The notes under the pieces were generated by a model. The model did not search any database and was not told the DNA's origin. It worked only from the letters and a program-made list of their open reading frames with translations. A stretch of 56,511 bases of DNA, taken from positions 1 to 56,511 of the forward strand of contig CANRCC010000008.1 of NCBI GenBank assembly GCA_947629025.1. The letters are read 5' to 3'. Made by a program: the position numbers and the translations under genes. The DNA is from an uncultured Bacilli bacterium (lineage in GTDB: Bacteria > Bacillota_I > Bacilli_A > RF39 > UBA660). Positions 1 to 56,511 of this stretch are shown here, piece by piece. Each line of letters opens with the position of its first letter. The first letter of the stretch is position 1.

Positions 1-1
1 G

Positions 2-166
2 TCTGTTCACTATGAAGTTGGTAAAAAAGTACGAAAAGCTATTCAAGATATTGGAGGAATGATGCCTGAAGAAATGCAAACACCTAAGAAAAGTTTAAAA
101 GAACTTGAAAGAGAAAAGAAACAATTGGAAAATAAGAAACAAGAAAAACTTGAAGAAGTTAAATAA
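2..166 (+). CDS. dinD: DinD-like DNA-damage-inducible protein, C-terminal fragment
   Basis: An open frame runs in from the left edge and stops at 164-166, giving 54 residues. It begins SVHYEVGKKVRK and carries GGMMPEEMQTPKKS followed by a Lys/Glu-rich tail. The HYEVGKxVRxxIxxIGGxMPE stretch matches my memory of the C-terminus of DinD family proteins (BRO/DinD, DNA-damage-inducible protein D), which follow that motif with a charged helix. The N-terminal part lies outside the window, so the start and full domain content cannot be judged. rbgA starts 18 bases after the stop. Homology is from recognition of the motif, not a search. Confidence 0.6.
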   Translation, partial: SVHYEVGKKVRKAIQDIGGMMPEEMQTPKKSLKELEREKKQLENKKQEKLEEVK

Positions 167-184
167 TTTATGGAAGTGATAAAA

Positions 185-1075
185 ATGAATAAAAATAATC
201 AAAAAAATAACCAAGAAAAAAGTTTAACATCAGTCGGAATTAACTGGTATCCAGGTCATATGGCTAAAACAAGACGACAAATAAAAGAAAAATTAGATTT
301 AATAGACATAGTTTATGAGGTAATAGATGCTAGAATTCCAATATCATCAAAAATAAAAGATATTGATGATTTAGTAAAAAATAAACCAAGAATAATAATT
401 ATGACTAAAACTGATTTATGTGATATAAATAAAACAAATAAACATGTAAAGTATTATGAAAGTTTAGGATATAAAGTAGTATTAGTTGATTTAGTAAATA
501 ATAAAAATGTTGATAAGATAAAATCAGTTACTGAAAATGTATTAAAAGAAATAAATAAAAAAAGAGAGGAAAAAGGACTAAAAGTTAGAACGGCAAGAGC
601 CCTTATTATTGGAATTCCAAATGTTGGTAAATCAACTTTAATTAATCGTTTATCAGGTAAAAAAGTTGTAAATGTAGGCAATAGACCTGGTGTTACAAAA
701 CAACTTAGTTGGATAAGAATTAGTAAAGATGTTGATTTAATGGATACACCTGGTATATTATGGCCAAAAATTGATAATGAATTGCAAGGATTAAATCTAG
801 CTTGTTTTTCTGCAATAAAAGAAGAAATACTTCCAACAGACGAAATTGCTTGTTATATTCTTAAATATATGTATAATAATTATAGAGAAAATTTAAAAGA
901 CAGATACGGTCTTACTACCTTAGATGAAGAAGATTATAGTGAAGCTTATGAGATTATAGGTAGGAAAAGAGGTTGTATTATAAGAGGAAATGAAGTTGAC
1001 TATGATAAAGTATCAGCATTAATAATAAAAGATTTAATGGAAGGAAATTTAGGAAAGGTAACTTTTGATGATTAA
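185..1075 (+). CDS. rbgA: Ribosome biogenesis GTPase RbgA (YlqF)
   Basis: Circularly permuted GTPase that in Bacillus subtilis acts in a late step of 50S subunit assembly. The G motifs are in permuted order: G4-like MTKTDL near residue 75, then G1 GIPNVGKST near 145, then G3 DTPGIL near 185, with a C-terminal RNA-binding helical region. The N-terminal NWYPGHMAK is the family signature. I start at the ATG at 185 (296 residues) because GGAAGTGA sits 6 bases upstream; an ATG at 170 is in frame but has no ribosome site. The gene overlaps rnhB by a few bases, the same rbgA-rnhB order as in Bacillus, so the two are probably cotranscribed. Confidence 0.95.
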   Translation: MNKNNQKNNQEKSLTSVGINWYPGHMAKTRRQIKEKLDLIDIVYEVIDARIPISSKIKDIDDLVKNKPRIIIMTKTDLCDINKTNKHVKYYESLGYKVVLVDLVNNKNVDKIKSVTENVLKEINKKREEKGLKVRTARALIIGIPNVGKSTLINRLSGKKVVNVGNRPGVTKQLSWIRISKDVDLMDTPGILWPKIDNELQGLNLACFSAIKEEILPTDEIACYILKYMYNNYRENLKDRYGLTTLDEEDYSEAYEIIGRKRGCIIRGNEVDYDKVSALIIKDLMEGNLGKVTFDD

Positions 1076-1706
1076 TATGCGTGAATATGAAGATTCTTTA
1101 ATAAATCAAGGATATAATTATATAGCAGGAACTGACGAAGCAGGTCGTGGACCATTAGTTGGACCTGTTGTTGCGGCATGCGTTGTTTTTGATAAAAATT
1201 ATAAAAATGATATGATAAATGACTCTAAAAAATTATCTGAGAAAAAAAGAGAAGAATTATATGATATAATAATGAAAGATGCAATATCTGTAGGTATTGC
1301 ACAAGTATCTGCTAAAGAGATTGATGAAATAAATATATATGAAGCAAGTAGAAATGCTATGATAGAAGCATACAAAAAAGCAAATCAAAAAGTAAAAATT
1401 GATTACTTATTAACAGATGCTATGCCAATTGATACTCTTGATATTCCTGTACTTAAAATAATAAAGGGAGATGCAAAAAGTATATCAATAGCGGCTGCTT
1501 CTATAATTGCAAAAGTAACAAGGGATAGAATTCTTATAGATTTAGATAAGAAATATCCAGAGTATGGATTTAAGTCTCATAAGGGATATCCAACAAAAAA
1601 ACATATAGAAGCAATAAATAAATATGGTATATTTGATGGTTACCGCTTGACATATAAACCTGTAAAAGATTTAATTGATAGGGGAATAAGTAATATAAAA
1701 AGCTAA
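1068..1706 (+). CDS. rnhB: Ribonuclease HII
   Basis: Cleaves the RNA strand of RNA-DNA hybrids and removes misincorporated ribonucleotides. Family landmarks are GTDEAGRGPLVGP near residue 22 (DEAGRG carries the first catalytic acids), NDSKKLS, LLTDA near 125 (third acid), and GDAKSISIAAASIIAKVTRD, the region holding the last catalytic Asp. The length of 212 residues is normal. ATG at 1068 is chosen because AGGAAAGG lies 8 bases upstream; a TTG at 1065 and an ATG at 1077 are alternatives. It overlaps the end of rbgA by 8 bases, consistent with translational coupling. Confidence 0.95.
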   Translation: MINMREYEDSLINQGYNYIAGTDEAGRGPLVGPVVAACVVFDKNYKNDMINDSKKLSEKKREELYDIIMKDAISVGIAQVSAKEIDEINIYEASRNAMIEAYKKANQKVKIDYLLTDAMPIDTLDIPVLKIIKGDAKSISIAAASIIAKVTRDRILIDLDKKYPEYGFKSHKGYPTKKHIEAINKYGIFDGYRLTYKPVKDLIDRGISNIKS

Positions 1707-1731
1707 TAATATATTAGGGAGGATGATTAAT

Positions 1732-3762
1732 TTGAGTAAAAATTTAGTTATAGTTGAATCACCAGCAAAAAGTAAAACAATTGAAAAATATCTAGGAAAT
1801 GACTATAAAGTATTATCATCTAAAGGTCATATTAGAGATTTAGCAACTTCTGGTAAGTATGGTTTTGGTGTTGATATAGAAAATGGATTTAAACCTACAT
1901 ATGAACCAATTAAGGGTAAGAAAAAAGATATATCAGCATTAAAAAAAGAAGTAGAAAAAGCAGATAAAGTTTATCTAGCAACCGATCCAGATAGAGAGGG
2001 AGAAGCTATAAGTTGGCATTTAAAAGATGCACTTGATATAAAAGATAATGAATATGAAAGAATTGTATTTAATGAAATAACTAAAGATGCTGTTATAAAT
2101 TCTTTTAAAAATGCTAGAAAAATAGATGATTTAATGGTTAGAAGCCAAGAAACTAGAAGAATACTAGATAGAATAATAGGTTTTAGATTAAGTAAACTTA
2201 TGCAATCTAAAACAGGTGGTAAGAGTGCTGGTAGAGTTCAATCTGTCGCTTTAAAATTAATTGTTGATAGAGAAAAAGAAATAAAAAAATTTATTCCAGA
2301 AGAATATTGGACAATAAAAGCTATATTTAAAGATTTTGATGCTAATCTTTTTGGTTATAAAGATGATAAAAAGTTAGAAATAAAAAATGAACTTGAATCA
2401 AAAGAAATAGTAAATAAACTTTCTAACACATATAAAATAGAAAATGTAGAAACTAAAAATAAAAATAAATCATCAAAACCAGTATTTATAACAAGTACAA
2501 TGCAACAAGATGCAGCAAATAAATTAAATTTCTCATCTAAAAAGACTATGAGTATAGTTCAAAAATTATATGAAGGTATTAATATTGGAAAAGAAACTGT
2601 CGGTTTAATTACTTATATGAGAACAGATTCAACTCGTATATCTAATGAATTTATAAATAGTACATTAAAATATATTGAAGTAAATTATGGTAAAGAATAT
2701 GTAGGTACTGTTAAAAAACAAAAGAAAACTGAAAATGTTCAAGATGCTCATGAGGGTATTAGACCAACAAGTATACTTAGAACTCCAGAAAGTATTAAAG
2801 AATATCTAACAAATGATGAATATAAATTATATAAGCTAATATATTATAGAGCACTTTCATCACTAATGAAAGAATCAAAACAAAAGCAAACAACAGTAAT
2901 CCTTAATAATAATGATTATAAATTTAAAATAACAGGAACAGTAACTACTTTTGATGGTTATTTAAAAGTATATAAAGAATATGAAAAACAAGAAGATAAT
3001 ATATTACCTGATTTTTCTAAATATAATTCTGATGTATTAATAACTGATAAAGTAGAAGAAAAACAACATTTTACAGAAGCACCTGCTAGATATACTGAAT
3101 CATCACTAATTAAAGAAATGGAAAAATTAGGTATAGGTAGACCATCTACTTATGCAACTACAATTAGTACAATAGTTGATAGAGGATATGTAAATATTAC
3201 TGATAAAAAGTTTATTCCAACTGAAATAGGAATTAGTACAACAGATAAATTACAAGAATTCTTTAGTAATTTAATAAATGTAAAATACACTGCTAAAATG
3301 GAAGAAGATTTAGATAATATCGCATCAGGTGAAGTAATATGGAATAAATTATTAGAAGATTTTTATAAGGAGTTTGAACCTATGGTAAAAGATGCATTTG
3401 ATAATATGGAGAAAAAACAACCAGAAAAAACAGGAGAAATATGCCCAGAATGTGGTAAAGAATTAGTTAAAAGAAATGGAAGATATGGAGAATTTGTTGC
3501 ATGTTCTAATTATCCAGAATGTAAATATATTAAAAAAGAAGAAAAACAGGTAGTAGAGGTATGTGATTGTATTAAATGCAAAGGTAAAATAGTAGAAAGA
3601 AAAACAAGAAAAGGTAAAATTTTTTATGGATGTTCAAACTTTCCAAAATGTAAAGAAGCATATTGGGATAAACCAATTGGAAAATTATGCCCAGAATGTA
3701 ATAGTATGTTAGTTGAAAAGAAAGATGAGATAAAATGCTCAGCCTGTGATTATAAAGAATAA
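1732..3762 (+). CDS. topA: DNA topoisomerase I (type IA), TTG start
   Basis: Relaxes negative supercoils through a 5'-phosphotyrosine intermediate. The Toprim domain opens with LVIVESPAKSKTIEKYL and continues to ATDPDREGEAISWHL (metal-binding DxD). The active-site Tyr is in LITYMRTDSTRIS near residue 295. The C-terminus has three four-Cys zinc ribbons (from about residue 575): CPECGKEL...CSNYPEC, CDCIKC...CSNFPKC and CPEC...CSAC. The TTG at 1732 is preferred because AGGGAGG at 1716-1722 is correctly spaced from it, whereas it would abut the in-frame ATG at 1723. The TTG start also gives the typical short N-terminus (676 residues). The stop codon lies inside the terminator hairpin. Confidence 0.95.
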   Translation: MSKNLVIVESPAKSKTIEKYLGNDYKVLSSKGHIRDLATSGKYGFGVDIENGFKPTYEPIKGKKKDISALKKEVEKADKVYLATDPDREGEAISWHLKDALDIKDNEYERIVFNEITKDAVINSFKNARKIDDLMVRSQETRRILDRIIGFRLSKLMQSKTGGKSAGRVQSVALKLIVDREKEIKKFIPEEYWTIKAIFKDFDANLFGYKDDKKLEIKNELESKEIVNKLSNTYKIENVETKNKNKSSKPVFITSTMQQDAANKLNFSSKKTMSIVQKLYEGINIGKETVGLITYMRTDSTRISNEFINSTLKYIEVNYGKEYVGTVKKQKKTENVQDAHEGIRPTSILRTPESIKEYLTNDEYKLYKLIYYRALSSLMKESKQKQTTVILNNNDYKFKITGTVTTFDGYLKVYKEYEKQEDNILPDFSKYNSDVLITDKVEEKQHFTEAPARYTESSLIKEMEKLGIGRPSTYATTISTIVDRGYVNITDKKFIPTEIGISTTDKLQEFFSNLINVKYTAKMEEDLDNIASGEVIWNKLLEDFYKEFEPMVKDAFDNMEKKQPEKTGEICPECGKELVKRNGRYGEFVACSNYPECKYIKKEEKQVVEVCDCIKCKGKIVERKTRKGKIFYGCSNFPKCKEAYWDKPIGKLCPECNSMLVEKKDEIKCSACDYKE

Positions 3763-3777
3763 TCATCTTTTTTTATT
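3747..3777 (+). terminator. Intrinsic terminator of topA
   Basis: Inverted repeat TGATTAT / ATAATCA (3747-3753 and 3759-3765) with a 5-base loop, followed by a run of T. It overlaps the last codons and stop of topA and also the -35 of the following serS promoter. Confidence 0.7.
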
Positions 3778-3804
3778 GACATAATTATTTAAAAAAAGTA
3801 AAAT
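3776..3804 (+). promoter_or_regulatory. Promoter of the serS T-box transcript
   Basis: A perfect -35 TTGACA (3776-3781), a 17-base spacer and TAAAAT (3799-3804). It lies about 50 bases before the T-box stem I region, as expected for the leader's promoter. Confidence 0.75.
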
Positions 3805-3855
3805 AATAGTATAAAACATTGATGAAAGAATAGTAGTAAGAAATATTTATTTTAT

Positions 3856-4007
3856 AGAGAGTCAGTATTTGGTGCAAACTGATAATAAATATTCTTATGA
3901 ATCTACTTTCTAGTGCGATTAATCATCGCCGGTTAAGACCGTTATTAAATTAAGTTAAACAAAGGATGGTACCGTCATGAGACTCCTTATAGGTACTATT
4001 TTTTTAT
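3856..4007 (+). ncRNA. T-box riboswitch, serine (specifier UCU), upstream of serS
   Basis: This leader reads uncharged tRNA. Stem I begins at GAGAGT, followed by GGTGCAAACTG. The specifier loop is recognised by GAA immediately before the codon: GAA-TCT at 3899-3904, with TCT a serine codon. The T-box consensus AAGGATGGTACCGTC lies at 3962-3976. A terminator alternative can form between ATGGTACC (3966-3973) and GGTACTAT (3992-3999), followed by seven T. The specifier agrees with the downstream gene, and the pheS leader in this window shows the same GAA-codon arrangement with TTC. Uncharged tRNA-Ser is expected to favour the antiterminator and raise serS expression. Confidence 0.9.
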
Positions 4008-4028
4008 TTTATAGAAAGGAATGATAAT

Positions 4029-5321
4029 ATGTTAGATATTAAATTTGTAAGAGAAAATAAGGAAAAAGTAAAGGAAAATATTAAAAAGAAATTCCAAGAT
4101 AAAAAATTACCACTTGTAGATAAGGTAATTACTTTAGATGAAGAATATAGAAAGGTTAAAGTAAAAGCAGATAACTTAAGAAAAGAAAGAAATGATATTA
4201 GTGATAATATTGGTTCTTTAATGAGAGAAGGAAAAAAGGAAGAGGGGCTTTCATTAAAGGATAAAGTTGTAAAGATAAATGAAGAATTAAGTGTTTTAGA
4301 AAAAGATGAGCACAAATATGAAGAAGAAATAAAAGAAATTATGTACTTAATTCCTAATATGATCGCAGATGATGTACCTATTGGAGAAGATGATTCAAAA
4401 AATGTAGAAATAGAAAAAATAGGTGAGCCTATTATTCCAGACTATGAAATTCCATATCATGCGGATATAATGAGTAGTTTTAATGGAATAGATAAAGAAT
4501 CTGCAGGTAAAGTAGCAGGTAATGGATTTTATTATCTTATGGGTGATATTGCAAGACTTCATTCAGCAGTTCTTTCTTATGCAAGAGATTTTATGATTGA
4601 TAAAGGATTTACATATTGTATTCCTCCATATATGATTAGAAGCGATGCAGTTAATGGAGTTATGAGTTTTGAAGAAAAAGAAGCAATGATGTATAAAATA
4701 GAAGGAGAAGATTTATACCTAATAGGAACATCAGAACATTCTATGATTGCAAAATTTAAAAATCAGATATTAAAGGAAAATAATCTTCCAATAACAATGA
4801 CATCTTATTCACCATGTTTTAGAAAAGAAGTAGGTTCTCATGGTATAGAAGAAAGAGGAGTATATAGAGTTCATCAATTTGAAAAACAAGAAATGATTGT
4901 TATTTGTAAACCTGATGAAAGTGAAACTTGGTATGAAAAGATGCTAAATTATACAGTAGAATTATTTAGAAATTTAGATATTCCCGTTCGTAAACTTGTT
5001 TGTTGTTCAGGTGATTTAGCAGATTTAAAATATAGATCTTGTGATGTAGAAGCATTTTCACCAAGACAAAACGCATATTTTGAAGTAGGTTCATGTTCTA
5101 ATTTAACTGATGCACAAGCAAGAAGACTTGGCATAAAATATAAAACAGAAGACGGAGAAAAAATATATGCACATACTCTTAATAATACAGTATTAACTCC
5201 TCCTAGAATGTTAATTGCACTATTAGAAAATAACTATAATGAAGATGGTAGTGTAAATATTCCAGTTGCGCTTAGACCATATATGGGTGGAAAAGAAAAA
5301 ATAGTTCCAAATAATAAATAA
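4029..5321 (+). CDS. serS: Seryl-tRNA synthetase
   Basis: Class II synthetase that charges tRNA-Ser. The N-terminal 110 residues are charged and helical, the usual antiparallel coiled coil that contacts the tRNA long arm. Catalytic landmarks are the TSEH element near 233, motif 2 around FRKEVGSHG (264-272) with RVHQFEKQEM, and motif 3 ending in ALRPYMGG. The length of 430 residues is normal. ATG at 4029 follows AAAGGA at a good distance. It sits directly behind a serine T-box leader, so expression should follow tRNA-Ser charging. The TSEH variant is a little unusual next to the common TSE/TAEV forms, but the fold is clear. Confidence 0.95.
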   Translation: MLDIKFVRENKEKVKENIKKKFQDKKLPLVDKVITLDEEYRKVKVKADNLRKERNDISDNIGSLMREGKKEEGLSLKDKVVKINEELSVLEKDEHKYEEEIKEIMYLIPNMIADDVPIGEDDSKNVEIEKIGEPIIPDYEIPYHADIMSSFNGIDKESAGKVAGNGFYYLMGDIARLHSAVLSYARDFMIDKGFTYCIPPYMIRSDAVNGVMSFEEKEAMMYKIEGEDLYLIGTSEHSMIAKFKNQILKENNLPITMTSYSPCFRKEVGSHGIEERGVYRVHQFEKQEMIVICKPDESETWYEKMLNYTVELFRNLDIPVRKLVCCSGDLADLKYRSCDVEAFSPRQNAYFEVGSCSNLTDAQARRLGIKYKTEDGEKIYAHTLNNTVLTPPRMLIALLENNYNEDGSVNIPVALRPYMGGKEKIVPNNK

Positions 5322-5341
5322 TTATAAAAGGAAAAAGAAGT

Positions 5342-5923
5342 ATGGTTGTAAAAGAAAATAAAGTTATTATTGATGTTAATAATAAAAATATAAATAAAAT
5401 AATAAAAAGTACAAAAAAATTCTTAAAAATATGTGATAAGAATAATTATAAATTAAAATTTAATTATTTAGAGGATATAAATAATATTGATAAATTATTT
5501 TGGGTTAAAAATATAGAAAAAGCAATAAATACAAAAAATATAGAAAAAAGGTATAGTTTTATTTATGATAATGTTTGTGAATATATTGATAAAAAATATC
5601 AAAAGTGTAATTATTGTGATTTTAAAGATGACATTTGCGTATTTTTTAGAAATAATAAAGATATATGTCATGAAAATGGATGTTGTTATAGTGACTCAAG
5701 AGGAGGGTTATGCAAAAACTTAGTAAATAACTCTTGCCAAATTAAATCAATATCTTGTAAGTTATATTCATGTGAGTATTTAAGAAAAAGAAAAGTAAAT
5801 TTTAGAATGAAAAATATTCCTCTAATAAAATATTTCTTTAATATTAAGCAAAAATATTATATAAAATATAGCTTTTTTAAAGATAAAGATTACGTAATCA
5901 ATAAATTAATCAGTAATAAGTAG
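5342..5923 (+). CDS. Cysteine-rich protein of unknown function, tandem copy 1
   Basis: I recognise no named family. The 193-residue protein has a Lys/Asn-rich N-terminal half and a cysteine cluster in residues 79-144 (about eleven Cys), including CDFKDDIC, NGCC, GLCKNL and SCKLYSC. A basic, aromatic C-terminus with IKYFFN follows. The spacing suggests metal binding, perhaps a zinc or iron-sulphur site, but this is inference. There is no signal peptide or membrane segment. The next gene is a diverged copy with the same motif order. It starts 20 bases after serS with AAAGGA upstream and has no visible promoter of its own, so it probably shares the serS T-box transcript. Confidence 0.75.
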   Translation: MVVKENKVIIDVNNKNINKIIKSTKKFLKICDKNNYKLKFNYLEDINNIDKLFWVKNIEKAINTKNIEKRYSFIYDNVCEYIDKKYQKCNYCDFKDDICVFFRNNKDICHENGCCYSDSRGGLCKNLVNNSCQIKSISCKLYSCEYLRKRKVNFRMKNIPLIKYFFNIKQKYYIKYSFFKDKDYVINKLISNK

Positions 5924-5931
5924 GTGTTAAT

Positions 5932-6552
5932 ATGAGTAACAAATATAAAAAAATTGTAGTAAATAATGAAGTTGTAATTAGATTAGATGATGAAAATATA
6001 GATTACATTATAAAAGATACTAAAAATTTAATAAAATTTTGTGATAAAAATAACTATAATGTATCGCTAATTTATAATGGGAAAAAGATAGATGAAAAAT
6101 ACTTAAAGAAAGATATTAAAGATAATTTAAGAGATATGATTACTATAATGCACGCTATAAATATAAAAGACAAATATAAAAGATATGATTATATATATGA
6201 TACAGTATGTAATTATTTAGATGAGAAAATAAAAACTAATTATTGTGAATTTAAAGATGATGTATGTTTAAAATATAGAATTAAAAATCCAAATCATAAA
6301 AATGGTTGCTGCGAATGTAAAGGAAGAGGTAAGTGCAAATACTTAATTGATAGTGTATGCACAATGAAATCTTGTATGGCATGTAAATTATTTACTTGTC
6401 ATACTCTTAAGAAAAAGGGTATAAATCAAAATATAAATGATTTTGTACTAACAAAATATTTCTTTAATAATAAAGAAAAAGATATACTTCAGTTTAGTTA
6501 CTGGACTCCAAAAGAAATAGTTATGGAAAAGTTAATAAAAAGAGTGAGATAA
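5932..6552 (+). CDS. Cysteine-rich protein of unknown function, tandem copy 2
   Basis: Paralogue of the preceding gene, 8 bases downstream of its stop. The 206 residues repeat the same layout: an N-terminal NxVVI...LIKFCDKNNYN segment, then YDTVCNYLDEK, CEFKDDVC, HKNGCC, GKCKYL, CMACKLFTC and a C-terminal TKYFFNNKEKD. The conserved cysteines and the matching flanks show a tandem duplication followed by divergence. The molecular role is unknown; a metal-binding cytosolic protein is a guess from the Cys pattern. The start is the ATG at 5932 behind AGGTG. The gene ends inside a terminator hairpin, so copy 2 closes the serS transcript. Confidence 0.75.
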   Translation: MSNKYKKIVVNNEVVIRLDDENIDYIIKDTKNLIKFCDKNNYNVSLIYNGKKIDEKYLKKDIKDNLRDMITIMHAINIKDKYKRYDYIYDTVCNYLDEKIKTNYCEFKDDVCLKYRIKNPNHKNGCCECKGRGKCKYLIDSVCTMKSCMACKLFTCHTLKKKGINQNINDFVLTKYFFNNKEKDILQFSYWTPKEIVMEKLIKRVR

Positions 6553-6581
6553 ATAATCATTAGTATTAATTCTCACTTTTA
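6541..6581 (+). terminator. Terminator closing the serS/cysteine-rich pair
   Basis: GTGAGA (6544-6549) pairs with TCTCAC (6571-6576), extended inward by AATAAT/AGTATT, and is followed by TTTT. The stop codon of the upstream gene is inside the stem-loop. Confidence 0.65.
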
Positions 6582-6606
6582 TTTGGAAAATTATGAGGGT
6601 GATAAT

Positions 6607-8130
6607 ATGAATAAATTAAAAAATATTACAACTATTGCAAAAAAATTAAACTTGAAAAGTAATGATTTATATTGTTATGGAAAATATATGGCTAAAATAC
6701 AAAAGTCAAAATTTGATAATAAAAATGGCAAATTAATTCTTGTAACATCTATAAATCCAACCCCTTATGGAGAGGGTAAAACAACATTAAGTATAGGACT
6801 TAATGATTCATTAAATAAACTTGGTAAAAATTCTGTTGTAACATTAAGAGAACCATCACTTGGACCAGTATTCGGTAAAAAAGGTGGAGCAGTAGGTGGT
6901 GGACTTGCTAAAGTTGTTCCAGAAGATGATATTAATATGCATTTTACTGGAGATTTTCATGCAATAACATCTGCTAATAATTTACTTTGTGCAATAATTG
7001 ATAATCATATATTTCAAGGAAATGATTTAAAAATTGATAAAGTAGTATTTAAAAGATGTTTAGATATAAATGATAGAGCATTAAGAAATATAAAACTAAA
7101 AGATAGAGATGAAAATTTTGTAATTACACCTGCATCAGAGATAATGGCAATACTTTGTTTATCAAATAATATTGATGAGTTAAAAAATATGATTTCAAAT
7201 ATAATTGTTGGATATACAAAAGATAAAAAAGAAATATATGTAAAAGATTTACATGCAGAAAATGCATTAACTATTTTATTAAAAGATGCAATTAAACCAA
7301 ATCTTGTTCAAACTTTATATAATAATCCAGCAATAATTCATGGAGGACCATTTGCTAATATTGCACATGGATGTTCTAGCATAATATCAACCAAAATGGG
7401 ATTACAACTATCAGATTATGTAATTACAGAATGTGGTTTTGGAAGTGATATGGGCGCAATAAAGTTTTTTGATATAAAATCAAGAAGAGCTAATATATAT
7501 CCAGATGTAGTTATTATAAATTCTACAGTTCGTGCATTAAAATATCATGGAAATGGAGATATAAAAAAAGGAATTAGTAATTTAGAATACCATATTAATA
7601 ATATGAAAAAATTTAGTAAAAATATTATAGTTGCATTAAACAAATTTGATGATGATACTATTTCTGATATAGACTTTATTTCTAAATTTTGTCTAAGTAA
7701 AGATGTATCTTTTAGTATATGTACAATGTATGCATGTGGAGAAAATGGATGTATAGATCTTGCTAAAAAAGTAATTGATTTAAGTAAAAGAAAACAAAAT
7801 CCATATTTCATATATGATCTTAATGATAGTTTAAAGACAAAAATAAAAAAGGTATGTAGTTTATTTGGTTGTAAAAATATAATATATACTGATGATGTAA
7901 TAGATAAGATAAAATATATCGATAAAAAATATAAAGGATACGAAATATGTATTGCAAAAACACCAATGTCAATAACAGATGATAAAAATGTATTAGGTTA
8001 TCCAAAAAACTTTACAATGAAAGTTACAGATATTGCTGTATATAATGGTGCAAAATTTATTGTTGTTTATATGGGAAAAGTTTTGACAATGCCAGGCTTA
8101 TCTAAAGATTCAAAATATTTAAAAATGTAA
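6607..8130 (+). CDS. fhs: Formate-tetrahydrofolate ligase
   Basis: Makes 10-formyl-THF from formate, THF and ATP, feeding one-carbon units to purines and fMet-tRNA. The ATP loop PTPYGEGKTT is near residue 45, followed by LREPSLGPVFGKKGGAVGGG and the folate-side NMHFTGDFHAI and ITECGFGSDMGA segments. The protein ends LTMPGLSKDSKY, close to the usual end. I start at ATG 6607, with GAGGGTGAT just upstream, rather than the in-frame codon at 6583. The result is 507 residues, somewhat shorter than the common ~555, with the reduction apparently spread through the C-terminal half; the catalytic motifs are intact. It stands alone between two transcription units. Confidence 0.93.
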   Translation: MNKLKNITTIAKKLNLKSNDLYCYGKYMAKIQKSKFDNKNGKLILVTSINPTPYGEGKTTLSIGLNDSLNKLGKNSVVTLREPSLGPVFGKKGGAVGGGLAKVVPEDDINMHFTGDFHAITSANNLLCAIIDNHIFQGNDLKIDKVVFKRCLDINDRALRNIKLKDRDENFVITPASEIMAILCLSNNIDELKNMISNIIVGYTKDKKEIYVKDLHAENALTILLKDAIKPNLVQTLYNNPAIIHGGPFANIAHGCSSIISTKMGLQLSDYVITECGFGSDMGAIKFFDIKSRRANIYPDVVIINSTVRALKYHGNGDIKKGISNLEYHINNMKKFSKNIIVALNKFDDDTISDIDFISKFCLSKDVSFSICTMYACGENGCIDLAKKVIDLSKRKQNPYFIYDLNDSLKTKIKKVCSLFGCKNIIYTDDVIDKIKYIDKKYKGYEICIAKTPMSITDDKNVLGYPKNFTMKVTDIAVYNGAKFIVVYMGKVLTMPGLSKDSKYLKM

Positions 8131-8169
8131 AAATAACTATTAATATTACTATAAAATGAAATATTTATA

Positions 8170-8178
8170 TGATATAAT
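8170..8178 (+). promoter_or_regulatory. Extended -10 promoter of miaB
   Basis: TGATATAAT: TG (8170-8171), one base, then a perfect TATAAT (8173-8178). No convincing -35 is seen. The start codon of miaB is 25 bases downstream. Confidence 0.6.
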
Positions 8179-8202
8179 ACATTATGTTTGGAGTTGAGTT
8201 AT

Positions 8203-9642
8203 ATGATAAAACATACACATATTAAACCATCTTATATACAAGCAAAAAAAAGATCAAAAGAAGAAGTAAAAATATTGACAGATGCTTATATTATAAATAA
8301 TGAATTAAAAAAAATAGGTATGGGTAAAAAATACTTAGTTATAACATATGGATGTCAAGCAAATGAAAGAGATTCTGAAACAATAAGTGCTATATTAGAA
8401 GATATGTCATTTACAAAAACAGATGATTTTAATGATGCAGATTTAATCTTATTAAATACTTGTGCAATAAGAGAAAATGCTCATAATAAAGTATTTGGTA
8501 TGCTTGGTAGAATAAAACACTTAAAAGAAATTAAACCAAATATTATTACTTGTCTATGCGGTTGTATGGCACAAGAAGAATCAGTAGTAAATGAAATAGA
8601 AGAAAAATTTAAGTGGATGGACGTAGTATTTGGTACTCATAATATTCAAAACTTACCTCGTCTTATAAGTGATGCTATTAACGATAATGAACTTATAATA
8701 GAGGTATATAGTAAAGAGGGAGATGTAGTTGAAAACTTACCTGTTAAAAGAAGTAATAAATATAAAGCATATGTTAATATTATGTATGGATGTGATAAAT
8801 TTTGTACATATTGCATAGTACCATATACAAGAGGAAAACAAAGAAGTAGAAAAATAGAAGATATAAAATGTGAAATTCAAAAACTAATTGATGATGGGTA
8901 TAAAGAGGTAACTTTACTTGGTCAAAATGTTAATGCATATGGTAAAGATTTAGATGAAAAAATAACATTTGATATGCTTTTAAAAGAAGTTGCAAATATG
9001 AATATAGATAGAATTAGATTTGTAACATCTCATCCTTGGGATTTTACTGATGAAATGATTAATATAATTAATGATTATGATAATGTTATGCCTTATGTAC
9101 ATTTACCAGTTCAATCTGGTAGTGATAAAATACTAAAACTTATGGGAAGAAGATATACAAAAGAAAGCTATTTAAAACTAGTAGAAAAAATAAAAAATGT
9201 AATTAAAAATGTATCTCTTACAACTGATATAATTGTAGGTTTTCCAAATGAAACAGAAGAAGATTTTAATGAAACATTAGATCTTGTAGAAAAGTGCAAA
9301 TATGATAGCGCATTTACGTTTATATATTCTAAAAGAGAAAATACCCCAGCAGCTAAAATGGAAGATAATACACCATTTGAAATTAAACAAAAAAGACTAC
9401 AAAGATTAAATGATTTAGTTAATAAATATGCACTAATTAATAATGAAAAATTAGTAAATACTATTGTTCCTGTACTTATAGAAGGTAAGTCACAAAAAGG
9501 AAATAATTTATATGCAGGATATACTGATACAATGAAACTTGTAAATGTAAAATGTAATAAAGAAGATGTTGGAAAAATAATAAATGTAAAAATTACAGAA
9601 GCAAAAACTTGGAGTTTAAATGGAGAAAAAGTTAATGGATGA
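8203..9642 (+). CDS. miaB: tRNA-2-methylthio-N6-dimethylallyladenosine synthase MiaB
   Basis: Radical-SAM methylthiotransferase acting on i6A37 of tRNAs that read UNN codons. The N-terminal UPF0004 domain supplies three cluster cysteines (TYGCQANE, LNTCAI, LCGCMAQE). The radical SAM motif CDKFCTYC lies near residue 200 and a TRAM RNA-binding domain ends the chain. Length is 479 residues. The ATG at 8203 has GGAG nine bases upstream; a TTG at 8188 is in frame but less likely. The end overlaps the ricA-like gene, the same miaB-ymcA pairing as in Bacillus. Confidence 0.95.
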   Translation: MIKHTHIKPSYIQAKKRSKEEVKILTDAYIINNELKKIGMGKKYLVITYGCQANERDSETISAILEDMSFTKTDDFNDADLILLNTCAIRENAHNKVFGMLGRIKHLKEIKPNIITCLCGCMAQEESVVNEIEEKFKWMDVVFGTHNIQNLPRLISDAINDNELIIEVYSKEGDVVENLPVKRSNKYKAYVNIMYGCDKFCTYCIVPYTRGKQRSRKIEDIKCEIQKLIDDGYKEVTLLGQNVNAYGKDLDEKITFDMLLKEVANMNIDRIRFVTSHPWDFTDEMINIINDYDNVMPYVHLPVQSGSDKILKLMGRRYTKESYLKLVEKIKNVIKNVSLTTDIIVGFPNETEEDFNETLDLVEKCKYDSAFTFIYSKRENTPAAKMEDNTPFEIKQKRLQRLNDLVNKYALINNEKLVNTIVPVLIEGKSQKGNNLYAGYTDTMKLVNVKCNKEDVGKIINVKITEAKTWSLNGEKVNG

Positions 9643-9970
9643 TATATTATCTAAAGTAGAAGAGTTAAAAAATATGATTATTTCATCAGATGAATATAAA
9701 GAATATAAAAAAAATAAAAATTTATTAGATAATAATAAAGAAATAAAAAAAATTATTTCACAAATAAAAGAAAAACAAAAAATAATAATAAATAAAGAAA
9801 ATAGTAAAAAAGATAAAGAAAAAGAAGAGTTTGAAGTTAGTAATCTATTTAGAAAATTACATTCTTTTACTGAATATAATAACTATATAACTTCAGCAAA
9901 AAAATTAAATGAGATTATAACTAAAATTCAAAAAAGATTTGAAGAATATTTTAATAATTTTGTAATATAA
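9635..9970 (+). CDS. ricA: YlbF/YmcA family protein (RicA-like)
   Basis: Small, mostly helical, charged protein (111 residues) of the Com_YlbF/YmcA type. In B. subtilis YmcA (RicA) forms a complex with YlbF and YaaT that modulates RNase Y activity and the Spo0 phosphorelay. The assignment rests on the MDDILSKVEELKNMI...SDEYKEYKK opening, the helical composition, and position immediately after miaB exactly as in Bacillus. The start is uncertain: ATG 9635 (GGAG 9 bases upstream) or ATG 9620 (another GGAG 5 bases upstream); both overlap miaB. It could equally be the ylbF paralogue. A shared terminator separates it from the convergent DUF368 gene. Confidence 0.65.
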   Translation: MDDILSKVEELKNMIISSDEYKEYKKNKNLLDNNKEIKKIISQIKEKQKIIINKENSKKDKEKEEFEVSNLFRKLHSFTEYNNYITSAKKLNEIITKIQKRFEEYFNNFVI

Positions 9971-9995
9971 AAAAGGCTTAATTTAAAGCCTTTTT
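9970..9995. terminator. Bidirectional terminator between ricA-like and DUF368 genes
   Basis: AAAAAGGCTT (9970-9979) and AAGCCTTTTT (9986-9995) form a perfect stem with A/T tracts on both sides, so it can end transcripts from either direction. It contains the stop codon of the minus-strand gene. Confidence 0.85.
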
Positions 9996-10907
9996 CTCAT
10001 TTCTTATTTGAAGCCTATTTATATAATATATAATTATTCCACCTAATATGAAACTAGTAATTATAGAACATATTTTAAATGTAGTTAATTCAAATGAATT
10101 TTCTATATTAAATGGAAGAATTAATGCACTTGCAATTATAAATCCTAAAATAACACTTACTGTTTTACCTTTATATTTCTTTAGTAAGAAACTAGTAAGT
10201 TTAGCACTTAATATAATTCCAAGTATAATTCCTATTGCAAAAAAACTTAAAGAAATAAATGCTTCTTTATCAAAACTAGTAAGTTTGTCAATATAACTTC
10301 TAATCATTTCATATTTACCAAGTACTAAAAGTACCATAGATCCAGATACCCCAGGGAATATCATAGTAGCGCCACCAATCATTCCATAAATTATTAAACT
10401 TATAAAATACATTATATTCATAGTATCAACATTACTAGCATTTGGATTTTTAGTTCTTAAATATTGAAGACCTATTATAAATAAGAATCCAATAAGAAAT
10501 GCAAATAGACTAAATTTTTCACCTTTCATTTCAGTCTTTATAATAATTGGTACACTAAATAATATTAATCCCATAAACCAAAATATTGTTTCTGCTTCTA
10601 AATGTTCTAGAGTAAAACCAAGTATTTTAGCAAATAATATAATTCCAATACCTGCACCAAGTAATACTTTTATAAGTAACATAATACTTTCTTTTCTTGT
10701 ATCTGTTTTTCTTTTAAATATGTCACTAATTGCATACATTAATCTATCAAATAAATTAAATATAACAAGCATAGTTCCACCAGAAACACCAGGAATTATA
10801 TTAGCAATACCAACAAACATTCCTCCAAATATTGAATTAAAATCAATCTTTTTATTAGATCTAATCTTTTTTTGTTTCTTTATTTTTTTTACTTTCTTCT
10901 TTTTCAT
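9978..10907 (-). CDS. popT: DUF368 membrane protein, probable undecaprenyl-phosphate translocase
   Basis: Polytopic membrane protein of 309 residues with a very basic cytosolic N-terminus (KKKKVKKIKKQKK) and about eight hydrophobic segments. The DUF368 signature occurs twice, in the two halves expected of an inverted-repeat transporter: GIANIIPGVSGGTM near residue 35 and GGATMIFPGVSGS near 180. DUF368 proteins (PopT) have been shown to recycle undecaprenyl phosphate across the membrane for cell-wall synthesis, so that role is inferred here from family membership. The upstream region on the minus strand contains GGGAGGAAAG, a strong ribosome site. The gene is convergent with miaB-ricA and divergent from the unknown gene at 10996. 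Confidence 0.88.
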   Translation of the reverse strand: MKKKKVKKIKKQKKIRSNKKIDFNSIFGGMFVGIANIIPGVSGGTMLVIFNLFDRLMYAISDIFKRKTDTRKESIMLLIKVLLGAGIGIILFAKILGFTLEHLEAETIFWFMGLILFSVPIIIKTEMKGEKFSLFAFLIGFLFIIGLQYLRTKNPNASNVDTMNIMYFISLIIYGMIGGATMIFPGVSGSMVLLVLGKYEMIRSYIDKLTSFDKEAFISLSFFAIGIILGIILSAKLTSFLLKKYKGKTVSVILGFIIASALILPFNIENSFELTTFKICSIITSFILGGIIIYYINRLQIRNEKKALN

Positions 10908-10995
10908 TGTACTTTCCTCCCAGTAATATAATTATAACATAATTTTATTGATTTTTAATTTTTAATATAGTAAAATTATGCTATGAGGTGATAAT

Positions 10996-11607
10996 ATGTA
11001 TATTAATTTTAAATCAATGAATAAGGATTATGTTGTTATAGAAAAATATGATATTTTTTATCTAGCATCATTTTCTGAAGAAGATAGTGATAAGGAACTT
11101 TTAGATAACTGTAATAAGATATTAAATATTATTTCTGATACAGAAAGAGAGTTTAATAAGGATAATGTAGCATCTACAAATTATATAAAAAAATTTATAA
11201 TGGAAAAAAATGATCCATTATGTGAATATCTAGTAGAAAAATATAAAAAGAAAAATCCAAATTATATTTTAGATGAAATGAACTCAATGTGGCTTATTAA
11301 TTCATTACATTTTGCACTTGTTCATAATTATGATGAATTATCTAATAAACTAATTTCAATTATCAAGGAAGCAGGAGAATCAAGAAAATTTGGAAGTGAA
11401 GAAGAATTTAGAAAAATGCATGGTAATGAGTTAACAGATTTTGTATTAGAACACTCACATTATAACTATGAACTAAATGAAAATGAATTTGATGATAAAG
11501 AACCTATTTTATTATTAAAGGATGGAGAATTTATAAAAATAAATTTAAATAAAGAAGATAATGTTCATAAATTAGTATTAAGTGATAATACTGATAAAAA
11601 AGAGTAA
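10996..11607 (+). CDS. Conserved-looking protein of unknown function
   Basis: I do not recognise this 203-residue protein. It is acidic and mostly helical, soluble, with no signal or membrane segment. A central MNSMWLINSLHFALVHNYDEL helix region suggests a packed hydrophobic core, and the tail is charged. ATG 10996 follows GAGGTGAT at ideal spacing. The gene is monocistronic: TAAAAT-like sequence precedes it and a strong terminator follows immediately. It lies between the DUF368 gene and the pheS T-box leader. No function is proposed. Confidence 0.7.
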   Translation: MYINFKSMNKDYVVIEKYDIFYLASFSEEDSDKELLDNCNKILNIISDTEREFNKDNVASTNYIKKFIMEKNDPLCEYLVEKYKKKNPNYILDEMNSMWLINSLHFALVHNYDELSNKLISIIKEAGESRKFGSEEEFRKMHGNELTDFVLEHSHYNYELNENEFDDKEPILLLKDGEFIKINLNKEDNVHKLVLSDNTDKKE

Positions 11608-11643
11608 TCTATAATAATATAATTTTAATTATAGATTTTTTTA
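11606..11643 (+). terminator. Terminator of the 10996 gene
   Basis: Perfect 10-bp stem AATCTATAAT (11606-11615) / ATTATAGATT (11628-11637) followed by TTTTTT. It starts at the stop codon of the preceding gene. Confidence 0.8.
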
Positions 11644-11683
11644 AATTATAATTCATAAAAATATATAACAATAAATAATTTAC

Positions 11684-11713
11684 TTGTACAAAAATAAAAT
11701 ATTGTGCTATAAT
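11684..11713 (+). promoter_or_regulatory. Promoter of the pheST T-box transcript
   Basis: TTGTAC (11684-11689), an 18-base spacer and an extended -10 TGCTATAAT ending at 11713. It precedes the phenylalanine T-box leader by about 50 bases. Confidence 0.75.
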
Positions 11714-11763
11714 ACTTTTGTCAAAGCGATTATAAAGGAGTAGTAATATAATTAAATATTTAA

Positions 11764-11937
11764 AGAGAGTTAGCGTTTGGTGTAAGCTAATAATATTATT
11801 ATATGAATTCACCTTTTAGCAGTATAATTAAAGTTATACCGTATATCTGCGTTAAAGATTTAAGAGCATAGTAATCTATGAAGTAAGGTGGTACCGCGAT
11901 TAATCGTCCTTACATTCATAGATTTTTTTAATTTAAG
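11764..11937 (+). ncRNA. T-box riboswitch, phenylalanine (specifier UUC), upstream of pheST
   Basis: Stem I opens with AGAGAGTTAGCG and GGTGTAAGC. The specifier loop shows GAA directly followed by TTC (11808-11810), a Phe codon. The T-box AAGGTGGTACCGCG is at 11885-11898. The terminator is strong: AATCTATGAAGTAAGG (from 11873) pairs with CCTTAC and TTCATAGATT, followed by seven T. Uncharged tRNA-Phe binding should stabilise the antiterminator and allow pheST transcription. Leader and terminator account for the whole 339-base gap between the neighbouring genes. Confidence 0.93.
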
Positions 11938-11946
11938 GAGGATAAA

Positions 11947-13011
11947 ATGAGTAAAGAAGAAAGAGCAAAAAATGTAAATGATGAAATTATTAATAAGTTA
12001 GATAAGGTAAACTCATTAAAAGAATTAAATGATTTAAAAGTAGAGTATCTAGGTAAAAAAGGTAAGGTTACTGAGTTATCATTATTAATGAAAGATTTAG
12101 ATAATGATGAAAAGAAAGAATATGGTAAACTTCTAAATGAACTTAAGACAAATATAAATACCAAATTTGATACAATAAAACAGACAATAGAATTAGAAGA
12201 ACTAAATAAAAAATTAGAAGAAGAAAAAATAGATGTAACACTTCCATCAACAACAATAAATGTAGGAACTCTACACCCAGTTACTAGAGTAATAAATGAA
12301 ATAGAAGATTTATTTTTATCAATGGGATATGATATAGCAGAAGGTCCTGAAGTAGAAACAGATGAATATTGCTTTGAAAAATTAAATTTACCAAAAGATC
12401 ACCCAGCAAGAGATATGCAAGATAGTTTTTATATAAATGCTGAAAGATTATTAAGAACTCAAACATCTGCAGTTCAAGCAAGAGTAATGGATGCTAATAA
12501 AGAAAAAAGCGCTATTAGAATAATTTGCCCAGGAAAAGTATATAGAAGAGAAGAAGATGCAACACATTCTCATCAATTTACTCAAATGGAAGGACTTATA
12601 GTTGACAAAAATATATCACTAGCAGACTTAAAGGGTACATTAGAAGTATTTATGAGAAAATTATTTGGAAAAGATAGACAAATAAGATTAAGACCAAGTT
12701 ATTTCCCATTTACAGAACCATCATTTGAAGTAGATATTTCTTGTTATAAATGTAATGGAGAAGGATGTAGTTTATGTAAAGATACTGGTTGGATTGAAAT
12801 ACTTGGTGCTGGTGTTGTTCATCCTAATGTTTTAAGAAATTGTGGATATGATCCAGATATATATACAGGATTTGCATTTGGACTTGGAATAGAAAGAGTT
12901 TCTATGCTTAAATATGGAATAAACGATGTTAGAATGTTATTTTTAAATGATTTAAGATTGTTAAATGAAGTAAATCGTATTGAAGGTGGTGATTTAGATG
13001 AAACTAAGTAA
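11947..13011 (+). CDS. pheS: Phenylalanyl-tRNA synthetase alpha subunit
   Basis: Catalytic subunit of the heterotetrameric class II PheRS. The N-terminal coiled coil (residues 1-90) is followed by the catalytic core: [11 protein letters not shown] near 135, [11 protein letters not shown], motif 2 with [18 protein letters not shown], and motif 3 [16 protein letters not shown] near the end. Length 354 residues, typical. ATG 11947 follows AAGGAGG. It overlaps pheT by 14 bases, so the two subunits are translationally coupled under the Phe T-box. Confidence 0.96.
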
Positions 13012-15376
13012 GAGTTTTTTAAGTGATTACATTGATTTAAGTGGTATAGATTATAATGATTTAGCAGAAAAAATGGTATCTGTTGGTAATGAATATGATA
13101 GTGTATATAAGATTTGCGAATCAACAAATTTAGTAGTAGGTAAAGTAGTTGAATGTAAAAATCATAAAGATAGTGATCATCTTCATATTACAAAAGTTGA
13201 TATAGGCGAAAAAGAATTAAAACAAATTGTATGCGGGGCACCTAATGTAAAAGAACAAATTAAGGTAATAGTTGCTAAAGAAGGAGCAGTTCTTCCAGGT
13301 GGTGAAATAAAAAAATGTACTTTAAAAGGAGAAGTATCAGAGGGAATGATATGTTCTTTATCTGAAATAGGTCTTCCAAGTGAAGTATTAAAAGAAGAAG
13401 ATTCAAAAGGGATACATATTTTAAATGATGATGCAATAGTAGGAACTGATGCTATTAAATATTTAGGATATGATGATGAAGTAATAGATTTTGAATTAAC
13501 AACAAATAGAGCAGATTTACTTAGTATAATAGGTATGGCTTATGAGGTAGGTGCTATATATAATAGAAAACCAAATATAGAAAAATTAAATATAGATGAT
13601 AGTACAAATAAAGATATAATATTAGATATAAAAACAGATAAATGTTTAATGTATCTTGGAAAAATTGTAAAAAATGTACAAATAAAAGAAAGCCCAGAAT
13701 TTATAAAATCAAGATTAATTGCATCAGGAATTAGACCAATTAACAATGTAGTAGATATTTCAAATTATGTTATGCTTGAATATGGAAATCCTCTTCATTT
13801 CTTTGATTATGATAGATTAGGAAATAAAGTAATTGTTAGATGTGCAAATGAAAAAGAAAAATTTACTACACTTGATGGTAAAGAAAGAATTTTAAATAGT
13901 TCAGACATTGTAATTGCTAATGAAGATGGACCAGTAGCCCTTGCAGGTGTTATGGGAGGACTTAATACAGAAGTAGAAAATGATACAAAAAATATCTTTA
14001 TAGAAGCAGCAATATTTGATCCAGCATCAATTAGAAGAACATCAAATAGAATACTTAGAAGTGAAGCATCAAATAGATACGAGAAAGGAATAGATCCAAA
14101 TGTAACTATTAAAGCACTACAAAGAGCAGCTGATCTTCTTGAAAAGTATGCTGGTGGTGAAAAACAAAATGGTATTGCTAAGTATGATAATACAAACAAG
14201 AATGATAAAATTATTGAAATAACACTTGATAAAATTAATTCTGTATTAGGTATGAATTTAACTACAGATGATGTAGATAATACCCTAGATAGATTAAATT
14301 TTAGTTATGAAAAAAATAATAATAATTATAAAGTAACAATTAATACAAGAAGACTAGATGTTAATATTAAAGAAGATTTAATTGAAGAAATAGGTAGAAT
14401 ATATGGTTTTACTAAAATAGATGGTAAATTACCAATTTTACAACAAAAAAAGGGAGTAAGATCAAGAAAAAATTTAGTAATAAAAGAAGTAAAAAATAGA
14501 TTATGTTCCCTAGGTTTAACAGAGGTAATAGGTTATTCTTTATTAAGTGAAGAAAAAAGTGATATGTTTAAAATAGAAGACTATGGAAAAATAAGCGTAT
14601 TAGATCCTATGAGTGAAGATAGAAAAATACTAAGAAAACAATTAGTAACATCATTACTTGATATATATAACTATAATAAATCAAGAAATGTAAATAATAT
14701 TAATATTTTTGAAGTAGGTTCAAGTTATTTCACAAAAGGTGATGAATATATAGAAGAAGTATTAGTTTCAGGATTATTATCAGATAACATAATAACTAAT
14801 GAATTTAATAATGTTAGAGTAAAACCAGATTTTTATCTAGCAAAAGGTATTGTAGAAAATTTATTAAAATTTTTAGGTTTAACAAATAGATATGAATTTA
14901 AAAGTGATATTAATATAAAAGAATTACATCCAGGAAGAAAAGCAGGAATATATGTTGAAAGACAATTAATTGGATATATTGGGCAAGTACATCCAAGTAT
15001 TGAAAAAAATGAAATATATGTATTTGAACTTAATTTAACAAAATTAATGGAGAAAAAAGTAAGAAATATAAAATGTAAGGAAATATCTAAATTTCCTAAT
15101 GTATCAAAAGATCTTGCATTTATAGTTGATAAAGATGTAGAAGCTATTAATATAATAAATGAAATAAAAAAATCTGGTGGAAGACTTTTAAAAGATATAA
15201 AAGTATTTGATGTATATACTGGAGATAATATTGATAAGGGTAAAAAATCAATTGCATTTAGTTTAACATTTGAAGATAATACTAAAACATTAACAGATGA
15301 AGAAGTAAATCAAGTATTTAATAAAATTATAGATGATGTTGAAAATAAACTTAATGCAAAATTAAGAAATATGTAA
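12998..15376 (+). CDS. pheT: Phenylalanyl-tRNA synthetase beta subunit
   Basis: Tetramer partner of PheS carrying tRNA recognition and editing functions. The 792 residues contain the N-terminal EMAP/OB tRNA-binding domain (about 40-150, with [16 protein letters not shown] and CGAPN), the B3/B4 editing region ([20 protein letters not shown]), the B5 domain, a pseudo-catalytic region, and a C-terminal ferredoxin-fold anticodon-binding domain beginning [11 protein letters not shown]. Translation starts at ATG 12998 inside the end of pheS with GGTGGTGAT as ribosome site. No terminator is obvious directly after the gene. Confidence 0.96.
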
Positions 15377-15458
15377 ATAATAAAAAATATTACTCGTTTC
15401 TTATTTACAAACAAGTATATTTATATTATAATTTTTCTTCGTGGGGGTGAGGAGATAT

Positions 15459-15728
15459 ATGAATTTCAACTCTTTAGTAGACGAATATTTAGGATATTTA
15501 CAAAGTGGAATATCAATTAATCAGTTACTTGATATTATGAAGTATGATTATAATCTGTTTATTAAAAAGAAAAATAAGCTTATAGATGAAGATACACATA
15601 CAAATATAAAGTCTATTGATGATGCATCTATTAAGTTTAAAGCATTAAAAAAAGCATATAGTATATTAACTTTTCCCGGATATCAGTTAGTATTTACAAG
15701 AAAAATTAAAAATACTACTTTAGATTAG
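15459..15728 (+). CDS. Small helical protein of unknown function
   Basis: An 89-residue protein, unrecognised. It looks like a compact helical domain: VDEYLGYLQSGISINQLLDIM, then a KKKNK basic stretch and FKALKKAYSILTFPGYQ. ATG 15459 is preceded by GGGGGTGAGGAG; a GTG at 15441 is in frame but lies within that purine tract. A TTTACA/TATAAT-like promoter precedes it at about 15402-15430. Its 3' end overlaps the end of convergent sspI by 14 bases, so the two genes share their last codons on opposite strands, an arrangement that invites antisense interaction. Confidence 0.6.
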   Translation: MNFNSLVDEYLGYLQSGISINQLLDIMKYDYNLFIKKKNKLIDEDTHTNIKSIDDASIKFKALKKAYSILTFPGYQLVFTRKIKNTTLD

Positions 15729-15915
15729 ATTTAATCTTTTCTAAAATAGTATTTTTTTCATCTTCACTTGAATTTTCCCAAACTAACATAAAAAATACTC
15801 CAAGTCCTGGAAGGGAATCTTCATTATATTCTTTAACACTTTCATCAATTGCTTTTCTAATTGTTTCATTATCATCATCTTTAAAGTTTTGAACTATATA
15901 ATCTTTTATACTCAT
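15715..15915 (-). CDS. sspI: Small acid-soluble spore protein SspI
   Basis: 66 residues matching the SspI family (about 65-70 residues in Bacillus). Landmarks are an N-terminal MSIKDYIVQNF, an IRKAIDESV helix, the hallmark LPGLGVFFMLVWENSSEDEK, and a short terminal helix ILEKIKSNLK. In Bacillus SspI is a minor forespore-specific protein whose gene lies close to pheST, the same neighbourhood as here. I start at the second in-frame ATG (15915): GAAAGGA abuts the upstream ATG at 15924 but is well spaced from this one. A forespore-type promoter candidate lies upstream. The assignment is from memory of the family pattern. Confidence 0.85.
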   Translation of the reverse strand: MSIKDYIVQNFKDDDNETIRKAIDESVKEYNEDSLPGLGVFFMLVWENSSEDEKNTILEKIKSNLK

Positions 15916-15936
15916 AAAAATCATTCCTTTCGTAGT

Positions 15937-15965
15937 TATTATCTACAAAAAGATTAATTATATAC
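15937..15965 (-). promoter_or_regulatory. Possible forespore (SigF/SigG-like) promoter of sspI
   Basis: On the minus strand GTATA (15965-15961) is followed after 17 bases by GATAATA (15943-15937). This is near the SigG consensus GYATR and CATnHTA, except for G instead of C at the first -10 position. The distance to the sspI ribosome site fits. Suggestive only. Confidence 0.35.
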
Positions 15966-15969
15966 ATAA

Positions 15970-16719
15970 TTAAAATATAATTTTTCTAGTATTATCAATT
16001 AAATATTTTTTTTCTTTATTTTTGCATCTTAACATTTCATCAATATATTTTCTATTTTCTTTAGTATCTAATATTCTTGGAAGACCATTCATTCTAATAT
16101 ATTGCCATACATAAGGATTAAATATATTTCCAAGATAACAAATAGTAAATAAATTATAACAATAATTATCTATATTATCTATTTTTCCTCCTTTTTTTAA
16201 GTAAGTATTTTGAGATAATGACTTAGTATCAAAATCAAGATTTCCAATTCTAAAATTATCTAAATCACATAATTTTATCCTATCACCACAAATAAGTATA
16301 TTATTATGATTAAAGTCACCAATATAGATATTATTTTCATTAAATTTTAAAACTTTATCTTTTAATTGCTTTAATATATCAATCTTCATTTTCCTTTTAG
16401 AAATATCTTTAGCAGTAGTTAAACTATCTATTTTCATTGTATAACCAATAAATCTACCATCTTTATCATAAACTAAATCTAAAATATCAACTTCATCACT
16501 AAAACAACTTGAATCTTTAATTATTTCAATCTTTTTTCTTTTATTTTCAAGTACATCATCAGTAATAAGAATGGTTTCATCTTTATCTATTTGTATTTCA
16601 TTTTTAAAACATTTAAAAAAAACTATATTACCATTATTGTTGTAATAATATATATGACTTTCTATACCTTCTGTATATTCTTTTATAATATTATCTTTAT
16701 TATATATAATTTTATTCAC
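15970..16719 (-). CDS. Protein-kinase-like protein with GD-x-N catalytic loop
   Basis: 249 residues with a truncated kinase-fold layout. The N-terminal part (FFKCFKNEIQI) may hold the ATP-binding Lys. The catalytic loop reads IGDFNHNNIL with Asp135 and Asn140, and the metal-binding segment reads KLCDLDNFRIG with Asp152 and Asp154. The usual HRD histidine is replaced by Gly, as in bacterial kinase-like proteins whose loop reads GDxNxxN and whose DFG is DxDxF. Active kinase or pseudokinase cannot be decided by eye; substrate unknown. It has its own promoter, back to back with polA. Confidence 0.6.
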   Translation of the reverse strand: MNKIIYNKDNIIKEYTEGIESHIYYYNNNGNIVFFKCFKNEIQIDKDETILITDDVLENKRKKIEIIKDSSCFSDEVDILDLVYDKDGRFIGYTMKIDSLTTAKDISKRKMKIDILKQLKDKVLKFNENNIYIGDFNHNNILICGDRIKLCDLDNFRIGNLDFDTKSLSQNTYLKKGGKIDNIDNYCYNLFTICYLGNIFNPYVWQYIRMNGLPRILDTKENRKYIDEMLRCKNKEKKYLIDNTRKIIF

Positions 16720-16744
16720 AAAACCATCCCCAATTTGTCATAAT

Positions 16745-16772
16745 ATTATATACTTTATTTATATTTAGTCAA
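16745..16772 (-). promoter_or_regulatory. Promoter of the kinase-like gene
   Basis: On the minus strand TTGACT (16772-16767), a 16-base spacer and a perfect TATAAT (16750-16745). Divergent from the polA promoter about 25 bases away. Confidence 0.7.
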
Positions 16773-16796
16773 ATTATTTAAAATAAATAAATAATT

Positions 16797-16805
16797 TGTT
16801 ATAAT
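16797..16805 (+). promoter_or_regulatory. Extended -10 promoter of polA
   Basis: TGTTATAAT: TG at 16797-16798 and TATAAT at 16800-16805, 19 bases before the polA start codon. No good -35. Confidence 0.55.
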
Positions 16806-16824
16806 AAATTTAGTAGGTGATAGT

Positions 16825-19404
16825 ATGAAAAAAGTAATATTAGTAGATGGTAATAACTTACTTTTTAGAAGTTATTTTGCAACTGCATATACAGGAAATA
16901 TGATGAAAAATAGTAAAGGATTTCCAACAAATGGTTTATATGGATTAGTTAATATGTTAAATAAAATAATAAAAGAAGAAAAACCAGAATATATGCTTGT
17001 TGCATTTGATAAAGGAAAAACATTTAGACATGAAAAATATAAAGATTATAAAGGAAAAAGAGATGAAACTCCAGAAGATTTAAAAAAACAATTTAAAGTA
17101 GCAAAACAGTTAGTGCCACAAATGGGAATAAAATGTTTTGAAATAGATAATTATGAAGCAGATGATATTATTGGAACATATTCAAAAATTGTATGTGAGG
17201 ATAAAGATTTTACTGCAACTATAGTAAGTAGCGATAAAGATTTACTACAACTTATTAATGATCAAGTTGATGTTAAACTATTAAAACAAAAAGATTATAT
17301 TAGGATGAATGAAGAAACATTTTATCAAACATATGGAATTAAACCTATTAGAATGATTGATTTAAAAGGTTTAGAGGGAGATCCATCAGATAATATAAAA
17401 GGAGTAAAAGGAATAGGCGAAAAAACAGCTCTTAAATTACTTCAAGAATATGAATCATTAGAAAATATATATAACAATATTGATAATATAAAGGGTGCAG
17501 TAAAACAAAAACTAATAGATGGAAAAGAAAGCGCATTTCAAAGTATGGATCTTGCTACTATATATACTAATGTTGATGTAGAGTATAAATTAGAAGAATT
17601 AAAGTATGAGGGTCCAAATTATGAAAAACTAAAAGAAATATTTAATGAACTTGAGTTTTATAGTTTTTTAAAAGATAATAATTTTAGTGAAGAAAATAAA
17701 AAAGATATAGAATATAATATTTTAAAAAATGTAGAAGATTTTAATTTAAAAAGTCCAATTTCTGTATATGTAGAATTAGATGGATTAAATTATCATACAT
17801 CTAATATTTATGGAGTATCTGTTTATGATGGAGAAAAAATGTATTATATTCCATTTGAAATACTAAAAGAAAATCCAAACTTATTAGATAAATATGAAAA
17901 ATATACTTATGATTTAAAAAAGAATATAGTTGCATTAAATAGATATAATATAAAATTTGATAATTGTAGTTTTGATGCAATGATAGGAGGTTATATTTTA
18001 AATTATAATGTAAAAGATGATATTGGATACTTAGCAAATAATTTTAATTATAATGTTACTTTATATGATAATTTTATTAAAGAAAAAAATATAACAGATG
18101 AAAGACTTGCTTTAAATGGTGCAGTTAAAACCCAGTTTATCTATGAAATAAAAGATAGATTCATAGATGAATTAAAAAAAGATAATCAATTTGATTTATT
18201 TAAAAATATTGAAATGAAATTATCATATGTATTAGCGGATATGGAAATTGAGGGTGTTAGAATAGATGAAGAAATATTAGATAAAATGAAAGAAGACATA
18301 GAAAATAAATTAGAATTACTAACAAAACAAATATATGAATATGCAGGATTAGAATTTAATATTCAATCTCCAAAACAACTAGGAGAAATACTATTTGAAA
18401 AATTACAAATTCCATATCCAAAGAAAAAGAAAAATTCATATTCAACTGCAAGAGAAATATTAGATAAGATAAAAGATTATCATCCTATAGTAGAAAAAAT
18501 CATAGAACATAGAACATTAAATAAAATATATACAACATATATAATAGGTATTAAAAATATGATTATGGAAGATGGTAAATTACATACTATTTATACACAA
18601 ACTCTAACAAGAACAGGAAGATTATCTTCAATAGAACCAAATCTTCAAAATATTCCAATTAGATATAAAGAGGGAAAAGAAATAAGAAAAGCTTTTATTC
18701 CAGAAAAAGATTCAGTATTCTTATCTAGTGATTATTCACAAATAGAACTTAGATTGTTCGCACATATGTCTAATGAAAAAAATTTAATAGATGCATTTAA
18801 TAATGATTTTGATATTCATACTAAAACTGCTATGGATATATATCATGTTCCTAAAGAAGAAGTTACAAGTAATATGAGAAGAGATGCAAAAGCAGTTAAC
18901 TTTGGAATTTTATATGGTATTAGTAGTTTTGGACTTGCAGAAGATCTAAATATAGATATTGCATCTGCTAAAAAGTTTATGGATACATATTTAGATACTT
19001 TCCCTGGTATACAAAATTATTGTAAGAGCGTAATTAAAGATGCTTATGATAAAGGATATGTACTTACTATAATGAATAGAAAAAGAAATATTGATGAATT
19101 AAAAAATACTAATTATATGATTAGAAGTCAAGGAGAAAGAATGGCTTTAAATACTCCAGTACAAGGTTCAAGTGCTGATATATTAAAAAAAGCAATGATT
19201 GAAATATATGAAAAGTTTAATGAATTAGGGTTAAAAAGTAAAATAATACTTCAAGTACACGATGAACTTATTTTTAATGTAAGAAAAAATGAATTAGAAA
19301 AAGTTAAAAAAATAGTAATAGATATAATGGAAAATACATATAAATTAAATGTACCACTTAAAGTAGATGTATGTACTGGTAACAACTGGTATGAAGCAAA
19401 ATAA
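16825..19404 (+). CDS. polA: DNA polymerase I
   Basis: 859 residues. Residues 1-290 form the 5'-nuclease domain (VDGNNLLFRSYFA, FDKGKTFRHE, NYEADDIIGT, SSDKDLLQL, DNIKGVKGIG). Residues about 300-470 correspond to the 3'-5' exonuclease domain but are degenerate: the FDTET-type motif is replaced by VYVELDG. The polymerase domain has motif A SSDYSQIELR, motif B RRDAKAVNFGILYG and motif C QVHDELIF. It therefore looks polymerase- and flap-nuclease-competent but lacking proofreading, as in Bacillus Pol I. The start follows TAGGTGATAGT. It fills Okazaki gaps and repair patches. Confidence 0.95.
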   Translation: MKKVILVDGNNLLFRSYFATAYTGNMMKNSKGFPTNGLYGLVNMLNKIIKEEKPEYMLVAFDKGKTFRHEKYKDYKGKRDETPEDLKKQFKVAKQLVPQMGIKCFEIDNYEADDIIGTYSKIVCEDKDFTATIVSSDKDLLQLINDQVDVKLLKQKDYIRMNEETFYQTYGIKPIRMIDLKGLEGDPSDNIKGVKGIGEKTALKLLQEYESLENIYNNIDNIKGAVKQKLIDGKESAFQSMDLATIYTNVDVEYKLEELKYEGPNYEKLKEIFNELEFYSFLKDNNFSEENKKDIEYNILKNVEDFNLKSPISVYVELDGLNYHTSNIYGVSVYDGEKMYYIPFEILKENPNLLDKYEKYTYDLKKNIVALNRYNIKFDNCSFDAMIGGYILNYNVKDDIGYLANNFNYNVTLYDNFIKEKNITDERLALNGAVKTQFIYEIKDRFIDELKKDNQFDLFKNIEMKLSYVLADMEIEGVRIDEEILDKMKEDIENKLELLTKQIYEYAGLEFNIQSPKQLGEILFEKLQIPYPKKKKNSYSTAREILDKIKDYHPIVEKIIEHRTLNKIYTTYIIGIKNMIMEDGKLHTIYTQTLTRTGRLSSIEPNLQNIPIRYKEGKEIRKAFIPEKDSVFLSSDYSQIELRLFAHMSNEKNLIDAFNNDFDIHTKTAMDIYHVPKEEVTSNMRRDAKAVNFGILYGISSFGLAEDLNIDIASAKKFMDTYLDTFPGIQNYCKSVIKDAYDKGYVLTIMNRKRNIDELKNTNYMIRSQGERMALNTPVQGSSADILKKAMIEIYEKFNELGLKSKIILQVHDELIFNVRKNELEKVKKIVIDIMENTYKLNVPLKVDVCTGNNWYEAK

Positions 19405-19502
19405 TTGTGTAAAATGTGAGTAAATTGAATAAATTTTATGAATTTATCATATAATTTAATGATATAATTTTATTGTAAGAAAGAGAAAACCCTTAATTTT
19501 AT

Positions 19503-19531
19503 TTGACTTTTTTTAAAAAATATGATACAAT
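19503..19531 (+). promoter_or_regulatory. Promoter of the 19582 gene
   Basis: TTGACT (19503-19508), a 17-base spacer and TACAAT (19526-19531). One of the best consensus matches in the window. Confidence 0.75.
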
Positions 19532-19581
19532 TTGCTAGCCAAATGAGATTAAAAATCTAAGGTAATAAGGGGGAAAATATT

Positions 19582-20001
19582 ATGAAAGGTAATTATATTT
19601 TTGAATATTTAGATGAACCAAAATTTAAAAAATGTGAAAGATCTGTAAAGAAGTACAATATGTTTGCATTTAAGAAATTAGTTTTTAAATATTATCCAGA
19701 AATGAAAGAAGGTAATTTCTTAGGTGAAAAGGTAAATGAAGATAAAGATAAAAATATAGTATCTTATGAATTAGTTTTACCAACAGATTCATTATTTACA
19801 AAGGTTCATGGTGAGATTGTTTTACACTATGATGTATATACAAATAAAAATATAATATTATTAAAATCTATAACACCAGAAGATTTATTATTAGAAGGTC
19901 ATAGTACAGAACTTGGCGCATATAAAGGTGTTATGATTAGTAAACAAAATGCTCAAAAAGATATATTTAAAGTAACATTACTTGATATGTTAAATAAATA
20001 A
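19582..20001 (+). CDS. Unknown 139-residue protein with a strong promoter
   Basis: Not recognised. A compact mixed alpha/beta protein, soluble and slightly basic at the N-terminus (PKFKKCERSVKKYN), then strands such as VSYELVLPTDSLF and GEIVLHYDVYTNKNIILL. It has no signal peptide, repeats or catalytic motif I can name. The signals around it are notable: a near-consensus promoter, a short leader with a small AGATT/AATCT hairpin, AAGGGGG before ATG 19582, and a tight terminator. It appears to be a well-expressed single-gene unit. Confidence 0.7.
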   Translation: MKGNYIFEYLDEPKFKKCERSVKKYNMFAFKKLVFKYYPEMKEGNFLGEKVNEDKDKNIVSYELVLPTDSLFTKVHGEIVLHYDVYTNKNIILLKSITPEDLLLEGHSTELGAYKGVMISKQNAQKDIFKVTLLDMLNK

Positions 20002-20022
20002 GGATAAATTATCCTTTTTTTT
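20000..20022 (+). terminator. Terminator of the 19582 gene
   Basis: AAGGATAA-ATT-ATCCTT stem (20000-20016) followed by a T-run. It begins at the stop codon. Confidence 0.75.
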
Positions 20023-20070
20023 CTTGTATTTTAATTATTTTAGTCATATAATTGTCTAAAGGAGGTATCT

Positions 20071-20490
20071 ATGGGATTTTATTGGTTAATATTAATTTTT
20101 GCATTTTTAATAATAGAAGCATTGAGTATGAACTTAATAACTATTTGGTTTGCATTTGGAAGTTTATGTGCATTAGTTAGTACTTATTTTACAAATAATA
20201 TAATTATTGAACTTTTAGTCTTTATAATTACAACATTTATATCACTAATTATTACAAGACCAATTTTGAATAAATATATTAAAACTAATGTTGAAAAAAC
20301 TAATGTAGATAGAATTATTGGTAAAATAGGTATTGCACTTACAGATATTGAGTCACTTAAAAATGGAAGAGTTAAAGTTGATGGAAAAAGTTGGATGGCA
20401 ATTAGCCAAGATATAATTAAAAAAGATGAAAAAGTAGAGGTACTTAAAATAGATGGTGCCAAAATTATAGTTAAGAAAAAGGAGAGTTAA
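20071..20490 (+). CDS. NfeD-like membrane protein
   Basis: 139 residues. Two to three hydrophobic segments fill residues 1-70 (WLILIFAFLIIEALSM, LVFIITTFISLIITRP). A soluble OB-fold-like C-terminus follows, with IGKIGIALTDIESLKNGRVKVDGKSWMA, the typical NfeD C-terminal pattern. NfeD proteins pair with SPFH (stomatin-like) proteins and are thought to organise membrane microdomains or help membrane protein quality control. That partner is encoded 2 bases downstream, so the pair is an operon. A strong AAAGGAGG precedes ATG 20071. Confidence 0.85.
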   Translation: MGFYWLILIFAFLIIEALSMNLITIWFAFGSLCALVSTYFTNNIIIELLVFIITTFISLIITRPILNKYIKTNVEKTNVDRIIGKIGIALTDIESLKNGRVKVDGKSWMAISQDIIKKDEKVEVLKIDGAKIIVKKKES

Positions 20491-20492
20491 AT

Positions 20493-21377
20493 ATGAGTTT
20501 TATAGTTTTATTAATTTTTATTTTACTAATTATTGTTTGTAATATTAAGATTGTTCCACAATCTAAAACATATGTAATAGAAAGATTAGGTAGTTATCAT
20601 ACTACTTGGCAAACTGGTTTACATATAAAAATACCATTTATAGATAGAATATCAAATAATGTTTCTTTAAAAGAAAAAGTTCGTGATTTTGACCCACAAC
20701 CTGTAATTACAAAAGATAATGTTACAATGCATATAGATACAGTTGTATATTTTCAAATAACTGATCCTAAATTATTTACATATGGTGTAGAAAATCCAAT
20801 AAGCGCAATTGAAAATTTAACTGCAACAACACTTAGAAATATTATAGGTGATCTAGAATTAGATGAAACACTTACATCAAGAGATTTAATTAATAATAAA
20901 ATGTGCGTAATACTTGATGAGGCAACTGATCCTTGGGGAATAAAAATAAATCGTGTAGAGGTTAAAAATATAATTCCTCCTAAAGATATTCAAGAAGCAA
21001 TGGAAAAACAAATGCGTGCCGAAAGAGAAAGAAGAGAAGCAATTCTTCGTGCTGAGGGAGAGAAAAAGTCAAGTATATTAATTGCTGAAGGTGAAAAAGA
21101 AAGTGCAATATTAAGAGCAGAAGCACAAAAAGAATCACAAATAAAAATGGCTGAAGGTGAAGCAGCTGCTATTTTAAAAGTTCAACAAGCAACTGCAGAA
21201 GGTTTAAAATTATTAAAAGATGCAAAAGCAGACCAATCAGTTTTAACACTAAAATCATTTGAGGCATTAGAAAAAGTAGCAGATGGAAATTCAACTAAAA
21301 TAATTATACCATCAGAATTACAAGGTATCGCAGGAATGCTTGCTTCAGCATCAGAGATTGTAAAAAAAGACAAATAA
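20493..21377 (+). CDS. SPFH/band 7 (stomatin/prohibitin-like) protein
   Basis: 294 residues: one N-terminal membrane anchor (residues 2-17), then the SPFH domain starting KIVPQSKTYVIERLGSYH and including VYFQITDPKLFTYG and LTSRDLINNKM. A long Ala/Glu-rich coiled coil (RAERERREAILRAEGEK onward, about 165-235) and a hydrophobic C-terminal ELQGIAGMLAS segment follow. Such proteins oligomerise into membrane-associated cages or scaffolds; the bacterial QmcA/YbbK type pairs with NfeD. It is cotranscribed with the nfeD-like gene. Substrate or client unknown. Confidence 0.9.
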   Translation: MSFIVLLIFILLIIVCNIKIVPQSKTYVIERLGSYHTTWQTGLHIKIPFIDRISNNVSLKEKVRDFDPQPVITKDNVTMHIDTVVYFQITDPKLFTYGVENPISAIENLTATTLRNIIGDLELDETLTSRDLINNKMCVILDEATDPWGIKINRVEVKNIIPPKDIQEAMEKQMRAERERREAILRAEGEKKSSILIAEGEKESAILRAEAQKESQIKMAEGEAAAILKVQQATAEGLKLLKDAKADQSVLTLKSFEALEKVADGNSTKIIIPSELQGIAGMLASASEIVKKDK

Positions 21378-21399
21378 ACTTCAATTGAAGTTTTTTTCT
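21377..21399 (+). terminator. Terminator of the nfeD-SPFH operon
   Basis: Palindrome AACTTCAATTGAAGTT followed by TTTTT, starting at the stop codon of the SPFH gene. Confidence 0.75.
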
Positions 21400-21449
21400 T
21401 TTAAATTACAAAAAATAATGCTATAATAAATAAAAAGGTAGGTAATAAT

Positions 21450-22541
21450 ATGGGATTTTTTAGAGAAAATGGATTAAAGTTTATGATGATATTTATAGTA
21501 GTTGTAGTAATAACAGTAGTATTTACGTTTATGTTTTCAGGGAGAAGTAAAAAGATAAAAACATATAACGATATGGAAGTTAGTTTAAAAGAGGCAGCAG
21601 TAAAATATGTAAATTCTAATAAATCACTTCTTCCAAAAGATGAAACATCACTAAAGAAGATTAATTTAGATACTTTAGTAAATGAAAAAAAAATTAAGCA
21701 ATTATTTGCACTAGATGATGAAAATATTGCATGTACTGGTTATGTAACAATTATAAAAAAAGAAGATTCTTATGTATTTACTCCTTATATAAAATGCGGT
21801 AAATATTATGAAACAAAGACAATTGCAAAATACATAATAGATAATGAAGAAATAAAACAAACTGATGATGGACTTTATAATTATTCTGGATTATATGTTT
21901 TTAGAGGTGAAAATCCAAATAATTATGTAAAATTAAGTGATAAATTATATAGAATAATTGAAATAAATAGTGATAATGAATTAAAACTTATATCACTTAC
22001 AAAAACAGAAGATGATTATGTTTGGGATGATAGATATAATTCTGAAAAAGAAGATAATTATGGTGTAAATAATTTTTCAAAAAGTAGATTAAAAGATTCA
22101 CTAAACGAAATATATAAAAGCGATTTCTTTACAGCACAAGATAGAGAAAAGATAGTAAAACATTCATTTTGTGTAGGTAAAAAAGCACTTGCTGATACAT
22201 CACTTGATGGAAAAGCAGAATGCTCTATTACAGAAAATGATTTATATGTTGGTTTAATTCAATCTAATGAATATGCAAGAGCAAGTCTTGATGAAAAATG
22301 TAATGCAACAAATAGACCAGAATGCCAAAATTATAATTATTTAAGTAGCTTAAGTTATAATCTTAGAACAATAACAGCATTATCTGATAATACATACCAA
22401 GTATATAATATAAGAAGCGGTGAATCACTAGCAACAAATTGTAATAATTCATTCCTTATATTACCTGTAGTTTATATTGATAAAAATGCACTATACCAAG
22501 GCGGAAAGGGTACAAAGGAAGAACCATATTTATTAAGGTAG
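21450..22541 (+). CDS. Membrane-anchored extracellular protein with pilin-like domain (family member 1)
   Basis: 363 residues. A hydrophobic segment (residues 12-30, MMIFIVVVVITVVFTFMF) is followed by a domain of about 85 residues beginning YNDMEVSLKEAAVKYV, with a conserved CTGYVTI...Y...IKCGKYYET ending. The C-terminal half (about 145-363) has LYRIIEINSDNELKLISL, an N-glycine-rich region and a terminal KGTKEEPYLLR, a surface-protein ending I have seen in gut Firmicutes. Two other proteins here (38014 and 54569) share the anchor plus first domain. The domain resembles minor pilin or pseudopilin ectodomains, but no cleavage motif is clear. Promoter: extended -10 TGCTATAAT at 21419-21427. Confidence 0.65.
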   Translation: MGFFRENGLKFMMIFIVVVVITVVFTFMFSGRSKKIKTYNDMEVSLKEAAVKYVNSNKSLLPKDETSLKKINLDTLVNEKKIKQLFALDDENIACTGYVTIIKKEDSYVFTPYIKCGKYYETKTIAKYIIDNEEIKQTDDGLYNYSGLYVFRGENPNNYVKLSDKLYRIIEINSDNELKLISLTKTEDDYVWDDRYNSEKEDNYGVNNFSKSRLKDSLNEIYKSDFFTAQDREKIVKHSFCVGKKALADTSLDGKAECSITENDLYVGLIQSNEYARASLDEKCNATNRPECQNYNYLSSLSYNLRTITALSDNTYQVYNIRSGESLATNCNNSFLILPVVYIDKNALYQGGKGTKEEPYLLR

Positions 22542-22550
22542 GGGAGTTTT

Positions 22551-23321
22551 ATGAATAAAGAAACCAAAAAAAACTATACTTTAGTAGTAAACTATAAAAA
22601 TATATGTATTCCAATAATAAAAGGCTCACTAAAAGAAATAGATGATTTTACTACGTATTTTTGTAATGAAAAAAGTATTGGTAAACTTTTTCTAAGAGAT
22701 TTATATGATGAAAAAAAATGTAGCTTTATTATTATGTCTTCAAAAAATACAATATATAAAACTTTACTAAATAAAGATAGATTTATAATAAATCCATCAA
22801 ATAAAGAAAATATAATTAATTGGTTTCTTAACATAGATAAAAATGAACTTATAAAATATATAACGCAAAATACAAAAATATACCAATATTTAGAATCTAA
22901 TAATAAAGATTCTATTCCATTATGTAAATTATATCATTTACTTGTATCTAAAAATCAAAATTACAAAACACAGTTAGATTATATTTTAAATTCAGACTAT
23001 AATTTTTATAGAAATATTGCTAAATTCTATGATGAGCAATTACCAAAATTATCATCTTTGCCATTAGATGTAGAAAAGAAAAAAGAAATACAAAAATTAT
23101 CAGATAAAATATATATGAATATTTTAGAAGAAATTAATATGTTAGATGAAGAAGAAAAAGAAGAAATAAATATTGAAAATGATATACTAGACATTATAAG
23201 TAAATATAACAATTCTGATGAAATTATAAAAGAAATAAGTTTTTTAAATCTTTCAGAAGAAGAAGAAAAAGAATATTTAGACAAATATAAGTCTTTGATA
23301 TATTTTAAGCAAGATGAATAA
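22551..23321 (+). CDS. Unknown helical protein upstream of the Xer recombinase
   Basis: 256 residues, not recognised. The N-terminal 60 residues are mixed (YTLVVNYKNICIPIIKGS). The rest is helical and increasingly acidic, ending with several Glu clusters (LDEEEKEEI, LSEEEEKEYL). No membrane segment or known motif. It starts 9 bases after the pilin-like gene with GGGGAG upstream, and its last codons overlap the xer start by 8 bases, so it is cotranscribed on both sides. The coupling to xer may be only positional. Confidence 0.6.
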   Translation: MNKETKKNYTLVVNYKNICIPIIKGSLKEIDDFTTYFCNEKSIGKLFLRDLYDEKKCSFIIMSSKNTIYKTLLNKDRFIINPSNKENIINWFLNIDKNELIKYITQNTKIYQYLESNNKDSIPLCKLYHLLVSKNQNYKTQLDYILNSDYNFYRNIAKFYDEQLPKLSSLPLDVEKKKEIQKLSDKIYMNILEEINMLDEEEKEEINIENDILDIISKYNNSDEIIKEISFLNLSEEEEKEYLDKYKSLIYFKQDE

Positions 23322-24204
23322 ATTAATTGATAGTTTTATTAAATATTTAAAACTTCAAAAAAATTATTCTTCTTATACTTGTAAAAGTTACTATGAAGAT
23401 TTAAAAGAATATAATAATTTTTTATCAGAAAAACATTTAAAATATAATCAAATTAATTATAAAAATTGTTTAGATTATTTATCATATCTTCACGATAATA
23501 AAGATGCTAAAACTAGCATATCAAGAAAACTTAGTACACTTAGAACATTCTATAAGTATTTAGTTAAAGAAGATATTTTAAATAATAATCCATTTCTTCT
23601 TGTTTCATCACCAAAAAAAGATAAAAAAATACCAAAATTTATAAATTATAATAATTTAGACGAAATATTTGATATACCAAATTTAGATACTGATATAGGA
23701 CAAAGAGAAAGAGTAATATTAGAAATATTATATGCATCAGGTGTTCGTATATCAGAATTAGTTAATATTAAATTAAAAGATATAGATTTTAATGAAAAAA
23801 GTATTAGAATATTAGGTAAAGGTAATAAAGAAAGAATTGTTTATTTTGGTGAGTATGCAGATGAAATAATAAAACTATATATAAAAAATAGTAGAAAAAA
23901 TTTATTATCTAATATTCCTAGTGAATATTTAATAGTAGGAAATAAAAGAGAAAAATTAACAACAAGAAGAATCGAACAAATAATAGAAAATATCATAAAA
24001 AAAAGTAGTATTAAAATGAATATAACTCCACATATGTTTAGACACACATTCGCAACACATTTACTTGATAATGGATGTGATTTATTAGTTGTACAAGAAT
24101 TATTAGGACATGAATCACTATCGTCAACAGAAATATATACACATGTAAGCAATGAACATTTAAGAGAAGTATTTTTAAAATGTCACCCAAGAAATAGAGC
24201 ATAA
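23314..24204 (+). CDS. xerD: Tyrosine recombinase XerC/XerD
   Basis: 296 residues with an N-terminal SAM-like DNA-binding domain (residues 1-90) and a C-terminal catalytic domain. Catalytic residues are visible: Arg in YASGVRISELVNI, Lys in GKGNKERIVYFG, the HxxR box HMFRHTFATHLLDNG, His in LLGHESLSST and the nucleophile Tyr in EIYTHV. This is the chromosome dimer resolution type. XerC versus XerD cannot be told apart by eye; the LGHESLSSTEIYTHV ending slightly favours XerD. ATG 23314 overlaps the previous gene and has only a weak ribosome site, so it is likely coupled. A terminator hairpin starts at the last codon. Confidence 0.85.
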   Translation: MNKLIDSFIKYLKLQKNYSSYTCKSYYEDLKEYNNFLSEKHLKYNQINYKNCLDYLSYLHDNKDAKTSISRKLSTLRTFYKYLVKEDILNNNPFLLVSSPKKDKKIPKFINYNNLDEIFDIPNLDTDIGQRERVILEILYASGVRISELVNIKLKDIDFNEKSIRILGKGNKERIVYFGEYADEIIKLYIKNSRKNLLSNIPSEYLIVGNKREKLTTRRIEQIIENIIKKSSIKMNITPHMFRHTFATHLLDNGCDLLVVQELLGHESLSSTEIYTHVSNEHLREVFLKCHPRNRA

Positions 24205-24214
24205 GCTCTTTTTA
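24195..24214 (+). terminator. Terminator of the pilin-like/xer operon
   Basis: TAGAGC-ATAA-GCTCT stem followed by TTTT, overlapping the stop codon of the recombinase. Confidence 0.7.
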
Positions 24215-24242
24215 TTTTGCCATAATATAATTAGGTGAGAAT

Positions 24243-25130
24243 ATGAAAAATGTAATAATGATAGGTAATTTAAGTTATAATGTAAACTTGTTTATAAACT
24301 CTTTAACAAGTCAAAATGGTAAATATCCCATTATTAAAAAAACAAAAACTTTAGGTAATATATTAAATATTGCAATGATTTTATCTAAATATGATTTAGA
24401 TGTATGGTATTTTTCTATAATTGGAGATGATATAGAAGGAAAAGAAATAATTAATAATCTTCATTCTAATAGAATTCATTCAGATTATGTAAATATACTA
24501 AATAATACAAAAACAAATAAAAACTATACAATAAGAAATATGAAAAATAATACAAAAATGATATTTTATGAAAGAAATAATTATAAATATGAATTACTAA
24601 GAGAAATAAATTTTAATGTTGATGTAGTATATACTGATTCTTCAAATTATGAACTATGTAAATTATTAAAAGAGAAATATCCAAATACTAAACTTATAAT
24701 TACAATTGATAAATTAGATGAAGAAACTATTAACATTTGTAAAATAGCAGACTATATAATAATGCCATTAAAATATGCTGAAATATTATCATCAACTAAG
24801 TTAGATATTGCTAATAAAAAAAGTATAATTGATTTATACATGAAGACAAATAAACTTTTTTCTGCTACAATAATTATATACGATGAAAGATTAGGATCAT
24901 TATATTTAAGCAATAATAGATTAAATATAGTTCCAAAACTCGGTGATAAAAATTTGAACAAAGAAAGCAGTTTTGATGTATATAAAAGTACATTTATATG
25001 TTCTATTGCTAATGAATTTGATTTAGATAAAACTGTGAAATTATCATGTATTTCAAAATTTTTATATGATAATAATAAATTAAATTTTGATATGAAAGAA
25101 GTTGTAAAAATATATGAACAAAATAATTAA
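24243..25130 (+). CDS. Degenerate PfkB/ribokinase-like protein
   Basis: 295 residues with the overall outline of a PfkB sugar/nucleoside kinase: N-terminal IGNLSYNVN, a TLGNILNIAMILSKY segment where the family has GGxxxN, and FSIIGDDIEGKEI. At the C-terminal catalytic site the family GAGD motif is replaced: the aligned stretch reads ESSFDVYKSTF, which keeps an Asp but loses the glycines of the anion hole. Activity is therefore doubtful; it may be a structural or regulatory relative. Its end overlaps the Smr gene by 17 bases, suggesting coexpression. Substrate unknown. Confidence 0.55.
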   Translation: MKNVIMIGNLSYNVNLFINSLTSQNGKYPIIKKTKTLGNILNIAMILSKYDLDVWYFSIIGDDIEGKEIINNLHSNRIHSDYVNILNNTKTNKNYTIRNMKNNTKMIFYERNNYKYELLREINFNVDVVYTDSSNYELCKLLKEKYPNTKLIITIDKLDEETINICKIADYIIMPLKYAEILSSTKLDIANKKSIIDLYMKTNKLFSATIIIYDERLGSLYLSNNRLNIVPKLGDKNLNKESSFDVYKSTFICSIANEFDLDKTVKLSCISKFLYDNNKLNFDMKEVVKIYEQNN

Positions 25131-25383
25131 TCCATTTATAGATTTTTTACCATCTATAGATTTACATGGTTTTGATAGAGTAAGTGCTAGAATAAAAACT
25201 CAAGAATTTATAAATGATAATATAAAATTAAAAAATAAAAAAATTGTTATTATACATGGTAAAGGGACGGGCATAGTAAAAGATGAGGTTTATAAATATC
25301 TTATGCATAATAAAAATGTTATTGATTATAAATTAGATGGTTTTAATACTGGAATAACTATTGTTAATCTAAAAATAGATTAA
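25114..25383 (+). CDS. Stand-alone Smr-domain protein
   Basis: 89 residues that are essentially one Smr domain: SIDLHGFDR near residue 14, VIIHGKGTGIVKDEV near 46, and GFNTGITIV at the end. The LDLHG and HGxGxG motifs are intact. Smr domains are nucleases or RNA-binding modules found at the C-terminus of MutS2 and in single-domain proteins. MutS2-Smr in Bacilli is linked to ribosome collision rescue, but a single-domain copy could have another role. The start lies inside the PfkB-like gene. A tRNA gene follows 34 bases later. Confidence 0.8.
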   Translation: MNKIINPFIDFLPSIDLHGFDRVSARIKTQEFINDNIKLKNKKIVIIHGKGTGIVKDEVYKYLMHNKNVIDYKLDGFNTGITIVNLKID

Positions 25384-25407
25384 CTTTTTTAATTTTTATG
25401 TTATAAT
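25380..25407 (+). promoter_or_regulatory. Promoter of tRNA-Thr
   Basis: TTAACT (25380-25385), a 16-base spacer and an extended -10 TGTTATAAT ending at 25407, 10 bases before the tRNA 5' end. Confidence 0.65.
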
Positions 25408-25417
25408 TGTACCAGAT

Positions 25418-25493
25418 GCTGAAATAGCTCAATTGGTAGAGCAACTGAATCGTAATCAGTAGGTTGCGGGTTCAATTCCTGCTTTCAGCACCA
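25418..25493 (+). tRNA. tRNA-Thr (anticodon CGU)
   Basis: A complete 76-base cloverleaf. Acceptor GCTGAAA pairs with TTTCAGC. D arm GCTC...GAGC. Anticodon stem ACTGA/TCAGT encloses loop ATCGTAA, so the anticodon is CGT (reads ACG, Thr). T arm is GCGGG/CCTGC with loop TTCAATT. CCA is encoded (25491-25493). It stands alone with its own promoter and terminator, at the left boundary of the accessory block. Confidence 0.95.
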
Positions 25494-25531
25494 GAAGCAA
25501 AAATCGTCTAAAATGACGTTAATAATAGAAG

Positions 25532-25557
25532 ACTCAATTGATATTGAGTTTTTTTGT
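25532..25557 (+). terminator. Terminator after tRNA-Thr
   Basis: ACTCAAT (25532-25538) and ATTGAGT (25543-25549) separated by a 4-base loop, then a T-run. A second small hairpin, CGTC/GACG, lies just upstream at about 25505-25518. Together with the tRNA and the tetR promoter these elements fill the 342-base gap between the Smr and tetR genes; I see nothing else in it. Confidence 0.8.
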
Positions 25558-25654
25558 TGATAAAAAGAGTGAGACGATTATGATTATAATAATAAAACAG
25601 ATAATCTTTATTGTAAAATATTATTAGAAATAATTATATAGAGGTTAGAAAAAT

Positions 25655-25683
25655 TTGACAAAAATCTAAAATAAGGGTACAAT
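25655..25683 (+). promoter_or_regulatory. Promoter of the tetR operon
   Basis: Consensus TTGACA (25655-25660), a 17-base spacer and TACAAT (25678-25683). The ~40-base leader to the start codon could hold a TetR operator, but I see no clear palindrome. Confidence 0.8.
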
Positions 25684-25725
25684 TAAATAACAAATGTTAT
25701 TTTAAAAAGTTGGTTGGGTGATTTT

Positions 25726-26274
25726 ATGGCTAGAACTGTTACTTTTTCTAAAGAATATTTAATGAAAAAAAGTGTCGAATTTATTAAAAAATATGGATAT
25801 TCAAATTTAACTGTAAGAGAATTAGCAAAATATATTGGATGTTCTACACAACCTATATTTAAAAATTATGCTAATTTCGAGTTATATAAGAGTGATCTAA
25901 AAAATTATTTAAGAAAAGATTATGAAATATTTATAAACAAGTATATAGATTTAGGTAATTATTTATATACAATTAGTTATGCTTATTCTTTATATGCAAA
26001 AAAAGAACCTAATGTATTTTATTCTTTATTTATGACTGAACTAGCAGGAACCAGAACAATAGATGAAGTATTAAATACAGAAAGAAATATTAAAACAATA
26101 GAAGCTATTATGAAACAATATTCTATATCATTAGATAAAGCAAAATCTATTTATAGAGATATAAGATTTTATACACATGGAATTGCTACACAGCTTTGTG
26201 TTAAAAGTATTAAATTAACAGATAAAGAATTATCCTGTTTGATAAAAGATAGTATTAAAAAACATATGAATTAG
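25726..26274 (+). CDS. TetR-family transcriptional regulator
   Basis: 182 residues. The N-terminal helix-turn-helix occupies residues about 8-50: TFSKEYLMKKSVEFIKKYGY, then LTVRELAKYIGCSTQPIFKNY, where VRELAKYIGCS / PIFKNY is the TetR HTH and following helix. The C-terminal part is helical, the ligand-binding and dimerisation region. ATG 25726 follows GGGTGAT; a TTG at 25714 is in frame but lies before that site. It leads an operon with the two following genes (12-base and overlapping junctions) behind a consensus promoter, so autoregulation is likely. Ligand unknown. Confidence 0.85.
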   Translation: MARTVTFSKEYLMKKSVEFIKKYGYSNLTVRELAKYIGCSTQPIFKNYANFELYKSDLKNYLRKDYEIFINKYIDLGNYLYTISYAYSLYAKKEPNVFYSLFMTELAGTRTIDEVLNTERNIKTIEAIMKQYSISLDKAKSIYRDIRFYTHGIATQLCVKSIKLTDKELSCLIKDSIKKHMN

Positions 26275-26286
26275 GAAGGTGATATT

Positions 26287-26991
26287 ATGCCAAGTTGGAG
26301 TATTCATTTGAAAATCGGTAAAAAACTTAATAAAAAATTAAAATTAGATAATGATTTATTTATGTTTGGCTCACTTATTCCAGATACGGATAGTGATTGG
26401 AATAAACATAGATTTGATGCACATTATTACGGAAATTTAAAATATCCTAAATGTCCTAAAGAAAATATGATAGATTTGAAATCATTTATAAGTGATTATA
26501 AAGATAATATAAATAATCCAATGATTATTGGTTATTATTGCCATATATTAACAGATTATTTTTATAATGAATATATATATTATAATAAATGGGTACAAAA
26601 TGAAAAAAATGAAATAATTGGTATTAAAAGAAAAGATGGAACAATAATTGATATAAAAAACAATCTTAGAGACTCGTTAAAATACAAACATAATGATTTA
26701 GAATTATTTGGTAAAAGAATATTTAATAGTGAAGAATTAATCATTCCAAATTATAGTGATAAGTTTATTGAATCAATCAATATATTAAAAGATAGATTTA
26801 TTAATATTGATAATGTTAAAAAGAGAATAAATTATTTAAATGATGATTTTAAAGAATTTAATAAAATATCAGATGAAGAAGTAAATAAGGAATATGAGTT
26901 ATTTACACAAGAGGAATTAGATAATTTATTAAATAAATGTATAGATTATATTGAAATAGAATTAAAGAAAGAAGGAATATTAAATGACTAA
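26287..26991 (+). CDS. Zinc-dependent phospholipase C-like protein
   Basis: 234 residues resembling the Zn_dep_PLPC family. Candidate metal ligands occur in the usual order: SIHLKIGKKL (His7), FGSLIPDTDSDW (Asp residues near 33-36), a HRFDAHYYG segment, and GYYCHILTDYFYN with His and Asp near residue 87. There is no signal peptide, unlike secreted phospholipase C, so the substrate may be intracellular or different. It lies 12 bases after tetR and overlaps the next gene by 8 bases, so it is probably under TetR control. Confidence 0.6.
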   Translation: MPSWSIHLKIGKKLNKKLKLDNDLFMFGSLIPDTDSDWNKHRFDAHYYGNLKYPKCPKENMIDLKSFISDYKDNINNPMIIGYYCHILTDYFYNEYIYYNKWVQNEKNEIIGIKRKDGTIIDIKNNLRDSLKYKHNDLELFGKRIFNSEELIIPNYSDKFIESINILKDRFINIDNVKKRINYLNDDFKEFNKISDEEVNKEYELFTQEELDNLLNKCIDYIEIELKKEGILND

Positions 26992-27835
26992 AAAAGATTA
27001 TATAAATGATGCTAAAAATAGATTTAGTGGTAAATCTTTAGAAATTGTTTTAAATCAAATAGAATTATTTTTTTCATCATCAGATTATAAAATAGAAAAG
27101 AATAAGTATGGTGTTGGAGAAGAAGTATTCTTAAAAAAAGGTACTTTCATGCATGGTATTTTTCCAGGAAAAGAAATTTTTGACTATACAATAGATAATG
27201 GCTTTATTGCTATTGAATTTTCAGATAATTCTAGAAAAAATAAAATCAGTAATAGTGTTGGTATGTGGAATATAAAAGAAGATTGTTATTTAAAAGATTA
27301 CATAATAGATTATAGTGGTTTTACAATTACCTATACAATAGGAAGAGGTCCGGATGCAACTGGAGAAGTTTGTGAATTAATACCTTATCATAAATTTGAC
27401 GAAAGGACTGAACAAATTAATGATATGGAAGAAGTATGGATGTATTGGGGAGATAAAACAAAAGAAGTTAGTTTTTTACCAAGTTTAGTAGCTAACAAAA
27501 GACAAATTGGATTTATATTAAATACAGAATCAGATTATGCTAAAAAATTATTAGAAGCTGATGTTTGGAATACAGCTTTAGATGAAAAAACACTAGAATC
27601 ATTTTTAGATTATAGATATTATCCAAAATTTTTGGATTTGAGATTTAATAGAAATGCTCAAACAACAGATAGAGAATCTGCTATAATATTTGGATTACCT
27701 GCTTCATTAATTGAAGGAATATTAGTAGGTAGAAAATTAGAAAATGATATAGAATCAATAAATTATATAAAATCTAAATTACCTGATTGTTATATTTGTA
27801 ATTTAGATGGTAAAGTGATTGTTGGAAATGAATGA
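26984..27835 (+). CDS. Unknown protein, third gene of the tetR operon
   Basis: 283 residues, no family recognised. It is soluble and rich in aromatic residues, with GEEVFLKKGTF, a GRGPDATGEVCELIPYHKF loop, MEEVWMYWGDKTKEV, and a C-terminal segment FGLPASLIEGILVGRKLEND ending CYICNLDGKVIVG. The order of short strands and a C-terminal ILVGR segment is vaguely reminiscent of DUF2971 or ADP-ribosyltransferase-like proteins, but I would not rely on that. The start overlaps the phospholipase-like gene by 8 bases, indicating translational coupling. It ends in TGA with no clear terminator. Confidence 0.6.
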   Translation: MTKKDYINDAKNRFSGKSLEIVLNQIELFFSSSDYKIEKNKYGVGEEVFLKKGTFMHGIFPGKEIFDYTIDNGFIAIEFSDNSRKNKISNSVGMWNIKEDCYLKDYIIDYSGFTITYTIGRGPDATGEVCELIPYHKFDERTEQINDMEEVWMYWGDKTKEVSFLPSLVANKRQIGFILNTESDYAKKLLEADVWNTALDEKTLESFLDYRYYPKFLDLRFNRNAQTTDRESAIIFGLPASLIEGILVGRKLENDIESINYIKSKLPDCYICNLDGKVIVGNE

Positions 27836-27892
27836 TATTTTTGGTTATTTAATAAATATGTTATAATGGTGATAGATGTGGAGGCAATAGAA

Positions 27893-28642
27893 ATGAATAT
27901 AAAAACAAGATTAGAAGATGATAAAGTTTTAGGTATTTCATTAGAAACAAAAAAATTTCTAAATTCTAAAGGAGTTTATACTATAGAGGAATTCTTAAAT
28001 ATTGAAGAAAGAAATCTTCCAGTAACAAGAAGTAATTACTACCTTGCAATGCAACATATTTTTAGACATGCATATTTAGGACAAGAATTAGTTTATGATA
28101 TATTATTAGAAAAGGAATACGAAATAAATAAAAAGGGATGTGATGAATTTTCAGAAGATTATCTTAAATTAGGATTAGCAGATAAATTACATGGTAAACG
28201 AAATATAGCAAGAGATATGGAAGAATGGATTCAAAATAATAGTGAATTTTTGACTTCAGATAAAATTTCAATGAAAGTAATAGTAGAAGGACTATTTGAT
28301 AGAAATAATATAAGTAAAGAATTATATGAATTAAGACATGATCATTCTGATGAAATTAGTTTTGATGAATATAAAACTAAAACAGACGAATTGAAAAAAA
28401 AAGCATCAAGATATCCTGGAATATATTTAAGTCATGTAAATATTTTAAAATATTATAAAAATTATATAAATGCAAAAAAAGAACAAAAAGAAGAAAATAA
28501 AAATGATACTTATACATTAATGTATTTAAAGGAACAAATAAGTCAATTAATTATTCAAAGAGATAATTTAAATAATCAAATAGAAGTTCTTCAAAATAGG
28601 GTAAATGAAATACTTGGAGAAAAAAAGACTAATGGAAAATAA
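27893..28642 (+). CDS. Unknown protein with HhH-like N-terminus and C-terminal coiled coil
   Basis: 249 residues. The N-terminus reads LGISLETKKFLNSKGVYTIEEFLNI, similar in pattern to the helix-hairpin-helix of the RNA polymerase alpha CTD (LxLSxxTxxxLKxxGIxTxxDL), so it may bind nucleic acid or another protein; this is inference. The middle is helical and acidic with MEEWIQNNSEFL. A coiled coil (YLKEQISQLIIQRDNLNNQIEVLQN) ends it. ATG 27893 is chosen because TGGAGG precedes it; the in-frame codon at 27866 overlaps the extended -10 TGTTATAAT (27859-27867). It overlaps a 47-residue ORF by 11 bases. Confidence 0.6.
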   Translation: MNIKTRLEDDKVLGISLETKKFLNSKGVYTIEEFLNIEERNLPVTRSNYYLAMQHIFRHAYLGQELVYDILLEKEYEINKKGCDEFSEDYLKLGLADKLHGKRNIARDMEEWIQNNSEFLTSDKISMKVIVEGLFDRNNISKELYELRHDHSDEISFDEYKTKTDELKKKASRYPGIYLSHVNILKYYKNYINAKKEQKEENKNDTYTLMYLKEQISQLIIQRDNLNNQIEVLQNRVNEILGEKKTNGK

Positions 28643-28775
28643 TTTAAGCGTTGAACAAATAAAAAAACTTATAGAACAATTAAAATTAGAAATAATAGAT
28701 AAAGAAAATAAAATAGAAGAACTTTTACAAATAATTAATGATGAATTAGAAGAAGAGGATAATGAAAATATTTAA
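28632..28775 (+). CDS. Small acidic helical ORF (47 residues)
   Basis: ATG 28632 opens inside the last codons of the previous gene (11-base overlap) and runs to TAA at 28773-28775. The product starts MENNLSVEQIKKLIEQLK and continues as one amphipathic helix ending in an acidic LEEEDNENI tail. The heptad-like spacing of Leu/Ile and the coupling to a gene whose own C-terminus is a coiled coil suggest that the two proteins could pair. There is no recognisable ribosome site beyond the AAAAAAGACT tract, so translation would depend on coupling. Confidence 0.45.
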   Translation: MENNLSVEQIKKLIEQLKLEIIDKENKIEELLQIINDELEEEDNENI

Positions 28776-28849
28776 AATCAAAAATTGTGATTTATTAATT
28801 AGATATAATATCTTCTCTTATTTCATGACTTTTAATTAATTATTATGTA

Positions 28850-28957
28850 TGTTATAATTGTTTACTCAATTGAGCACTTGTAGTGTGATTTTTCGAAAAC
28901 GAGTCGAACCTTCGCACCATAGTAATACCAAACTCGGACTAGTTAGTTCGAGTTTTA
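28850..28957 (+). ncRNA. Candidate small RNA unit: extended -10 promoter to strong terminator
   Basis: TGTTATAAT (28850-28858) is followed after about 70 bases by the stem AAACTCG / CGAGTTT (28930-28936 and 28949-28955) with an inner CTA/TAG pair and a TTTT tail. Between them no start codon with a ribosome site opens a real ORF, while GTGTGA and TCGCAC can form a GU-containing stem. The predicted transcript is about 95 bases. The 3' part resembles the terminator region at 33541-33570. An alternative reading is a decayed tRNA, because GAACCTTCGCACCA is tRNA-like, but no cloverleaf can be folded by eye. Confidence 0.4.
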
Positions 28958-28972
28958 AAATTCTTAAATTTA

Positions 28973-28981
28973 TGATATAAT
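28973..28981 (+). promoter_or_regulatory. Extended -10 promoter of the 29014 gene
   Basis: TGATATAAT (28973-28981), 33 bases before the start codon and immediately after the candidate small RNA terminator. Confidence 0.55.
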
Positions 28982-29013
28982 AGTTGACAAAACAAATGAG
29001 CAGGAGGTTTTTT

Positions 29014-29859
29014 ATGGAAAGTATTAGTTTAGATATGGTTGTAAGAAATATATATAATAATCGAGTTTCATTTATAAGAAATAAAAATATAGAACTTGAA
29101 AGAAAATATTTTGCCGCAAATAGTAAATGTATTCCTATGGGTGAAATAATGCAAGGAGCAAGTTTTGAAGATCATTTTGAAAACTATAAATCAATAGTTA
29201 AAAATGATAACGAAAATGAAATTAGTCAAATATTTATGTTGTTAGAAGAATATTTTTTATTTTCACATGGACATGATATGCTGTTTAAAAAGAAATTAGA
29301 GGCTGATATATTTAATTCAGTTCCAATAGAAAATTTTATATTTCCTAAATTATTAGATACTGTAAAGGAAAATTACAATGATGTGTCTGTTATACAAGAA
29401 AATCCAAATTTTAAATCAAATCTAGATGGTATTGATAGAATAGTATACACTTATATTGAGCTTCAATCATTACTTTATTTATTGTATTGTAATGATTTTC
29501 AGTTTCCAAATGGTTGGGAAGCGTTGTATAAAGACACGCATGAAGATATAATTAATATATTAGATAAATCAGGTATGACAATAGGAGATTTCCTGCATGC
29601 ATTAATTGATTTTAAGTGTAAAATTATGACTGAAATTTTAAGTGAAATTACAGATCCAAAATTAAGGGATAGCTATTTAAAGAAAGTAGAAACTTTAAAA
29701 GAAGAAAAACATGCTCAAACCAAAACTTTTGCTCATGTTAGATTACCTATTACATACTTTTTAAATCATTCATTTATAGATTTTTTAAATAGCAATTTTG
29801 ATCAATCATCAATATTAGATGATGACACAACACCAAAACAAAGAAAAATTATATTGTAA
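29014..29859 (+). CDS. Unknown soluble protein (281 residues)
   Basis: No family recognised. The protein is largely helical with an aromatic-rich middle (IYTYIELQSLLYLLYCNDFQF region) and a polar, Asp/Thr-rich C-terminus (SILDDDTTPKQRK). There is no signal peptide or long membrane helix. ATG 29014 is chosen because AGGAGG precedes it by 6 bases; the longer frame from TTG 28984 starts before that site. It is a single-gene unit: its own extended -10 upstream and a very strong terminator downstream. It lies among other orphan genes of the accessory block. Confidence 0.65.
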   Translation: MESISLDMVVRNIYNNRVSFIRNKNIELERKYFAANSKCIPMGEIMQGASFEDHFENYKSIVKNDNENEISQIFMLLEEYFLFSHGHDMLFKKKLEADIFNSVPIENFIFPKLLDTVKENYNDVSVIQENPNFKSNLDGIDRIVYTYIELQSLLYLLYCNDFQFPNGWEALYKDTHEDIINILDKSGMTIGDFLHALIDFKCKIMTEILSEITDPKLRDSYLKKVETLKEEKHAQTKTFAHVRLPITYFLNHSFIDFLNSNFDQSSILDDDTTPKQRKIIL

Positions 29860-29865
29860 TTAGTA

Positions 29866-29903
29866 AAAATATTGATTCAAATTCTATGAATCAATATTTT
29901 TTT
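29866..29903 (+). terminator. Strong terminator of the 29014 gene
   Basis: AAATATTGATTCA and TGAATCAATATTT form a perfect 13-bp stem with a 7-base loop, followed by further T. Confidence 0.85.
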
Positions 29904-29924
29904 AATGAAATTATCAAAATATTA

Positions 29925-29933
29925 TGATATAAT
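29925..29933 (+). promoter_or_regulatory. Extended -10 promoter of the 29958 gene
   Basis: TGATATAAT (29925-29933), 24 bases before the start codon of the next gene, which has AAAGGAG as ribosome site. Confidence 0.55.
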
Positions 29934-29957
29934 CAATATTAAAGGAGTTATTATTAT

Positions 29958-31226
29958 ATGAGCACAAAAGAAAAATTAACAAAATTAGGAGAAAAAATAA
30001 TGGGGGTATTTACAATTGAATCTGCTCAAGAATCAGAAAGAATGGCTGAAAGAGAAAGAATGGAATATTGGGCATCGAATTATAAACATTTTAATGAACA
30101 AACAGAAATACCATGTGCTAAAGCACTTGCAGATGATTTAAAAGAATCTAAAAAGATAGTATTAGATAATAAAGTAAATAAATTTATTAAATGGTTTACT
30201 AAAAATATGGTTAAAGGTAATTATTCTGAAAAAGGAGAATATTTAATTCCTATTGAAATGAGAAACTTTATTGAAAAAATGGCAGTTTGGTATGAATTAA
30301 GATATCCAGATTATGAAATAAATAGAATAATGCCTGGTTCATCACAAGAACATATTGATATAAATGAAGTTATGTTTGCAAATAATAAATATGTAAATGA
30401 TATATTAGACGAAGATTCAGATATTAAAGATTTAGATTGGGATCAATTTTACAATACTAAAGCATTTATTAATTCACTTCCATGGAGTGAAAAACACTTA
30501 TTTTTAAAACCTAAATATCAAGATATTGTTTATTGGAATCGTGGGAATAGTAATGCACATTTATGCTTAACTCGCAATGGATTTGTTGAGATGTCTAAAT
30601 ATATGGATTGCGTAATACCTGGGATATCTAATAAAGGTTTAGAAGGCAAAAATATAAAAGAAATAGTTAAAATGTTAAAAGAAAGAGGTGTAGAATTTCC
30701 AGAAAACAATGAATTTGAAAAAGCAATTAGGAATTATGATAATCAGGTTTATCAAAAAGAAGAAATGTTGAATTGTGTTATGTATAGAATTATTGAACGT
30801 GGTGGAAATAGATTTGGGCCTCGTAGAGCTTTCTTATTTGCAAAAGAATTTGGTAGAAATATTGATATACCAATGGCATATGGTGTTGATAGATCTGATC
30901 CAGGACTTAGATTATTTATTAATGAATATATTAAAGCAGGTGGATCTAAAGATTTGATTTGTTATATTGGATATGGCTCAAGAGCAGGAAAATATGAAAA
31001 ACTTTCAAAAAAAACAATTCAAGAATTAATAATGACACAAAATAATAATGCTGCTACTTTTTATACACCAGAAGAGGATGAACTTCATCAAAGATTAGTT
31101 AATGTTTTATCTAATATATCAAATCAAGGTGATTTATTAGAAGAACAAGAAAAAATAAAAAAAGAAGAAGTAAGACAATTAAGATTACAAAGAAGATTAG
31201 AAAAAAGTAAGAAAATAGGTAAATAA
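29958..31226 (+). CDS. Unknown 422-residue protein with a basic coiled-coil tail
   Basis: Not recognised. The chain has a charged N-terminal helix (MAERERMEYWASNYKHF), a central region with LPWSEKHLFLKPKYQD, then a Gly/Arg-rich, conserved-looking block ERGGNRFGPRRAFLFAKEF, GVDRSDPGLRLFIN and YIGYGSRAGKYEKL, and a Lys/Arg-rich helical tail (LRLQRRLEKSKKIGK). The RFGPRR and GYGSRAGKY loops look like a binding site, possibly for nucleic acid or phosphate, but this is a guess. ATG 29958 follows AAAGGAG. It is monocistronic; the next gene has its own promoter region and ribosome site. Confidence 0.65.
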   Translation: MSTKEKLTKLGEKIMGVFTIESAQESERMAERERMEYWASNYKHFNEQTEIPCAKALADDLKESKKIVLDNKVNKFIKWFTKNMVKGNYSEKGEYLIPIEMRNFIEKMAVWYELRYPDYEINRIMPGSSQEHIDINEVMFANNKYVNDILDEDSDIKDLDWDQFYNTKAFINSLPWSEKHLFLKPKYQDIVYWNRGNSNAHLCLTRNGFVEMSKYMDCVIPGISNKGLEGKNIKEIVKMLKERGVEFPENNEFEKAIRNYDNQVYQKEEMLNCVMYRIIERGGNRFGPRRAFLFAKEFGRNIDIPMAYGVDRSDPGLRLFINEYIKAGGSKDLICYIGYGSRAGKYEKLSKKTIQELIMTQNNNAATFYTPEEDELHQRLVNVLSNISNQGDLLEEQEKIKKEEVRQLRLQRRLEKSKKIGK

Positions 31227-31286
31227 TAATTTACTTATTTTTAGTAAATATGTATAATATATAATTACACAAGGGAGGTTTTGTAT

Positions 31287-33415
31287 ATGGAATATAAAAT
31301 AAAGAGTAAATTAATTAATGGTGAAGTAAAATATGGAATTATAAACGATAATTTGGAGGTTGTTTTACCTTTTAAATATTCAAATATTGAAGAAAAAACA
31401 ATTGAGAAAGGAAATAGTATTGGAAATAGTAGAAGTTATTATATTCTATCAGATTCAAATAACAAAAAGGGAATATTTTAGATGATGAAATATCATTGAT
31501 TGAACCAATTTATGATTATATAGATTATATACCAGTGTTTGATAATAAATATTGGTCAAAATTTATTGTTGGAAGACAAAATGAAGGCAAAATGGAATAT
31601 GGTATTTTAGAACGTCAAGGTAATAAATGCACTTATAAAATAGTATATCCATTTGGTAAAGCTGATGAAATTAAAATTGAAGATGGGAAAGTATTATTAT
31701 ATAAAACCAAAGGTAATCAAGTTTTAAAAGGAATTTTTAAAGACCCTCAATTAGGAACCTTTGATCCAAAATATACACAATTAAATTTAGGTGTAAATTA
31801 CGAACAATCTAAACCAGTAATGCCTAATCCCAAAGAAGTTTTTGTTGATCAAAATACCGATTGGTGTTTTGATTTACAAAGATGGCCATGGCCTATTGAA
31901 TATATTGAATATGGTAAAATGAAAAACAAAAAAGAAGTTAGAGGTATTTTAGTTAAAAATGGAAAAGATAATGATTCTATAATATGGGATGAATTAGTTC
32001 CTTGTGAATATAGTAATTGTAGTATAGATACATCAGAAAATTTAATTGAGTTATCGCAAGTAAAAAATAAAAGAAAATTAAAAGGGTTAATGGGATTTTC
32101 AACTTATTGGAATATTTATACTAAAGGTTCAATTGTCTATGGGCATTGTACTTATAAACCAGAATTTACAATACCATGTGAATATGACGATATTAGTTTA
32201 TTATATGATGCAAGTGAAAGTTTTGAAAGAAATAGAAAAAAATTCTTTCTTGTTAAAAAAAATGGGAAATATGGATTATTAAAAGTATGTTATAGTCCTG
32301 TTAGAGGACCATATGATAATGATTATAATATCAGACTTAGTCATAATCCAGAAGCAAGTGTTGAGTTTTTATTAGAATGCAAATATGATGATATATCTCT
32401 TCTTTCAACTAAAAATGAACAAAGCTTTGTTTTTACAAGTGGTGGAAAAAAAGGACTTCTTATTGATGAATATTATGATAAAGATAAAAAAGCATTACAA
32501 ACTAACTGTGAGTATAAGTCAATTATTTCTAGTCCTAATAATTATAAAAAGAATTTTATAATTACTGATTTTGACGACAAAAAAAGTGTTTTTGCACCTT
32601 GTATAGTAGAAGATAAAGTTTATGAATTAAAACATACACCTTTTGAATATAATAATATTTTATTAAAAGGTTTTCTACAATGCTCAAAAAAAGTTGATGA
32701 AACTCAGTCTTATGATATTTATGATGATTCTTTAAATTTAAGGGTTGCTAATGCTGACAATATAAATTTTGAAGCTGAAGATAGTATATGTAAAGCATCT
32801 ACAAATGTTGATGAAAATAATATACGAATAACTTTTGTTGATAAATATGGAAATATATTATTAGATGAACAAGGAGAAAATATTTCAGCGACATATAGTA
32901 AAGAATTAGGTTGCTTCTTTATCTTAAGAGATAATATAATACAAATAAAGAAATCTAAAAATCAAATAGACTCTGAAAACGAATTTGATATTCAAGGTGA
33001 TTATAAAGTTTTTGATTTTGCTGATAGTGGCTTTGTAAAATTTAAAAAGGCAGAAGAAAATTCAAAAATGGGTATTTATAAATTTGATAAAAATAGTTGG
33101 TGCGGAAATAAATTTACATTATTATTAAATGATGAATATGAAAATATTGATATTGTTGAAAATGGAACAAGATCTATTGTTTCAAAAATAACTGATAATG
33201 AAAAAATTAAATATGGTGTAATGGAAAACAATATGGGAAATGAGTGTATTCCAATAGAATATGATTCAATGATATTTGATGGTGAGAATTTTATTGCAAG
33301 TAAGTGTGAAAATGGTGAAATTAAACAAATTAAATTTGATTCTGATGGTTTTTATTTAAGTAGTGAAACTATTGGAAGTGAAGAGCAAAAAAAGATATTA
33401 CAACTAAATCAATAA
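31287..33415 (+). pseudogene. WG-repeat-like protein, single-base frameshift near residue 65
   Basis: Two frames join perfectly if one T is added to the T-run at 31476-31479. Frame one (31287-31481) ends NNKKGIF-stop. Frame two continues, in frame without a stop, as LDDEISLIEPIYDYIDYI, exactly what the repeat needs. The repaired protein is about 700 residues of divergent WG-type beta repeats: KYGIIND/VVLPFKYSNI, KMEYGILER, GKYGLLK/CEYDDISLL, KKGLLIDE, KYGVMEN/IPIEYDSMI. Such repeats occur in uncharacterised, often surface or contractile-system-associated proteins. AAGGGAGG precedes ATG 31287. The long intact remainder suggests a recent mutation, phase variation or a sequencing error. Confidence 0.75.
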
Positions 33416-33470
33416 GTAAACATTATTTTAATAATTTTGAAAAAATGTATTATCTATTATGTAACAAGGC

Positions 33471-33570
33471 GTTATAATTACCTATGAACTTGTTTATACA
33501 AAAGTGCAAAATTTCTTTTTCAAACATATTATATTGATAGAAAACTCGAACTTTTATAGTTCGAGTTTTA
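33471..33570 (+). ncRNA. Second candidate small RNA unit: GTTATAAT promoter to strong terminator
   Basis: TATAAT at 33473-33478, then about 60 bases with no credible ORF, then a perfect 12-bp stem AAAACTCGAACT / AGTTCGAGTTTT (33541-33552 and 33558-33569). The terminator and the bases after it (GTTCGAGTTTTAA...AATTTATGATA) resemble those at 28945-28978, so the two units share a 3' module. An alternative is simply a long 3' untranslated region of the WG gene. No -35 is convincing. Confidence 0.4.
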
Positions 33571-33688
33571 ATATATTTGAATTTATGATAAAATATGAAT
33601 AGATAGAAACTTATATTGGTTTAATTTATAAAACATATTTGTATGTTGTTAAAATAATATTTCTCTTAAACTATTTTTGGAGGTCTTT

Positions 33689-34390
33689 ATGAAAAAATAC
33701 AATTTAACATTAAATGATATAACTTCTAATTATTTTCACTTTACAAAACAAAATAATCTAAAATCTATTTCAAAAAAAGGATTGTTACCGAAAATTTCAT
33801 TTCATGCTCAATCTCTTGAAGATACTAAAAAAGTATTTTTTGTTCAAGGACTAGATAATTTATTAATTTTGTTTGATTGTTGGATAAATGTTTGCGAAAA
33901 ATATCCTTTATTTCCAGGAATGTTTAATTTAGGAACTAAAATTATGAAATATAAATGGTTTCCTAAAAAAATTATAAATGGGTATTTTAAATATACAGAG
34001 TATAATAAAATACATAGATTTGTATCTTATAAATATTTTGATATGTTTTTAAAAAAATATGTATTATTAAATTTAGAAATTAAAGAAAAAAAAGATTTTG
34101 ATTTTAATGATATTGATCAAATTAAATCTAAAGGATATAAAAAGGAATACTTAATAAAAGGTGGTTATTCATTAAAATACTCGGATTTAGAGTCAGTAAA
34201 AATGGATAAATGGAATTTACATACTTTTTCTAACCATGGAATTAATGCATCAAAAGTGAAACTTTGTTATGTAAACAATTCTAGTAAAATGATAGATATA
34301 TTAAATTTTGCACTTAAAAATACACAATTAAATATAAAAGATGTTTGCCCAGTTCTTTGTAAATATCTAAAAAGTAGAAAATTGATTTAA
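33689..34390 (+). CDS. Possible ADP-ribosyltransferase-fold (ART/DarT-like) protein
   Basis: 233 residues. The N-terminus reads NYFHFTKQNNLKSISKKGLLP, which fits the H-x-T...NL-xx-I-xx-GLL signature of ART-fold enzymes such as DarT, Tpt1 and PARP-like proteins, where the His sits in the NAD-binding loop. Further on are FFVQGLDNLLILFDCWI and WNLHTFSNHGINASKVKLCYV, which could contain the later catalytic elements, though no Glu motif is certain. It could be a toxin, an RNA or protein modifier, or a false resemblance. ATG 33689 follows TTTGGAGG; TTG 33677 is rejected. No obvious antitoxin ORF adjoins it. Confidence 0.45.
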   Translation: MKKYNLTLNDITSNYFHFTKQNNLKSISKKGLLPKISFHAQSLEDTKKVFFVQGLDNLLILFDCWINVCEKYPLFPGMFNLGTKIMKYKWFPKKIINGYFKYTEYNKIHRFVSYKYFDMFLKKYVLLNLEIKEKKDFDFNDIDQIKSKGYKKEYLIKGGYSLKYSDLESVKMDKWNLHTFSNHGINASKVKLCYVNNSSKMIDILNFALKNTQLNIKDVCPVLCKYLKSRKLI

Positions 34391-34510
34391 AAAAATTTGT
34401 AATAAATTTGTAAATAAATTTAAAAACAAGGTATCATTATAAATTCATATTTATTTACTTTTGCATAATTTTCATAAATATATTATAATTTTTTTAAAGA
34501 GGTAATGAAT

Positions 34511-35419
34511 ATGAAAGAAGAAATACTTGAATTTTATAGAAAAACAAGTTTATATACAGATTTGGGATTATATAGGGATTTTGCTATAAATTTACCTGAT
34601 GATATTATGCAGTTATGTATTCTTAATAGAAATCAACTAATTCATCCATTTGATCTTAAAGATGAGGAAGAAAGAAAAAATAAAAATAGTTTTTATGGGG
34701 ATATGACTAAAATTCCAGAAACTACTTTGATATTTGAAAATGATTTATTTCCAACTGCTATAGCTATACTATCAGAACTATTAAGAAGAGATCCAAATTA
34801 TTCTGTTGATAGGGATATATTAGATAAAGTACATGTATGTTGTAGAGAAACATCTATTTTACTGATAAGTATTTTAAAAGCAAAAGGAATACCTGCTAGA
34901 TGTCGTAGTGGTTTTACTCATTATATAAGTGAAATAGATGGTGCAGGAGATCATTGGATAGTCGAATTCTATGATAAAGAAGAAAAAAGGTGGAAATTAG
35001 TTGATCCAACTATGTGTTATAGTGAAGAAATATTAAAAGAATATGGTATTGATTTTAATTTAGTTGATATGCCAAAAGAAAAATTTATTTTTGGTGCACA
35101 AGCTTATCTTGGAATTAGAAATGGAAAATACAAAAGCAAAGATATTTATTGTTTTTCTAATCCTTATACATATGGTATTGAAGCTTCTATTAATGCATTA
35201 TTTTATGACTTCCATTGTTTAATGAATGATGAAATTATCTTTTTACAACATCCTAAATATTTACGTGATAAAGATTTTAAATTGACTGAAGAAGAATATA
35301 AAGAATTAGACAATCTTGCTACATTAATGCTTGAACCTAATGATAATTTTGATAAATTATTGACATTATGGAATAATAATCCAAAATTTAGAATAATGTC
35401 AGGTGGAATGAATGGATAA
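34511..35419 (+). CDS. Transglutaminase-like (papain-fold) protein
   Basis: 302 residues with a clear transglutaminase-core triad: Cys110/111 in VHVCCRETSILLISILKAKGIPAR, His148 in GAGDHWIVEFYD and Asp165 in WKLVDPTM. These domains act as peptidases, amidases or cross-linking enzymes; bacterial cytosolic versions are mostly uncharacterised. No signal peptide, so it acts inside the cell. The C-terminal 130 residues (YLGIRNGKYKSKDIYCFSN, then helices) are an accessory region I do not recognise. The start at 34511 is preferred over ATG 34505 because AAAGAGG is better spaced. Neighbours are an ART-like gene and a GNAT gene. Confidence 0.8.
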   Translation: MKEEILEFYRKTSLYTDLGLYRDFAINLPDDIMQLCILNRNQLIHPFDLKDEEERKNKNSFYGDMTKIPETTLIFENDLFPTAIAILSELLRRDPNYSVDRDILDKVHVCCRETSILLISILKAKGIPARCRSGFTHYISEIDGAGDHWIVEFYDKEEKRWKLVDPTMCYSEEILKEYGIDFNLVDMPKEKFIFGAQAYLGIRNGKYKSKDIYCFSNPYTYGIEASINALFYDFHCLMNDEIIFLQHPKYLRDKDFKLTEEEYKELDNLATLMLEPNDNFDKLLTLWNNNPKFRIMSGGMNG

Positions 35420-35487
35420 TTTTAAATTATAATAAGAAAATTACTAGTATCAATTTTCAATATTATGAAAGGAGATTAAAAATTTAT

Positions 35488-36024
35488 ATGGAATCAGAAT
35501 ATAATTTAACCTATGTAAAAATTAATAAAGATACCGTTGATATAGCCTTTGATATTCAAAAATCAATATGGCCAAAAGATCCAGACTATAATGATTTATA
35601 TGACAAAGCAATAAATCCATTAGATGATAATTGCTTTTTTCTAGTTTATTATAAAGAAAAATTAATAGGTATCACTGGTGTTGATGTTTTTAGAGAATAT
35701 CCAGATACAATATGGTTAGATTGGTTTGCTATATTACCAGAATTTAGAAAAATGGGATATGGTGAAAAAGTTTTACTTGATACGATAAATTATTGTAAAC
35801 ATTTAAAAAGGTATAAAAGTTTCAGAGTTGAAACGACATATTATAAAGATAGACCAGCTTTATTTTTATATGATAAAGTTATGCATTATAAAGAAAATTA
35901 TACCATAGAAAATACTAAAGATAATAAGACCCAAACGTTAATATATACGTATGTTTTAAATGGAAATTTAGAACTATGGAATAATAGATATTTAGGATTA
36001 AGAAAATATTATGATAATTTATAG
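35488..36024 (+). CDS. GNAT-family N-acetyltransferase
   Basis: 178 residues. The central part matches the GNAT fold: FFLVYYKEKLIGITGVDVF (beta strands), TIWLDWFAILPEFRKMGYGEKVLLDTI with the acetyl-CoA loop RKMGYG near residue 90, and a C-terminal FRVETTYYKDRPALFLYDKV. It would transfer an acetyl group from acetyl-CoA to an amine; substrate unknown. AAAGGAG lies 13 bases upstream of ATG 35488, rather far. It could be cotranscribed with the transglutaminase-like gene 68 bases upstream or have its own weak promoter. Confidence 0.85.
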   Translation: MESEYNLTYVKINKDTVDIAFDIQKSIWPKDPDYNDLYDKAINPLDDNCFFLVYYKEKLIGITGVDVFREYPDTIWLDWFAILPEFRKMGYGEKVLLDTINYCKHLKRYKSFRVETTYYKDRPALFLYDKVMHYKENYTIENTKDNKTQTLIYTYVLNGNLELWNNRYLGLRKYYDNL

Positions 36025-36078
36025 ATTGTTTAATTTTATAATATAGTAATTATAAATAATAAAGGTGTTGATATAAAA

Positions 36079-37467
36079 ATGAAAATACTGATAGCTGGTT
36101 TTGATGGAGATGACAATTCAGCAAAGATATTATTAGATAATATAAAACAGAAAAGTAATAAAGATATTTTGTATTTGGAAAATGATTTTGAAAAGAGTAG
36201 TGAACAAATACAACAAAAACTACAAAAAAATTATGATTATGTGTTGATTTTTGGGCAAAAACCAAACACAAATAATATATATTTAGAAAATAGTGCGACT
36301 TTAAAAGAAAAAACATTAGTAACTGATTTTTATTATGGTGTATTAAAAGAAAAATTAGAAAATAGTACTTATAAAGTTGTAAGTTCATGTGATGCGGGAA
36401 ATTATTTATGTAATAATGTATTTTTTAGTGCATTAATATATAAACAAGAAAAAAATTTAAAAACAAAAATTGCTTTTATACATATTCCAACTATTGAAAA
36501 TATTAATGATATAAAAAAATTGTCAAATACAATATTAGACTATATAAAAACATTAACAGATATTTTTAGTATAGCATTATTACAATTAAATCCAACAGAT
36601 TCCATGAAAGGTAATATGATAAAAGGTATTGAGTATTGTAAAAAAGCAAAAGAAATGGGAGCAGATATTGCAGTGTTTCCAGAAATGTGGAATAACGGAT
36701 ACGAAATGCTATTTGAAGGAGATTTAAAAGATCAAAAAAATATATCAAAAGAAAAAATAAAAAAATGGAATAACAAAGCAATAACTAATAATGATGATTT
36801 TATTAAAAACTATATTAATTTGGCAAAACAAATCAATATGGCAATAGCAATTACCTATTTAGAAAAAACAAAAGACAAACCTAAAAATACAGTTATTATA
36901 ATTGATAAAAATGGAAATATTGTATTAAAGTATTCAAAAGTACATACAGTTGATTTTAAAATGGAAGCCTATATTAAGCCAGGTACTGAATTTAAAACCT
37001 GTGAGTTAGATTATGGAAATGGAAAAGTAAAATTAGGTACAATGATTTGCTTTGATAGAGATTTTCCAGAAAGTGCAAGAATTTTAATGTTACAAGGAAG
37101 TGAAATTATTCTTGTTGCAAATGCATGTTATATGTCGAAAATAAGACTTGAACAATTAAAAGTAAGGGCATATGAAAATATGTTAGGTATTGTAACAGTA
37201 AATTATGCAAATCATGGAGGTAAATCTTCTGCATATAGCCCAATAGTAAGAAATATAAATAAACATGATTTAGATAATGAATTATTAGTAATGAATGATA
37301 AAGAAGATATTAAAATTGTACAATTCAATATGAGTGAAATTAGAGAATATAGAAGTAGAGAAACATTAGCAGATGCGTATAGAAAACCATATGCATATAG
37401 AAAATTAATTGAAAATACTGTGCAAAATCCTTTTATAAGAAAAGATGCAAGAAGAAATAAAACTTAA
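36079..37467 (+). CDS. Fusion of pyroglutamyl peptidase I-like and carbon-nitrogen hydrolase (nitrilase) domains
   Basis: 462 residues, two enzymes in one chain. Residues 1-160 follow peptidase C15: MKILIAGFDG opening, Glu70 in NIYLENSA, nucleophile Cys111 in CDAGNYLCNNVFF and His135 in IAFIHIP. The Cys-His distance (24) equals that of known PCP-I; the Glu-Cys distance is shorter. Residues about 165-440 are a nitrilase domain with Glu202 (FPEMWNNGY), Lys287 (YSKVH) and Cys324 (GTMICFDRDFPESAR). Both triads are intact. It might release pyroglutamate or other N-terminal amides and then hydrolyse an amide. Substrate unknown. ATG 36079 follows AAAGGTG. Cytosolic. Confidence 0.75.
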   Translation: MKILIAGFDGDDNSAKILLDNIKQKSNKDILYLENDFEKSSEQIQQKLQKNYDYVLIFGQKPNTNNIYLENSATLKEKTLVTDFYYGVLKEKLENSTYKVVSSCDAGNYLCNNVFFSALIYKQEKNLKTKIAFIHIPTIENINDIKKLSNTILDYIKTLTDIFSIALLQLNPTDSMKGNMIKGIEYCKKAKEMGADIAVFPEMWNNGYEMLFEGDLKDQKNISKEKIKKWNNKAITNNDDFIKNYINLAKQINMAIAITYLEKTKDKPKNTVIIIDKNGNIVLKYSKVHTVDFKMEAYIKPGTEFKTCELDYGNGKVKLGTMICFDRDFPESARILMLQGSEIILVANACYMSKIRLEQLKVRAYENMLGIVTVNYANHGGKSSAYSPIVRNINKHDLDNELLVMNDKEDIKIVQFNMSEIREYRSRETLADAYRKPYAYRKLIENTVQNPFIRKDARRNKT

Positions 37468-37511
37468 ATTCTATATTAGTTAATTATTTTATAAAATTTA
37501 TGTTATAATAA

Positions 37512-37928
37512 TGTGAAATTGTTGGAGGAGTTGCTTGTACAGGTTATGGTATTAAAAAAATTCATGATAGATTATGTGCATTTAAAAATATAAATAGTGA
37601 ACTTGGTGAAAATGCTATACCAAAAAGTTATGATAGAGAAAAAGAGGAAAATTTTGAAAAAATAAAAAATAAAACTATAAATAATGCTTGCGCTATTAGA
37701 ATTCAATTAGATAAAGAAATGCAATATTTAAAAAGTTTAGATAATAACCAAAAAAATAATGAAGAAAATTGCAAAACTACTAATGTTGAAAGTAAATCAG
37801 TTAAAGAAATAAAAAAATATGATTCAGAAGAATATAAAGAGGAATCTGATGAAGTTATGCAAATGCAACCTTTAAATGAAGAAAGTGAAGTAATATTAAA
37901 GAAAACATTAACTAATAAAAGTAATTAA
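37512..37928 (+). pseudogene. Decayed or N-terminally truncated gene
   Basis: An open frame from 37512 to the TAA at 37926-37928 codes for plausible protein: IVGGVACTGYGIKKIHDR and LCAFKNINSELGENAIPKSYDR early, then a polar Lys/Glu/Asn-rich tail ending KKTLTNKSN. The only ATG is at 37719, two thirds through, while the protein-like sequence starts at least 200 bases earlier directly behind a promoter (TGTTATAAT 37501-37509) and GGAGGAG. The frame lacks any ATG, GTG or TTG start there; the nearest ATG (37546) is in another frame. The front of an older gene has probably been lost, or a rare start is used. No family recognised. Confidence 0.5.
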
Positions 37929-37951
37929 ATACAATTTTATTTAAATATAAT

Positions 37952-37980
37952 TTGACAAATAATTATTAGTGTGATATTAT
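37952..37980 (+). promoter_or_regulatory. Promoter of the 38014 gene
   Basis: Consensus TTGACA (37952-37957), a 17-base spacer and TATTAT (37975-37980). It rules out the ATG at 37981 as start, because that would lie at the transcription start. Confidence 0.8.
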
Positions 37981-38013
37981 ATGACACGTTATTTAAGAAG
38001 AGGGGGATTTTAT

Positions 38014-39915
38014 ATGAATATTGAAAAAAATCATTCAACTTTCATAAGGGATTTATTAATAAAAGTAGTATTAATAGTTTTATTTGTATTTTTACTTACA
38101 TTTTTATTCCCTATGCCTAATTTAAAAACATTTTATGATGCAGTATTTAACAATAATGTTCAAACAATGAAAGAAGCTGCAGAAGATTGGTTCACAAAAG
38201 ATAGAATGCCATCTGAAGTAGGTAAAGAAGAAACTTTAACACTTCAAGAAATGCTTGATAAAAAATTAATATTACCATTCTTAGATAAAGATGGTAAACA
38301 ATGTGATACTGAAAAGTCATATGTAACTGTAAGAAAAGAAGAAAAAGAATATATACTTAAGGTATATTTATCATGTAATGGCAAATCAGATTATATAATA
38401 GAACCAATAGGATGTTATAATTTCTGTCCAGATGGATCATGTAGTCAGCCTTTAGTTGAAACAGATAATAAAACAGGTGAGGTAGTAGTTAATGTACCAT
38501 CTAATAATAAAAAACCAGGTAATAAACCAGTTATAACTACTGATGATAATGGTGATAAGTATAAATTACAATATTTATACACTAGAAAATTAGAAAATGG
38601 TAAATGGACTACTGGAGAATGGCAAAATTCAAAAGAAAAGGAATCTGACATAATTAAACTTGTAGATAAGAGAACTCAATATACTGGACAAAAAAAGGTT
38701 GAAAAGGGTAAAACATTATACAAACATGAAAAACATGCATTTAAAGATAAATGGACTTATGATACAGGATGGTTAGATGAGGTTAAAACTTTAACTGAAA
38801 ACGTTAAGTTATATGCTAAGAGAACTTTATATCATGGACAAAAGAAAATAACTACAAAAACTACAAAGTATAAACATATAAAATATGGATATAAGGATAA
38901 TTGGACAACATTAGACTGGTCAACAACAAAAAGAAATACATCTGATACTGTTGTATTAGTTGATACAAGATATACTGTTAGAAAGACTATTAATAAAAAA
39001 GAAGGATCTTGGAGTGCATGGAAAAATGATGATACATGGAGAACATCAAAACCAGCTGATACATCAACAAAACAATGGAAAGGTCCTTATGATACACAAA
39101 CTAACACTTCTTGGAAAGTTATATATAATTCATATTCTTCAAGAACAGTATTAGGTACTTATGTAGGAGATAGATGGAATGAATTATTATATTCACAAAT
39201 GGAAGATTGTACAAGTGCTTGTGGTGGAAAATCTAAAATAAGAATATATTATTATAGAGTTCATCAAAAACAAGTAAGTTATAAATATAAATATCAATAT
39301 AGAACTTATTCTGAAACTACTAAAACATCAACAGATGAAAAAGTAGTATCAGGTAGTGAAAAAGATAAATATGTTAAAGATGGTTATACTGTTGTTAAAA
39401 CAGAATATAAATATAAGATAAACAATAGAGAAAAATATATAGAAGATACTGTATGGACTGATTCAAAAACACCACCAGCAGGATATGAATATGCTAAAGA
39501 AGCAAGTGAAACAACTGTTATTAAGTATGAAAACTTAGGTGTTTGGGTAAAAAGCAAGTCTAAATTAGGAGAATATACTTATAATGTTACAACAAGAGTT
39601 CAATATAAATATAGATATAATAATCCACAAGAATATATAGAAGATACAGTATGGACTGAATCAATTACTCCGCCAAAAGGTTATACATATACTGGTGAAA
39701 CTAAAACAAGTACAAGTTCATCATATGTTGACCTAGGTAAATGGGTAAATAGTAAAGAAGAATTAGGAGAATATACTCATAATATCGAAAAGAGAACACA
39801 ATATAAGTATAAATATTATACAAGTACATCAACATCTGAAAGTAGATGGTTCGATAGTGACCCAGGAGGAGATTGGGTATATGCTAACCAAACAAGAAAA
39901 ATTAAGATAAACTAA
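38014..39915 (+). CDS. Large membrane-anchored surface protein with pilin-like domain and Trp/Tyr-rich repeats (family member 2)
   Basis: 633 residues. A membrane anchor (about 12-32, LLIKVVLIVLFVFLLTFLF) is followed by the same domain type as in the proteins at 21450 and 54569 (MKEAAEDWF, LTLQEMLDK, SYVTVRKEEKEYILKVYLSC). The rest, from about residue 180, is repetitive: early units with LENGKWTTGEWQ and KDKWTYDTGW, then at least three copies of KYKYKY...EYIEDTVWTxSxTPPxGYxY and LGxWVxSKxxLGEYTxN near the C-terminus. It is probably an extracellular adhesin or scaffold. ATG 38014 follows AGGGGG. No LPxTG motif, so it is held by the N-terminal helix. Confidence 0.7.
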   Translation: MNIEKNHSTFIRDLLIKVVLIVLFVFLLTFLFPMPNLKTFYDAVFNNNVQTMKEAAEDWFTKDRMPSEVGKEETLTLQEMLDKKLILPFLDKDGKQCDTEKSYVTVRKEEKEYILKVYLSCNGKSDYIIEPIGCYNFCPDGSCSQPLVETDNKTGEVVVNVPSNNKKPGNKPVITTDDNGDKYKLQYLYTRKLENGKWTTGEWQNSKEKESDIIKLVDKRTQYTGQKKVEKGKTLYKHEKHAFKDKWTYDTGWLDEVKTLTENVKLYAKRTLYHGQKKITTKTTKYKHIKYGYKDNWTTLDWSTTKRNTSDTVVLVDTRYTVRKTINKKEGSWSAWKNDDTWRTSKPADTSTKQWKGPYDTQTNTSWKVIYNSYSSRTVLGTYVGDRWNELLYSQMEDCTSACGGKSKIRIYYYRVHQKQVSYKYKYQYRTYSETTKTSTDEKVVSGSEKDKYVKDGYTVVKTEYKYKINNREKYIEDTVWTDSKTPPAGYEYAKEASETTVIKYENLGVWVKSKSKLGEYTYNVTTRVQYKYRYNNPQEYIEDTVWTESITPPKGYTYTGETKTSTSSSYVDLGKWVNSKEELGEYTHNIEKRTQYKYKYYTSTSTSESRWFDSDPGGDWVYANQTRKIKIN

Positions 39916-39980
39916 TTTTAGTTTATCTTTTTTAGTGGTATAATTTATATAAATGGTTAAAGATATTATGGAGGTATATT

Positions 39981-42149
39981 ATGGTAGTTAGTGTTTTAGT
40001 AGAAATAAAATTTAAACAAATAGAAAAAACATTTGATTATTTAGTCCCAGTAATATTACAAGACCAAATTAAATTAGGTAAAAGAGTATTAGTACCATTT
40101 GGAAATCAAAAATTAGAAGGATTTATTATAGATATAAAAAATGATAGTAATTATAATTTAAAAGAAATAATTAAAATTATTGATAAAGAATCTATATTAA
40201 ATGAAGAATTATTAAAATTAGGAAAAGAAATATCAAAAGAAAATTTATGTAATCTAATATCTATATATCAAGCAATGCTTCCAAAAGCATATAAAGCATC
40301 AATTAAGACAAATATTAAAGAAAAATATATTTCTTATATTACACTTACAAATATACAAGAAGCAGAGTTATTTCTAATAAATAGTAGAGCAGAAAAACAA
40401 AAAGAAGTTATAAATGATTTATTACAAGAAAATGAATTATTAAAGAAAAATTATAATTCAAATATAGTAAAGATTCTTATTGATAAGGGATTAGTAAAAG
40501 AAATAAAAAAGGAAGTATATAGATTAAATAATTATGAAGAAGAAAAAAAACTAAATAAGCTTAATGAATATCAATTAACTGCATTTAATCAAATAAAAAA
40601 TTCAGATAAAGATGTAATTTTATTAAATGGTATTACAGGTTCAGGTAAAACAGAAATTTATATGCATTTAATAGATGATGTTATAAAAAATAATAAAGAA
40701 GCAATTATGTTAGTTCCTGAAATAAGTTTAACACCTCAAATAATAGATAGATTTAAAAGTCACTTTTCAAGTAATATAGCAATACTTCATAGTGGATTAT
40801 CAGATGGAGAAAGATATGATGAATATAGAAAAATTCTAAGAAAAGAAGTATCTATTGTAGTAGGTGCAAGAAGTGCTATATTTGCGCCATTTACAAATAT
40901 AGGAATTATTATAATAGATGAAGAACATTCATCAACATATAAACAAGATCATAATCCAAGATATAATGCAATAGATGTTGCTATGTTAAGAGGAAAATAT
41001 CATAATGCAAAAGTATTACTAGCAAGTGCTACACCATCAATTGAATCATATGCAAGAGCAGAAAAAGGATACTATGAACTTGTTAAATTAAATAAAAGAG
41101 CAAATGATGCTAAATTACCATTAGTTAAAGTAATAGATATGAAAGATGAGATAAAATCAGGTAATAGTATTTTTTCAAAAGAATTATTAACTAGTATAGA
41201 AGATAGATTAAATAAAAAAGAACAAGTAATGTTGCTTTTAAATAAAAGAGGATATTCTAATTATTTAATGTGTAATAATTGTGGTGAAGTATTAAAGTGT
41301 CCAAATTGTGATATAACACTTACTTATCATAAAACTAGTGATATAAATAGATGTCATTATTGTGGATATGCAGATAAAAAACAAGAAAAATGTCCAAAGT
41401 GTAAGGTAGGAACTTTAAGATCCTTTGGAGTAGGAACAGAAAAAATAGAAGAAAAGATTCAAAAGATATTTAAAGATGCAAAAATACTTAGAATGGATAT
41501 AGATACTACAAGTAAAAAAGGTTCACATGAGAAAATAATAAATGATTTTATAAATCATAAGGCAGATATACTTATAGGAACACAAATGATATCAAAAGGA
41601 CTTGATTTTCCATCTGTTACATTAGTTGGTATAATAAATGCAGATACTATATTAAATCTTCCAGATTTTAGAGCACTTGAGAAAACTTATCAATTAATTA
41701 GTCAAACATCTGGTAGAGCTGGGAGAAGCAAAAAGGAAGGCAAAGTTATAATACAAACATTTAATCCAGATAATTATAGTATTAGATATGCAAAAAATCA
41801 TGACTATGTAGGATTTTATAAAGAGGAATTAAAAATAAGAAAAAATTTAAAATATCCACCATATTTCTTTTTAACTTTAGTAAAAATAAGTGGGAAAAAT
41901 TTTGATATAACTAGTCAAGAATCAAAGAAAATAGGAAATTATATTAGGAAAAATAAATCTATTGATATGATTGTACTTGGTCCATCAGTAAGTTTTATAT
42001 CTAAGATAAATAATATATATTATTTTCAGATAATAATTAAATATAGAGATAAAGATAAATGTAAAAGTTTACTAAATGATTTAATTTCTATTACTCAAGA
42101 TAATAAAAAAATAAACATAGATGTAGATGTTAATCCAATAAGTTTATAA
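39981..42149 (+). CDS. priA: Primosomal protein N' (PriA helicase)
   Basis: Restarts replication at stalled forks. 722 residues: N-terminal 3'-DNA-binding domain (LVEIKFKQIEKTFDYLVP), Walker A GITGSGKTEIYMH near residue 220, Walker B/DEEH IIIDEEHSSTYKQ near 313, and a zinc-binding insert with eight cysteines (CNNCGEVLKCPNCD, CHYCGYADKKQEKCPKC). The helicase C-terminal motifs follow (LIGTQMISKGLDFP, QTSGRAGRSKKEGKV). GGAGG precedes ATG 39981. The gene is somewhat shorter than typical (about 730-800 residues), mostly in the N-terminal wing region. It is followed by the rpsB promoter region. Confidence 0.95.
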   Translation: MVVSVLVEIKFKQIEKTFDYLVPVILQDQIKLGKRVLVPFGNQKLEGFIIDIKNDSNYNLKEIIKIIDKESILNEELLKLGKEISKENLCNLISIYQAMLPKAYKASIKTNIKEKYISYITLTNIQEAELFLINSRAEKQKEVINDLLQENELLKKNYNSNIVKILIDKGLVKEIKKEVYRLNNYEEEKKLNKLNEYQLTAFNQIKNSDKDVILLNGITGSGKTEIYMHLIDDVIKNNKEAIMLVPEISLTPQIIDRFKSHFSSNIAILHSGLSDGERYDEYRKILRKEVSIVVGARSAIFAPFTNIGIIIIDEEHSSTYKQDHNPRYNAIDVAMLRGKYHNAKVLLASATPSIESYARAEKGYYELVKLNKRANDAKLPLVKVIDMKDEIKSGNSIFSKELLTSIEDRLNKKEQVMLLLNKRGYSNYLMCNNCGEVLKCPNCDITLTYHKTSDINRCHYCGYADKKQEKCPKCKVGTLRSFGVGTEKIEEKIQKIFKDAKILRMDIDTTSKKGSHEKIINDFINHKADILIGTQMISKGLDFPSVTLVGIINADTILNLPDFRALEKTYQLISQTSGRAGRSKKEGKVIIQTFNPDNYSIRYAKNHDYVGFYKEELKIRKNLKYPPYFFLTLVKISGKNFDITSQESKKIGNYIRKNKSIDMIVLGPSVSFISKINNIYYFQIIIKYRDKDKCKSLLNDLISITQDNKKINIDVDVNPISL

Positions 42150-42198
42150 AAATATACATTATTATTAAAAAAATCTATATAATATAAGGGAAAAGCCA

Positions 42199-42332
42199 TT
42201 TACTTTAAAAAATCAATATGATATAATATTTTTGGCTTTGAAAAAACACAAGTATTGATTTACAAACCTAGTGCCTTATGGTGGGGAGTAAAGAAGAGAT
42301 ACTTGGAAGAAAAACAAAAGGAGGAATGAAAT
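42199..42332 (+). promoter_or_regulatory. rpsB promoter and ~100-base leader
   Basis: TTTACT (42199-42204), a 17-base spacer and an extended -10 TGATATAAT ending at 42227. The leader to the rpsB start (AAAGGAGG at 42320) is about 100 bases, with runs such as CCTTATGGTGGGGAG that could fold into a regulatory structure; autogenous control by S2 is known in other bacteria, but nothing here proves it. AAAGCCA/TGGCTTT flank the promoter region. Confidence 0.65.
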
Positions 42333-43301
42333 ATGTCAGTAGTTTCAATGGGATATTTATTAGAAGCTGGTGTTCATTTTGGTCATCAAACAAAAAGATG
42401 GAATCCAAAAATGAAAGAGTATATTTTTACATCAAGAGAGGGAATATATATAATTGATTTACAAAAAACAGTAAAGAAATTAGAAGAAGCATATGCAGCA
42501 TTAAAAGAAATTGCCGCAAATGGTGGAAAGGTTATATTTGTTGGTACAAAAAAACAAGCTCAAGAAGCATCTATGGAAGAAGCAGTAAGATCAGATAGTT
42601 ATTATGTTACTGAAAGATGGTTAGGTGGAACATTAACTAACTTTAAAACAATAAGAAGAAGAATTAATTATTTAGATCAAATTGAAAAAATGGAAGCAAA
42701 TGGTACATTTGATGTATTACCTAAAAAAGAAGTTATCAAGATAAAAAAAGAATATGATAAATTAAATTCTTATTTCTGTGGAATAAGAAATATGAAAAAA
42801 ATTCCAGATGCAATGATTATAGTTGATCCTAAAAAGGAATATATCGCAATTAAAGAAGCTAAAAAACTTGGAATACCTGTATTTGGTATAGTTGATACAA
42901 ATTGTGATCCAGATTTAGTTGATTATGTAATACCTGCAAATGATGATGCAGTTAGAGCAGTTAAAATAATATTAGGTGTACTAGCAAATGCAATAAATGA
43001 ATCATCAGATAGAGAAATAGTTGATTTTCTAACTGATGAAGATAAAGTAAAAAATACAAGCACTAATAAAGAAACTAAAAAAGAAGCAAATAAAACTGAA
43101 AAAGCTAAAGAAGAAGTAAAAGAAACTAAAGTATCTAAAAAGAAAGAAACTGTTAAAGAAGATAAAAAAGAACAAATCAAAGCCGATGAAGATTTATCTA
43201 AAAAAACAGTAGTAGAATTAAAAGAATTAGCAAAAGCTAAAGGAATCGAAGGATACAGTAAATTAAAGAAAAATGAGCTTTTAGAAGCTTTAAATAAATA
43301 A
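42333..43301 (+). CDS. rpsB: 30S ribosomal protein S2 with C-terminal SAP/Rho-N-like extension
   Basis: Residues 1-225 are a normal S2: [32 protein letters not shown]-type segment, and [12 protein letters not shown] Lys/Glu-rich linker of about 60 residues follows, then a 35-residue module [19 protein letters not shown] / [15 protein letters not shown]. This has the pattern of a SAP, HeH or Rho-N-terminal domain (two helices with a KGYSKLKKxEL turn), known for nucleic-acid binding and occasionally fused to ribosomal proteins in Bacilli and mollicutes. Total 322 residues versus about 240 usual. It is cotranscribed with tsf, 25 bases downstream. Confidence 0.93.
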
Positions 43302-43326
43302 TAAAAGAGTCTAAAAGGAGGATATT

Positions 43327-44196
43327 ATGAACGTAAATTTAATTAAAGAATTAAGAGATATGTCTGGTGCAGGTCTTATGGATTGTAAAAAAGCATTAGA
43401 AGCAAGTAATGGTGATATTGATAAAGCAATAGACTATCTAAGAGAAAAAGGAATAAGTAAAGCAGCTAAAAAAGCAGATAGAATAGCTGCAGAGGGTTTA
43501 AGTTCAATTTTAATTGAAGGAAATAATGCTTCAATTGTAGAAGTAAATTGTGAAACAGATTTTGTAGCTAAAAATGAAAAATTTGTTAATTTAGTAAATA
43601 CAATAGCAAAATTAATTGTTGAAAATGATGTAAAAACTATGGAAGAAGCAATGAATCTTAAAACTGATGAGGGTACATTAAATGATACAATAGTAAACTT
43701 TACTGCAACAATTGGAGAAAAAATAAGTTTTAGAAGATTTGATAGAATTACAAAGACAGATACACAAAATTTTGGTGGATATGTTCATATGGGTGGAAAG
43801 ATTGCAGTTTTAACATTAATTGATGGAGCTAATGAACAAGTAGCAAAAGATGTATCAATGCATTCAGCAGCAATGAGACCTAAATATGTTACTAGAAGTG
43901 AAGTATCTAAAGAAGAAATTGATAGAGAAACAAAAGTATTAAAAGAACAAGCAATTAATGAGGGAAAACCAGAAGATATTGCTGAGAAAATGGTTAATGG
44001 TCGTATAAATAAATTTTATAAAGAAATTTGTTTAGAAGAACAAGATTTTGTAAAAGATTCAGATGTAACTGTTGGAACATATGTTAAAAATAATGGTGGT
44101 TCTATAGTTAAAATGGTTCGTTTTGAAGTTGGTGAAGGTATAGAAAAGAAAGAAGAAAACTTTGCTGAAGAGGTAATGAACCAAATAAAAGGTTAA
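43327..44196 (+). CDS. tsf: Elongation factor Ts
   Basis: Nucleotide-exchange factor for EF-Tu. 289 residues: N-terminal UBA-like domain VNLIKELRDMSGAGLMDCKKAL, then CETDFVAKNEKF (the TDFV motif that contacts EF-Tu), MHSAAMRPKYVTRSEV and the C-terminal QDFVKDSDVTVGTYVKN. AAAGGAGG precedes ATG 43327. It closes the rpsB-tsf operon with a hairpin terminator just after the stop. pyrH, which usually separates tsf and frr, is not seen here; two unrelated genes lie between them. Confidence 0.96.
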   Translation: MNVNLIKELRDMSGAGLMDCKKALEASNGDIDKAIDYLREKGISKAAKKADRIAAEGLSSILIEGNNASIVEVNCETDFVAKNEKFVNLVNTIAKLIVENDVKTMEEAMNLKTDEGTLNDTIVNFTATIGEKISFRRFDRITKTDTQNFGGYVHMGGKIAVLTLIDGANEQVAKDVSMHSAAMRPKYVTRSEVSKEEIDRETKVLKEQAINEGKPEDIAEKMVNGRINKFYKEICLEEQDFVKDSDVTVGTYVKNNGGSIVKMVRFEVGEGIEKKEENFAEEVMNQIKG

Positions 44197-44206
44197 AATT
44201 GTTTAA

Positions 44207-44229
44207 ATGAGGATATAAATCCTCTTTTA
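44207..44229 (+). terminator. Terminator of rpsB-tsf
   Basis: GAGGAT (44209-44214) and ATCCTC (44219-44224) with a 4-base loop, then TTTT. Confidence 0.75.
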
Positions 44230-44277
44230 TTTTGCATTTAATTTTGATATAATTACTATAGTATAGGAAGTGTTTAA

Positions 44278-44913
44278 ATGAAAAGATATTCAAAGACAAT
44301 AATATTTTTAATATTTATATTATTTATTTTAGGAGTAGTATTTTATGTAGTTTACAAGAAAAATTCTTTTTCAAGTTTATATAGTAATGTACCAAAAGAT
44401 AATGTATATAAAAAAATAAATATAGATGATGCACTTGATTTAATAGAAAATAAAACTGGTATAATCTATATTGGTTATCCTACATGCCCTTGGTGTAAAA
44501 GTTTAGTACCAATATTAAATGAAGTTGCAAAGGAAGATGAGGTAAATACTATATATTATATAGATGATTTTTATAGTATGAGACCAGATAAAAATGAAAA
44601 ACCAAAAAATGTTAAAGAATATAATAAATTAGTTGATTTACTTGGTAGTGAAATAGTGGATATGAAATCAGAAAATAGTCAATTTAACGTAATTAAAGTA
44701 CCATTAGTATTATTTATCAAAGATGGAAAAATAGTTGACTATCATAAAGGAACATATCAAGGACATACTTTAAAAGAAAAAGTTGATAAAGATGGTAATA
44801 CTATCAAATATTTAGAAGAACTAACTGAAAAACAAAAAAATCAAATAAAAAATACTCTTGATAAAAAAATAAGAAAAGTATATTCAAATAAATGTGATGA
44901 TACAGGATGTTAA
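44278..44913 (+). CDS. Membrane-anchored thioredoxin-fold protein (CPWC)
   Basis: 211 residues. A single N-terminal membrane helix (about 8-27) presents a thioredoxin-like domain outside the cell. The redox site is PTCPWCKSLVP near residue 70, and KVPLVLFIKDGKIVDYHKG near 140 contains the cis-Pro. The size and N-terminal anchor resemble bacteriocin transport accessory or TlpA-like reductases. It may oxidise, reduce or isomerise disulphides in surface proteins, several of which here have conserved cysteine pairs (38014, 54569); this link is speculative. An extended -10 TGATATAAT precedes it (44245-44253). Confidence 0.8.
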   Translation: MKRYSKTIIFLIFILFILGVVFYVVYKKNSFSSLYSNVPKDNVYKKINIDDALDLIENKTGIIYIGYPTCPWCKSLVPILNEVAKEDEVNTIYYIDDFYSMRPDKNEKPKNVKEYNKLVDLLGSEIVDMKSENSQFNVIKVPLVLFIKDGKIVDYHKGTYQGHTLKEKVDKDGNTIKYLEELTEKQKNQIKNTLDKKIRKVYSNKCDDTGC

Positions 44914-44926
44914 TTAAGGTGATAAA

Positions 44927-45736
44927 ATGAAAGATAAAAGTAAAATGGAAGAATTTTTTGAAGAAATGAGAAAAATATTACAAGATGACAAACTTATGAT
45001 AATGGACTCAAGACAGGTATATAATTATTTAAAGTATTATAAAGTAATGCCAAATTCTGATAAAGAGTATGAAATTGATGATGCTTGTAATAAAATAGTT
45101 GAATATTCAAAAAAAAGAAATTTTCCATATATGGTCAAAATAAAAGGAAAATCTCCAAGTAAGTGGACACATATGTATGTGAATAAAGAAAATGTTGATT
45201 ATTCAAGTACTATTAAATTATACATACCAATTAAATATGATAAAGTAACAACAACACTAAGCAAGATATATTATTATTTAATTGAAAATAAAATAGAATG
45301 TGAAACAAAAATATCAAGTAGTAGTAAAAGCGATAATTTTGTTGTAAGAATGTATAATATTGATGATGTAAGACCTTTTTTAGATTATTGTAGCCATGCT
45401 AAAATACAAGATAATCTTTTAGAGACTAATCCTTTTATAAGTACAATAAATAATATAGGAGTAGTAAGAGATGAAGCACTAATAGAATCATTTAATGGAG
45501 GTTTATCAAAAGCATTATCAGAATTTTTAACTATGTGCCAAATGAATAACTGTTTAGATAAATTAAATTCAATAAATTTTAGAGAATATATTCTTGAAGT
45601 TATAAATAGAGAACCAAATCCTGATTTAAAATATAATTATTTATGTGTATTTGATAGTATAAATGAAATAATAGAGAGTTTAGATCCATTAGAAGATATA
45701 AGAAAAAATATTGAATCAAAGCCATATGGAATGTAA
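44927..45736 (+). CDS. Unknown protein between the thioredoxin-like gene and frr
   Basis: 269 residues, not recognised by name. The middle has an alternating-strand segment STIKLYIPIKYDKV...LIENKIECETKISSSS...DNFVVRMYNIDDVRPFLDYC, which I have seen in uncharacterised Firmicutes proteins and which suggests a paired beta-sheet/helix module. Short helices surround it (MEEFFEEMRKIL, LSKALSEFLTMCQ). Soluble. It starts 14 bases after the previous gene with AAGGTGAT, so it is probably an operon partner of the thioredoxin-like protein. Function unknown. Confidence 0.6.
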   Translation: MKDKSKMEEFFEEMRKILQDDKLMIMDSRQVYNYLKYYKVMPNSDKEYEIDDACNKIVEYSKKRNFPYMVKIKGKSPSKWTHMYVNKENVDYSSTIKLYIPIKYDKVTTTLSKIYYYLIENKIECETKISSSSKSDNFVVRMYNIDDVRPFLDYCSHAKIQDNLLETNPFISTINNIGVVRDEALIESFNGGLSKALSEFLTMCQMNNCLDKLNSINFREYILEVINREPNPDLKYNYLCVFDSINEIIESLDPLEDIRKNIESKPYGM

Positions 45737-45796
45737 ATAGTATTGATTTAAAAAAATTTATATAGTAAAATTAAGTATATTGAAAGGAAGATAAAA

Positions 45797-46339
45797 ATGG
45801 ATGAAATTATAACAGAAACAGTAGAAAAAATGGAAAAAACATTAGAAAGTTTAAATAATAAATTTACAAATATAAGAGCAGGAAGAGCAAATCCATCAAT
45901 GTTAGATCAAGTAAAGGTTAATTATTATGGTGCTTTAACACCACTTAATCAATTAGCAACTATATCAGTACCAGAAGCAAGAAAACTTCAAATAAAAGCA
46001 TTTGATAAAAGTTGTTTAAGTGATATAGAAAAAGCAATATATGAAGCAGATTTAGGATTAACACCGAATAATACTGGAGACCTTATATTTATTTCTATAC
46101 CAGAACTAACTGAAGATAGAAGAAAAGAATTTGTAAAACAAGCAAAACAAATGGCAGAAGAAGCAAAAATAGCATTAAGAAATATAAGACAAGATTCTAA
46201 TAATTCTATTAAAAAACTTGAAATTAATGAAGATGAAGAAAAATCAGGTATTAATGAAATTCAAGAATTAATAAATGAATATAATAAGAAAGTAGACGAA
46301 AGGTTAAAAGAAAAAGAAGACGAATTAATGACTATATAG
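45797..46339 (+). CDS. frr: Ribosome recycling factor
   Basis: 180 residues: the tRNA-mimic fold with FTNIRAGRANPSMLDQVKVNYYG near residue 25, LNQLATISVPEARKLQI, IPELTEDRRKEFVKQAKQMAEEAKIALRNIRQDSN and a charged C-terminal helix. Works with EF-G to split post-termination ribosomes. GAAAGGAAG lies before ATG 45797. Unlike in many Bacilli, pyrH does not precede it. A short ACTATATAGT palindrome with a T-run overlaps the stop codon and could act as a weak terminator. Confidence 0.96.
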   Translation: MDEIITETVEKMEKTLESLNNKFTNIRAGRANPSMLDQVKVNYYGALTPLNQLATISVPEARKLQIKAFDKSCLSDIEKAIYEADLGLTPNNTGDLIFISIPELTEDRRKEFVKQAKQMAEEAKIALRNIRQDSNNSIKKLEINEDEEKSGINEIQELINEYNKKVDERLKEKEDELMTI

Positions 46340-46359
46340 TCTCTTTTTTTAGGTATAAT

Positions 46360-47034
46360 ATGAAAAATAAAATATATATTTTATTACTAGTATTTATATT
46401 AATTTTTATATCTATAACATCACTAATTAAATTAAATTTAAAATATTATATAAATAATAATATTAAATATGACAACATTAATATTATAACAAATATAAAT
46501 TTATCTATATCTTCAAAAACAGAAAAGTCTAATATTACTTATAGATATCAAAAATCAAATAATGTATATAAAATAAATTATGATCAATACAAAGATGATA
46601 AACATAGTCTTAATATTGAAAAATATTATATAAAGAATAAAGATATATATGAATATACTTATGTTGATGATAAATGGAATAAGAAAAAGGTAAAAAATAT
46701 AGAAAAAATATTTAATATTAACTATGAAAAACTAAAAAAGAGTATAAAAACTGCTAGTTATAAAGGCATAGTTGATAATAAATATAAAAAATATACTGCA
46801 AAAATAAAAGTATATAATGCCTATAATTTTATATATAATAAAAATATATTAACTAGTAATGATAATAATAAATATATAAATATGGATATATATATTGATA
46901 AAACTAATAATTTCGTTTATAAAATACAATGTAATATACCAGATTTAGGAGAAAATATAACTAATTATAAGTTAGAAATTATAAATACAAAGATAAATAA
47001 TAATGATACAATTACTCTACCATTTAAAAAATAG
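46360..47034 (+). CDS. Unknown membrane-anchored extracellular protein
   Basis: 224 residues. A hydrophobic N-terminal segment (residues 4-24, IYILLLVFILIFISITSLI) is followed by a Lys/Asn/Tyr-rich extracellular part with regular beta-strand spacing (NINLSISSKTEKSNITYRYQ, TAKIKVYNAYNFIYN, INMDIYIDKTNNFVYKIQ), like a lipoprotein-type beta barrel but without a lipobox Cys. Composition is strongly biased to codons of A and T. The ribosome site is weak (TTAGGTATAAT before ATG 46360), so it may depend on readthrough from frr. A terminator follows. Confidence 0.55.
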   Translation: MKNKIYILLLVFILIFISITSLIKLNLKYYINNNIKYDNINIITNINLSISSKTEKSNITYRYQKSNNVYKINYDQYKDDKHSLNIEKYYIKNKDIYEYTYVDDKWNKKKVKNIEKIFNINYEKLKKSIKTASYKGIVDNKYKKYTAKIKVYNAYNFIYNKNILTSNDNNKYINMDIYIDKTNNFVYKIQCNIPDLGENITNYKLEIINTKINNNDTITLPFKK

Positions 47035-47035
47035 T

Positions 47036-47066
47036 AAAAATGTGCACTTTATAGGCACTTTTTTTA
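47036..47066 (+). terminator. Terminator of the 46360 gene
   Basis: AAAATGTGC / GCACTTTTT imperfect stem (one T-T mismatch) and a long T-run, directly after the stop. Confidence 0.65.
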
Positions 47067-47101
47067 TTTTTTGTCATAAATTAAAGTAGAGGAGTGATAA
47101 A

Positions 47102-47632
47102 ATGTCTAATTACAAGGAAATTGTAACTAAAGCTGTAATTGGTAAAGGTAAAAAATATTTTAAAAATAAATATTCTGTAACTAGTGAAGTAAATCCTACA
47201 ACAATTTTAGGCTGTTGGATTATAAATCATAAATTTAAAGGATTCGTACAAGGTGATGATGTAGTTGTTGATGGTTCATTTGATATAAATATATGGTATT
47301 CATATGATAATGATACTAAGACAAATGTAATAAATCAAACTATAAAATATAATGAATTAATAAATGTAAAAACAAAGTTAGATGTTGACTTTAATGATTC
47401 AGAAATAATAGTTAGAGCATTAAAACAACCAAGTTGTGGTAATGTTCAAATAAATGGTACAACAATAGATTTTGATATAGAAAAAGAATTAGGTATAGAA
47501 GTAGTAGGAGATACAAAGGTAAAAATAATGGTAGAAGATGAAGAAGACAAATGGGAAGTATTTGATGATGTTGTTACAGAAGAAACATTAAATGAGATAG
47601 ATGAGCAAGTAGAAGATGAATTTTTAGAATAG
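47102..47632 (+). CDS. cotE: Outer spore coat morphogenetic protein CotE
   Basis: 176 residues. The N-terminus MSNYKEIVTKAVIGKGKKY, the ILGCWIINHKFKG segment near residue 36, FDINIWYSYDNDTKTNV near 60, then LKQPSCGNVQ and an acidic Glu/Asp-rich tail (EEDKWEVFDD to EQVEDEFLE) match CotE of Bacillus, which starts MSEYREIITKAVVAKGRKF and has ILGGWIINHKYD and VNVWYSY. CotE is needed to assemble the outer coat of endospores and sits at the coat edge under SigE control. CATAAATT at 47075-47082 is a weak SigE-like -10. It is monocistronic with a strong terminator. This is a strong marker of sporulation ancestry. Confidence 0.9.
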   Translation: MSNYKEIVTKAVIGKGKKYFKNKYSVTSEVNPTTILGCWIINHKFKGFVQGDDVVVDGSFDINIWYSYDNDTKTNVINQTIKYNELINVKTKLDVDFNDSEIIVRALKQPSCGNVQINGTTIDFDIEKELGIEVVGDTKVKIMVEDEEDKWEVFDDVVTEETLNEIDEQVEDEFLE

Positions 47633-47667
47633 TGTCAACAAAAATAGTTGACACTATTGTTTTTTTA
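47628..47667 (+). terminator. Terminator of cotE
   Basis: AATAGTGTCAAC (47628-47639) and GTTGACACTATT (47647-47658) form a perfect 12-bp stem, followed by a T-run. The stem contains the cotE stop codon. Confidence 0.88.
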
Positions 47668-47708
47668 TAGTATTATTATAGTAACAAATGAAAAAGGAGG
47701 AGTTATAT

Positions 47709-47975
47709 ATGGCTGTTAAATTAAGATTAAAAAGAATGGGAGCAAAGAAAAAACCATTTTATAGATTAGTAGCTGCAGATTCAAGAAGTCCTAGAGATGG
47801 TAGATTTATAGAATCATTAGGATATTATAATCCACTTAATGGAGATATAAAAATTGATGAAGAAAATGCTCTTAAATGGTTAAAAGATGGTGCTATTCCA
47901 ACAAATACTGCAAAAGATGTACTTTCTAAAGTAGGAATTATGAGTAAATTCCATAATGAAAAAAGAGGTAAATAA
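47709..47975 (+). CDS. rpsP: 30S ribosomal protein S16
   Basis: 88 residues: [35 protein letters not shown] opening, LGYYNP, and a C-terminal [13 protein letters not shown]. It stabilises 16S rRNA folding. The ATG at 47709 is chosen over 47688 because AAAGGAGGAG precedes it. khpA starts 3 bases after the stop, the rpsP-khpA (ylqC) pairing of Bacillus. rimM and trmD do not follow as they do there. Confidence 0.97.
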
Positions 47976-47977
47976 TA

Positions 47978-48220
47978 ATGTCATTAGTAGAATTAACAGA
48001 AATGATAATAAAATCATTAGTAAAAGATGAAGATTCAGTATCAGTAAAAGAATTTGATGAAGAAGACAATATTATTATTGAAGTAATGGTTAAAGAATCT
48101 GATATGGGTTCAGTTATTGGAAAAGATGGAAAAATTGCAAATTCTATTAGAACAGTAGTACAAGCAAGTTCTTATTTAAAAGATAATAAAAAAGTTAGAA
48201 TAAACATTAATTCATTTTAA
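47978..48220 (+). CDS. khpA: KH-domain RNA-binding protein KhpA
   Basis: 80 residues, a single KH domain with the GxxG loop VIGKDGKIANSIRTVVQA near residue 46. KhpA (YlqC) partners KhpB/Jag in RNA binding and is linked to cell division and elongation control in other Firmicutes. It is coupled to rpsP. Its stop codon lies in a perfect 12-bp terminator stem. Confidence 0.92.
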   Translation: MSLVELTEMIIKSLVKDEDSVSVKEFDEEDNIIIEVMVKESDMGSVIGKDGKIANSIRTVVQASSYLKDNKKVRININSF

Positions 48221-48231
48221 TGTTTATTTTT
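48199..48231 (+). terminator. Terminator of rpsP-khpA
   Basis: AATAAACATTAA (48199-48210) / TTAATGTTTATT (48217-48228), a perfect 12-bp stem with a 6-base loop, then TTT. It contains the khpA stop codon. Confidence 0.8.
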
Positions 48232-48242
48232 ATGCTAAAAAT

Positions 48243-48271
48243 TTGCTTTTTTTTAAGTTTTATGGTATTAT
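48243..48271 (+). promoter_or_regulatory. Promoter of the 48303 gene
   Basis: TTGCTT (48243-48248), a 17-base spacer and TATTAT (48266-48271). Confidence 0.6.
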
Positions 48272-48302
48272 AGAGCACGTTTTATAAAAAAGGGGTGTTT
48301 TT

Positions 48303-49118
48303 ATGAAATCAAATAAGATATTAAATTATATTCTTTGGCTACCTTTTGCAATCTCAATAGGTGCCTTAGTATTATTTTTAAGATATTTTATAATGTTTAA
48401 ATTAGACTCTAATTTAATAATGACTAAAGATGTAAAAGAAACATTAAACGGATATCTAATAATAGTATTTGTATCATTGTTTGTAGGGCTTTTAATAGTA
48501 TTTTTTAAGAAGATATTTGCGCTTGTAAATACAGATAAGAAAAAAGATAAAGACAATATCTTACCATCAAATAATTGGTCAAGTAATATTAGTAATGATA
48601 AAAAAGTTATAAATTATGTTGAAAATAATTCAAAAGGTATTACTAATGAATCTAATTTTATAAAATATGCAAAAGCAAATAATGTAATAAAAGTAAAATT
48701 ATCAGATCCAGTTACATGGCCTAAATTAAAAGGTAAAGTATTTGATACTGATGAAGATATTGAAATACTACTATTAGATGATGATATAGACTATAATGTT
48801 ATTGATTCAATAAAATGCCCAAAATGTAATAAAATAGTAAATAAAGATGCATTTATATGTACTAATTGTGGTGTTTTATTAAATGAAAATTTATTAAGTG
48901 ACGTAATATCAAATTTTAAAGAAACTAAAAAAGAAGAAGAAATAATTAAAGTTGAAGAACAACCTAAGAAAAAATTTAATTTTGTATTATTTCTTGTTAA
49001 TTTTATGATTATAATATTATGTATATTTTTAATATTTTTAATAGGTAATAAAATAGTTAATCAAAGAGATAAAAATTATAGTAATATGAATATTATAAAT
49101 GAAACTTATAGAGAATAA
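48303..49118 (+). CDS. Membrane protein with zinc-ribbon domain
   Basis: 271 residues. Two N-terminal membrane helices (about 9-28 and 48-68) are followed by a cytosolic region with a zinc ribbon CPKCNKIVNKDAFICTNCG near residue 178, then a Lys-rich stretch and a C-terminal membrane helix (about 228-250, FVLFLVNFMIIILCIFLIFLI). The layout is that of regulatory or scaffold membrane proteins of unknown role. A monocistronic unit with its own promoter, AAAGGGG before ATG 48303 and a terminator at the stop. Confidence 0.7.
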   Translation: MKSNKILNYILWLPFAISIGALVLFLRYFIMFKLDSNLIMTKDVKETLNGYLIIVFVSLFVGLLIVFFKKIFALVNTDKKKDKDNILPSNNWSSNISNDKKVINYVENNSKGITNESNFIKYAKANNVIKVKLSDPVTWPKLKGKVFDTDEDIEILLLDDDIDYNVIDSIKCPKCNKIVNKDAFICTNCGVLLNENLLSDVISNFKETKKEEEIIKVEEQPKKKFNFVLFLVNFMIIILCIFLIFLIGNKIVNQRDKNYSNMNIINETYRE

Positions 49119-49136
49119 TTATATTCTCTATTTTTC
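49109..49136 (+). terminator. Terminator of the 48303 gene
   Basis: TAGAGAAT (49109-49116) / ATTCTCTA (49123-49130) followed by TTTTT, overlapping the stop. Confidence 0.75.
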
Positions 49137-49204
49137 TTGTTTTTAATTATTATATAATGTATAATTATTGTATAGAAAGTGATTATCATATAATTAAAAA
49201 ATAA

Positions 49205-49243
49205 AGTAAGAAAAAATAGATGATAAAAAATAATTTATCATCT
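49205..49243 (-). terminator. Terminator of the minus-strand gene at 49245
   Basis: AGATGATAAA (49218-49227) / TTTATCATCT (49234-49243). The A-tract at 49210-49217 gives a T-run on the minus-strand transcript. Confidence 0.75.
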
Positions 49244-49244
49244 T

Positions 49245-49643
49245 TTATATTAATGGATTTTCTACATCTGATGGAGTTAATGATTGTTCTTTTCTATTTA
49301 GATAAGAGACATAAAGAATTATAATCGCACCTACTAAAGTTAATATATTAGTAAATAAAAGAAGACCATTTTTATATTGAGCTACACTATTATCTTCTTC
49401 TTGCTTATAGTTTTTGTATCCTACATATAATGAAATTAAAACAGCAATTATAATAACTATTCTATTATAAAATGAAATATTAAGAATTTGTCTATTATTA
49501 AAATATCTTTTTCCTTTTACTAAATTACCTCTTTCATCAAATGTTATTCCCAATGATACTAATGATGATAGAATAAAAACTATAGAAGAAATAATATTTA
49601 GATTTATTGAAAGAGTATCTTCTTTTTTCTTTTTACTATTCAT
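49245..49643 (-). CDS. Small three-helix membrane protein of unknown function
   Basis: 132 residues on the minus strand with three hydrophobic segments: LNIISSIVFILSSLVSLGI (about 14-33), FYNRIVIIIAVLISLYVGY (about 58-77) and LLLFTNILTLVGAIIILYV (about 94-113). Charged loops and a polar tail (SDVENPLI) connect them. No family recognised. It is the only minus-strand gene in this part of the window, has its own terminator, and the plus strand has no competing ORF, which supports it. The ribosome site is weak (TTTAGAATATAATTAAAT before ATG). Confidence 0.6.
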   Translation of the reverse strand: MNSKKKKEDTLSINLNIISSIVFILSSLVSLGITFDERGNLVKGKRYFNNRQILNISFYNRIVIIIAVLISLYVGYKNYKQEEDNSVAQYKNGLLLFTNILTLVGAIIILYVSYLNRKEQSLTPSDVENPLI

Positions 49644-49738
49644 ATTTAATTATATTCTAAAAAGTATAATAAATAATAAATGGTTGTATTTTTTTATTTA
49701 GTGTAGTAAAATATAGTAGGTTAAAAAGGAGTGTTAAT

Positions 49739-50455
49739 ATGGGAAGAGCATACGAGGTTAGAAAAGCATCTATACAAAAAAATGGTGCCATAAAAGCTAA
49801 ATTATATTCAAACTTTGCTAAAGAAATTTATTTAGCTGCTAAAAATGGTGGAGTTGATATTGATTCTAATCCTAATTTAAAAAGATTAGTTGAAAAAGCT
49901 AAAAAAAGTCAAGTACCAGGAGATATAATAAAAAGAGCAATAGATAAAGTTAATAATGGTGCAGATGAGAGTTATACTTCTTGTAGATATGAGGGATTTG
50001 GTCCAGGAGACTCAACATTAATAATAGATTGTTTAACTGATAATGTAAATCGTGCAGTAAGTATGGTAAGAGCAGCATTTACAAAATGTAAATGTAAATT
50101 AGGTGCTATTAATTCAGTATCTCATTCATATGAAAATCTAGCAATTGTAGGCTTTAAAGGAATAAGTGAAGAAGAAGCATTAGATGCAGTTATGCTGGAT
50201 GATATAAATATAAATGATATAGAACAAGATGATGATTTAGTTATAATATATGGAGATCCTAAAGATTTACATAAAATTAAAACAGCTATTAGAAAATTAG
50301 ATGAAAATATAGAATTTGAAATAGATGAAATAAGTATGCTTCCAATAGAAAAGATTAAATTACAAGGAGAAGACTTAGAAATATTTAATAAATTATTAGA
50401 TATGTTAGATGACGTAGAAGATGTTCAAAATGTATATCATAATGTTGAATTATAA
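49739..50455 (+). CDS. YebC/PmpR family transcriptional/translational regulator
   Basis: 238 residues. The YebC fold is clear: MGRAYEVRKASIQKNGAIKAKLYSNFAKEIY, PNLKRLVEKAKKSQVPGDIIKRAIDK near residue 45, YEGFGPGDSTLIIDCLTDN near 85 and NRAVSMVRAAF. It belongs to the YeeN-like branch with a slightly divergent N-terminus (MGRAYEVRK rather than MAGHSKW). Proteins of this family act as DNA-binding regulators in some bacteria, and recent work ties others to translation through polyproline. AAAGGAG precedes ATG 49739. Monocistronic. Confidence 0.9.
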   Translation: MGRAYEVRKASIQKNGAIKAKLYSNFAKEIYLAAKNGGVDIDSNPNLKRLVEKAKKSQVPGDIIKRAIDKVNNGADESYTSCRYEGFGPGDSTLIIDCLTDNVNRAVSMVRAAFTKCKCKLGAINSVSHSYENLAIVGFKGISEEEALDAVMLDDININDIEQDDDLVIIYGDPKDLHKIKTAIRKLDENIEFEIDEISMLPIEKIKLQGEDLEIFNKLLDMLDDVEDVQNVYHNVEL

Positions 50456-50482
50456 AGTAATGGTGTAAATCATTACTTTTTA
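50453..50482 (+). terminator. Terminator of the YebC-family gene
   Basis: AAAGTAATG / CATTACTTT stem with an 8-base loop and a T-tail. The extended -10 of the next gene follows immediately (TGTTATAAT 50483-50491). Confidence 0.75.
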
Positions 50483-50512
50483 TGTTATAATTAATATAGG
50501 ATAGTGATACTT

Positions 50513-51922
50513 ATGAATAATAAAAGAAAAAATAATAATATTAAACAAAAGAGAAAAACTACTACAGTAAAAAGAAAAAAAAGAAGATTAAGAAAAGGAA
50601 GAGTCTTACTTGTTTTACTATTATTCATATTTATTATTGTAACAATAAAATTCATAAGCTATCTAATATATAATCACAATATATATAATACTATTACTAA
50701 TAACAAAACAAATATTGCAAAGATAAACATAAAAAAAGATAAGTTAAAATTATCAAATAAAAATATAAATTATATTAATAAAAATTTAGATAAAATTAAA
50801 ATAAAAAATGATGATACAATAATTACGATATTAGGAAAAAATGTAAAAAATAATATGAATCTAGATTTTACTATTTATAATAAAAAAATTAAAAATAAAA
50901 ACTTTAATAATTCAAAATCTTTATATATTGAAAATAATTCTACGCTAAAAAAATCTATTAATTTAAAAATTAAATTACCAGGTTACTTAAGAAGAAATAA
51001 TATTGTTGATATATATGGTGTTGATAATAAAGAACAAATTAAAATAATTAAAAAATCAGTAAATATAAAAGATAAATATGTAACATTTAATTTATCAAAA
51101 AAATACTCAAAATATTTTATAACTTACGTTAAAGTAACAGATATAAAAATTGATTCAGATATAGAAGTATTAAAAAAAGAAGAATTAAATTTTAAAATAA
51201 AATATGAACCAACAGCATCAACTATAAAAGAAGTAACATATGATAATTTAGGTGATAATTTTGTTATGAGAAATGATAATTTAGTTGCCAAAAAAATTGG
51301 TAAATTTAAAATAACTTTAAAAGTTAAAAATTCTAATATTAAAAAGAATGTTAATATAATAGTTAAAGAAAATAATCCAAAAATAGAAAAAAAAGATGGC
51401 TTAACATATGTAAATGGAATACTTATTGTTAATAAGACATATTCATTACCAAAAGATTATGATCCAGGTTCATTAAAAAAAGAAACTGTAAATGCATATA
51501 ACAAAATGAAAGAAGCAGCAAAAAAAGATAATATTAATTTATTTATAGCATCAGGATATAGATCTTATGAAACACAAGATGAACTATATAACTATTATGT
51601 AAAAATAGATGGAAAGAAAAAAGCGGATACATATTCTGCAAGACCGGGCTTTTCAGAGCATCAAACAGGTTATGCTATGGACTTAAATATAGTAGATTCT
51701 TCATTTGAGGGAACACCAGAAGCAATATGGATTGCAAACAATTCATATAAATATGGATTTATAATTAGATATCCAAAAGGAAAAGAAAGTATAACAGGAT
51801 ATAAATATGAACCATGGCATGTTAGATATTTAGGAAAAGAACTTGCTAAAAAAGTTTATGATAGCAATCTTACATTAGAAGAATACTTAAATATAGAATC
51901 AAAGTACTCTAGTAGTGATTAA
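50513..51922 (+). CDS. VanY-type D-Ala-D-Ala carboxypeptidase, membrane-anchored
   Basis: 469 residues. A basic cytosolic N-terminus (NNKRKNNNIKQKRKTT) and a membrane helix (about 30-50) are followed by a Lys/Asn-rich stalk of some 270 residues and a C-terminal M15B peptidase domain. Zinc-site motifs are intact: GYRSYETQDELY, SARPGFSEHQTGYAMDL (His and Asp ligands) and EPWHVRYLG (Glu and His). It trims D-Ala from peptidoglycan stem peptides and so controls cross-linking. ATG 50513 is preferred; GTG 50504 is an in-frame alternative. The stalk contains an immunoglobulin-like region (IKYEPTASTIKEVTYD) that may position the enzyme in the wall. Confidence 0.88.
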   Translation: MNNKRKNNNIKQKRKTTTVKRKKRRLRKGRVLLVLLLFIFIIVTIKFISYLIYNHNIYNTITNNKTNIAKINIKKDKLKLSNKNINYINKNLDKIKIKNDDTIITILGKNVKNNMNLDFTIYNKKIKNKNFNNSKSLYIENNSTLKKSINLKIKLPGYLRRNNIVDIYGVDNKEQIKIIKKSVNIKDKYVTFNLSKKYSKYFITYVKVTDIKIDSDIEVLKKEELNFKIKYEPTASTIKEVTYDNLGDNFVMRNDNLVAKKIGKFKITLKVKNSNIKKNVNIIVKENNPKIEKKDGLTYVNGILIVNKTYSLPKDYDPGSLKKETVNAYNKMKEAAKKDNINLFIASGYRSYETQDELYNYYVKIDGKKKADTYSARPGFSEHQTGYAMDLNIVDSSFEGTPEAIWIANNSYKYGFIIRYPKGKESITGYKYEPWHVRYLGKELAKKVYDSNLTLEEYLNIESKYSSSD

Positions 51923-51978
51923 AACTTGAAAAAATACGTTCAATATGCTAAAATAACAAGCATTTGGAGGGGGTATTT

Positions 51979-52812
51979 ATGCAAGTAGAGGAAGATTTAA
52001 AAGCAGCAATTAATATAATTAATTCTAAAAAAGTAGATAAAAGAGAATATAAACCTGTAAGAATTTTACCTAATTATTCACAAAAAACTTTTAAGAATAT
52101 TAAATTTAATGCTTCTAATATTTTAAGTAAATGTATATCAATATCAGATATATTAGATTTACTATGTTATAGTCCAAATATTAGTTGCTATAGCTTTAAT
52201 AGATTAGATGAATATTTTATTAACTTAATGATTCAATTTTTAAACTTAACACATCATAGATATATAGAAAATATTTTTAATAGGGAAAGTATAGATCAAA
52301 GAAATACATATTTAAAAATTAGAGATAACTTAGATGAAAAAACAAGATATTTTTTTGATGAAATATATAAACATATAAAATGTTCAAATATTTTTAATAC
52401 AAAACTATGTAATATGACAAGTTATGATTATAAATTACTTGAAAGATATGTAGGACATTTTTTAATTGAAAGATATGCAAAAGCATGCAAAAATGCAAAA
52501 GAGAAAAAAGTAGTATTTAGTTTATGTAAAGATTCTGATTTAGATTCAACATTTAAAGAAAATTCATTCAGTTTTATTAATTTAGGATATGATATAAGTG
52601 ATATGGATGAAGATAGAATTAGTTATATTTTAGATAAAACTAAATCAAAAGTTGTCCCATTATTAAAAGAAAGTGGAAAAATAAAAGTATTTAGAAGTAC
52701 AAGAGATATCGATTTACAAGATCTTTTAAAAATTGAAACAAGAAGTATTGATGATCCAAATAGTAAAAAAGATGAATGTAAAAAAGAATATGTATATGTG
52801 TATAGAAAATAA
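51979..52812 (+). CDS. Unknown soluble protein (277 residues)
   Basis: Not recognised. The start region VEEDLKAAINIINSKKVDKREYKPVR is polar; the rest is helical with several Cys (DLLCYSPNISCYSF) and a charged C-terminal part ending KKEYVYVYRK. No membrane segment, no signal, no motif I can name. ATG 51979 follows an unusually strong GGAGGGGG. It is preceded by a short intergenic region without a convincing promoter, and followed by the promoter of the pyrophosphatase gene. Confidence 0.6.
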   Translation: MQVEEDLKAAINIINSKKVDKREYKPVRILPNYSQKTFKNIKFNASNILSKCISISDILDLLCYSPNISCYSFNRLDEYFINLMIQFLNLTHHRYIENIFNRESIDQRNTYLKIRDNLDEKTRYFFDEIYKHIKCSNIFNTKLCNMTSYDYKLLERYVGHFLIERYAKACKNAKEKKVVFSLCKDSDLDSTFKENSFSFINLGYDISDMDEDRISYILDKTKSKVVPLLKESGKIKVFRSTRDIDLQDLLKIETRSIDDPNSKKDECKKEYVYVYRK

Positions 52813-52820
52813 ATAATTTA

Positions 52821-52850
52821 TTGACAAAGATTTATTTAAAGTAATAAAAT
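52821..52850 (+). promoter_or_regulatory. Promoter of the pyrophosphatase gene
   Basis: Consensus TTGACA (52821-52826), an 18-base spacer and TAAAAT (52845-52850). Confidence 0.75.
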
Positions 52851-52875
52851 AGTATTGTTTAAAGGAGTGATATTA

Positions 52876-54489
52876 ATGGGAAAAGTATATGTTTTTGGTC
52901 ATCAAAATCCAGATACAGATTCAGTAACATCAGCAATTAGTTTATCATATTTAAAAAATCAACTAGGTATGGATACAGAACCTAGAGTATTAGGTCATAT
53001 TAATAAAGAATCTAAATATGTACTTGATTATTTTAAAATAAAAGAACCAAAATATTTAAATGATGTTAAGTTACAATTAAAAGATGTAGAATATTTAAAA
53101 GATGTATATATTGATAAAAATAGTTCTATAAACGATGTATATGAGTATCTAAATGAAAAAGGAATAACTGGTACTCCAGTAGTAGAAGATAAAAATAAGT
53201 ATTATGGTATTGTAACAGTTAAAGATATAGCTAAAGAATTAATAAAAGGTGATATACATTTTTTAGATGCTACATATGAAAATATTTTAAATGTGTTAGA
53301 TGGAGAAGAAGTATTAAAATATGATGATAATATAAAAGGTGATATATTAGTCGCATCATATAGAAGTACAACATTCTTAAATAATATTAATCTAACTAAA
53401 GATAATATCTTAATAGTAGGAGATAGGCATAGTATTATTGAAGATGCTGTAAATAAAGGTATAAAATTACTAATAGTAACAGGTAATGGAGAGATAAAAG
53501 ATAATCATTTAAAAATTGCAAAACAAAATAAAGTTAATATAATTAGAACAAAGAATGATTCTTTTACTACATCTAAAAAAGTAGGTTTATCTAATTCAAT
53601 AAGTACTATAATTAAAAATGATTCATCAAAAGTATTTAAGGAAAATGATTATTATGATGATTTTATTGAAAATTCACAAAAATTAAAACATAATAATTAT
53701 CCAATTTTAAATAATAAAAATGAATGCTTAGGATTAATAAGAATTACAGAAATAGTAAAAAAGAATAATAAACAAGTTATATTAGTAGATCATCAAGAAA
53801 AAGATCAAAGTGTTATAGGTTTAGATGAAGCAAATATACTTGAAATAGTAGATCATCATAAAATAGGAAATATAAATACAAATGACCCAATTAATTTTAG
53901 AAATATGACAGTAGGTAGTACTAATACAATTCTTTATTTTATGTATGATGAAAATAATATTAAAATACCAAAAGAAATTGCAGGAATAATGCTTTCTGGA
54001 ATATTATCAGATACGTTATGTCTTCAAAGTCCTACAACTACTGATTTAGATAAAAAAGTAGTAGAAAGTTTAGCTAAAATAGCGGAAGTAGATTATGAAA
54101 AATATGCAAATGATATGTTTAAAGCTGGAACATCACTTGAGGGATTAACAAAAGAAGAAGTAATCAAAAGTGATTTTAAATCATTCCCAGTTGATGATAA
54201 AAAATTTGCAATAGGTCAAGTATTTACACTTGATGTTGATAGAATATTTAATGAACTTGATAGCTATATAGAAAAACTAGAAGAAATAAAAGAAAAAGAA
54301 GGATATATGTTCATAATAATTTGTATAACTGATATATTAAAAAATGGATCATATATTATTTATACAAAAGATGCAAAAAAAGTACTTGAAGAAATATATA
54401 ATACTAATGTTAAACAAGGTTATTATGTTGATGGTTTAGTGTCAAGAAAAAAACAAATTCTTCCAGATGTTTTAGACAAATTAATGTAA
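52876..54489 (+). CDS. Manganese-dependent inorganic pyrophosphatase with CBS domains (CBS-PPase)
   Basis: 537 residues. The DHH catalytic core is split by a regulatory insert: N-terminal VFGHQNPDTDSVTSAI holds metal ligands, a CBS pair with an intervening DRTGG-like region fills about 70-300 (GTPVVEDKNKYYGIVTVKDI, NYPILNNKNECLGLIRI), then LVDHQEKD and IVDHHKIGNI, and a DHHA2 domain ends with SRKKQILPD. CBS-PPases hydrolyse pyrophosphate and are controlled by adenine nucleotides and diadenosine polyphosphates bound to the insert. ATG 52876 follows AAAGGAG; TTG 52855 is rejected. Confidence 0.92.
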   Translation: MGKVYVFGHQNPDTDSVTSAISLSYLKNQLGMDTEPRVLGHINKESKYVLDYFKIKEPKYLNDVKLQLKDVEYLKDVYIDKNSSINDVYEYLNEKGITGTPVVEDKNKYYGIVTVKDIAKELIKGDIHFLDATYENILNVLDGEEVLKYDDNIKGDILVASYRSTTFLNNINLTKDNILIVGDRHSIIEDAVNKGIKLLIVTGNGEIKDNHLKIAKQNKVNIIRTKNDSFTTSKKVGLSNSISTIIKNDSSKVFKENDYYDDFIENSQKLKHNNYPILNNKNECLGLIRITEIVKKNNKQVILVDHQEKDQSVIGLDEANILEIVDHHKIGNINTNDPINFRNMTVGSTNTILYFMYDENNIKIPKEIAGIMLSGILSDTLCLQSPTTTDLDKKVVESLAKIAEVDYEKYANDMFKAGTSLEGLTKEEVIKSDFKSFPVDDKKFAIGQVFTLDVDRIFNELDSYIEKLEEIKEKEGYMFIIICITDILKNGSYIIYTKDAKKVLEEIYNTNVKQGYYVDGLVSRKKQILPDVLDKLM

Positions 54490-54515
54490 AGTTACTATTA
54501 AAGTAACTTTTTTTT
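54488..54515 (+). terminator. Terminator of the pyrophosphatase gene
   Basis: AAAGTTACT / AGTAACTTT stem and a T-run, overlapping the stop codon. Confidence 0.8.
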
Positions 54516-54568
54516 AGTTGAATTATAAAAAAAAGATATATACTATAATTGAAATAGGAGGAAATAAT

Positions 54569-55426
54569 ATGAGTGAAAATAATAATGTAAAAAATAAAAA
54601 AACATCAATACTAGTAATAATTATAGTAGTGTTATTACTAATAATAATTGGATTGATATTAATTATGGCAAAATCTATTTTTGACAATGATAAGTATGAT
54701 GATTTTGAAGATCAATTAGAAGATGTTGCAGAAAGATATGTTCTTACAAATAATTATGATTTAAGTAGTCTACCATCAAGTATTGTAATTAAAGATTTAA
54801 GTAGCATGATTAATAATGATTTAAAAAATAAATGTGATGGATATGTATTAATACGTAAAGAACATGATGATGATGGTTATGAATATGATTATGATGCATA
54901 TATAAATTGTGGTAATTATAAAACTAAAGGTTACGATAGTATTAATGCTAATAAAACTGTCTTAAATTTAAATGATAATACAAGTAATCAAAATAATAAT
55001 ACTCAAAACCAAGATAAAAATGCATGCCCAGAATATGTAACAAATCTTAAGGATGATGATATAGTTTCAAAATACAGTTATAAAGCTATTGGTGATGAAT
55101 CAGATGGAGGAATTGAGCTAACTTTATATAATAATATTATGTATATATATTCTGGTTGGGGAATGACACAAACAGATGGCTTTTATGGTCAATATAGTAT
55201 AGAGGGTAATAAATTAACAATAAAAAGATTAGTATATGGATATAAGCAGAGTGATGGTACATATTATTGCTCTAATTCTGATAATATTCCTAATTATAAT
55301 GATACTATTTTCACTATTAATAGTGACTCAAGTATTTCAACAACATCATATGAACCATATCAAGAAAAAGATGGCGAATTATATGGTGATATGACTTATC
55401 CTATTACATTAAAAAAAGTAAAATAA
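54569..55426 (+). CDS. Membrane-anchored extracellular protein with pilin-like domain (family member 3)
   Basis: 285 residues. A membrane helix (about 15-36, ILVIIIVVLLLIIIGLILIM) is followed by the same domain found in the proteins at 21450 and 38014: YDDFEDQLEDVAERYVLTNN, LSSLPSSIVIKDL, CDGYVLIRKEHDDDGYEYD and YINCGNYKTKGYD. An Asn/Gln linker leads to a second C-terminal domain of about 120 residues (YKAIGDESDGGIELTLYNN, GWGMTQTDGFYGQYSIEGNKL, YYCSNSD) with beta-strand spacing and a Cys pair. ATG 54569 follows AGGAGG; the longer frame from 54518 is rejected. Function probably extracellular. Confidence 0.65.
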   Translation: MSENNNVKNKKTSILVIIIVVLLLIIIGLILIMAKSIFDNDKYDDFEDQLEDVAERYVLTNNYDLSSLPSSIVIKDLSSMINNDLKNKCDGYVLIRKEHDDDGYEYDYDAYINCGNYKTKGYDSINANKTVLNLNDNTSNQNNNTQNQDKNACPEYVTNLKDDDIVSKYSYKAIGDESDGGIELTLYNNIMYIYSGWGMTQTDGFYGQYSIEGNKLTIKRLVYGYKQSDGTYYCSNSDNIPNYNDTIFTINSDSSISTTSYEPYQEKDGELYGDMTYPITLKKVK

Positions 55427-55452
55427 TAAAAGTGTGAATATAATTAAAAAAC

Positions 55453-55478
55453 TGAATCATTAAAATGATTCTTTTTTT
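55453..55478 (+). terminator. Terminator hairpin, also the left edge of the Rpn repeat
   Basis: GAATCATT-AAA-ATGATTC stem followed by seven T. The identical hairpin occurs at 56366-56392, where it encodes the last codons of the Rpn gene. This copy therefore looks like the 3' remnant of a lost upstream Rpn gene. Confidence 0.7.
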
Positions 55479-55599
55479 CATTTTTAGGGGAATTAGAAAA
55501 TAAAAAGAGAAAATAATTAGTGAAAGGAGGTATAAGATATGAAATATTATACCGGCAAATATGATAGAGCATTTAAAGAAATAATGCTTAATGAAAAAA
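55453..55599 (+). repeat. Direct repeat, left copy (pairs with 56366-56511)
   Basis: The terminator hairpin, spacer, ribosome site and first codons of the Rpn gene recur nearly identically at 56366-56511. Differences are one T in the T-run (7 versus 8) and one substitution just before AAAGGAGG (TTAGTG versus TTATTG). The repeat period is about 914 bases. The right copy continues past the window edge, so its full length cannot be seen. Confidence 0.9.
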
Positions 55600-56381
55600 A
55601 TAAAGATATATTAAAATTCTTATTAGAAAGTATATTAGAAATAAAGATAAATAATATACAAATAAAAAGACAAGAAAGAAATGTAGGAAATATAAATGTA
55701 AAAGGAAAGACAGTAGATGCCTTATTAGAAACAGATATAGGAAAAGTACAAATAGAAGTAAATACAAGTAATGAATATTATGTACATCCAAGGAATATGG
55801 CATATATATCAGATATATATTCACATAATACATTAGTAGGAGAAATATATACAGAAGATATAATGCATATACAAATAAACTTATCATATGGAATAAAAGA
55901 TAATAAAGCATATAGAGTATATTATGTACAAGATGAAGAAGGAAAGAAATTTATAGAAAATTTAAAAATATATGAATATAATATGGATTTTTATAAGAAA
56001 ATATGGGATAATAAAAAAGAAGAATTAATAAGAAGAAACAAAGCATTAGTGATGTTAAACTTAGAGAAAGAAGACTTACAAATTCTATCAAAGAAAGATA
56101 AGGCGGTAGAAAAGTATATGAAAGAATTAGATAGATTAAATGAAGATCCAGAATTTAGAGAATATATGAGTTATGAAGAAGACCAAAGGAAGATATTAAA
56201 CTCAAGATTAAAGAAAGCAGAAGAAGATGGGATTGAAAAAGGCATAAAGAAAGGCATAAAAGAAGGTATTGAAAATGAAAAATTACAAATAGTACAAAAT
56301 ATGCTTAAGGATAACTTAGATATAAATCTAATCTCAAAATATACAGGCTTATCAATAGATGAAATTGAATCATTAAAATGA
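55539..56381 (+). CDS. Rpn family recombination-promoting nuclease/putative transposase (PD-(D/E)XK), copy 1
   Basis: 280 residues. The N-terminus MKYYTGKYDRAFKEIMLNE, then LKFLLESILEIKI, the nuclease core VDALLETDIGKVQIEVNTSNEYY (PD-(D/E)XK-type D...ExN pattern near residue 62) and RNMAYISDIYSH match the Rpn/YhgA-like transposase-fold family. A charged coiled region and a short GIEKGIKKGIKEGIENEK repeat lead to the C-terminal ISKYTGLSIDEIESLK. Rpn proteins are RecA-independent recombination nucleases spread in many gut bacteria. Strong AAAGGAGG. The terminator stem encodes the last residues. Confidence 0.88.
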   Translation: MKYYTGKYDRAFKEIMLNEKNKDILKFLLESILEIKINNIQIKRQERNVGNINVKGKTVDALLETDIGKVQIEVNTSNEYYVHPRNMAYISDIYSHNTLVGEIYTEDIMHIQINLSYGIKDNKAYRVYYVQDEEGKKFIENLKIYEYNMDFYKKIWDNKKEELIRRNKALVMLNLEKEDLQILSKKDKAVEKYMKELDRLNEDPEFREYMSYEEDQRKILNSRLKKAEEDGIEKGIKKGIKEGIENEKLQIVQNMLKDNLDINLISKYTGLSIDEIESLK

Positions 56382-56511
56382 TTCTTTTTTTTCATTTTTA
56401 GGGGAATTAGAAAATAAAAAGAGAAAATAATTATTGAAAGGAGGTATAAGATATGAAATATTATACCGGCAAATATGATAGAGCATTTAAAGAAATAATG
56501 CTTAATGAAAA
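56366..56511 (+). repeat. Direct repeat, right copy (truncated by window end)
   Basis: Second copy of the sequence at 55453-55599: hairpin with eight T, spacer, AAAGGAGG and the start of a second Rpn gene, identical over the whole visible coding part. It indicates a head-to-tail tandem duplication of the Rpn unit. Confidence 0.9.
56453..56511 (+). CDS. Rpn family nuclease, copy 2 (partial, runs off the window)
   Basis: Starts at ATG 56453 behind AAAGGAGG and reads MKYYTGKYDRAFKEIMLNE, identical at the base level to the start of copy 1 over all visible bases. Only 19 codons are present. It cannot be told whether this copy is intact. It follows copy 1 directly, separated only by the shared terminator/leader segment of about 70 bases. 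Confidence 0.85.
   Translation, partial: MKYYTGKYDRAFKEIMLNE

Follow-up and report, generated by a model that had tools for sequence, protein, structure and literature searches.

A reduced C15-type peptidase domain fused to a nitrilase-superfamily domain in an uncultured Bacilli bacterium

Pyroglutamyl peptidase I, or pyrrolidone carboxyl peptidase (MEROPS C15, PF01470; structures 5z47, 1iof and 1aug), is a protein of 200-220 residues in which the catalytic Glu and Cys are 63 positions apart and the Cys and His 24. Within the nitrilase superfamily, N-carbamoylputrescine amidase (MtCPA, 5h8i-5h8l), Nit2/omega-amidase (2w1v) and PH0642 (1j31, 6ypa) share a fold and a Glu-Lys-Cys triad, and members of this superfamily are also found joined to a second enzyme, as in Nit-Fhit and other fusions (e.g. 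PDB 1ems). In Nit-Fhit, which PMC9913352 discusses as a Rosetta-stone case, the partner is a histidine-triad protein.

The protein described here, from an uncultured gut bacterium, is encoded within a window of 56,511 nucleotides (i.e. the whole stretch of DNA that was analysed) and also joins a nitrilase to a second enzyme, its partner being a C15 peptidase instead. The N-terminal half shares with pyroglutamyl peptidase I the fold, the order and identity of the triad residues and the Cys-His spacing of 24, but it comprises ~160 residues, has no PF loop and no 'NInDA..PDN' stretch, ends in a shorter C-terminus and is attached to another enzyme; its Glu-Cys distance is 41 as compared to 63 in the normal peptidase, and the domain is therefore ~45 residues shorter. 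The C-terminal half has the fold and triad of MtCPA, Nit2 and PH0642, which are among its best Foldseek and phmmer matches at 18-24% identity over the Foldseek alignments, yet only the fusion has an N-terminal C15 domain. Its direct relatives are unnamed 'carbon-nitrogen hydrolase family proteins' (from Listeria, Monoglobus, Lachnospiraceae and others), mostly 41-51% identical and without C15. Both domains are thus of known kinds, and it is their pairing that is absent from the literature searched: at the level of titles and abstracts no C15-nitrilase fusion was found, in line with an earlier note on this DNA, made from the sequence alone, which knew of no characterised enzyme of this composition. 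The short list of nitrilase fusions thereby gains a partner, although an unpublished database entry of the same architecture likely exists.

Two hydrolase domains in one open reading frame

The fusion is encoded by a complete open reading frame with zero internal stops. The complementary frame on the opposite strand contains many stops, and a 112-aa minus-strand frame (36050-36388) overlaps the gene. The features are:

36079-37467, plus strand: complete fusion open reading frame, 462 amino acids plus stop (ATG at 36079, stop at 37465-37467)
36079-36552, plus strand: minimal C15-type peptidase domain, residues 1-158 (Pfam, genome-level PF01470 search, hhalign, AlphaFold2, Foldseek/VIA)
36286-36288, plus strand: Glu70, proposed Glu of the C15 triad (alignment with five full-size C15 enzymes; 13/13 intact fusions)
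36409-36411, plus strand: Cys111, proposed C15 nucleophile (same alignment; 12/13 intact fusions, Tyr in L050)
36481-36483, plus strand: His135, proposed His of the C15 triad (same alignment; 13/13 intact fusions)
36553-36561, plus strand: short inter-domain junction without a long linker, residues 159-161 (whole-protein model)
36562-37455, plus strand: carbon-nitrogen hydrolase (nitrilase superfamily) domain, residues 162-459 (Pfam 165-402; Foldseek)
36682-36684, plus strand: Glu202, nitrilase triad (invariant, 37/37 aligned rows)
36937-36939, plus strand: Lys287, nitrilase triad (invariant, 37/37 aligned rows)
37048-37050, plus strand: Cys324, nitrilase triad (invariant, 37/37 aligned rows)

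Pfam recognises both domains above their cut-offs, Peptidase_C15 at residues 102-141 (1.7e-8, 35.2 bits versus 22.7) and CN_hydrolase (PF00795) at residues 165-402 (1.3e-32, 113.6 bits versus 23.2). In the whole-protein model (pLDDT 89.0, pTM 0.85) the nitrilase strand E162-169 begins immediately past helix 145-159. The earlier note had read the protein as a C15-type and a carbon-nitrogen hydrolase domain with a triad in each; this reading holds, all six residues lying exactly where it had placed them.

The Pfam match to C15 covers only the surroundings of the Cys and His. In a genome-level search a second PF01470 stretch (profile positions 33-82, around the catalytic Glu) was recovered. It precedes the Cys/His stretch (133-172) and is collinear with it, the two together scoring 38.8 bits. 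Profile-profile comparison (hhalign) of five short with five full-size C15 sequences from the same class gave a probability of 99.4 and an E-value of 2.4e-21 over 142 columns. An AlphaFold2 model of residues 1-161, for which only the window and relative sequences served as input, reached a mean pLDDT of 92.2 and a pTM of 0.88. When this model was compared with the PDB, Foldseek ranks 1-34 were all pyrrolidone carboxyl or pyroglutamyl peptidases, with E-values between 1.7e-10 and 5.1e-8, the first non-peptidase row being a nucleosidase (E 1.1e-4), and VIA gave Z-scores of 17.4-19.4 for peptidases versus 14.1 for the best non-peptidase (top match 5z47_B: Z 19.4, rmsd 2.5, 160 residues). The N-terminal fold is therefore that of C15. 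A model of residues 1-160 lacking this fold is what the earlier note had named as evidence against itself, and the opposite was found.

Alignment with full-size enzymes likewise bears out the proposed triad E70-C111-H135, in which the Cys-His spacing of 24 equals that of most full-size peptidases examined. The triad is complete in 12 of the 13 intact fusions and in 16/17 distinct short C15 sequences, lone ones included (24 rows, 7 of them duplicates). The PF01470 gathering cut-off was also passed by all eight other short-C15 proteins scanned, namely two fusions (G051 and G044) and six lone proteins.

As to the C-terminal half, every one of the 50 Foldseek matches listed for the whole-protein model belongs to the nitrilase superfamily (best E 3.8e-21), led by plant N-carbamoylputrescine amidase, mouse Nit2 (2w1v, rank 2) and the PH0642 amidase. 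The fold, together with the invariance of E202-K287-C324, supports the assignment of a carbon-nitrogen hydrolase triad to these residues. No NCBIfam equivalog cut-off was reached by the fusion or by four lone nitrilase relatives; for N-carbamoylputrescine amidase (TIGR03381, AguB) the score was 80.3 bits versus 410.25. This half is very probably an amidase of an unnamed nitrilase subfamily.

The reduced C15 domain

Three parts of the five full-size enzymes have no counterpart in the fusion C15. The first loop is without its 'PF' residues (a gap of 4 positions), a gap of 22 residues opens immediately behind the catalytic Glu and takes out the 'NInDA..PDN..' stretch, and the C-terminus is in part missing. 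In a set of 84 aligned rows (8 of which are second copies; two pieces of locus L187 were excluded) the Glu-Cys distance separates three groups, i.e. short (39-41; 24 rows, 17 distinct), mid-size (52-56; 8 rows) and full-size (59-66; 52 rows), and the complete Glu-Cys-His set is found in 23/24 short, 8/8 mid-size and 52/52 full-size rows. The fusion thus exemplifies a reduced form of C15, in which the triad is kept and part of the usual pocket is lost. We take it that the canonical pyroglutamate pocket draws on residues in both the post-Glu segment and the PF loop. A retained triad in a re-cut pocket suggests an active enzyme with a changed specificity.

These deletions bear directly on the name that the earlier note had given to this half. 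The fold and triad of its C15 reading are supported, whereas the pyroglutamyl specificity is not, and the reduction had escaped it: the protein fails the cut-offs for pyroglutamyl peptidase I by a wide margin (TIGR00504, equivalog, 23.2 bits versus 201.75; NF009676, subfamily, 38.7 bits versus 199) and is without the post-Glu segment and the PF loop. A true pyroglutamyl peptidase that clears N-terminal pyroglutamate from gut peptides, with the nitrilase as a general amidase fused for convenience, would share the fold and triad seen here. It would also fit the alignment of Q60 and F8 with the full-size enzymes and the conservation of Q60, the Gln before the Glu motif, in 11/13 intact fusions (Ser in L056, Glu in L061). 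The source genome holds no other C15 above cut-off, so that this domain could be the cell's only one. Against this explanation stand, besides the failed cut-offs and the deletion of what we assume to be parts of the pocket, the search for a PxpA-type 5-oxoprolinase to take over the released pyroglutamate, which gave nothing above cut-off in the source genome (91% complete). We consider the explanation doubtful, and N-terminal pyroglutamate is in our view an unlikely substrate.

Short C15 domains also occur in other settings. One, in G044, lies at the C-terminus of a DUF5677 protein (L005:439-1974, identical to L036; Pfam 2.7e-23 and 4.2e-12) and represents a second fusion partner. In two genera, lone short C15 genes (L024 and L025, identical to L042 and L043) lie directly downstream of, and overlap, a neighbouring gene that we take to be polA-like; at one of these loci the next gene presumably is an fpg/mutM relative. 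A link between the reduced C15 and a DNA-repair operon is possible at these loci.

Distribution, origin and selection

A scan of 84,980 species genomes yielded 61 loci (below, L-numbers denote loci and G-numbers genomes). At 17 of these (L049-L065) C15 and nitrilase occur together: 12 are intact, L064 is truncated where its contig stops, and L058, L060, L062 and L063 are broken. The 12 further intact fusions, located in other MAGs, are 71-89% identical overall, which rules out an assembly or frame artefact. The contig of L065 is the same as that of G051, and L066 and L071, at contig ends in one MAG, are the two ends of another fusion copy. The remaining loci mostly contain the nitrilase half alone (41-64% identical).

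Within the source family the short C15 was matched in 13/386 genomes. Nine of these matches lie in open frames that read as C15, i.e. two nitrilase fusions (G000 and G051), the DUF5677 fusion (G044) and six lone proteins; the other four comprise three matches in frames broken by stops and one false match. Matches to C15 in the 505-522-aa frames of G117, G181, G420, G452 and G454, which we take to resemble phosphoglycerate mutase, were dropped as chance, as was a match in G273 that sits in a frame of another protein type, presumably a reductase; a match in G020 contains 9 internal stops. Within the source genus, the nitrilase occurs unaccompanied by C15 in G007, and neither half was matched in the six further members that were searched.

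A mobile element was considered and rejected, as no fusion turned up in viral contigs, phages or plasmids. The viral contigs gave pattern matches but no fusion relatives by tblastn, and among the matches listed for phages and plasmids only the nitrilase half occurs, none covering 80% of the query and all being below 60% identity.

Two MAGs have two fusion copies each (L057 with L059, and L051 with L052). The nitrilase halves of L057 and L059 are without codon differences while their C15 halves differ (dN 0.057), a pattern that reflects gene conversion, recent recombination or a binning error.

The fusion arose once. The 13 fusions form one side of a branch in a tree built from 48 nitrilase domains (support 99/95; 100% of 200 bootstrap trees), and this clade adjoins three nitrilase-only proteins. 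Both halves are under purifying selection, the C15 half being constrained but more loosely: among the 78 pairs of intact fusions (76 and 77 usable) dN/dS has a median of 0.381 in the C15 half and of 0.203 in the nitrilase half, with values below 1 in all usable pairs (highest 0.842).

It is often the C15 half that fails. Cys111 is replaced by Tyr in a fusion that is otherwise intact (L050:6001-7386) and Tyr109 by Asp in L049, L060 and L062 share a one-base insertion in the C15 part (locus position 6168 onwards), and in L058 and L063 the frame breaks past the C15 part. This is real evidence against a universal need for C15 activity. Taken together with the higher dN/dS of C15 and with the nitrilase sufficing by itself in G007, G181, L067 and L070, it would fit a non-catalytic C15 half that binds substrate for the nitrilase, mediates its oligomerisation or regulates it, and that is being lost in several species. 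Such a domain would not need the Glu, Cys and His, which 12/13 intact fusions and almost every lone short C15 retain, and the dN/dS below 1 in all usable pairs speaks against it as well; we judge this explanation to be improbable.

In L060 and L062 the insertion places a CGG codon right after UUU. Slippage by +1 at this point, from UUU to UUC, would bring translation back into frame, and in both loci the shifted frame then continues without a stop to its end. No CGG occurs among 12,140 codons of the window (29 open reading frames) or in the longer open reading frames of L060 and L062, and no tRNA-Arg(CCG) was found among the 32, 34 and 28 tRNAs of the three genomes concerned, all of them incomplete. 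The pattern resembles a +1 frameshift, tolerated or programmed, at a codon that is not read.

Gene context and proposed function

Around the fusion gene the following features were found:

34505-35419, plus strand: transglutaminase-like gene, upstream, 68-bp gap to the next gene
35488-36024, plus strand: GNAT acetyltransferase gene, upstream, 54-bp gap to the fusion open reading frame
37981-39915: repetitive-looking 644-aa protein adjoining the fusion, without Pfam match at E 1

The transglutaminase-like and GNAT neighbours are not conserved around other fusions, and a conserved operon was discarded as an option, no gene cluster beyond that of the query being present in more than 6 of the 70 loci. 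As the neighbours are not conserved, there is no pathway partner that would indicate the substrate. A defence system was likewise rejected (no PADLOC match among 8 proteins), and a promoter scan gave 45 hits versus 48.1 expected, i.e. not above chance.

A clue from genome context was found in another family of the class. In G573 a nitrilase gene of the same subfamily as the fusion half (465 bits against a profile built from nitrilase-only relatives) shares 4 bp with a C15 gene that is read in the same direction; this C15 is mid-size (176 residues) and the gene order is opposite to that of the fusion. The pair is an operon pairing independent of the fusion. In the class sample of 395 genomes the C15 profile is matched in 105 and the nitrilase subfamily in 7, the latter being two fusions, the G573 pair and four genomes without a C15 match (G579, G590, G631 and G667), so that G573 is the only genome in the sample with both genes unfused. 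By rough estimate, chance adjacency in a genome of ~1,500 genes would occur in ~1 of 700 cases. The surroundings of 67 C15 loci were inspected, seven of them from the source family and the other 60 from 59 of the 105 genomes; G573 is the one case with such a nitrilase nearby, and no C15 neighbour was seen at the nitrilase-only loci examined. Lying outside the fusion clade, the G573 pair points to a shared pathway by way of a single case. Were the two enzymes unrelated, and their fusion an accident kept for co-expression only, the single origin, the patchy spread and the lack of conserved neighbours would all be accounted for, but the overlapping pair, with a C15 of a different size class, would be a coincidence; we hold this to be quite improbable.

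The explanation that we prefer, and to which as a whole we give an even chance, is that of a cytosolic bifunctional cysteine amidohydrolase, the two halves of which act in one small pathway. One chain would carry two separate cysteine-based sites for amide hydrolysis. The reduced C15 peptidase (Glu70-Cys111-His135), its pocket remodelled by the loss of ~26 residues, would cleave an amide that adjoins a lactam or a pyroglutamyl-like group, its substrate being a peptide or a small molecule. The nitrilase site (Glu202-Lys287-Cys324) would hydrolyse a carboxamide in the product or precursor. The cytosolic location is presumed because no signal sequence is visible; we infer catalytic activity, a linked pathway and the order of the reactions. 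In the source species the C15 half is probably catalytic, and we lean slightly towards a pathway shared by both halves. The earlier note had proposed that an amide product is hydrolysed once pyroglutamate has been removed, and such a coupling is possible; besides the fusion itself, the one piece of evidence for any coupling is the overlapping gene pair of G573. Points against the preferred explanation are the unconserved neighbours, the single case among 67 C15 loci, the faster evolution of and damage to C15, the nitrilase without C15 in G007 and the absence of a PxpA match in the 91% complete genome.

Opening of the pyroglutamate ring was considered unlikely as the nitrilase reaction, because cells are known to open this ring with ATP-driven 5-oxoprolinases. 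A more specific proposal, made by analogy and in our view a long shot, is that of a self-contained lactam-opening omega-amidase, in which the C15 site, reshaped to hold the ring of alpha-ketoglutaramate, would open it and pass the chain form to the omega-amidase-like domain. According to PMC10452834, alpha-ketoglutaramate (the keto acid of glutamine) exists for 99.7% as the closed lactam 2-hydroxy-5-oxoproline, and slow opening of the ring limits omega-amidase at neutral pH. The lactam is an analogue of pyroglutamate, and the proposal, if true, would account both for the union of a pyroglutamate-type fold with a nitrilase and for the altered pocket.

Since the same two types of enzyme are linked twice, in the fusion and in the overlapping genes of G573, a two-step amide pathway in gut bacteria can be put forward as a prediction amenable to assay. 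It could also reveal what a nitrilase subfamily does that is widespread (Listeria, Lachnospiraceae and others) but unnamed. A lone nitrilase of Listeria monocytogenes (L299:4986-5876), 47% identical, is annotated merely as 'carbon-nitrogen hydrolase family protein', and the subfamily therefore occurs in a culturable genus too.
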